Assembly (NCBI GenBank): GCA_030645995.1
Contig: JAUSMU010000125.1
Coordinates: forward strand, 1-38,958
Length of the DNA: 38,958 nucleotides
Reading direction: 5' to 3'
Source: Gammaproteobacteria bacterium
Lineage (GTDB): Bacteria > Pseudomonadota > Gammaproteobacteria > Pseudomonadales > Pseudohongiellaceae
The notes under the pieces are model-generated. The model made no database searches and was not told the origin of the DNA. It saw only the letters and a program-made list of their open reading frames with translations. Of the stretch, positions 1-38,958 are shown piece after piece; the first letter of the stretch is position 1; every line of letters begins with the position of its first letter. The translations under genes and the position numbers were made by a program.

Positions 1-1607
1 TGATCGGCGATGACATCCTGATGCTGTGCAACGGCGTCAAGGATCACTCGATGCTGACGCTCATGCTCAATGCACAGCAGTTGGGGCAGCAGGTGCTGCC
101 GGTGATCGAAAAATATTCCGAGTTCGAGCAGTTGCTGGTGCTGGCCGATCAGCGCGAGATGCCGCGTGACACTGACGTGCGCCTGACGCCGCGCATGGGC
201 GTGCGCATGAAGCTCTCGACACGCGGTTCAGGCCGCTGGTTCGAATCCGGTGGCTCTGGTTCCAAGTTCGGCCTCACGGTTCCTGAGCTGGTGCAGCTGG
301 TGCATGAGCTGGAGAAGCGCGGTAGTGGTGACTGCCTGGAATTGTTGCACTTCCACCTTGGCAGTCAGATCGCCGACACCCAGGCTCTGCGCTCTGCTGT
401 GCGCGAAATCACGCAGTTCTATGCCGACCTGCATCTGCGCGGCATCAAGGTGAAGTACCTCGATGTCGGCGGCGGCCTCGGCGTCAATTACGGTGGCAAC
501 TACGGGAGCGGTCATGGTGCCGGGCATGGCGGTAGTCATGGTGGAGAGTACGAAGAGGTGGAATCCTCGATCAACTACGGCCTGCGGGAATATGCCAACG
601 TCATCGTCTTCACCGTCAAGGAAATCTGCGAACAACGCGGTGTGCCGATGCCCACGTTGCTCTCCGAGAGTGGCCGCGCGATCACTGCGCATCACTCCAT
701 TCTGGTAGTGCCGGTTATCGGTGTACATCAGCCGGACAACCCGCCCAAGTGCGAGGCGCCAGCCGACTCGGCGCCGGTCGTGCAGCGCATGGAAGCCGCA
801 TTGAAGGAAGCGAAGGCGGAGCGCTCACGCGGACTGCTGATGGAGGTGATTCACGATGCGCAGGACGCACGCATGGAGGCGGGGCAGCTGTCGCGGCTCG
901 GCTATCTCGACATGGAATCACTAGCCTATGTGGAGAGCGTCTACTGGAGCATCTGCCGCAAGGTGCTGCACAAGTTCACCGCGCTGCATCTGAACCCGGC
1001 CCCGGCCGAGCAGGCCGAGCTGGAGACGCAGCTGACCGATCTGTATCTGTGCGACTTCTCGGTGTTTCAGTCGATCCTCGACCATTGGGCCATCGGTCAG
1101 GTGTTCCCGGTAATGCCGCTCGACCGACTGGACGAGGAGCCGACGCGGCGCGGCCAGGTGGTGGACCTGACCTGCGACTCCGACGGCAAGATCGATCAGT
1201 ACGTCTCCTCCCACGCCAACAAGAGCTGGCTGCCGCTGCACGAGTATCGGCCGAACAAACCCTATTACCTCGGGGTGTTTCTGGTGGGGGCGTATCAGGA
1301 GATTCTTGGCGACGCCCACAACCTGCTGGGCCCCGTTGGTGAGGCGCACATCTACGCCAGCGCCGACGAGCCAGGCAACTTCTGGATTGAGGAGACCATC
1401 AAGGCCATCAGCATCAAGGACATGCTGTCGCAAGTGCAGTATGTGCCGAGCGACCTGGACCGGCGCATGACCGAGCTGATCCGCCGCAAGATCGAGGCGG
1501 GAGTGGTCAAGCCGGCCGAGGGGATGCGCATTCTCAACAACTACACGAAGCGTCTGGAAGACACCACTTACTGCGACACCGACAAGGTGCATAACTCCGC
1601 TGTATAA
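1..1607 (+). CDS. speA: Biosynthetic arginine decarboxylase, C-terminal part (5' end outside the window)
   Basis: Open frame continues to the window edge. Motifs LDVGGGLGVNYG, LLSESGRAITAHH, VGAYQEILGDAHNLLG match the PLP-dependent SpeA family. Confidence 0.95.
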   Translation, partial: IGDDILMLCNGVKDHSMLTLMLNAQQLGQQVLPVIEKYSEFEQLLVLADQREMPRDTDVRLTPRMGVRMKLSTRGSGRWFESGGSGSKFGLTVPELVQLVHELEKRGSGDCLELLHFHLGSQIADTQALRSAVREITQFYADLHLRGIKVKYLDVGGGLGVNYGGNYGSGHGAGHGGSHGGEYEEVESSINYGLREYANVIVFTVKEICEQRGVPMPTLLSESGRAITAHHSILVVPVIGVHQPDNPPKCEAPADSAPVVQRMEAALKEAKAERSRGLLMEVIHDAQDARMEAGQLSRLGYLDMESLAYVESVYWSICRKVLHKFTALHLNPAPAEQAELETQLTDLYLCDFSVFQSILDHWAIGQVFPVMPLDRLDEEPTRRGQVVDLTCDSDGKIDQYVSSHANKSWLPLHEYRPNKPYYLGVFLVGAYQEILGDAHNLLGPVGEAHIYASADEPGNFWIEETIKAISIKDMLSQVQYVPSDLDRRMTELIRRKIEAGVVKPAEGMRILNNYTKRLEDTTYCDTDKVHNSAV

Positions 1608-1613
1608 GTGGGC

Positions 1614-1636
1614 CGCGCCTCACGACCCGAGGCGCG
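1614..1636. terminator. Putative bidirectional terminator hairpin between convergent genes
   Basis: CGCGCCTC-ACGACCC-GAGGCGCG: perfect 8-bp stem between the speA stop and the convergent CigR-like gene stop. No obvious U tract. Confidence 0.45.
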
Positions 1637-1640
1637 TCAG

Positions 1641-2072
1641 CTACTCAAACACTTCTTCGAGAATCTCCACCACCACGGCCGTCGCGATGGCAACCAGGAT
1701 CAGATCCTGTCCGGCGATGCGCCACTCATGATCGGCAATCGATGGCAGTCCGGACAACATGCCCTGTGGCACTCGCGTGCGAGCGATGCCTGGGGGCAGT
1801 GGCTTGCCGCGTGCCAGATTACGCGCGATGCCCGGTGGCAGGGCGCGGCGTCCGGTCAGACCGGCTGCAGCCGCCAGCTGGCGAGCCTGTGCTGCCGTGA
1901 TGCTGGCGCGCGCGGCTGCGGGGGTGTTGCCGGAATTCCCGGGAGAATTGGTGATGACCCGGCCGGTGCTGGCCGGTGGATTTCCCCGCATCATGCCCAT
2001 TTCGGCGCAGCTGCTGAAAACCAGGAGGCCGCAGCAGAGCAGCACGGAGCGCAGTGAGACACGAGTCTTCAT
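1641..2072 (-). CDS. Small lipoprotein resembling the CigR anti-virulence regulator family
   Basis: 143 aa with signal peptide and lipobox-like LVFSSC. Repeated LPPGIAR motifs and hydrophobic C-terminus (GQDLILVAIATAVVVEILEEVF) as in CigR-like proteins. Confidence 0.6.
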   Translation of the reverse strand: MKTRVSLRSVLLCCGLLVFSSCAEMGMMRGNPPASTGRVITNSPGNSGNTPAAARASITAAQARQLAAAAGLTGRRALPPGIARNLARGKPLPPGIARTRVPQGMLSGLPSIADHEWRIAGQDLILVAIATAVVVEILEEVFE

Positions 2073-2216
2073 GGAGAATTCCTTTTTGAATCATTGAATT
2101 GAAAGGGCATTCGGGATGCTGGTCACATCTTACACGAGTATGCGCTCTGTTCTGCGATACAACGCACACAGCCAGCCTGCCTGTCCTGCTGCTTTCGCTG
2201 TGGCCGACTGCTGATG

Positions 2217-3227
2217 TCAGCTGAGTAGATTCATCCGCTCCAGCCTTGTTCGCCCGGCAGTGGTCAGCAGACCGACAGCGTCCATGTTCAGCGTCAGCTG
2301 ACGGAAGCGTTGCCGGTTGAGCTCCGGGTGCTGCAGGCGATAGCGGCGCAGATGGCGCCGCAGCTCCGCCAGATCCCACCCCTTCGCCAGGCCGATACGG
2401 TTGTAGATATTCAGAGAATTGGCCAGCCGCAGGACATTGTCGAGCACGAAGCGGCTGCGCTCCTCCAGTGCGGCCTCATCCAGCGTCGCCAGATGTTCGC
2501 GCAGGAACTCGACCCCGAAGCGAACGTGCCGAGCCTCGTCACGCAAGATGTAATCGATGGCGAAGCGCAGCACCGGCACGCGCGTATTCTGGCGCAGCTC
2601 CTGAAAGCGGGCCATGGCGAGACTCTCGATGAGTATCTGGCAGGAAATGAATTTCATGTCCCAGCGCGGCTCGTCCACGCATTCGTGTATGAGGTTCATC
2701 AGCGCGTTGCTGGGGGGCGGAATTTCTCCGCCCAATTCGTGCAGATAACGGGAAAAGAATTCCACGTGCCGGGCCTCATCTGCCACCTGGGTACTGGCGA
2801 ACAGTTTGGCCTCGACAGTGGGCAGGCACGACACCAATTGCGAGGCGATCAGCATGGCCGCCTGTTCGCCGTGCAATAGCTCCGCAATCTCCAGGCGATG
2901 CTGCCACCAGCTCAAGCGCCGCCGCTCGGCTTCCGGCAGGCGATCATAATCCGGAAATCCCAGCAGCGGATTGCCTTCGTCGCTGGAAGGAAAATGTGCA
3001 GCCGCGCTGTCCCGCTCCCAGGGGATATCGGTGTTGGCGTTCCACTGGCCGGCCTTCGCGAGTTCATACAGGCGGTGAATCGGCGTTTTGACTTGCGGGT
3101 AGTGCCAGGGGATGACGCCGTTCATTTCGGCGCTGAACTCTGAATGCTGGGAGGCGTGCTGAGAAGTCTGGTCCGGCGCGTCAGCTGTCTGGCGCAGTTG
3201 CTTGTTGAGCGGGCTGTGTATGAGCAT
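2217..3227 (-). CDS. Ferritin-like diiron protein, AurF (p-aminobenzoate N-oxygenase)-like
   Basis: Two E-X28-DEARH motifs (GEQAA...VADEARHVEFF and IESLA...LRDEARHVRFG). Start chosen at 3227 because AAGGAGG lies just upstream; the supplied ORF extends to 3299. Confidence 0.75.
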   Translation of the reverse strand: MLIHSPLNKQLRQTADAPDQTSQHASQHSEFSAEMNGVIPWHYPQVKTPIHRLYELAKAGQWNANTDIPWERDSAAAHFPSSDEGNPLLGFPDYDRLPEAERRRLSWWQHRLEIAELLHGEQAAMLIASQLVSCLPTVEAKLFASTQVADEARHVEFFSRYLHELGGEIPPPSNALMNLIHECVDEPRWDMKFISCQILIESLAMARFQELRQNTRVPVLRFAIDYILRDEARHVRFGVEFLREHLATLDEAALEERSRFVLDNVLRLANSLNIYNRIGLAKGWDLAELRRHLRRYRLQHPELNRQRFRQLTLNMDAVGLLTTAGRTRLERMNLLS

Positions 3228-3259
3228 GGCAATCCTCCTTGAAGGTCTCACTTGAAGAT

Positions 3260-3278
3260 CTTGTGACGGTCTTGTGAC
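3260..3278. repeat. Direct repeat CTTGTGAC x2, 11-nt period, in divergent intergenic region
   Basis: cttgtgac at 3260-3267 and 3271-3278. Confidence 0.5.
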
Positions 3279-3336
3279 TTGTCCAGTTAACGTAAGCATA
3301 GTCCGGATTTTGCATTCGCGCCCGACGCTGCCCGAT

Positions 3337-3365
3337 TTGACGATTTTTAATTCTCTGCCTATAGT
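3337..3365 (+). promoter_or_regulatory. Putative sigma70-type promoter for the FAAL operon
   Basis: TTGACG - 17 nt - TATAGT, about 105 nt upstream of the FAAL start. Confidence 0.6.
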
Positions 3366-3392
3366 CGATTCACAAGCTCAGATTCGTACAAA

Positions 3393-3411
3393 CCCTCTCA
3401 GGAAGAGAGGG
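3393..3411 (+). promoter_or_regulatory. Short hairpin in the predicted 5' UTR of the FAAL operon
   Basis: CCCTCTC-AGGAA-GAGAGGG: perfect 7-bp stem with 5-nt loop. Confidence 0.4.
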
Positions 3412-3469
3412 ACGAGAGCTCTGTGATTTCTCTGTGTCAGTTGTTCATGTCAGCTCAAGGATGAAACCC

Positions 3470-5143
3470 ATGCCCAAGGATCGGGATCTGCTTTCGCTTT
3501 TTGAATCTCGCCTGCACTCACAGCCCGATATGCCGCTGTATTCCTTTCTGGATCGCGATGGTGCTGTCAGTCAGTCTCTTACCGTTTCCGCTCTCTTCGT
3601 GCAGGCACGCGATCTTGCCGAAGTCCTGCAGGCTTATGGTCTGAAGCACCAGCCCGTGGTGCTGCTGTACCCTCATGGCAGTGAGTTCATCGTGGCCTTC
3701 TTCGCTGCGCTGCTGGCTGGCGCATATCCCGTGCCGGTCGCCCGGCCAAGGGGGCGGGACTGGCGCGTGCTGATGGGAATTATCCGTGCGAGCAGGGCCG
3801 GTGCGCTGTTGACGCTGAGTGCCACAGCGCGACATCTTCCAGCGGAGCTGACTGTCGGTGATCCACTGCAAATAGTCCACACCGACAACCTCCATACGCG
3901 TCGTACAGACCGAATGGCACGGTGGCAAAGACCCGTCCCGGAGTCTCGGGACATCGCCTTTATCCAGTACACCTCAGGGTCCACGTCGGCACCGAAAGGC
4001 GTGGAGATCACGCACGCCGCCATCCTGCACAACTGCGAACTGATCGCACAGGCGTTTGCGTGCTCGGGTGCAGATATCGGCGTGAGCTGGCTGCCCTTCC
4101 ATCACGACATGGGCCTGATTGGCCATGTCATCACGCCGTTGTACTGCGGCATTCACAATTATTTTCTGGCGCCATCGGACTTCGCAGCCAAACCGGTGCG
4201 CTGGTTGCAAGCCATCTCCCGTTATCGGGGCACTATCAGTGGCGCGCCGGACTTCGCCTATGAGCACTGCCATTCGCGAGTCATCGAGGAAGAGCTGGAG
4301 GCGCTGGATCTGCGCAGTTGGCGTCTTGCCTATTGTGGCGCGCAAAGAGTGTCAGCGGACACGTTGAGAAAATTCTCGGCACGGTTTGGACGCAGGGGAT
4401 TTGCCGAGCAGGCATGGCATCCCTGCTACGGACTGGCGGAGGCGACGCTCTATGTGTGCAGTCGCCAGGGGCTTCACACCCATAGACAGCAAGGCAGGCT
4501 TCGTCAAACAGAACGCGAGGACGTGAGTATTGGCCAATTGGATGGGCGCGTGGACATTCGCATTGTGGATACAGAAGCGGGTGGTGAAGTCGCGGAGGAG
4601 GAGGTCGGCGAGATTCTGGTGCGCTCTGCCGCGCTGGGCAATGGCTACCATAGAGATGCGGTGAGCACCGCAGCGACTTTCGACGTCAGCATGACTGGTT
4701 TCCTGCGTACCGGCGATCTGGGCTATATCCATGAGGGTGATCTCTACTTCACGGGGCGTTGCAAGACTTTGATCAAGAGGCGCGGGCGCAGCTTTCATGC
4801 GGAGGACATCGAGGCCGAGGTGGAGGCGCTGTTGTGCGACAAAGGGGTGCAGCGCAGCGCTGCCTTCGAGCTGAATCCGGATGCGGCGGACTCGCTGGTC
4901 ATCTTGCTGGAAGCCGATGGCAGCGTCGATCCCCGGCTTATTGAACTCAGTATTCCAGTTCTGCAGTCGCGGTTGTGTCAGACGCCGGGGATTCTCGCCA
5001 CCGACATCGTGGTGGCCCCTCGGCACAGCCTGCCCTTGACCAGCAGCGGCAAGCTGCAGCGCATGCGTTGTCGGGAGCGCTATCTGGCGGGAGACTATTC
5101 AATTCGATCCGACAAGGAGTGTGAGCATGCAAAGGAATGTTGA
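3470..5143 (+). CDS. Fatty acyl-AMP ligase (FAAL) family adenylate-forming enzyme
   Basis: AMP-binding motif YTSGSTSAPKGVEITH. FAAL-type segments GAPDFAYEHC, LRSWRLAYCGAQRVSADTLRKF, CYGLAEATLYV, RTGDLGYIHEGDLYFTGR. AAGGA 8 nt upstream of ATG 3470. Confidence 0.9.
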   Translation: MPKDRDLLSLFESRLHSQPDMPLYSFLDRDGAVSQSLTVSALFVQARDLAEVLQAYGLKHQPVVLLYPHGSEFIVAFFAALLAGAYPVPVARPRGRDWRVLMGIIRASRAGALLTLSATARHLPAELTVGDPLQIVHTDNLHTRRTDRMARWQRPVPESRDIAFIQYTSGSTSAPKGVEITHAAILHNCELIAQAFACSGADIGVSWLPFHHDMGLIGHVITPLYCGIHNYFLAPSDFAAKPVRWLQAISRYRGTISGAPDFAYEHCHSRVIEEELEALDLRSWRLAYCGAQRVSADTLRKFSARFGRRGFAEQAWHPCYGLAEATLYVCSRQGLHTHRQQGRLRQTEREDVSIGQLDGRVDIRIVDTEAGGEVAEEEVGEILVRSAALGNGYHRDAVSTAATFDVSMTGFLRTGDLGYIHEGDLYFTGRCKTLIKRRGRSFHAEDIEAEVEALLCDKGVQRSAAFELNPDAADSLVILLEADGSVDPRLIELSIPVLQSRLCQTPGILATDIVVAPRHSLPLTSSGKLQRMRCRERYLAGDYSIRSDKECEHAKEC

Positions 5144-5423
5144 AGAAGCAGTACAGCGGCGGGTGTTGGATGCATTGAAAGACATCTGTCGACAACGCGG
5201 CCAGGCCGTGGACCCGCAACCTGATACTACAATCGGTGCTTTGGGGCTGGAGTCGCTGCAGTTGGTGGAGATCGTCTTCGAGTTGGAGACCTGCTATCAG
5301 GTGCAGGTCGACGAAGAACAACTGGCGCAACTGGAAAGTGTGGCAGATGTGATTGAGATGTTTAGCGACGCACTGCAGAGGGCTTCGCAGCAAATGGCTC
5401 CGCAGCAGGAAGCAACCGTATGA
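5127..5423 (+). CDS. Acyl carrier protein (phosphopantetheine attachment site)
   Basis: 98 aa acidic protein with GLESLQLVEIVFELE. AAGGAG upstream of ATG 5127. Overlaps the FAAL 3' end. Confidence 0.9.
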   Translation: MQRNVEEAVQRRVLDALKDICRQRGQAVDPQPDTTIGALGLESLQLVEIVFELETCYQVQVDEEQLAQLESVADVIEMFSDALQRASQQMAPQQEATV

Positions 5424-6682
5424 ATACGAGGATCGCAGCAGCGCGCCTGTTGATGGAGGCCGGTGCCGCCCATCGCGACGGCAATTATGCCGAGGCGCTG
5501 TCTTTGACGTGCAAGGCGCTGGAGCAGATGTTTGCCCGTCGCGAGCCGTCGGTGATTCGTGCGCTGTTGCGTGAGTATCCGTGGCCCTCTGGTGCGACCC
5601 GGCTGCTGCATACCGAGGTCGGTCCGCGTATCGAATTGAGTCCGCAGGATTTTTGCGCCGAGGCAAGCAGACAGTTTCTCGACTACGCGGCTGGGATGCC
5701 CGTGTGGTTCTCGCGCAGGACGCTCGTGGAGGCTGTCTATGTGTTCCTGCAGAGAAGGGCCGCTGATTGTCTGGAGAGCGCCTTGGCAATAAAGCAACAA
5801 CAACGGATTCTGCTCTGCCTTCACCGACTGCGTGCGCCGTTGCAATCCCGCCTGCCCGCTGCGGCTGCACACCGAGAAGCTGTGATTCTGGGACTGAGCC
5901 CCTTGCTCCATGAACCGCACGCGGCGCTGCGTCGACTGCTGCAGCAGCACGACTTCTATTTCGAGTACAACTATGCCAAGCGTTGCGAGCATGACGCGGC
6001 CGCAGAGTCGCTTCCTGCTCAGCCAAGGTTTGTGTGGCCGGACAGGGAAGCCTATGCAGCACTGGTGCGACGGCATCCGGGTTCCCGTGTGTTGGTGACG
6101 ATTCACATGGGGGATTTTGTGGGCGCCTTCCGGTGCATAGCCGAGCAGGTCGAAGACGGGCGCACAGTCATGTCGCTGCAACGCGAGAGTCGGTCACCGG
6201 AGGCGGACGCGCCCGGTGCAGCGCTGCATCTGCAGGTGTTGAGGCATGGAGCAGACGCTCCCGCTGAGGCCGTGGCGGGACTGCGAAAAGGCGACCGGAG
6301 TCTGGGCGTGCTGTTTGATCTGAGGGACGATTTCGGCACGACGACGGAGGTCATGTTTTTTGGTTGCAGGGCTCATCTCGTCAAAGGTCCGGCGCTGCTG
6401 GCCATTATCGGGCGGGCTCCGATCATTCCCTTTGTCACATGGGAATGCGCTGGTGTCGATGTGATTGAAATGGAAGACCTGATCGACACGCGGGTGCTGC
6501 ACGGTGAGTCCGTGGGAATGGCCGCCACCCGCATCACACAGCGACTCGCGCTGCTCGCAGAGCGCTGGATAAGACGTGCACCGGCACAGTGGAAATATCT
6601 CCCTGCACTGCCTGGCTACTGTCACCGCAATAGCAGACTGAACGGTCAGGTGACCGCGCTTGCGCCAGGGGGGCACGCATGA
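5420..6682 (+). CDS. LPLAT / HtrB-LpxL-like acyltransferase family protein
   Basis: H-X4-D motif in VTIHMGDFVGAF followed by LGVLFDLRDDFGTTTEVMFFGCRAHLVKGPALLAIIGRAPIIPFVT. ATGA overlap with the ACP gene. Confidence 0.75.
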   Translation: MNTRIAAARLLMEAGAAHRDGNYAEALSLTCKALEQMFARREPSVIRALLREYPWPSGATRLLHTEVGPRIELSPQDFCAEASRQFLDYAAGMPVWFSRRTLVEAVYVFLQRRAADCLESALAIKQQQRILLCLHRLRAPLQSRLPAAAAHREAVILGLSPLLHEPHAALRRLLQQHDFYFEYNYAKRCEHDAAAESLPAQPRFVWPDREAYAALVRRHPGSRVLVTIHMGDFVGAFRCIAEQVEDGRTVMSLQRESRSPEADAPGAALHLQVLRHGADAPAEAVAGLRKGDRSLGVLFDLRDDFGTTTEVMFFGCRAHLVKGPALLAIIGRAPIIPFVTWECAGVDVIEMEDLIDTRVLHGESVGMAATRITQRLALLAERWIRRAPAQWKYLPALPGYCHRNSRLNGQVTALAPGGHA

Positions 6683-7923
6683 GCCAGAGCTTGTTCAGAG
6701 AAGAGGCGCTGCTGGCGACGACCGGTGAGCGGTTCGGTGCAGCGATGTTTTATCAGCCGCCCGCCGTGCGCCTGTTCTGCGTTGGAATGCTGCTGACTTT
6801 CATGGGGTTTCTCCTGTTCGCGGGATTCGCCGGTTTCAAGCGGACGGAAGTGGCGCGCGGGCAACTCAATCCGCTTGCCGGAGCCGTGAAAGTCTATGCG
6901 GCGCGTGTCGGCGTCTTGCAGGAGATCGTCGCTCGCGAGGGGCAGCGCGTGGATGCCGGGCAGCGACTCGCCGTCGTGTCGGCACGTCAGTTTGATCAGG
7001 AAGGCGGAGCGACTCTTTCTTTCCTGTTGCAGCAGGTCGACAGTCAGCTGCGACAACTGGAAGACGAGATACAGCTGGCTTGTGAGACGGCGGCCTTGGA
7101 AAGTGAACAGTGGAGGCAGAAAGTATCGGCACTGCAAGCCGAGCTGGTGCTGTTGGGTGATCAGCAGGAACTTATCGAGAGCCGCCGCTCGCTCAGCGAA
7201 CAGGATTATGCGCGCAGCAGCCATCTGCACAAACAGGGAATGCTGCCCGATTCCCTGCTTGATCAGCAGCTGGACAAACTCTACAGCGCGCGGCAGTTGA
7301 GCCGCGTGAATCTCCTGCAGATCGAAACGCGCGGACAGGTACTGGCGGAGGCACAGCACCAACTGGCAATGCAGCCTCTGCAATTGCGGCGCGAGTTGCT
7401 GGAGCTGGAACGCGCGCGTTCGCAGCTGCTGACCCGCCGCAAGGAAATCGAGACACAAGGCGCCTTCGCGGTGACCGCCCCGGCGGCGGGCGTCATCAGC
7501 AATCTGCTGGCCACACAAGGCGACACGCTGGAACCGAATCAGCCACTACTCAGCCTGCTGCCTGCGGACAGCCAGTTGGAGGCGTGGCTCTATCTGCCCT
7601 CGCGGGCGCGGGGCGAAGTGGCCCTGCAGCAGGAAATCATGCTGGCCTACGATGCCTATCCCGTGCGCACCTTCGGTGCGTTCCCGGCCACGGTGACGTT
7701 TATTGCCGACACGGTCATGGACCCGCGTGAGGTCGCTCTGCCTCACGAGCTTCGCGAACCGGTGTATCTGGTGCGCGCTCGATTGGGCAAGCAGACGATC
7801 GAAGACACGGCGCTGGAGCGCCTGCGGCCGGGCATGCAGTTTAGTGCGCAGATCGTCACGGCGCGGCAAACCCTGCTGCAGAGAGTGTTCGCCCCGCTGG
7901 GCAGTCTCGGGAGAAAACTGTGA
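6679..7923 (+). CDS. HlyD-family (CvaA-like) membrane fusion/secretion accessory protein
   Basis: N-terminal TM segment, RGQLNPLAGAVKVYAARVGVLQEI lipoyl-like half motif, coiled coil, VTAPAAGVISNLLATQGDTLEPNQPLLSLLP. ATGA overlap with upstream gene. Confidence 0.9.
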   Translation: MSQSLFREEALLATTGERFGAAMFYQPPAVRLFCVGMLLTFMGFLLFAGFAGFKRTEVARGQLNPLAGAVKVYAARVGVLQEIVAREGQRVDAGQRLAVVSARQFDQEGGATLSFLLQQVDSQLRQLEDEIQLACETAALESEQWRQKVSALQAELVLLGDQQELIESRRSLSEQDYARSSHLHKQGMLPDSLLDQQLDKLYSARQLSRVNLLQIETRGQVLAEAQHQLAMQPLQLRRELLELERARSQLLTRRKEIETQGAFAVTAPAAGVISNLLATQGDTLEPNQPLLSLLPADSQLEAWLYLPSRARGEVALQQEIMLAYDAYPVRTFGAFPATVTFIADTVMDPREVALPHELREPVYLVRARLGKQTIEDTALERLRPGMQFSAQIVTARQTLLQRVFAPLGSLGRKL

Positions 7924-10025
7924 TCGCGGCACTGTTCGCCACCCGGCACCGGCTTCCGGAAGTACTGCAGTCAGAGCGGACGGAGTGCGGGCTTGCCTGC
8001 CTGTCCATGGTGGCGTCGTACTATGGCAAACATATCGATCTGAATACCTTGCGCCGGGACTATGCGGTGTCTGCACGCGGCGCGGGCTTGAATGACCTGT
8101 TGTCGATTGCCAATGCGCTGGGTCTGCAATCCCGGCCACTGCGCCTAGAATGCGACGAACTCGCTCAGCTGCAGTTGCCGGCAATTCTGCACTGGGACAT
8201 GCACCACTTCGTCGTCCTGCGCAGTGTGTCTGCCAAGGGCGTGGTTATTCATGATCCGGCGGTCGGCAGGCGCGAATATTCCCTGCGCGAGCTGGGTCGG
8301 CACTTCACGGGCGTCGCCATCGAGTGCGTGGCTGGCAGGGCTCTGGAGCCCGAGCGGCGGGAGCTGCGGTCGCGGCTGTTCGATCTGTTCAGTCGTTACC
8401 CCGGCTTCAATATGGCGGTCGCGCAGCTCTTCATTCTCTCCCTGCTTCTGCAGCTATCGTCGATCGGCACCGCGTTCTACCTGCAGCTGGTGATAGATGA
8501 GGGCATCACGAAGCTCGACGCCGATTTCCTTGCCATGCTCGCCCTCGGTTTCTTTCTGCTGGCACTGACCAGTGTGGGGATGAGCAGCGCCCGTGCCAGC
8601 GTGCAGCTGTATTTCTCCAATCAACTGGGCTTTCAGATGGCGGGCAACGTATTCCATCATCTGATCACGCTGCCCACGGAATTTTTCGGCAAGCGCCACG
8701 TCGGCGATCTGGTCTCCCGCTTCGGTTCCATTCGCGAAATCCGCAACATCCTGACGGAAGATCTGATTACCGTGGTGCTGGATGGGACACTCGCGTTGCT
8801 GACGCTGCTCGTCATGTTTTACTTCGACGCCGTGCTCGCGGCGGTGGTGCTGACGTTCGTCGTGCTGATAGCGACGCTGCGGCTGGCGATGATTCCGACG
8901 GTCAAATCACTCAGCGAACAGCGCATCGTGGCGGAAGCAAAGTCCAGCACCAGCTTGATGGAAAACATGCGCGCCATCGAGGTCATCAAATTTTATTGTC
9001 GAGAGCTGCCGCGCGCTCTGCTGTGGCGAAATCAGTATGCCGAGCAGGTCAACGCCAATGTGCAGCTGACACGGGTGATGATCCGGATCGATGCCGCGCA
9101 CGGTTTGTTGAGCGGTCTGGAGAATGTGCTGGTGATTTATCTGGCGGCGCTGGCGGTTCTGGAAGGTTCTCTGTCGCTGGGTTTTCTCACCGCGTTCATC
9201 GCCCTGAAGAGCAATTTTTCGTCGTCCATTCGTTCCTTCATCGAGAAACTGGTGCAGATCAGATTGCTGCGCCTGCAATTGGAACGGGTGTCTGACATTA
9301 CCTGCGCCCCACGCGAGTTCGACACGCTGTATCTGCCGAAATTGCGCGTGCCGGTGCAGGGGCGGCTGCAACTGGAAGGGCTGGAATATTGTTATCCGGG
9401 GTGTCGCATACCGGTCTTCCGGGAGGTCGATCTGGAGATCGCGCCGGGGGAGGTTGTCGCTATCACAGGCCCGTCCGGTGTCGGCAAGTCCACGCTGGTG
9501 AAGGTGATGGCGGGGCTGCTGTTGCCGACCTCAGGCGTTGTGCGCGTCGATGGTGTCGACATCCAGGCGTTTGGGCTAAGGCAGTTTCGCACCGCCTGCG
9601 CGGGAGTGCTGCAGAGCGACCAGCTGCTGTCGGGAACTCTGCAGGACAACATCACGCTGTTTGCCGACGAGGTGGATCAGGAGCGCCTGCGGCGGGCCTG
9701 TCGCATGGCGCAGATCGATGAGTTCATCGCCACCTTGCCGATGGGCTGCAACAGCCTGATCGGTGACATGGGCTCCATAATGTCTGCAGGACAGGGGCAG
9801 CGCGTGCTGCTGGCGCGGGCCTTCTATGCGCAGCCGCGCATTCTGTTTCTGGACGAAGCTACTGCCAACCTCGATCTACAGGTCGAGAGTGCAATTCTGA
9901 GGGAGATCCGTGCGCTACAGGTCACGACGGTCATGATCACCCACCGCACGGCACCGCTGGCGATTGCCGACACGGTGTTGTGCTTCAGCGAGGGGCGTCT
10001 GACGAGAAGCAGTGAGCGCCTATGA
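7920..10025 (+). CDS. Peptidase-containing ABC transporter (PCAT; C39 peptidase + TMD + NBD, CvaB/RaxB-like)
   Basis: C39 motif LQSERTECGLACLSMVASYYG, later HHFVVL and IHDPAVG. Walker A GPSGVGKST, signature SAGQGQRVLLARA, Walker B ILFLDEATANLD. GTGA overlap with HlyD gene. Confidence 0.93.
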   Translation: MIAALFATRHRLPEVLQSERTECGLACLSMVASYYGKHIDLNTLRRDYAVSARGAGLNDLLSIANALGLQSRPLRLECDELAQLQLPAILHWDMHHFVVLRSVSAKGVVIHDPAVGRREYSLRELGRHFTGVAIECVAGRALEPERRELRSRLFDLFSRYPGFNMAVAQLFILSLLLQLSSIGTAFYLQLVIDEGITKLDADFLAMLALGFFLLALTSVGMSSARASVQLYFSNQLGFQMAGNVFHHLITLPTEFFGKRHVGDLVSRFGSIREIRNILTEDLITVVLDGTLALLTLLVMFYFDAVLAAVVLTFVVLIATLRLAMIPTVKSLSEQRIVAEAKSSTSLMENMRAIEVIKFYCRELPRALLWRNQYAEQVNANVQLTRVMIRIDAAHGLLSGLENVLVIYLAALAVLEGSLSLGFLTAFIALKSNFSSSIRSFIEKLVQIRLLRLQLERVSDITCAPREFDTLYLPKLRVPVQGRLQLEGLEYCYPGCRIPVFREVDLEIAPGEVVAITGPSGVGKSTLVKVMAGLLLPTSGVVRVDGVDIQAFGLRQFRTACAGVLQSDQLLSGTLQDNITLFADEVDQERLRRACRMAQIDEFIATLPMGCNSLIGDMGSIMSAGQGQRVLLARAFYAQPRILFLDEATANLDLQVESAILREIRALQVTTVMITHRTAPLAIADTVLCFSEGRLTRSSERL

Positions 10026-10062
10026 CCTCGATGACCCAGTAATCTCAAGAACCCCAATGACC

Positions 10063-10701
10063 TCAGCCCTGCGTCTCCTCGACAATCGTCGAGATGGTGT
10101 CCTGATCGTGCACCTGTTTCAGCGCGCCGGTGAAGATGTTGTAGTGCCAACCCTTCAGACACAGCGTGCCAGCCTCCACACGGCTGCGGATCCACGGGTA
10201 GGTCATCAGGTTGCGCAGCGAGTAGCCGACGGCGGCCTGCTCGCAGTGGTTGAAGGTGGCGTAGTCGTTGGGGTCGAGCGTATCCGGGTCGGCCAGGTTG
10301 GCCACCGGAGCGACGATGGACATCCAGCGGGCGATGAAGGTGTCCTGTGGCAGACGCTTGGATTCCATCACCAGCGAGCGGATGCCGCCACATCGGGAGT
10401 GGCCGAGCACGATGATCTCGGGCACTTCCAGCACGGTGATCGCGAATTCCAGCGCAGCGCTAGTGCCGTGGTAAGAACCCTCGATCTCGTAAGGGGGCAC
10501 CAGGTTGGCGACGTTGCGGATGACGAACAGCTCGCCGGGAGCGGTATCGAATATCAGGGCGGGTTCCATGCGGGCGTCACAGCAGGTAATCAGCACGTGA
10601 TTGGGGCGCTGCTGCTCCGCCAGTTGCCGCAATTTTTCCCTGTTCTCGGCAAAATAGCCGTTCTTGAAGCGCTGATAACCAGCGAGAAGTTTGTCGCTCA
10701 T
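10063..10701 (-). CDS. Beta-class carbonic anhydrase
   Basis: CCDARMEP and GHSRCGGI zinc-site motifs. Start at MSDKLLAGYQRF (10701). Confidence 0.93.
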   Translation of the reverse strand: MSDKLLAGYQRFKNGYFAENREKLRQLAEQQRPNHVLITCCDARMEPALIFDTAPGELFVIRNVANLVPPYEIEGSYHGTSAALEFAITVLEVPEIIVLGHSRCGGIRSLVMESKRLPQDTFIARWMSIVAPVANLADPDTLDPNDYATFNHCEQAAVGYSLRNLMTYPWIRSRVEAGTLCLKGWHYNIFTGALKQVHDQDTISTIVEETQG

Positions 10702-10741
10702 AACTTGATACCAAGTGCTGTGTGCTCCCACAGGGGAATTA

Positions 10742-11851
10742 TTACTCCGGCAGGATGCGGATGATGCCATCACCCTCGGTGGCGACGTAGATATAGCCAT
10801 CCGGGCCCTGCTTGATGTTGCGTACGCGGCCGATACCGGGGAACACGTTCTCGCTGGCCACCACGTTGTTGCCGTCCAGCACCAGATGCACCATGTAGCG
10901 GAATTTCAGTGAACCCACCAGCAGGTGGCCCTTCAGGTCCGGTCCGTAGTTGTCACTGGTGATGAAGGCCATGCCGGACGGCGCGATCGATGGGTCCCAG
11001 TAGAAAATGGGCTGTTCGATGCCTTCGCGGCTGGTCGCCACAGCCAGGGGCTGGCCGTTGTAGTCGATGCCGTAGCCGACGATCGGCCAGCCATAGTTCT
11101 TGCCCGGCTGGATGATGTTGATCTCGTCACCGCCCATCGGGCCGTGTTCGTGTTCCCACACCTGACCGGTGGTCGGGTGAAGGGTCAGGCCCTGCGGGTT
11201 GCGGTGGCCGTGCGAGTACACGGCTGTCTTGGCGCCGGGCGTGTTGACGAAGGGGTTGTCGGCCGGAATGCGGCCGTCGTCGTGCAGGCGGTAGATCTTG
11301 CCGCCGTCGCGGTCCAGCTGCTGGGCGTTTTCGAAGTGCGCGCCGCGCTCGCCGATGGAGAAGAACAGGTAGCCATCGTTATCGAAGACGATGCGGCTGC
11401 CGTAGTGCGCACCGCGCTCGGTGTTGCCCTCGCCCTTGTAGAGCACCTGCTGCTCGACCAGGCTGTCGCCCTGCAGTTTGGCGCGCATGATCGCCGTGTG
11501 GCTGCCGGTACCGCCGCCTTCCATGCTGGAATAGGTGATGTAGATCCAGCCATTGTTGGCATAGTCCGGGTGCAGCGCGATGTCGAGCAGGCCGCCTTGA
11601 CCGTTCACATGCACTTCCGGAACGCCGCCCAGCGGAGCGCTAAGCGTGCCTTCATGGACACGGTAGAGCTGGCCGCCACGGTTGGTGACGAGCATGTCGC
11701 CGTCGGGCAGCCAGGTCATGCCCCAGGGCACGTCGATGCCTTCCACGACCTTCTCGGTGCGGAAGCCGGGTTGATTCTGGGCGATGGCGGCACTGAAGGG
11801 AATGGCGACCGCCAACAGTATCGCAGTCAGACAGCTCGTCAGAGTTTTCAT
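10742..11851 (-). CDS. PQQ-dependent sugar (aldose) dehydrogenase family protein, YliI-like, exported
   Basis: Signal peptide; VPWGMTWLPDGDMLVTNRGGQLYRV, GGLLDIALHPDY, SHGHRNPQGL, GDEINIIQPGKNYGWP. Confidence 0.92.
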   Translation of the reverse strand: MKTLTSCLTAILLAVAIPFSAAIAQNQPGFRTEKVVEGIDVPWGMTWLPDGDMLVTNRGGQLYRVHEGTLSAPLGGVPEVHVNGQGGLLDIALHPDYANNGWIYITYSSMEGGGTGSHTAIMRAKLQGDSLVEQQVLYKGEGNTERGAHYGSRIVFDNDGYLFFSIGERGAHFENAQQLDRDGGKIYRLHDDGRIPADNPFVNTPGAKTAVYSHGHRNPQGLTLHPTTGQVWEHEHGPMGGDEINIIQPGKNYGWPIVGYGIDYNGQPLAVATSREGIEQPIFYWDPSIAPSGMAFITSDNYGPDLKGHLLVGSLKFRYMVHLVLDGNNVVASENVFPGIGRVRNIKQGPDGYIYVATEGDGIIRILPE

Positions 11852-11953
11852 GTCGGGTTCCTGGATTTATCGAGTGTATATGCCGATGGGCATTGTATCC
11901 AAAGCCGTCTGGGCTGGCAGCAACAAACTTGTGTGCCTCTGTGCCTTGTGCCT

Positions 11954-12055
11954 TGTGGGAGCGTACCCAGAGGGCATAAAGGCCTGCCCGCGATTGCTCT
12001 GGTGCGAGACCCCAATCGCGAGCAGGCCTTTATGCCCTTTGGGTACGCTCCCACA
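11954..12055. repeat. Long inverted repeat of the REP-like family (two-arm element)
   Basis: Arms 11954-11996 and 12013-12055, 43 nt each, 41/43 complementary, 16-nt loop. Core TGTGGGAGCGTACCC(A)GAGGGCATAAAGGCC. Confidence 0.9.
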
Positions 12056-12086
12056 CTCTTCATATTTGCAGTGTTGCGACATCCTT

Positions 12087-13067
12087 TCAGCAAGGAGTGA
12101 GCAGCGGTCGCCCCGCGAAATATGCCGCCAGATTGTCCAGCACCAGCTGTCCCATGGCGCGCCGCGTCTCCACGGTAGCACTGCCGATGTGCGGAAACAG
12201 CACCACGTTCGACATGCCGAGCAGGGCCTCGGGGACGCGCGGTTCACTGGCGTAGACATCGAGGCCCGCACCGGCAATCACGCCCTGTTGCAATGCGGCG
12301 ACGAGGTCCGCCTCGTCTACGCTGCTGCCACGGCCGACATTGATGAAGATGCCCTGCGGGCCCAGCTGACGAAACACCTCCATGTTGAGCATCTTGCTGG
12401 TGGCCGCGCCACCGGGGAGCATGCACAGGAGGATGTCACTGGTCTGCGCCAGCGCCGGGAGAGACTCGCAGTAGCGCCAGGGCAGGGGTTTCGGCTGGCG
12501 GTTGTGGTAGGCGATCTGCATCTTGAAGGCGGCGGCGCGATTGGCGATCTCTTCGCCGATGGCGCCCAGGCCGACGATGCCGAGGGTCTTGCCAGCCAGG
12601 CTGCTGGAGAACGGGAACGGCGCCTGCAGCCAGTGGCCGTCACGCACATGGCGGTCGGCATTGATCAGGTTGCGCGAGGTGGCCAGCACCAAGGCCATGG
12701 CGAGGTCTGCCACGGCGTCGTTGAGCACGCCGGGAGTGTTGGTCACGTGGATGCCGCGTGCGCGGGTGATGCCGAAGTCGATGCCGTCGGTGCCGACGCC
12801 AAAGCAGCTGATGAGCCGCAGCTTTGGCAGTTGATAGATCAGCGGATTGGTCGCCCAGGACGCAGTGGCCACGGCCTCGCAAACCGGTGCTAGGCGGGCG
12901 ATCAGCGCCTGCTGTTCCTGCGGGTTTTCCAGCAGCCAGAGCTTGTGAGTCTGATATTGCTCATCCAGCTTCGCCAGCGTCTCCGGATGGAAGCTGTTGG
13001 CGACCAGCAGCGGCGGTTTCCGGGCAGCTTGTTGCGGGGCGTGTTGTTGGGTGTCTGGTGTCGTCAT
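12087..13067 (-). CDS. 2-hydroxyacid dehydrogenase (D-isomer specific, NAD-binding)
   Basis: GKTLGIVGLGAIGEEIANR, FINVGRGSSVDEADLVAAL, AGLDVYASEP, VVLFPHIGSAT. Start at MTTPDTQQ (13067); the longer ORF extension is not supported. Confidence 0.92.
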   Translation of the reverse strand: MTTPDTQQHAPQQAARKPPLLVANSFHPETLAKLDEQYQTHKLWLLENPQEQQALIARLAPVCEAVATASWATNPLIYQLPKLRLISCFGVGTDGIDFGITRARGIHVTNTPGVLNDAVADLAMALVLATSRNLINADRHVRDGHWLQAPFPFSSSLAGKTLGIVGLGAIGEEIANRAAAFKMQIAYHNRQPKPLPWRYCESLPALAQTSDILLCMLPGGAATSKMLNMEVFRQLGPQGIFINVGRGSSVDEADLVAALQQGVIAGAGLDVYASEPRVPEALLGMSNVVLFPHIGSATVETRRAMGQLVLDNLAAYFAGRPLLTPC

Positions 13068-13203
13068 GGCGGCGATTCTAGCACGCTCTTTGCGACAATC
13101 TGCCGCAGTTTGTGGCTCGGCAATCGAGAAGGATTCGTATACACTGGCTCGCAGATGGACACAAAAGACAGACACCGAACCCAACGAAGACCGAGGTGAC
13201 ACC

Positions 13204-13617
13204 ATGAAGAGATTTACCCTGTTGCAGGGCCTGGCCGCTGCACTGCTGATGCTGGTCATGAACAGCACAGCATTCGCCCACAGTGCGATGAGCAGCTCTG
13301 TTCCCGGCAACGGCCAGACTGTGTCGACTCCGGAGATGTTGATGATGCATTTCAACGGCAACGTGCGGCTGGTGCGCCTGACCGTGACCGGTGACAGCGG
13401 CGTCGTCGATGTCGGTTTCGTCCCCGTTGCTGAAGCCAACATGATGTTCCATGTGCCGATGCCGCCCCTGGTCGCCGGTGCTTACCGCGTCAACTGGACA
13501 GTGATCGGTGAAGACGGCCACTCCGTCAGCGAAGACTTCCGCTTCACCGTGGACCCCAATGCCCCTGCAGCCGTCATGACTGAACACGGCGCCGGTGGCG
13601 GAGACCACGTACACTGA
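13204..13617 (+). CDS. copC: CopC domain-containing copper resistance protein
   Basis: Signal peptide ending AFAHSAMSSSVPGNGQTV, then CopC-like fold sequence ending GAYRVNWTVIGEDGHSVSEDFRFTV. Confidence 0.88.
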   Translation: MKRFTLLQGLAAALLMLVMNSTAFAHSAMSSSVPGNGQTVSTPEMLMMHFNGNVRLVRLTVTGDSGVVDVGFVPVAEANMMFHVPMPPLVAGAYRVNWTVIGEDGHSVSEDFRFTVDPNAPAAVMTEHGAGGGDHVH

Positions 13618-14525
13618 TGCCGTTTGCCGCCGGTCCCTGGGAGCTGGCCATCGTACTCGCCAAGGTGCTGAGTTACGCGGGCCTCGCCAGCCTCACCGGC
13701 GGTTTTCTGATTTTCTGGCTGGGCAGTGAAAGCACTGCCTCTCGCCGCCATCTCCTCAATTTCATGCTACTGGCCAGTGTGGTCGGCGCTCTTTCTGTCG
13801 TGGTGTTTTTCCTGCTGCAGGTCGGCATCGTCAACCAGAACGGCATCGCGGGCATGTTCGACAGCTTCATGGCAGGGCTGGTGCTGCAGTCACCGATCGG
13901 TTATGGCAGTGGCTTGAAGCTGGCCGGCTTCTTGGTGGCTGCCGTTGCGCTGTGGCTGTCCAGGCCGACTCTGCTGTCCACGCAGGATGCGGTGAGATTC
14001 CCAACCGTGCTGAACGTCGGCGCGCCGCTGGCGATCGCCTTGTTTGCAGCCTCTTTTGCCGTGCTCGGCCACGTCGCGAGCCTCGGCGTGCTGGCCTGGG
14101 CCGCCATCGCCGTGCATATCTGTGCCATGGGACTGTGGATTGGCGCGCTGTATCCGCTGCACACGCTTTGCCAGCGCGAACCGGCCGCAACGCTGCAGCC
14201 GCTACTGCACACCTTCGGTCAGATCGGCTGGGTGCTGATTGGCAGCCTGCTCGTGGCGGGAACGTACCTGCTGACGCAACTGCTGGCGACGCCCGCAGAT
14301 CTCATCAGTAAACCGTATGGTTTTCTGCTGATCGCTAAACTGTTGCTGGTCCTCTGCCTGCTGGGCTTGGCCGCGCTCAACAAATTCCGCCTGGTGTCGG
14401 CAATGGCGAATGCCGGGGCTGGCGCCCTGCAACGCTCCATTCGCGGGGAGCTGGTTCTTGCCCTGCTGATTCTTTTGCTGACCGCCTGTCTGACCACTTT
14501 CACCGGGCCGACGCATCTGCCGTAG
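13617..14525 (+). CDS. copD: CopD family copper resistance membrane protein
   Basis: Multi-TM protein with HICAMGLWIGALYPL and FGQIGWVLIGSLLVAGTYLL, immediately following copC (TGATG overlap). Confidence 0.85.
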   Translation: MPFAAGPWELAIVLAKVLSYAGLASLTGGFLIFWLGSESTASRRHLLNFMLLASVVGALSVVVFFLLQVGIVNQNGIAGMFDSFMAGLVLQSPIGYGSGLKLAGFLVAAVALWLSRPTLLSTQDAVRFPTVLNVGAPLAIALFAASFAVLGHVASLGVLAWAAIAVHICAMGLWIGALYPLHTLCQREPAATLQPLLHTFGQIGWVLIGSLLVAGTYLLTQLLATPADLISKPYGFLLIAKLLLVLCLLGLAALNKFRLVSAMANAGAGALQRSIRGELVLALLILLLTACLTTFTGPTHLP

Positions 14526-14627
14526 TGAAGGCAGGGCAATAGCCACACAGCGACGCGTCCCGCATTTTTGGAATCATTTGCAAAAAAATTTTGTAAAACA
14601 TCAAGGGTTTGAATAGACTTTCAAGCA

Positions 14628-16289
14628 ATGAGCGACTTTGAAATTCTATATACCGCCGTCGGTGGTCTGGGGCTGTTTTTCCTGGGCCTGAAACTCTTGT
14701 CGAGCGCGTTGCAATCCAGTGGCGGCGATATCATTCGCAACATCCTGGCCACCGCGAGTGGCAATCGGGTGATGGCGCTCCTCGCCGGTCTCGGCATCAC
14801 CGCGTTCGTACAATCCAGCAGTATATCCACGGTGATGACAGTCGGTCTGGTCAACGCCGGCGTGCTCGAACTTAAATACTCCCTCGCAGTCATTCTCGGC
14901 TCCAACATCGGGGCGACGATTTCCGGCTGGATACTCGCGCTCGATCTCGGCAGATACGGTCTGCTGCTGATCGCGGTCGGCGCTTATCCGATGCTGGCAG
15001 GTAACAGCAATGGCGTGGTGGCCGCAGGCAAGGGTCTGCTGGCGCTGGGATTGTTGTTTACCGCTCTCGATTTCATGAGTGTGGCATTCGAGCCCTTGCG
15101 ACAGCATCAAGGCTTCCTCGCTTACATGCATCTCATCGATGCGGAATCCTTCGGTACGCTGCTCGCTTGTGTGATCCTTGGCGTCCTTCTCACCATGCTG
15201 ATCCGCAACAGCACCGCGATGCTGGCGATCACATTGACGCTGGCGACCACGGGCGTTATCGATTTCAACACGTCGCTTGGCCTGATTATTGGTATGAATC
15301 TCGGCGCAGCCCTGATCGCGCAGATGGCCGCGCGTGAAGCCAGCACCTCGGCCCTGCGGGTTGCGCGCGCCAACGTCCTGTTCAATGTACTTGGAGCGCT
15401 GCTCGCGATCGTGTTGTTCCCGCTGTTCATCGATCTGGTGGATGCGCTGGTGGCGGGCGATCCGGATATGCAACTGCTGTCAGGTGAGCGATCCAACATC
15501 GCCTGGCATATCGCCATGGCGCACACGATATTCAACCTGCTCGTTGCTCTGGTGTGGATGCCACTGCTCGACTATCTGACGAAACTGTTGGAGTGGCTGA
15601 TCCCACAACAGGTCGACGCAGAGGTCCACAGGGTCAAGTATCTGAATCAGCGCGCGACGCTGGCGCCCGAGGTCGCGCTGCAGCAGGCTGATCTGGAAAT
15701 GGACAACCTCATCGAGATCACCCGCCAGATGTTCAACCTGACGCGCACTTACGCGACAGGGGAGAAGGCCGACAAGGAGTGCTTCGACCGCATCTATGCG
15801 TATGAGGATGTCACGGATTCCATCGAGGAGGAGATGATTACCTTCATCACCAAGGTGCTGGCCACGTCGGTTACACAGGCCCAGTCGTCGCGCGCCTATG
15901 GTCTTATCCGCATGGCCGATGAGCTGGAGAGCATTGCCGACTGTCTGGAGTCTTTCTGCATCTACCGCACCCGCCTCTTCAAACAACATGAGACGCTGAG
16001 TGCAGATGCGTGGAACGACCTCATGGCCTATTTCAACGATGTCGATTCATTTGTGGGACGCGTGGTCGGCGCACGTCGCAAGCGCGCGGACTCCACCCGC
16101 ATCACCCACCTGATGGAGGAAGGCAAACGCCTGAACCGGATGGCGAACACCATGCGGGATCGGCATCTGGAGAGACTCAGGGATGGCACCTGCATGGCCC
16201 TGCCCGCGCAGACCTACAGCGACATGTTTGTGTCCATGCGCCGCATCAAGAACCACGCGATCAATATCCTCGAAACCTACGCCAACTGA
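14628..16289 (+). CDS. Na/Pi cotransporter family protein with C-terminal PhoU-like domain
   Basis: GGLGLFFLGLKLLSSALQ, FVQSSSISTVMTVGLVNAG, ILGSNIGATISGW repeats; helical C-terminal PhoU-like region. Confidence 0.93.
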   Translation: MSDFEILYTAVGGLGLFFLGLKLLSSALQSSGGDIIRNILATASGNRVMALLAGLGITAFVQSSSISTVMTVGLVNAGVLELKYSLAVILGSNIGATISGWILALDLGRYGLLLIAVGAYPMLAGNSNGVVAAGKGLLALGLLFTALDFMSVAFEPLRQHQGFLAYMHLIDAESFGTLLACVILGVLLTMLIRNSTAMLAITLTLATTGVIDFNTSLGLIIGMNLGAALIAQMAAREASTSALRVARANVLFNVLGALLAIVLFPLFIDLVDALVAGDPDMQLLSGERSNIAWHIAMAHTIFNLLVALVWMPLLDYLTKLLEWLIPQQVDAEVHRVKYLNQRATLAPEVALQQADLEMDNLIEITRQMFNLTRTYATGEKADKECFDRIYAYEDVTDSIEEEMITFITKVLATSVTQAQSSRAYGLIRMADELESIADCLESFCIYRTRLFKQHETLSADAWNDLMAYFNDVDSFVGRVVGARRKRADSTRITHLMEEGKRLNRMANTMRDRHLERLRDGTCMALPAQTYSDMFVSMRRIKNHAINILETYAN

Positions 16290-16319
16290 GCCAACTGACC
16301 CCAAATTTCACAGTCACAC

Positions 16320-17507
16320 TCAGTGGGCGGCGTCCACCGGCACCAGCAGCCGAAAGCTCAGCAATGAGATCGCGGCCGCCGCCAGCATCAGCACCAGCAT
16401 CGGGTAGACCGTTCCGTTGAAGATCAGCGCCACCGTCTGTGCCGCCACCGCCGAGAACCCCATCTGCATGAAGCCCGTGAGCCCCGAAGCACTGCCCGCC
16501 ATGTGTGGCGCCGCGTTGATGGCACCCGCCTGCGCGTTGGGCAGCGTGATGCCGTTGCCGAAGATCGCCAGCGCAATCGGCAGGAACAGCGCCGCCGGGT
16601 GATGCAATCCGAACAGTTGCAGGACAATGGCGAGGCTGATGCCAGCCAGCGAAATTTGCGAACCGTAATCGATCATGCGCTGAATGCCGAACTTGCGCCC
16701 GTAGTAGCGCGTCACGTAATTGCCGATCATGAAGCCCAGCGGAATCATGATGAAGTAGTAGCCGTACTCCGTGGCCGGTCGCTCGAACACGCTGACCATG
16801 ATCTCCGGCGCGGCGGAAATGAAACTGAAGAACACCACCGATACGAATGCCACGCTCAGCGAGTAACCCTGAAAGACCCGCACACGCATCAACGCGTTAT
16901 AGCAGCGCAGCATGTCGCCGACGCCAGTGAAGATCGTCGGCTCGCGCAGCGTCTCCGGTAATGCATAAAACAGCATGCCGAGCAGCAGCGCGCTGATGAT
17001 CGCCACGAGTATGAACACCGAATGCCAGTCCAGCCGCACCATCAGCTCGCCACCCACGGCGGGCGACAGCATGGGCATCACCACCATCACCATGACCAGC
17101 GTGGCGATCACCGAAGCAGCCTCGCGCGCGTCATAGACATCGCGCACGATCGCGCGTGCCACCACCATGCCTACAGCGCCACCGGCAGCCTGCACGATGC
17201 GGCCGGCAATCAGCAGTTCGATGCTGGGCGCCAGTACGCACAGGATGGAGCCGATGATGGTGATGATCATCCCGGCCATCAAGACCGGCTTGCGTCCGTA
17301 GCGGTCCGAGAGCGGGCCATAGGCGAGCGTAGCGACGGCAATCGCCGCCATCGATAGGCTGAGCGTCAGTTGCGCCACCGCCGCGCTGACCGCGAAACTC
17401 TCCTTGATAATGGGGATTGCGGGCAACAGGATCTGCATGGCGACGGGGCCGAGTGCCGAGACCATGGCCAGCAGCAGGATGAGTCCTTTGGAGAGGTGGG
17501 TGGTCAT
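16320..17507 (-). CDS. MFS transporter, Bcr/CflA-like multidrug efflux
   Basis: YGPLSDRYGRKPVLMAGMII MFS motif, 12-TM pattern, LPNAQAGAINAAPHMAGSASGL. Confidence 0.9.
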   Translation of the reverse strand: MTTHLSKGLILLLAMVSALGPVAMQILLPAIPIIKESFAVSAAVAQLTLSLSMAAIAVATLAYGPLSDRYGRKPVLMAGMIITIIGSILCVLAPSIELLIAGRIVQAAGGAVGMVVARAIVRDVYDAREAASVIATLVMVMVVMPMLSPAVGGELMVRLDWHSVFILVAIISALLLGMLFYALPETLREPTIFTGVGDMLRCYNALMRVRVFQGYSLSVAFVSVVFFSFISAAPEIMVSVFERPATEYGYYFIMIPLGFMIGNYVTRYYGRKFGIQRMIDYGSQISLAGISLAIVLQLFGLHHPAALFLPIALAIFGNGITLPNAQAGAINAAPHMAGSASGLTGFMQMGFSAVAAQTVALIFNGTVYPMLVLMLAAAAISLLSFRLLVPVDAAH

Positions 17508-19590
17508 TGCAGAACTGCATCCCGGTTGCGTTGCACAGTGGCGTTGTTCTGGGAACTGAGAATCACGCTGGACCCCATCAGCGCCATGCGCTGGGTCTGG
17601 CTGATTTCAATGCCGGGACCGAACGTGCGGTTATGGAACGTCTTCACCAGTTGCTGCGCCGGGGTGAGGGCTTCGGCCTCGCCATCGACGCCGATCTCCA
17701 GCGTGGTGACCTCACCCATCTGCAGGCATGACAAAGGCGAGCCGCCACGGGTGCTCAGGCACAGTGTCAGGTCGCTCTGCGGGAAGACTTCCAGCAGCAG
17801 GCCGTCGGGGTGATTGCGAAAGCGCGGCGAGCTTTCCAGATAACCGATGACCTCGCGCACGAACTCGTCGTCGACACCAGTGATATGCACCGGAAGCGCG
17901 AGGCCGAGTCGGCGAATGACGCTCGGATCCCATTCCAGTGCCTGCTCATAGCTGCTGAGGGCGATCTCCGTCTCGCCCAGACGCCACGCGGCATCGGCGA
18001 TGCGGGCAGCCAGGCGCGCCTTGAGCAGGACCTCCTGCGTTGGCAGCATGTTCATGGCACGGCCGGCGTGCTCGATGGTCAGCAGATCCTGCCCACGCAG
18101 TGCAGTGATCTCGGCGTGATAGGCGTGGTAGTAACCTTCGTTGAGGCTGAAGGCGCCCGCTGCCAGAGTCTGTTCCAGCACCGAGGACATCACGCCCTCG
18201 CCGATGATCGACACCAGTTCCGGCTCCACCCACTCGGGGATGTGCACGTCTAGCGGGGCATAAGGGCGCAGACGGTTCTGCAGCGTGGTGGTGTTGGCAA
18301 ACAGCGCCGCCGCGTGACGGGCTGAGCGCCAGGATTTGAAGCGCAGGCTCAGTGCCTCGGCGCGTGCGCTCAGAGATTCGGGGAATGGGAGGATGGCAAC
18401 CTCCTCCAGCTTCATCTCGTAGGCAGTCTGATTGGCCATGTGATTGATGAGCGCGGCGATGGAATCCTTCTGCGCCTCGTCGGCACTGTAGGAGCCGGTG
18501 CGGTCTGGCTGATTGAGTGCGGTGGCGCTGAGCGTCGCCGCGTCCTCGGGATAGCCAGTCAGAATCAGCAGCGCGGCACTCACCAGAAAATGTTCGGCGC
18601 GGTTCATCACCCCGACAATGGGCTCCTGGTTGTCGCGCCACACCAGCAGGTTGTCCAGCGCGGTGCGTGCCTCCTCGAAACGCCCTTGATTCATGTACAG
18701 ATAGAGCAGGTTGATCCACGGATCGCCGACGCTGTCCGGGTTCAGATAACGGGAAGCGCGGGTCAGGTAGTCTTCGGCTTCCTCCATGCGCAGCATACTC
18801 AGTGCGACTTCGGAGGCGTTGAGCAGGTAGACGGTATCGACCACACCGTTCTCGTCCTCGGCGACGGCCTCATCCTCGCTGATGGATTTGTCACAGGCTT
18901 CCAGTGACTCGGCCGGACGCAGGCTGGCCAGCTCCACCGCGCACAGTGTGTTCCAGGCGCGGCTGCGCTCGCGCACGTCGTTGCTGGTGTTGAGCACCAG
19001 ATTGGCGCTGGTACGAGCCTCGTCCCATTTCTGCATCTTGATCAGCGGCCAGCCGCGAAACGATTCCACCTCCTGTCCGTACACCGCCTCAATCTTGTCG
19101 AGATAGTCGAGGGAGGCTTGCTGATTGCCCATCAGTTGATGGACATAGGACAGCTGTGAGAGCGCGAGGTAGTGCCACTCGGCCCCGCCGTCGGCCATTG
19201 CCCGCCCGAGCGAGGTGTAGTTGGTCAACTCCTCGGCGCGCGCGAGATGAAAGAGTCCGCGTGCCAGGTTGCCCTCGACACGGATCAGCACCTCGGCGAG
19301 GGCGAATTGAGCGGCGGCCGAGTTGGGTTGCTCGGCAATCCAGCGCTGCGCCAGCTCGCGTGCGCGGACATTTTCCTTGAGGGTGAGGGCGTCGCAGATC
19401 TCCAGTGCGCGCTGCTCGGTGATGCCGAGCATGCCGAAGCACAACGTGGGCGTGCCGGGGATGTTGAAGCCGTCGAGGTCGTTCTGGGCGAAGGCAGGCA
19501 CTGCGACGCCGATCAGAAGGCCAGCAATCAATCCAATCTGCCTCCAAACGCCTCTGTGCCCCTGTGGGAGCGTACCCGAGGGCATAAAGG
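17504..19590 (-). CDS. Exported TPR-repeat protein (associated with the MoxR/DUF58 block)
   Basis: Signal peptide IGLIAGLLIGVAVPAFAQ and multiple helical TPR-like repeats. Start uncertain: the in-frame ATG near 19590 lies inside a REP-like element. The supplied ORF extends to 19708. Confidence 0.7.
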
Positions 19591-19673
19591 CCCGCCCGCG
19601 ATCAGCCGTGGCACGCTGTCGCCCTAAACGCAGGCGCGGCAATATCCCATCGCGGGCAGGGCCCGCTCCCACA
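19563..19673. repeat. REP-like element pair, long-form left arm and short-form right arm
   Basis: TGTGGGAGCGTACCCGAGGGCATAAAGGCCCGCCCGCGAT ... ATCGCGGGCAGGGCCCGCTCCCACA. Confidence 0.85.
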
Positions 19674-19704
19674 GGAGGTGAGTTATACGCAGAGCGTGGC
19701 CTTG

Positions 19705-20850
19705 TCACTGCAGCGTCGTCCGCGCGAGTTGTTCCATGGGTTCACGCATGCAGTCGTGCAGCACCTTGCCGAGATCGGCGACGCCGGGGGCCAGCTCGAC
19801 GCGGTGGCCGAGCACGCGGGGTAGCAGTGTCTCGATGTCCTCGGCGCTCACGAAGCTGCGGCCGCGCAGGGCGGCCAGCACCTGCAGGGCGGGCATCAGC
19901 AACACCATGCTGCGGGTGGAGTTGCCCTGCAGCACGCGCTCGTCGCTGCGCAAGTTGCGGGAGATATCCACCAGCGCGGTCTTGATGGCGCGGGCGATTA
20001 CCACATCCTGATCGATCACCTCGCGAGCCATCAGCACCTCGCTGCGGGTCACCTGGTGGAGTGACCCGTGAGCCCGCTGCTGACTCTGATCGCGGCGCGT
20101 CTTGTAGGTGTCCAGCACATCCAGCTCGGCGTCGCGTTCGATGTGCTTCATCGTGATCTTGAACAGGAAACGGTCCAGCTGCGGCGTGGGCAGCGGATAG
20201 GTGCCCACCAGGTCGAGCGGGTTCTGGGTCGCAATCACGAAGAACAATTTGTCCAAACGGTAGGTGGTGTTGTCGACCGTTACCTGCTTCTCGCCCATGG
20301 CCTCCAGCATCGCCGACTGCACCTTCGGCGAGGTGCGGTTGATCTCGTCCGCCAGCACGACATGCGCGAACAACGGACCGTGGCGGAAATGGAAGCTGTT
20401 GGTGCTGGTGTCGAACACCGAGCCGCCGGTCACGTCCGAGGGCAGCAGGTCTGGCGTGAACTGGATGCGGCGGAAGGGCACGATGGCGGCAGCGACGTCG
20501 TCGGCCTGCTCTTGCAGTGGCGTGATGATCGCCTCGCCCAGCGCCTTGGCGAGTGTGGTCTTGCCGGAGCCGGGGAAGTCTTCCAACAGCACGTGGCCGT
20601 CGGCGATCAGCGCGATGATCGCCAGCTCGATGACATCGTCACGTCCCAGCACCTGGCTGCGCACGGCGCCGCTCAGACGGTTGAGGACCGCGACGGCCTG
20701 TTGCAGGCGCGCGGATTGCGCGGCGACGCCTGCGGGGGCAGAGGTCGTCAGCGCTTCGCTTCTGTCGGCCGTTTCTGTCACTTCTACGTTCTCGTTTGCG
20801 CTCTCGATTGTGCTCTCAATTGCGTTCGCGCTTGTGGCTTCCAGGGTCAT
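19705..20850 (-). CDS. MoxR-family AAA+ ATPase
   Basis: LLEDFPGSGKTTLAKALG, RIQFTPDLLPSDVTG, GPLFAHVVLADEINRTSPKVQSAMLEAMGEKQVTV, ATQNPLDLVGTYPLPTPQLDRF. Confidence 0.96.
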   Translation of the reverse strand: MTLEATSANAIESTIESANENVEVTETADRSEALTTSAPAGVAAQSARLQQAVAVLNRLSGAVRSQVLGRDDVIELAIIALIADGHVLLEDFPGSGKTTLAKALGEAIITPLQEQADDVAAAIVPFRRIQFTPDLLPSDVTGGSVFDTSTNSFHFRHGPLFAHVVLADEINRTSPKVQSAMLEAMGEKQVTVDNTTYRLDKLFFVIATQNPLDLVGTYPLPTPQLDRFLFKITMKHIERDAELDVLDTYKTRRDQSQQRAHGSLHQVTRSEVLMAREVIDQDVVIARAIKTALVDISRNLRSDERVLQGNSTRSMVLLMPALQVLAALRGRSFVSAEDIETLLPRVLGHRVELAPGVADLGKVLHDCMREPMEQLARTTLQ

Positions 20851-20925
20851 TCAGGGTCTCCGGACTACTTGGTTTTCTCTAAGGTCTGTGTATTGAAAAG
20901 GTTGAGACGGTCGGCGGACGTCGGG

Positions 20926-23175
20926 TCAATGCGTCCTCAACCATGCAAAGGGATCGAGGACGGCGAGCACGCGCTTCCACCAGGGAATGTGGCTGCCGAT
21001 TTCTTCGCGGATGCGGTTTTGCAGGGCTAGCCAGTCGGGGGTGGCCGTCGTTGCAGCGTGATCCTGAGCTTGATCGGGAGCGTGTGCCAAGGGCAATCGC
21101 GGCTGGGCCTTTATGCCCTCGGGTACGCTCCCACAGGGGCCCAGGGCGGCGTAGAGGTGGGAGGCGGTCATCGTGGCGAAGGATGGGGTCATCGTGCTGA
21201 GGCGGCGGGCGAAAGCCTCGCGGCTCTCGCCGTAGCGGCGGCGCTGGCCCAGTGCGGAGAGCATGTCCAGGGTGGCGCGGTAGCTCAGGCGGTAGCGCAG
21301 CGCCGGATCGGCAAATTGTGGGGCGCGCAGGCGGTAGACTTTCACGACGTAACCACCCAGCAACGCGAGCAACAGCGCGGCGACCAGCGTCTGCACCAGC
21401 ACGGTCAGCGGGAATGGCTCGTCCTGCTGGGAGCTGATGAACTCGTCGAACGCAGCCTCGTCGCGCAGCATGTCGCCGAGCAGCTGCTGCAGGCTGTTCT
21501 GCGGGTCCACGGACATGTCCACCAAGGTGCGCCCCGGGGCCGGATCGACGATCACCCAGCCCACGCCGTCCAGAAAAATCTCCGGCCAGGCATGACCATT
21601 GATGGCCTGAATCAGCAGCGAAGAGCCTCCGGCGCGATTGCTGGCCGGCACCGAGTAGCCGATGCCCACGCGGGCCGGGATGCCGATACTGCGGTACATG
21701 TAGGTGGCGGCGAAGGAGAAGTGCATACAGTAGCCGGTCAGGTCACCGAACAGGAACGAGGCTGCCGGGTCCTCGGCATAGGCGTGTTCATTCTTGTGGC
21801 TGTAGCTGCCGTTGCGGTCGAGGTAGTCCTTGATCGCCAGCGCCTTGGCATAGGGATCGTCGGCATAGCCGGGGCGCAGGTCCTGCAATATGGTCTCGGC
21901 CAGTTCGCGGTAGCGCGGGTCGTCGGGCAGCTCCAGATAAGCCTGACGCTGCGCGGGCGTCCAGTCGGGATCACCGGCGGTACGGCCTATCAGATCGGGA
22001 AATTCGAGCAGCGGCACCATCGAGTAGGCGTCGTAGGTCTGTTTGAAGCGCAGGTTGTTGGGGTTGGGCGTGTTCTCGAAGGCCACCGGCGTGTCCAGCC
22101 CGAACGGCGTGCGGTGCGGGGCGAGCAGGCCGATGGTGGTGCGCACAGCCTGACGCTTGTCCGGCAATGGCAGCGGCTCTTCGATGTCGGCGCGTACGGG
22201 CGGGAAGTGCGTGATCAGATCTTCATCGAGATCATCCCGGTCCGTCACCGCCAGTATGGTGCCATTGAATTCGGTGTAGGCGGATTCGCGGAAATAATAC
22301 GAGCCACCGGCTGGCTCGTAGTCATCGCGGAACAGCACGATGGCCACAGGGGCCTCCTTGTCGCTGGCGTCATTCTCGCCATCGCGGAAGGGGTTGTCCT
22401 GCTCGGCCGCACTGCCTTCGGCGCGCGCGGCACCGGTCAAGCCCAGGTCGTCGGTCAGGCGTGGGGAGGGCAAGCCGAACAGTTGCACGTAGGCCAGCAG
22501 GCTGAAACACAGCAGCCCCAGCACGGTGAAGTGATAGGGCAGGCGGCGGTGATTGTTCTCCATCATCAGCAACCCGGCAAGAGCCAGCACCGCTCCGCAG
22601 CCCAGCGCCATGAGGATGGAGCTGGGGTCGATGCCACGGGTGAGGGCGTAATCGCCGATGAAGAAGGGGCGGTGAATCATGCCCTGCCGATGTGCGGCCA
22701 GGGTGATGACGAAGGCGGCGGCGACAAACAGGATCTCCGTCACCCGGCCATAGCTGGTGCGATGCGCGAGGGTGCGCAGCAGGGCGGTCAGCGCGGCGGC
22801 GAACAGGAACCACTGCAGGACCTCGCCGATCTCATAGGTCAGCAGCGGGGGAATCAGGCTGGCGATGGTCAGGCTGCCGGTGATGACGCTACTCAGGAAC
22901 ACGCCGACGCACAGCAGCACCAGGGTGAAGACGGCGATCACGCTCAGGCGCAGGTCCCGCAGGGGCGGGCGGTTAATAAGCCCGTCGATCAGGTAGCAGG
23001 AGAACAGGCAGCCGACGAAGGCCGCCACCGAACCGCTCTCGCTGGTCAGCGACAGGCTCAGCACCCAGTAGCTGGAGGCAATGATCGCCGCCCGCAGGCT
23101 GGAGGGCAGCAGCTGGCTGAGGATGGAGTCCTGTGATGTCGTCTGTGTTCTGTTGTGCATGTGCGTGTCTCTCAC
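20926..23175 (-). CDS. Transglutaminase-like domain membrane protein (TgpA-like)
   Basis: N-terminal multi-TM region, then GDLTGYCMHFSFAATYMYRSIGIPARVGIGYSV, GHAWPEIFLDGVGWVIVDPAPG (Cys-His-Asp). GTGA overlap with DUF58 gene. Confidence 0.92.
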   Translation of the reverse strand: MRDTHMHNRTQTTSQDSILSQLLPSSLRAAIIASSYWVLSLSLTSESGSVAAFVGCLFSCYLIDGLINRPPLRDLRLSVIAVFTLVLLCVGVFLSSVITGSLTIASLIPPLLTYEIGEVLQWFLFAAALTALLRTLAHRTSYGRVTEILFVAAAFVITLAAHRQGMIHRPFFIGDYALTRGIDPSSILMALGCGAVLALAGLLMMENNHRRLPYHFTVLGLLCFSLLAYVQLFGLPSPRLTDDLGLTGAARAEGSAAEQDNPFRDGENDASDKEAPVAIVLFRDDYEPAGGSYYFRESAYTEFNGTILAVTDRDDLDEDLITHFPPVRADIEEPLPLPDKRQAVRTTIGLLAPHRTPFGLDTPVAFENTPNPNNLRFKQTYDAYSMVPLLEFPDLIGRTAGDPDWTPAQRQAYLELPDDPRYRELAETILQDLRPGYADDPYAKALAIKDYLDRNGSYSHKNEHAYAEDPAASFLFGDLTGYCMHFSFAATYMYRSIGIPARVGIGYSVPASNRAGGSSLLIQAINGHAWPEIFLDGVGWVIVDPAPGRTLVDMSVDPQNSLQQLLGDMLRDEAAFDEFISSQQDEPFPLTVLVQTLVAALLLALLGGYVVKVYRLRAPQFADPALRYRLSYRATLDMLSALGQRRRYGESREAFARRLSTMTPSFATMTASHLYAALGPCGSVPEGIKAQPRLPLAHAPDQAQDHAATTATPDWLALQNRIREEIGSHIPWWKRVLAVLDPFAWLRTH
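21095..21135. repeat. Single REP-like arm embedded in the transglutaminase CDS
   Basis: Reverse complement TGTGGGAGCGTACCCGAGGGCATAAAGGCCCAGCCGCGATT; encodes CGSVPEGIKAQPR in frame. Confidence 0.88.
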
Positions 23176-24584
23176 ACCCGGTTCATGCGTTTGTCATAGG
23201 TCAGCCCGGTACGCCGATCTACAACCATGGTCGATTCTACAAGTTGACCGAGTTCCGTCAACAAACGGCTCAGCTCGACGACAGAAGTCGCCTGTCCCTC
23301 GCGTTCGCGCAGTTCACGGTTTGCGGCACTGTCGTTGAACAGCAGCTTCTGCCAGCGTGGGCGCGGCTTGCTGGTAATGAAACCATCCGTCGCCAGCACC
23401 ACCGAGAAGCGCACCCGGAAGCGCCCGATGGTCGCGCGCAGCTGTTGCAGCCAGGGCCCGGTTTCGGCATTCGCAAAGACGATACAGTGCACACTGCCCT
23501 GATTGCCGAAGTGCTGCAGGTACTGGTCGAGTCCGTAGGCGTGCAAGCCGTCCAAAGCGCGCGATTGCGCGATCAGCTCCAGCGCCTCGCCCGTCTGATT
23601 AGTCGGTGTGTCGCCGCCGTCGGCGCAGAACAGCCAATCCTCCCCCAGCGCACCGGTCTCCACCGCGACGCGGGCGACGGCTGCCGCCGCCTCGTCGTGG
23701 GGGCCGGACAGCAGGTAGGCGAGCGTGCGGTTGCTGTGAAACACGCTGCGCTCCGCCAACCGCACGGTCAGGTGCCGGTTGCGCGCATAGACCTTCCACA
23801 TGATGTTGCGCACGGAATCGCCCGGCACATAGGGTCGAATCTCCATACGGTCGCCCTCGGGATGGCCACCGGGGTCGGGAATCCCATCTTCGGACGTGAG
23901 TGAGCGCAACAGAGGTAATGACTTGATGCTGCCGGCCTGCGGCAGCGCCAGCAACTCCCCTTCCTGTGTGAAGCGCCAGGAGAAGCGGCTGAAGCCCAGC
24001 ACGTCGCGCACCGTGAAGCGGCGGGTGATGGTGGGGCTCTTGCAGCGCCGCAGCGGGACGATTTCTTCCTCCCACTGCTGCTCGTCTTCGGACAGACGGT
24101 TGTGAGTCCGGATCGCGTCCGGGCGCACAATTTCCCAGCGCACGCTGATCAACGGCAACCATGGCATGGTGGGCATGGTGAAGCCGGTTTCGTTCGGGTA
24201 ACCCGCCTCCACCTTCATGCGGGCGATGTGGCGTTTCAGAATCACCTGGCGCTCTAGCTGATCGACGATCTGATAGCGCAGCAACAGGCCCCCGAGCAGC
24301 ACGATCACCGTGGAGAACAGGACGATGGCGAGCGCGCAGACGGCGAGCGCGAACACCACCAGATCCATGCGGCCGTAGCCGAAGGTCCGCAGCGCGAACA
24401 TGGCGATGACCAGCACAGCGACGCCCTGCACGGTGAGCGGGAAGCGGTCGCGCAGCAGGCCAAGCAGCTGGCTGACGAGCGCTCGCCACGACTGTGCGCG
24501 AGTCGCACCCTTGTCAGTCGATGTCTGCTGCTGGCGAGGGGAGAGCGCCTCGCCGGAACCACTGTGGTTGGTTCGTAACTGCAT
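23172..24584 (-). CDS. DUF58 domain-containing protein
   Basis: Two TM segments, FTVRDVLGFSRFSW, GDRMEIRPYVPGDSVRNIMWKVYAR (DUF58 core). Confidence 0.92.
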   Translation of the reverse strand: MQLRTNHSGSGEALSPRQQQTSTDKGATRAQSWRALVSQLLGLLRDRFPLTVQGVAVLVIAMFALRTFGYGRMDLVVFALAVCALAIVLFSTVIVLLGGLLLRYQIVDQLERQVILKRHIARMKVEAGYPNETGFTMPTMPWLPLISVRWEIVRPDAIRTHNRLSEDEQQWEEEIVPLRRCKSPTITRRFTVRDVLGFSRFSWRFTQEGELLALPQAGSIKSLPLLRSLTSEDGIPDPGGHPEGDRMEIRPYVPGDSVRNIMWKVYARNRHLTVRLAERSVFHSNRTLAYLLSGPHDEAAAAVARVAVETGALGEDWLFCADGGDTPTNQTGEALELIAQSRALDGLHAYGLDQYLQHFGNQGSVHCIVFANAETGPWLQQLRATIGRFRVRFSVVLATDGFITSKPRPRWQKLLFNDSAANRELREREGQATSVVELSRLLTELGQLVESTMVVDRRTGLTYDKRMNRV

Positions 24585-24652
24585 TGAAACCCTTGATGTC
24601 TGAATTACGTCGGAAGAGCTGGCGTGACCTGCAAATTTGCGTGTTTCTTATA

Positions 24653-25603
24653 TCAGGTTTTGGGGCCGAGGTAATACAGGTAGCCGATATATGTCATGAA
24701 CAGGAAGAGACCTTCCAGGCGCCCCAGCCGACGGTGTGTCCATGCCATCGGCAGCAGCAGGATGGCAATGCCCACCATGAGCGCGAAATCGATCCTGCTG
24801 AAATCGGTCGATGAGAGTGGATTGATGAGTGAAGCAACTCCGAGGATTCCGAGAATATTGAAGATGTTGGAACCGACGATATTACCAAGGGCGATATCTG
24901 CTTGTTTGCGCAAAGCGGCGACCACTGAGGTCGCCAGCTCCGGCATGCTGGTGCCGAGCGCTACAATGGTCAGCCCGATCAGTGACTCCGAGACGTTGAA
25001 GAACCGTGCGATATCCACGGCGCTGTCGACCAGCAGCGCCCCTCCTCCTGCCAGCGCGGCGAGCCCCGCCACGATCAGCACCAGACAGAACCAGGTCTTG
25101 TTCATCAGCGCTGGACCTGTCCCGGGCAGGGGTTGTGCGAGCCCTGACACCGCTGCACTTCTGGCGCTGCGATAGCTGTAGAAATTATAAATTATGATGC
25201 CGACAAACAGGAGGACTCCATCCCATTGACCAATCGTGCCATCCAGTGTCATTCCCCAGAGCAGAAGTGACACCCCGATCATGATGGGGATCTGCTCTGT
25301 CAGCAGGGAGGTGTGCACTCGCATGGGTTCAATCATCGCAGCCAGACCAAGGATAAGGGCGATGTTGGCGATGTTCGAACCAATCACGTTGCCAATCGAG
25401 ATGGAACTACTGCCACTGGCAGCGGCTTCCACGCTGACGGCCAGCTCCGGGGCACTGGTGCCGAAGGCGACGATCGTCAGCCCGATTACCAGTGGGGAGA
25501 TGCCCAGGCGTAATGCCAGCGCCGAACTGCCACGCACCAGCCCTTCAGCGCCAATGGTGAGTATTACCAGCCCGCAGATAAACCAGGTGATGGAGATGAT
25601 CAT
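24653..25603 (-). CDS. Calcium/sodium antiporter (CaCA family, YrbG-like)
   Basis: Two inverted alpha-repeats: FGTSAPELAVSVEAAASGSSSISIGNVIGSNIANI and LGTSMPELATSVVAALRKQADIALGNIVGSNIFNILGILG. Confidence 0.95.
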   Translation of the reverse strand: MIISITWFICGLVILTIGAEGLVRGSSALALRLGISPLVIGLTIVAFGTSAPELAVSVEAAASGSSSISIGNVIGSNIANIALILGLAAMIEPMRVHTSLLTEQIPIMIGVSLLLWGMTLDGTIGQWDGVLLFVGIIIYNFYSYRSARSAAVSGLAQPLPGTGPALMNKTWFCLVLIVAGLAALAGGGALLVDSAVDIARFFNVSESLIGLTIVALGTSMPELATSVVAALRKQADIALGNIVGSNIFNILGILGVASLINPLSSTDFSRIDFALMVGIAILLLPMAWTHRRLGRLEGLFLFMTYIGYLYYLGPKT

Positions 25604-25625
25604 GATGGGTGTCCGGCAGTCCGGT

Positions 25626-26051
25626 TCATCGCTCCGGTTTGTCTGCAGCGGCGGGCGTTGCGGGGGCAGATTTTGGAATGCGTCGCAGACAGCGGCGCAT
25701 CATCTGGTTGTTGTGGCTGTGCACGAGATGTTCGTAATTGAGGAGTTGCGGCACCTCGATGATGGCGACAGCCAGCAGGAGGGCGCCGCCGTATGCGGGG
25801 CTATCGGTGGTGAACAGTACGTATAGCGCGATGCTGGACAGCAGCAGATCGATAATGCCGCGCGGCCAGCGCCGCAGGTAGAAGTGATGAAGGCCGAGCA
25901 GGAAGAACCAGTTCAGAGTCGCATAGGTGCCAGGATGCTTGAGCAGGGATTGCTCCATCTGCAGGTATATTTCGTGCTGCGCAGGCGTCAGCAGCGAGAC
26001 CTGCTCGCGCAGCTCGGTTTCCTCAAGATTCAACTCTTTTTCTGAGAACAT
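25626..26051 (-). CDS. Small TM2-domain-like membrane protein
   Basis: LNWFFLLGLHHFYLRRWPRGIIDLLLSSIALYVLF resembles TM2 domains. Start at MFSEKELN (26051). Confidence 0.6.
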   Translation of the reverse strand: MFSEKELNLEETELREQVSLLTPAQHEIYLQMEQSLLKHPGTYATLNWFFLLGLHHFYLRRWPRGIIDLLLSSIALYVLFTTDSPAYGGALLLAVAIIEVPQLLNYEHLVHSHNNQMMRRCLRRIPKSAPATPAAADKPER

Positions 26052-26071
26052 TTTCGAAACCGTTGTGGTGA

Positions 26072-28072
26072 TCAGGCAATACTGCGCTTCTGCCAGAGGA
26101 TGACGCTGAACAGCAACATGCCGCCAACCGCATGATACGCGATTCCGAAGGGATACCACATCATCAAGACGGCCGCCATCAGCAACATCAGGGCAGTGAT
26201 TGGATTCAGAGGTTTCTCCAGGCGCCATTGCAGGAGTCCCGCTGCGGCATACATGCCCAGACACGCCCAGAAGAAGACGCTGAGGCGCTCGGGCCAGGTG
26301 CCGGTGATCAATGGTGAGTAGGCGAACAGCAATGGCACCAGATAAAGCCCCTTTGCCAGCTTCCAGGCCGTCAGGCCCGTCGCGATGGGCTTGGTGCCTG
26401 CAACGCCTGCCGCCGCGAACGCCGCCAGGCAGACCGGAGGCGTCACGTTGCTGTCCTGCGACAGCCAGAAGATGATCAGGTGGGCACTGAGCAGCATACC
26501 CGCCAGCAGCGTCGGGTCCAGCAGTTCGGTGCGCAGCAGCTGACGCATCTCTAACGGCATCTCCCGCAGCGCCACTACCGGATCGCCGCCGAACAGCCCC
26601 AGGGTCGCCCGCACACTGGTCGGCAGGTCCGTGGCCTGCAGCGCCTGCAGCAGATAGTCCTGAGCTATCAGGTCATAGATCATGGGTGCGGACAAGGTTG
26701 CGAGCACGATGTAGGACGCCGTCACCGGCAGGCCGACACCCAGAATAAGCGATGCCAGCGCCACCAGCACCAGCGTGAGGAAGAGGCTGCCCTGTGCCCA
26801 TTCCACGATCATCAACGAGAAGGCGTTGCCCACTCCGGTCGTCACTACCACGTTGATGATCAGGCCGACTGCCACCAGCAGCAATGCGGTCATGATCGAG
26901 CCCTTCACACCATCCACGCAGGCGTCGAAACACACTTGCCATGTCATCGGTGTCGGCGACAGCCAGGAGGCTGCTATGCAGGCGACGATGGCGAAGACAG
27001 CAGACAGTATTGCGGTATAGCCCAGCGCGAGTCCTCCAATCAACACGCCCAGCGGCAGGATGAATTGCCAGCCCTTGCGCATCACCGCACGCAGCGAGTC
27101 GCCCTCGCCCAGCTGCTCGGCACTCAGGCCCAGTCGCTTGGCCTCGATACGGACAAAGAAGGCCACGGTCAGGAAATAGAGCAGGGCTGGCAGCACGGAG
27201 ACGGCCACGATCTGGCTGTAGGGAATCTGGGTGTAGCCCGCCATCACGAAGGCGCCCGCGCCCATGATGGGCGGCATCAGCGCACCGCCCGTGGAGGCCG
27301 CCGCCTCGACGCCTGCGGCGAACTGTGGGGGGAAGCCTGAGCGTTTCATCATGGGGATGGTGATGACGCCGGTGGAGACCACATTGGCCACCGCCGACCC
27401 GGAAACCGACCCCATCAGGCCCGAACCGACCACGGCCACCATGCCGGCACCGCCAGTGAAGCGCCCGGCGAGGCAGCGCGCCAGATTGACGATGAAATCA
27501 CCAGCCCCGGATTTAAGCAGGAAGGACCCGAACAGGATGAACATGAAGACATAGGTCGCGGAGATGTTGGCGGTGTTGCCGAACATCCCTTCGGCACTGA
27601 AGAAGCTGCGGTACAGCACAGTCTCCAGGCTGAGCCCCGGGAATGCGAAGATGCCGGGTGTGTAGCGCCCGAGGAAGAGGATGTAGCACAGCGAGATGAC
27701 GATCAGCACCGGAGTGAACCAGCCGGAGGTGCGGCGGGTGAATTCGATGGCCAGCAGCACCGCGATTCCCGAGACCAGATAGTCCGCGAACACGAACTCG
27801 GCCTCGCGGGCATAGAGAGCATCTTCGAAGAGAATCAGGTAGGTGGGAACCGCCACAGCCAGCAGCGCGAGGGCGATGTTGATGCCCTGGCGCAGACGGC
27901 CGGGGCGTGAACCATTGGCATCGACCTCGTTGTCCATCAGCGCGCACAGCGCACAGAAGCCACCGAAGTGAATCGCGGAGAACCACAGCTCCGAGAGCGA
28001 TGCGAAGACATTGGTGTAGACATGGAACAAGGCAAACAGAAACGCCGCCCAGCGCAACAACGGGGATTTCAT
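26072..28072 (-). CDS. TRAP transporter fused permease (4TM/12TM)
   Basis: GSVSGSAVANVVSTGVITIPMMKRSGF, AAASTGGALMPPIMGAGAFVMA, LILGVGLPVTASYIV. Confidence 0.95.
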   Translation of the reverse strand: MKSPLLRWAAFLFALFHVYTNVFASLSELWFSAIHFGGFCALCALMDNEVDANGSRPGRLRQGINIALALLAVAVPTYLILFEDALYAREAEFVFADYLVSGIAVLLAIEFTRRTSGWFTPVLIVISLCYILFLGRYTPGIFAFPGLSLETVLYRSFFSAEGMFGNTANISATYVFMFILFGSFLLKSGAGDFIVNLARCLAGRFTGGAGMVAVVGSGLMGSVSGSAVANVVSTGVITIPMMKRSGFPPQFAAGVEAAASTGGALMPPIMGAGAFVMAGYTQIPYSQIVAVSVLPALLYFLTVAFFVRIEAKRLGLSAEQLGEGDSLRAVMRKGWQFILPLGVLIGGLALGYTAILSAVFAIVACIAASWLSPTPMTWQVCFDACVDGVKGSIMTALLLVAVGLIINVVVTTGVGNAFSLMIVEWAQGSLFLTLVLVALASLILGVGLPVTASYIVLATLSAPMIYDLIAQDYLLQALQATDLPTSVRATLGLFGGDPVVALREMPLEMRQLLRTELLDPTLLAGMLLSAHLIIFWLSQDSNVTPPVCLAAFAAAGVAGTKPIATGLTAWKLAKGLYLVPLLFAYSPLITGTWPERLSVFFWACLGMYAAAGLLQWRLEKPLNPITALMLLMAAVLMMWYPFGIAYHAVGGMLLFSVILWQKRSIA

Positions 28073-29202
28073 CGGGCTGTCTGCTCCTCAAACTGTTGCT
28101 CCTGCTGTTCATTCAGCAGCAAATGCGGGGGAATTTCGAGACCCTGCTCGCGGTAGTAACGCAGGGCGCCGGGGTGCAGGGGCGCGGCCAGGCCCTTGAG
28201 GGCAATCTCCAGCCGCATGTCCTTGGTGGCGGCGTGAATGTCCTGCATCGTGCCGAGGTTTTCCCAGATCATCTTGGTGATCTGATAGACGGCTTCATCG
28301 GGGATATCGGCGCGCACCACCAGCACGTTGGGCGAGGCGATGGAGCGCATCGCCGTATCTTGATTCGGGTAGGTGCCGGGGGCGAAGTCGTACCAGTCCC
28401 ACAGCGGGTAGCGGCTGTTCAGCGTGTCCAACTCCTGTTGCGAGAAGGTCAGCAGGGTGATGTCATCCCCCATCTGCGCGAAGGCCTGCGTGATGGCGCT
28501 GGCGGGCGCTCCGGCTGGCACATTGATGCCGGCGACGTTGCCGTCCTGCATGGCGTTGGCCGCGGCCTCATAGCCCATGTAGCCGAAGCTCATGGCGCTC
28601 TCGTAGTCGATGCCGAGCTGTTCGAGAATGTAACGTCCGGTCTGGTCAGCTCCCGAATTGCGGGCGCCGAGCACGACACGTTCGCCCTGCAAAGTACCGA
28701 AGTCACTGAGGGTGCCGTTCTTGACCAGCTCGGTCAGCAGCACGAAGTGTTCGACGTTCAGCCACATCGCGCTGACGCTGCGCATTTCGGTCTGCGGATT
28801 GCGCACTGGACCCTCGCCATTCCACGCCCAGGCGGCGAAGACGCCCTGCAGAATCGCGAACTGGGCCTCGTTGTCGCGCAGCAGCTTGACGTTCTCCAGC
28901 GAGCCTGCCGAGCTGATGGCCGAGAGGGAGATGTTGTGGGTGCGCTGCAGCTGGGATTTGGAGATGGTGGCCATCGCCACGCCGATCGGATAGTAAGCGC
29001 CGCCGACGGTGGCGGTAGTGAGAATGTAGGGGCGGTTGGCGGCCAGTTGTTCGGAGCAGCCGACGAGCAAGGCCGGGAGACACAGCGCGAGCAGCAGATG
29101 GCGCAATTTGCTGCCGGGGCGTGATGCCTCACCAGAGATGCCGATGGTGGTGGCTAAGGAGCTACCGACGCAGCTGCCGACGGATTGGTAGTGATTACCC
29201 AT
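28069..29202 (-). CDS. TAXI-family TRAP transporter solute-binding lipoprotein
   Basis: Lipobox-like LLVGCSEQ; TATVGGAYYPIGVAMATISK, LGARNSGADQTGRYILEQLG. Exact start uncertain. ATGA overlap with permease gene. Confidence 0.92.
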   Translation of the reverse strand: MGNHYQSVGSCVGSSLATTIGISGEASRPGSKLRHLLLALCLPALLVGCSEQLAANRPYILTTATVGGAYYPIGVAMATISKSQLQRTHNISLSAISSAGSLENVKLLRDNEAQFAILQGVFAAWAWNGEGPVRNPQTEMRSVSAMWLNVEHFVLLTELVKNGTLSDFGTLQGERVVLGARNSGADQTGRYILEQLGIDYESAMSFGYMGYEAAANAMQDGNVAGINVPAGAPASAITQAFAQMGDDITLLTFSQQELDTLNSRYPLWDWYDFAPGTYPNQDTAMRSIASPNVLVVRADIPDEAVYQITKMIWENLGTMQDIHAATKDMRLEIALKGLAAPLHPGALRYYREQGLEIPPHLLLNEQQEQQFEEQTAR

Positions 29203-29333
29203 ACTGCTCAGATCTTCATTTGTGGCAATTGCCTGTTTTTATTGGATTTCTTGAAGAATTTGGCGGTGATCTTCAGCGCCTCCGGATGAAACCACAATTT
29301 CCCGGAAAGCACAATTGAGCTGCGACGAAGTGC

Positions 29334-30563
29334 TCAGCCGAAGAACCAGTAGCAGGCCAGGATGGCGGTGGTAATGCCGGCGAAATCGGCCAGCAGACCG
29401 CAGGTGATCGCATGGCGGGTCTTGCGAATGCCGACGCTGCCGAAGTAGACCGCCAGCACATAAAAAGTGGTCTCGGTGCTGCCCTGCACGGTGGCTGCGA
29501 CGCGTGCTGCAAAAGAATCCACACCAAAAGTGTTCATAGTCTCCAGCATCATCGCCCGCGCGCCGCTGCCACTGAGCGGTTTCATGAATGCGGTTGGCAG
29601 GGCATCGACGAAGCGGGTGTCGATGCCCAGCGCAGCGACCAGTGCGCGGATGCCTTCGAGGAGGATGTCGAGACAGCCGCTGGCGCGGAACACGCCGATC
29701 CCCACCAGCATGGCCAGCAGGAAGGGGATGATCTTGATGGCGACGTTGAAGCCTTCCTTCGCCCCTTCGATGAACAACGAGTAACAGTCGAGCCTGCGCT
29801 GCATGCCGGACACCAGAAACAGCACGATGACGCTGAACAGCAGCAGGTTGCCGAACAGAGCCGAACGCGTGGAGAGAACGTCGCCGGGCAGGCCGACGAT
29901 GAAGCTGAGCAGAGCCGCCATCAGCACCGCGAAGCCGCCGAACCACGCCAGCACCACCGGGTCATGCAGGCGCAGTTTCTGTATCCAGGCCACGCTGAAG
30001 AGGCCGACCAGTGTGGAGGCCGAGGTCGCCATCAGGATCGGCAGGAACACGGCGGCGGGTTCTGTCGAGCCCTGCTGCGCCCGGTAGAGAAAGATTGTCA
30101 CGGGTAACAGGGTCACTGAGGAGGTGTTGAGTACGAGGAAGAGGATTTGCGCGTTGCTGGCGGTGTCCTTGTCCGGGTTAAGCTCCTGCAGGTCATTCAT
30201 CGCCTTCAGGCCCATGGGCGTGGCGGCGTTGTCCAGACCGAGGAAGTTGGCGGCCAGATTCATGGTGACGGAACCGATGGCGGGATGATTCGCTGGCACA
30301 CCTGGCATCAGTCGGGAGAACAAGGGTCCCATGGCGCGGGCGATGATGTTGATGAGGCCGCTGTGTTCTGCGACTCGGAACAGCCCTAGCCACAAGGCCA
30401 TGACTCCGATCAGGCCGATGGCGATCTCCACCGCGAGATTCGACATCTCGAAGGTCGCCGCTACGAGCTGGCTGAAGACCTCTGGATTGGTGCCCGACAG
30501 CCATTGCCACAGAGCGGCAACGAAAGCGAGCAGGAAGAAACTTAACCATAGAGTATTGAGCAT
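29334..30563 (-). CDS. Nucleoside recognition (Gate) domain protein, fused SpmA/SpmB-like
   Basis: MGLKAMNDLQELNPDKDTASNAQILFLVLNTSSVTLLP and TVQGSTETTFYVLAVYFGSVGIRKTRHAITCGLLAD. Start at MLNTLWLS (30563). Confidence 0.9.
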   Translation of the reverse strand: MLNTLWLSFFLLAFVAALWQWLSGTNPEVFSQLVAATFEMSNLAVEIAIGLIGVMALWLGLFRVAEHSGLINIIARAMGPLFSRLMPGVPANHPAIGSVTMNLAANFLGLDNAATPMGLKAMNDLQELNPDKDTASNAQILFLVLNTSSVTLLPVTIFLYRAQQGSTEPAAVFLPILMATSASTLVGLFSVAWIQKLRLHDPVVLAWFGGFAVLMAALLSFIVGLPGDVLSTRSALFGNLLLFSVIVLFLVSGMQRRLDCYSLFIEGAKEGFNVAIKIIPFLLAMLVGIGVFRASGCLDILLEGIRALVAALGIDTRFVDALPTAFMKPLSGSGARAMMLETMNTFGVDSFAARVAATVQGSTETTFYVLAVYFGSVGIRKTRHAITCGLLADFAGITTAILACYWFFG

Positions 30564-30737
30564 GGCGGCCATGATACAGAAAAGCAGTCGCCGCAAGAAC
30601 GCAGAGTCAGAACGTGCAGCAACGCTGTCACGATTTGACACTATTTTGTCGGGACCTGCAGCGACAGGTTATGCAGATGCCTGCGTATCAAAGGCCAATC
30701 AGTACATTTCCCTATCAGTTTTTTGAAGGACATTTGC

Positions 30738-32201
30738 ATGAAGAAGGAACGCGACAGCCACTCCGAGACCCAGGATTCCCCATTGCTCACCCCGCCTGGC
30801 AGAAAGAAGCGCGGCAGGAAATGGGGGCTGATCAGCATCGTGCTGCTCGCCGCTGTGGGGCTGTATTTCTATCTGCAGGATGACGAGGAGGCGTTGGTTG
30901 ATCAGCCGCTGATCTCCACCGTGACGGTGGGCGACATCGAGAACACCATCTCCTCGGCAGGCAGTTTGAAGCCGAGCATATTTGTCGATGTCGGCGCCCA
31001 GGTGTCTGGACAACTGCAGAAGCTGCATGTTGAAGTGGGCGACAAAGTGGAGGCCGGGCAATTGCTGGCCGAGATCGATGCGCGTACCCAGGTCAGTCGC
31101 GTGGAGGCGAGCCGTGCGGCGCTGGCAGCGCTCGAAGCACAGGTCAGCTCGCGACGTGCCAGCCTCGATCTGTCCAAGGCCAACGCCCAGCGCCAGGAAC
31201 GTCTGATGGCGGCCAACGCCACCAGCCAGCAGGACTTTGACACCGCGACGGCGAACCTCGCCAGCGCCGAAGCCAACGTGACTCAATTGGAGCGGCAGAT
31301 TCAGCAAAGCCGCTCCACACTGAATTCCGAAGAGACTCAGCTCGAATTCACCCGCATCTATTCGCCGATCACCGGCACGGTGGTGTCCATCGAGATGAAC
31401 GAAGGTCGCACCTTGAATGCCAATCAGATGGCGCCAACCATTCTGCGCGTCGCTGACCTGTCCACGATGACCGTGCAGACCGAAATTTCCGAGGCCGACA
31501 TCGGCAGCATGAAGACAGGCATGGACATCTATTTCACGACACTGAGCGGAGGCAGCCGACGCTGGGTGGGAACGCTGCGACAGGTGCTGCCGACGCCGGT
31601 GATCGAGAACAACGTGGTGCTTTATACCGGCTTGTTTGATGTCGACAACGTCGATGGAGCGTTGCTGCCCGAGATGACCGCGCAGGTGTTTTTCATCACC
31701 TCTGCCGCGCGCGCCGTGCTGATGGTACCAGTAGGGGCACTGACCTTCGCCGATGCGCCGCTGCCAGAGGGTGCTTTCCCGGCGGGTGCCGGGGCGCCAG
31801 CGGGCGCTAGACTACCGCCCGACGCCTCGGGAGCGCCAGCGGGCACACCTGTGAATGCGGAGGCTGCTGCCGCAGCGGTACGGCAGGCGATTCAGTCCGG
31901 TCAGCGTCCTCCGGCAGGTGCCAACGGAGGTCGTCGTGGTCGACCCGGTGCGGCGCCTGGTGAGATGCCAGCCAGACGCCTCGCCACCGTGCGCGTCATC
32001 GATGCCGATGGTATCGAGCAGGAGCGCAATGTGGTGGTCGGCATCAGCAGTCGTGTCAACGCCGAGGTGATTTCCGGTCTGGTAGAAGGCGAACAGGTCG
32101 TCGCCGGTATTCTGCAGGCGGCAGCCGAGCCGCAGAGCAACAATAACAATCAGAACATGGGCATTCCGCGCGGCATGATGCCGCCCGGGGGCTTCCGATG
32201 A
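30738..32201 (+). CDS. Efflux periplasmic adaptor subunit, MacA-like
   Basis: Single N-terminal TM, VDVGAQVSGQLQKLHVEVGDKVEAGQLLAEID, long coiled coil, FTRIYSPITGTVVSIEMNEGRTLNANQ. Confidence 0.9.
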   Translation: MKKERDSHSETQDSPLLTPPGRKKRGRKWGLISIVLLAAVGLYFYLQDDEEALVDQPLISTVTVGDIENTISSAGSLKPSIFVDVGAQVSGQLQKLHVEVGDKVEAGQLLAEIDARTQVSRVEASRAALAALEAQVSSRRASLDLSKANAQRQERLMAANATSQQDFDTATANLASAEANVTQLERQIQQSRSTLNSEETQLEFTRIYSPITGTVVSIEMNEGRTLNANQMAPTILRVADLSTMTVQTEISEADIGSMKTGMDIYFTTLSGGSRRWVGTLRQVLPTPVIENNVVLYTGLFDVDNVDGALLPEMTAQVFFITSAARAVLMVPVGALTFADAPLPEGAFPAGAGAPAGARLPPDASGAPAGTPVNAEAAAAAVRQAIQSGQRPPAGANGGRRGRPGAAPGEMPARRLATVRVIDADGIEQERNVVVGISSRVNAEVISGLVEGEQVVAGILQAAAEPQSNNNNQNMGIPRGMMPPGGFR

Positions 32202-34249
32202 GCACCGCCGTCCTCGATGGCGCGCAGCCGGATTCCGGGCGTCGCTCGCCAGGCCGTGCGAAGCAGGCCGATGACAACACGGCAGTCGATATTCAGCAGA
32301 TCCCCATCATCGAGCTGCGTGGCATTCAGCGGACTTTCATCACCGGTGGAGGGGTTGAAGTGCGGGCGTTGCGCGGCATTGATCTGAAGATTCATGTCGG
32401 TGAATTTGTCGCCATCGTCGGGCAATCGGGTTCCGGCAAGTCGACCATGATGAATATTCTCGGCTGTCTGGATAAACCCACTGCCGGCACCTACCTGTTC
32501 GGCGGTCGCGACATCCGCGATTTCGGCCCGGATGATCTGGCCTGGTTGCGCCGCGAGGCCTTCGGCTTCGTGTTTCAGAGTTACAACCTGCTGCCGCATT
32601 CCACCGCGCTGGAGAATGTCGAGATTCCCGCAATCTACGCAGGCCTGAACGGCACCGAGCGGCGCCTCAAGGCCGAGGCGCTGCTGACCTCGCTTGGGCT
32701 CGGCGAGCGCATGGACCATCGGCCCAGTCAGCTCTCCGGCGGTCAGCAGCAGCGAGTCTCCATAGCTCGCGCCATGATCAACGGTGGCAACATCATACTC
32801 GCCGACGAACCCACCGGTGCGCTGGATTCGAAGAGCGGAGTGGAGGTGATCAATCTGCTCAAGAGTCTGGCGCGGCAGGGGCACACAGTCATCATCATCA
32901 CCCATGATCCGAAGCTGGCCGAGCATGCGGATCGCATCATTGAATTCAGCGACGGCGTCGTCGTCAGCGATCGTCATCGCGAGCGCCCAGACGTCCCGCG
33001 TGGCAGCAACAGCAAACTGCGCGAACTGCTGATGAGTCGTCGTGCGCCCTCGCCATTGGCCGGTGTTGGCGAGGCCATTCGCATGGCGCTCAGCTCACTC
33101 ACCGCGAACACCTTCCGCACCATCCTGACCTTGCTGGGTATCGTCATCGGTGTCGCCTCTGTGGTGGCCATGCTGGCAATCGGCGAGGGCGCGAGCCGGG
33201 AGATTGTCGAACGAATCAGTTCCATCGGCACCAACATGCTGACGTTGCAACCGGCCAGAGTAGAAGGGCGGCGCAACGCACCGTCGACACTGACCTTTGA
33301 TGATGCCGACGCCATCGCCGAGAGCATTCCGAATGTGCTGGGCACCCTGCCGGAGATTCAGGGTAATTACACCGTGCGCTTCGGAAGGCAGGACTATTCG
33401 ACCACCGTGACGGCCAACACGGAGAGCATGCCGGAGATCCGCAGCTGGCCGCTGGCGCGCGGTGTCTACTTCACCCGCGAGGACAGCGAGACCTATGCTT
33501 CTGTCGCCGTGCTGGGGGCGACCGTCGCCGACGAGATGTTTCCTGACGGTTCCGATCCGCTGGGTGAATTCATTCTGATACGCAACGTGCCCTTCCAGAT
33601 CATTGGTGTGCTGACGCGCAAGGGAGGTTCCGGTTTCGGTGGCTCCGACCAGGACGACGCTGTGTTTGTGCCACTCAAGACGGGCGCGCTGCGGCTGTTC
33701 GGCACCCGCGTCGCCCGTTCCATATCGGTGGCGGTGGCGGACATCGATCAGATCGGCACGACCGAGGCCAATCTGCTGGAGTTCATGACAGTGCGGCACG
33801 GTACCCAGGACTTCCGAGTCTTCAACAGTGCCGAATTGCTCGACACCGTGTCGGCCTCGCAGGATGTCTTCACCATGTTGCTCGGCTCGATAGGGGCAAT
33901 ATCACTGCTGGTGGGCGGTATTGGAGTGATGAACATCATGCTGGTGTCGGTGACCGAACGTACCCGCGAGATCGGCATCCGCATGGCTACAGGGGCGAGG
34001 CAGTTCGATATTCTCTCCCAGTTCCTCTCCGAGGCCATTGTGGTGTCTGCCCTGGGCGGTATTCTCGGGGTCGCGATCGGGGTGGGGATCGGGTTGGTGC
34101 TGGAACGGGTCGGCGCGCCGATTGCGTTTACGTCGGGGCCTATGGTGCTGGCTTTCTGCTGTGCAGCGGGCACTGGTCTGGTGTTCGGCTTCATGCCTGC
34201 CCGCAAGGCGGCCCGCATGGACCCGGTGGTGGCACTCGCGAATGAATAG
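32198..34249 (+). CDS. MacB-like ABC transporter (ATPase + FtsX-type permease)
   Basis: GQSGSGKSTMMNILGCLDKPTAG, LSGGQQQRVSIARA, ILADEPTGALDS; MacB periplasmic domain and FtsX C-terminus VSVTERTREIGIRMATGAR. Confidence 0.95.
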   Translation: MSTAVLDGAQPDSGRRSPGRAKQADDNTAVDIQQIPIIELRGIQRTFITGGGVEVRALRGIDLKIHVGEFVAIVGQSGSGKSTMMNILGCLDKPTAGTYLFGGRDIRDFGPDDLAWLRREAFGFVFQSYNLLPHSTALENVEIPAIYAGLNGTERRLKAEALLTSLGLGERMDHRPSQLSGGQQQRVSIARAMINGGNIILADEPTGALDSKSGVEVINLLKSLARQGHTVIIITHDPKLAEHADRIIEFSDGVVVSDRHRERPDVPRGSNSKLRELLMSRRAPSPLAGVGEAIRMALSSLTANTFRTILTLLGIVIGVASVVAMLAIGEGASREIVERISSIGTNMLTLQPARVEGRRNAPSTLTFDDADAIAESIPNVLGTLPEIQGNYTVRFGRQDYSTTVTANTESMPEIRSWPLARGVYFTREDSETYASVAVLGATVADEMFPDGSDPLGEFILIRNVPFQIIGVLTRKGGSGFGGSDQDDAVFVPLKTGALRLFGTRVARSISVAVADIDQIGTTEANLLEFMTVRHGTQDFRVFNSAELLDTVSASQDVFTMLLGSIGAISLLVGGIGVMNIMLVSVTERTREIGIRMATGARQFDILSQFLSEAIVVSALGGILGVAIGVGIGLVLERVGAPIAFTSGPMVLAFCCAAGTGLVFGFMPARKAARMDPVVALANE

Positions 34250-34292
34250 ACATTTATTTTACGGGCATTTGGTAAACAGCAAAGGCGGGACG

Positions 34293-35708
34293 ATGAAAGA
34301 GTTGTATGGAAGAAGTGTGCGGACTGCCGCCTTGTTGTCTCTGAGCATCGCCGCACTGACCGGTTGCGCCTTGCAGAGTGACGTGCCGCCGCTCGATCAG
34401 ACCGATGTGCCAGCAGCCTGGCTCGGACCCGTCACCACCGATGCCATGGTATGGCCCGCAGTGAACTGGTGGGAGAGCTTTGGCGATACGGAGCTGACCG
34501 GGCTGATTGCTCAGGTACAGGCCGGGAACTTCGATCTGGCCAATAATCAGCGCAACCTGCAGGCGGCGCAGTTGGCCCTGCGCGAGGCGCAATTCAATCT
34601 ACTGCCCAGAGCGAGTCTGACGATTGGCACCGGCGCGTCGTACAGCGACACCCGCGTCGACGGTGTGCAGAATTCCGGCAGCACTGGCTCGCCGTTCGAC
34701 GTGGCAGGCACTGTCAGCTACACCGATATTCTCAGCAAACCAGCCGTCTACACCCAGGCACTAGCCGACTTCGATTCACGTGCCGCGCAAGTGGCAGACG
34801 TGGCGCTCAACACCCTGGGCACGTCCGCCTCGACGTATTTTCAGCTGCTGCTGATCCGTGACAAGACCACCGCCGCCCGTCAGAACGTCGCCAATGCCGA
34901 GGCCATCGCCGAGATCGCCAACGCACGAGTGGCGGCCGGTGTCGCGGTGCCGATCGAGGCGCTGCAACAACAGATCGCTCTGCAACGTGAGCGCGCCTCG
35001 CTGAGTAGCCTGCTGCAGAGTGATCTGGCGGCACGTGCTTCGCTGGCCTTGCTCAGTGGACGTGGTGTGCAGGGTTTCGACATCGCTGGACAGACGCTCG
35101 CCAACATCGTCGTGCCGCAGGTGCAGCCGGGGTTGCCCTCGGAGCTGCTGTTGCGCAGGCCCGATCTCGTGCAGGCCGAGGCGCAGTTGCGCAGCACGGT
35201 CGCGGGGCTGGATATTGCGCGCAGTGATTATTTTCCGAGTATTTCGCTGACCGGTGGTTTGAATGCCAGCAGCACGTCGTTGTCGGAGTTGGTGACCTCG
35301 CCGGATGTGTACTTCAGATCCAGCGCGGCAATCCTGCAGACTTTGCTCGACACCGGGCAACGCGCTCGTACTGTGGAGAGGACGCGACTCACGCTGGACA
35401 GCAGCCTGGCGACGTATCGGCGCACCGTGCTGGCAGCTTTCAATGAAATCGAAGTATTGCTGAGCAGCATTCAACTGCAGACTGAACAGGTCAACGTGGC
35501 ACAGCAGAATCTTAATGCCGCCGAGGAATCGTTCCGCATCGCCCAGGTGCGCTACGAAGAGGGAGTCACCGAGTTCCAGACCGTGCTGACTTCCCAGAAC
35601 ACGCTGTTCTCCAGTCGCAACGCCTATCTCGATAGCAAGCTGCAGCAGCTCAACACCGCCGTGAGCCTCTATCAGGCCCTCGGCGGCGGTTGGCAGTTCG
35701 CAGAATAA
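34293..35708 (+). CDS. NodT/TolC-type outer membrane efflux lipoprotein
   Basis: Lipobox-like ALTGCALQ; NWWESFGDTELTGLIAQ, LPSELLLRRPDLVQAEAQLRS, YEEGVTEFQTVLTSQNTLFSSRNAYLDSKLQQLNTAVSLYQALGGGW. Confidence 0.94.
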   Translation: MKELYGRSVRTAALLSLSIAALTGCALQSDVPPLDQTDVPAAWLGPVTTDAMVWPAVNWWESFGDTELTGLIAQVQAGNFDLANNQRNLQAAQLALREAQFNLLPRASLTIGTGASYSDTRVDGVQNSGSTGSPFDVAGTVSYTDILSKPAVYTQALADFDSRAAQVADVALNTLGTSASTYFQLLLIRDKTTAARQNVANAEAIAEIANARVAAGVAVPIEALQQQIALQRERASLSSLLQSDLAARASLALLSGRGVQGFDIAGQTLANIVVPQVQPGLPSELLLRRPDLVQAEAQLRSTVAGLDIARSDYFPSISLTGGLNASSTSLSELVTSPDVYFRSSAAILQTLLDTGQRARTVERTRLTLDSSLATYRRTVLAAFNEIEVLLSSIQLQTEQVNVAQQNLNAAEESFRIAQVRYEEGVTEFQTVLTSQNTLFSSRNAYLDSKLQQLNTAVSLYQALGGGWQFAE

Positions 35709-35717
35709 AACTGATTT

Positions 35718-35762
35718 TGTGGGAGCGTACCCGAGGGCATAAAGGCCCGCCCGCTCCCACAG
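35718..35762. repeat. REP-like element between convergent genes, possible terminator
   Basis: TGTGGGAGCGTACCCGAGGGCATAAAGGCCCGCCCGCTCCCACA with TGTGGGAGCG/CGCTCCCACA ends. Confidence 0.85.
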
Positions 35763-35771
35763 GGGAAAGGC

Positions 35772-36650
35772 TTACGCCAGCGCAGTCTCGAAGATCGCCA
35801 GCATGCGACCCCAGGCCTTCTCAGCTTGCGGTTCGTTATACACAGCAGAGTCCGGCACACACCAGCCGTGCATCGAGCCCTCATACACTTCAATCTCGGC
35901 AGTAACACCAGCAGCATCGAACGCCGCGCGCAGCACATTCTTGGATTCCGGATCACGCTCGTCGTCGTTGGCGGCAACGGCGATCAGCATGGATGCCTGC
36001 ATGTTGGCGATGCCCAGATGCGGGCTGTCCGGGTTGGTCGTATTCAGACCACCGCCGTGGAATGTGGCACCGGCACCGACGCGATCAGGCAGTGTTGCAG
36101 CAGTCCGCATCACGATCGGGCCGCCCATGCAGTAGCCCATGGTGCCGATCTTGCGGCCGGTGTCCACGGATGACTGTTGATCGACCCAGGCTACGAACGC
36201 ACGCGCGTCGGTGACGTGAGTAGTGGCATTCAGCTGGCCGGCCATTGGGCGGACGATGGCGGCGATCGCCGGGTCTGCAAAGCTGGCGCCTTCGGCCACC
36301 ACGGGAGACTTGGCGCTGCGGTAGAAGGGATTCACCACCAGCACGGAGTAACCGGACTGGGCCAGGCGCTTGCCCATGGCACGGAACGCGGGGCGCAGAC
36401 CGAGGATGTCCGGCCAGATGATGACGGCCGCGTGAGTGCCAGTAGTCGGGTGTACGAAATAGCAGTCAGCTGTGCCGTCGGGTGTCTCGATGTTGACGTC
36501 CATCTCCATCACGTCCTGCGCATGCAGCACAGAGGGCAGCATCATCATCATGCCTGCGCCAGCCGTGAGCTTGCCGAAGGTACGACGGTTCATTTTCTGG
36601 TGTAGCTTCAAATAGGCTTCGTTCTCTTCATTGGTATGGTTGTCACACAT
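35772..36650 (-). CDS. Dienelactone hydrolase family protein with Tat-like signal
   Basis: MNRRTFGKLTAGAG twin-arginine motif after a 19-aa extension; GYCMGGPIVMR nucleophile elbow; GSMHGWCVP. Confidence 0.9.
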   Translation of the reverse strand: MCDNHTNEENEAYLKLHQKMNRRTFGKLTAGAGMMMMLPSVLHAQDVMEMDVNIETPDGTADCYFVHPTTGTHAAVIIWPDILGLRPAFRAMGKRLAQSGYSVLVVNPFYRSAKSPVVAEGASFADPAIAAIVRPMAGQLNATTHVTDARAFVAWVDQQSSVDTGRKIGTMGYCMGGPIVMRTAATLPDRVGAGATFHGGGLNTTNPDSPHLGIANMQASMLIAVAANDDERDPESKNVLRAAFDAAGVTAEIEVYEGSMHGWCVPDSAVYNEPQAEKAWGRMLAIFETALA

Positions 36651-36867
36651 TCTTCTTGTTCTCCTTGGAAGCGGTTGGTTTGAGTTGTTATACCAGGATG
36701 GGCAGTGTAGGGGAAAACGGGGGCGGAAAGCACGTCGAATCGGGCTTGCAGAATTGAAAATCTGCCCTGTCAGTACAATTACCCGCAGGTAAGAGACGTG
36801 ACAAGGCGATTCAGGATTGCTGTTGTCGGGACGGTTCTCGTCAGAAGAGTTCTTGTCAGAGGAGCTC

Positions 36868-38415
36868 TTACACTTTGAACTGTCCGACCAGACGTTTCAT
36901 CTCCAGTGCCAGCCGTGCCAGTTCGTCGGAACCGGCGCTGATTTCCTTCGATCCAGTGGCTGTTTCATTGGCCACCTGAGAAATATTATTGATGTTCTTC
37001 TTGATGTCGATGGTCACCGCAGACTGCTCTTCTGAAGCACTGGCAATCTGGGTGGTCATGTCCTTGATGACAGACACAGCCTTGGTGATTGCCTGCAACG
37101 ACTGTCCGGCTCGGCCGGCATGTTCCACGCTGGACGACGCCTGTTCCTTGCCTTTGCCCATGACGGTCACTGCCTGACGTGCACCGGTCTGCAGCTTCTG
37201 TATCATCTTCTGAATCTCTTCAGTGGATGCCTGTGTGCGGCTGGCCAGCGTTCTCACTTCATCCGCGACCACCGCAAAACCACGCCCCTGTTCCCCGGCT
37301 CGCGCGGCCTCAATGGCAGCGTTGAGTGCCAGCAGATTGGTCTGTTCTGCAATGCCCCGGATTACGTCGAGCACAGAGCCGATGTTGTCGGTCTCTTTCT
37401 GCAACTGAATGATGACTTCGGAAGCGCGGTCGATGTCGTGCGCCAGTTCATTGATAGCATGCATCGTCTGAGCAACGACTTCTGCGCCTTTGTTGGATTC
37501 GTTGTCAGCCTTCTGAGCATCCGATGCGGCCATCCCGACGTTATGTGCCACCTCTTCCACTGTGCTGGCCATTTCGGTCATCGCAGTGGCCACGTGAGCA
37601 ATCTCCGACTGCTGGCGATTCGCCCCGTTGGCTGTCTGATTGGTTGTTGCGGAAAGCTGCTCGGCAGCCGACGTCAGATTGAATGAGGAATCTTTGAAAC
37701 TGCTGACGACGACGTGAATACGACTGACGAACACATTGAACCAGTGCGCCAGCTGACCTATCTCGTCTTCCGAAATGATCTGGATGCGCTGGGTCAGATC
37801 CCCGTCACCTTCTGCGATATCGCGCAGTGCATCTACCACCTGATTGATGGGGGCCACAATGGAACGCTGCACCACGAAAGAGATCGCCAGCGCCATCGCC
37901 GCTATCCCTACAACGATGCCGAGGACCGATAGCAGATAGGTGTTGACGACCTGCTGATACGCCTCCAGGCTGACACGCAGGTAGATGGTTCCAATCATGT
38001 CACCGTCCATCTGGATCTGCTCATAGAGCTCCAGATACCCGAGATCATCATGGCGGACAATCTCCCCTGTCGCCCCTGGCCTGTTCGGCAGAGAATTGGC
38101 CAACGTGCCGCGAGCAGCAAACGTGGCAAACGAGCTGCCACCGGCATCGAATATAACCGCTCCGCTGATGTTCTGATTCAGTTCCAGCGAACTTAAGGTT
38201 TCCGTCGCCGATGCGGAGTCCAGGAATGCCAGTGCTCCGGTTGAATTTGCTCCGATCAGGCGGGCCGTGATCTGTGCGTCGGTATTAGTCGACTCTTCGA
38301 GTCTGTTCAAATCCATCACGATGAAGATGATGCTGCACACTACAACGGCGAAAGTGCTGGTCACCGTGACACCGGCTAGAATTTTCCACTTTAATGTCCA
38401 CTTCGAACTCATCAT
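36868..38415 (-). CDS. Methyl-accepting chemotaxis protein with YfiN/CHASE8-like periplasmic domain and HAMP
   Basis: [44 protein letters not shown] hairpin tip; HAMP after second TM; GGAGG 8 nt upstream of ATG 38415. Confidence 0.92.
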
Positions 38416-38434
38416 GTGAGCACCCTCCAAAGGT

Positions 38435-38958
38435 TTACTGAATTGCCCGCATTAACTGTTCTCTGACCTGCAGATTCACGCTGCTTATCAAGGTTTTTTG
38501 TATGCTGATTGCAATCTTGCCGCCAGGTGCCGGCGCCAGGCCTATCATTCCACCGCTTTTGGAGAAACCGTCAACCTCGCCGACCGTGAGTATCGGAAGG
38601 CCAGAGAGAGCATTGGTTATCTCCGTCACCCGAGCTTCTTCATCAGCACTGATAAAGAGGATATTGCAGCCCTTGGCATCCTCTACTTGCGCAGAATTGA
38701 GCTCGGTAACAGCAAAGGCTCTCTCTCCAGCCTTCTTGTTCCGCAGGTTCTGTTCCAGTACGTTGCCAAGGTGATTTTCACCAAGAACACAGAGTTTGAA
38801 ATCAGCTGAAGGCGATGCAAAGGCGGTCTCCGGCCAATCGATGAAGCGACCAAAGTTCAATAGAAACTTGGCAATGGAGTCCTTTCCTTCGTCACTTGCA
38901 GAAATACGTTCAGCCATGGCGCCGGAATGGTAAGTGCTCAAGAACAAGACAGTTACAA
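38435..38958 (-). CDS. YfiR-family periplasmic protein (5' end outside the window)
   Basis: [62 protein letters not shown] match YfiR-family motifs. Frame stays open to the window edge ([15 protein letters not shown], likely the end of a signal peptide). Confidence 0.85.

Follow-up and report, generated by a model that had tools for sequence, protein, structure and literature searches.

A conserved fatty acyl activation and peptide export unit in Pseudohongiellaceae as a candidate acylation system for class II microcins

Our analysis of a 38,958-nt stretch of DNA (the window, from the genome designated G000) indicates that six genes near its start probably form a secretion system of the class II microcin type that incorporates an acylation module. 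The link between this cassette and peptides with a double-glycine (GG) leader is strong. We propose more tentatively a specific scheme, in which microcins would be O-acylated on a C-terminal serine by an LpxL/PatA-fold transferase, with a diiron-tailored fatty acid supplied via a fatty acyl-AMP ligase (FAAL) and a dedicated acyl carrier protein (ACP), and one cassette would serve a set of unlinked precursors.

The six genes and their families

All six ORFs in the window were open, and the families named for them in the original prediction were matched. The ferritin-like diiron oxidase gene (2217..3227) lies on the minus strand, divergent from the operon; its ORF opens at 3299 and ATG 3227 is the likely start, because a good ribosome-binding site (aaggagg) lies upstream. 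The stretch separating the two divergent start codons (3228..3469) presumably holds both promoters. On the plus strand, the FAAL gene (3470..5143) opens at GTG 3434 and likely starts at ATG 3470, given aagga upstream and agreement with the start of a homologue. It is followed by the dedicated ACP (5127..5423; ORF opening at GTG 5121, conserved Ser in GLESL), the LpxL/PatA-fold acyltransferase (LPLAT, 5420..6682), which has an extra N-terminal domain of ~130 aa and HMGDF in place of HX4E, the HlyD-type membrane fusion protein (6679..7923) and the PCAT (7920..10025), a C39 peptidase and ABC exporter with an intact Cys/His/Asp triad. The predicted consecutive overlaps were recovered as 17 bp between FAAL and ACP (with the ACP starting at ATG 5127), ATGA, ATGA and GTGA. 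Further along the window, a minus-strand row of genes (19705-24584) encodes MoxR-type ATPase, transglutaminase-like and DUF58 proteins that are unrelated to the acyl and export unit.

The FAAL gene matched the AMP-binding family (2e-58), and its best curated and PDB matches were FAALs, placing it with these rather than with CoA ligases. The ACP matched PP-binding (2.5e-9) and the PCAT matched Peptidase_C39 (1.2e-35), the triad being conserved in the homologues aligned. These family matches support the predicted activation by FAAL and ACP, the acyl transfer step and HlyD/PCAT export. The acyltransferase gave a weak match to the lipid A/PatA-type family PF03279 (1.9e-5), and its AlphaFold model (pLDDT 86) matched PatA (2e-9) and LpxM (8e-7) by Foldseek. 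Its HMGDFV box keeps the His and lacks the acid at +5 of the canonical HX4(D/E) motif; nearly all members carry an Asp at +3, and HX4E is kept in LpxL-like proteins of relatives.

The description of the diiron protein as AurF-like holds in part. It matched AurF PF11583 (6.6e-15) and carries a 4Glu-2His diiron pattern, with invariant ExxH pairs and further Glu. However, the AurF-type ligand set includes an additional His, expected four positions ahead of the Glu in the last ExxH pair. Here that position is occupied by Ile, and the predicted fold is nearest to R2-like ligand-binding oxidase (R2lox), followed by CmlI and aldehyde deformylating oxygenase. Relatives of ~36 % identity occur in SAR86, Halieaceae and Actinobacteria without the cassette; the diiron protein therefore belongs to a wider family, and its gene was rejected as a marker of the system elsewhere.

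Conservation, spread and loss of the unit

A genome-neighbourhood check, which the original prediction had proposed, found all six genes, with their order and divergent layout unchanged, in approximately 20 Pseudohongiellaceae genomes of genera g1 and g2, at no fewer than four unrelated chromosomal sites; they are thus conserved as one unit, and no described product was found for them. Across 99 family genomes the acyltransferase was bimodal, with 47 at E ≤4e-31 and none between 4e-31 and 1e-10. The diiron gene was present in 21 of the 99, mostly fragmented assemblies in which absence can reflect an assembly gap, and 20 of these 21 also had the acyltransferase. The exception, G112 (L291:3545-6552), keeps diiron protein, FAAL and ACP and has lost LPLAT, HlyD and PCAT, and its peptide is still Ser-ended. 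Genus g102 has the unit in part, with diiron protein, FAAL and LPLAT on a short contig (L051), and a form with four genes, LPLAT-ACP-HlyD-PCAT, occurs in genus g3. As g3 and the outgroup described below do without FAAL and diiron protein, we regard these two as accessory.

Outside the family the acyltransferase is rare, occurring in 2 of 369 class genomes, the window's own included, and order-level matches were weak. When the outgroup acyltransferase was used to query the class, in a search run without a positive control, no match was obtained. Plasmid-borne copies were also sought and discounted, as only partial FAAL or PCAT matches covering ≤6 % of the query were found.

Some further arrangements were observed. 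In G249 (L282:798-3940) the FAAL is followed directly by HlyD-PCAT, with the ACP and LPLAT missing between them. The g3 four-gene form is preceded by conserved small proteins, DUF1330 and YbjQ-like (L057:8711-9435 and equivalents). The protein that follows its PCAT (L057:14152-14832 and g3 equivalents) had no Pfam match and by eye resembles a REP-associated tyrosine transposase; it is possibly a domesticated transposase.

Four genomes of the window's genus (G198, G204, G213 and G236) have kept HlyD-PCAT at 60-64 % identity, and LPLAT, ACP, FAAL and diiron gene are absent from that locus; no LPLAT or diiron gene match was found anywhere in these genomes. As the PCATs of these exporter-only genomes nest inside the six-gene clade, the sequences suggest that all four acyl genes were probably lost together in this lineage. 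The peptides found in three of the four genomes end in RD.

GG-leader precursors and their terminal serine

Since the C39 triad is intact in the aligned homologues, a leader peptide should exist. TIGR01847 recovered canonical GG leaders in g3 genomes, a profile of those retrieved more across the family, and a second profile identified the G000 peptide. In total, 95 distinct GG peptides were found in family genomes, with a double-glycine leader of the class II microcin type (MRELTxEEMEQVxGG); some lie beside the exporter (L035, L039, L042, L043, L044 and L049), and most are unlinked. The original prediction had stated that the window holds no ribosomal (RiPP) precursor. Our search of the 38,958 nt likewise found none, but the statement is misleading, as G000 has a precursor elsewhere in its genome and relatives have precursors next to the cassette. 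The G000 peptide, on contig C196, reads MRTLGMNEIEMVSGG and then LDIH...WWDPAGYYNRS, ending in Ser; precursors in this genome were sought by profile only, and this single one was found, at E 0.007. Its gene has a ribosome-binding site, a hairpin resembling a terminator (z -4.5) and, as neighbour, a CAAX-protease-like protein of PF02517. The closest relative of G000, G224, has two such peptide/PF02517 pairs, and several precursors adjoin small membrane proteins or PF02517 proteins. PF02517-type proteins, such as SilX, have been studied beside bacteriocin genes, and we consider these neighbours candidate immunity factors. A second type of GG peptide in g3, which contains TVTFGTP and lacks a terminal Ser, was also seen (L171:660-869, L205:1431-1652 and L220:1428-1619).

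The comparison of C-terminal serine with ACYLTRANSFERASE covered these 95 peptides and found Ser at the end of 58 of 70 in acyltransferase-positive genomes and of 8 of 25 in negative genomes (p 5.9e-6), with a frequency of 9 % in the conserved-ORF background. One doubtful ORF was dropped from later tests. When the negatives were split by exporter presence, which was done after the first test and not before, Ser endings were found in 0 of 10 peptides from genomes with an exporter, 7 of 11 where no exporter was found and 1 of 3 where the exporter lay at a contig edge. We explain the seven as relics or assembly gaps. The contrast between 58/70 with the acyltransferase and 0/10 with an exporter but no acyltransferase had a p of 3.9e-7, and counted by genome it was 33/41 versus 0/10. 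The first profile contained Ser-ended peptides, but the association holds outside g3, where matches fell mainly on the leader (28/35 versus 4/19, p 3.7e-5). The peptides are related by descent, and collapsing homologues, which reduces the effect of kinship without removing it, gave 25/34 versus 0/7 families at 45 % identity (p 5e-4) and 8/12 versus 0/7 at 30 % identity (p 0.013).

Individual lineages were also compared. Within one peptide family, the ending is WWDPAGYYNRS or SRS in G000 and G224 versus WWDPAGYYSGC or WWDPAGYYD in g103, where the acyltransferase was not found. The acyltransferases of L039, L047 and L049 have an altered HxGD box and accompany non-Ser peptides, which count as one observation and not three because these peptides are related to each other. 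In an outgroup, from a distant family of the order, a GG peptide that ends in Ser is encoded next to PCAT-LPLAT(HFGDF)-HlyD. However, 12 of the 70 peptides in acyltransferase-positive genomes are not Ser-ended (e.g. in G208, G232, G240 and G251); Ser is therefore not strictly required, and we treat it as a candidate acylation site.

Proposed pathway, alternatives and known systems

The proposed pathway would begin with the FAAL adenylating a free fatty acid and loading it onto the dedicated ACP, where the diiron protein would probably oxidise or desaturate the bound chain. The LpxL/PatA-fold acyltransferase may then transfer the acyl group from the ACP to the precursor peptide, the presumed acceptor, while the GG leader is still on its N-terminus. 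Because the N-terminus stays covered by the leader until export, we propose acylation at the C-terminal end, where the terminal Ser would most likely carry the chain as an O-acyl ester. HlyD-PCAT would cut after Gly-Gly and export the mature lipopeptide, presumably via TolC. Most precursor genes are unlinked to the cassette, so that a single cassette can act for several peptides. The mature peptides are putatively antibacterial.

The original prediction envisaged a stand-alone fatty-acyl small molecule, made and exported by the unit; on this reading GG peptides would use another exporter. Despite the lack of a precursor in the window, this now appears very improbable, as the C39 triad is conserved in the homologues aligned, and genomes of the family carry GG peptides with immunity-like partners, one of them in G000 itself; in relatives, GG peptides lie beside the PCAT. 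Another possibility is that the product of FAAL, ACP, LPLAT and diiron protein is a separate lipid, such as a modified membrane lipid protecting the producer, with HlyD-PCAT alone handling the peptides. The fold of the acyltransferase would suit this, since the known acceptors of PatA and LpxM are glycolipids, but Ser endings track the acyltransferase and not the exporter clade, and in the outgroup the acyltransferase is flanked by PCAT and HlyD, with a GG peptide alongside. We consider a separate lipid improbable, though less so than the stand-alone molecule.

A somewhat less unlikely alternative accepts that the module acts on GG peptides, but on a different residue (Lys or a Ser/Thr within the chain) or by adding some other group carried by the ACP, so that the C-terminal Ser would be a recognition feature. 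The 12 of 70 peptides that coexist with the module without a terminal Ser are consistent with this, and acylation of Lys is known among acylated RiPPs such as the nostolysamides. However, without terminal chemistry it is difficult to account for the recurrence of Ser at the last position across so many mature sequences that are unrelated. Acylation at the C-terminal Ser thus remains the hypothesis that we favour.

The closest parallels are with the class IIb (siderophore) microcins such as MccE492, which share the GG leader, a PCAT with a membrane fusion protein, one exporter for several peptides, extra enzymes acting on the C-terminal Ser and a chromosomal location (PMC10233263). These microcins carry an enterobactin derivative on that Ser, and so provide a precedent for chemistry at this position (PMC10233263). 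In the present system, by contrast, the extra enzymes are FAAL, ACP, LPLAT and diiron protein, and the precursors are mostly unlinked to the exporter; no siderophore attachment genes were found among the six genes or the other genes of the window that were scanned. Class IIa microcins (MccV) share the GG leader, C39 exporter, HlyD-type fusion protein and neighbouring small membrane protein, but their peptides are without such modification and acyl genes are lacking.

Fatty acylation of ribosomal products has other parallels. Selidamides and nostolysamides are ribosomal peptides with a fatty acyl group, although in nostolysamides the acyl is on a Lys of a lanthipeptide, whereas here the candidate transferase has an LpxL/PatA fold and would be fed by FAAL and ACP, and no lanthionine enzymes were seen. 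In RTX toxin systems, HlyC modifies a ribosomal product in an acyl-ACP-dependent step ahead of HlyB/HlyD-type (type I) export; the present unit differs in its acyltransferase fold, its C39 peptidase, which is predicted to be active, and its small GG peptides in place of RTX proteins. The JamABC-type analogy originally drawn extends to the stand-alone FAAL and ACP and an oxidative step on the bound chain, and to nothing beyond these, as here there is no PKS or NRPS, the diiron protein is soluble and ferritin-like, and a peptide exporter lies downstream. A search of open-access papers found no description of a fatty-acid-tailed microcin or of this cassette arrangement, and no ribosomal peptide pathway using FAAL-ACP chemistry came up in a term search of a FAAL review from 2025.

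The small gene set suits a direct test by mass spectrometry. Sister genomes that have naturally lost the module provide ready controls. The pairing of a terminal Ser with LPLAT gives a rule by which to locate unlinked precursors that would escape cluster-based mining. If the proposed pathway is correct, FAAL-ACP chemistry would be placed in a ribosomal peptide pathway, and lipid attachment would join the modifications of Gram-negative microcins by a route unlike that of siderophore attachment.
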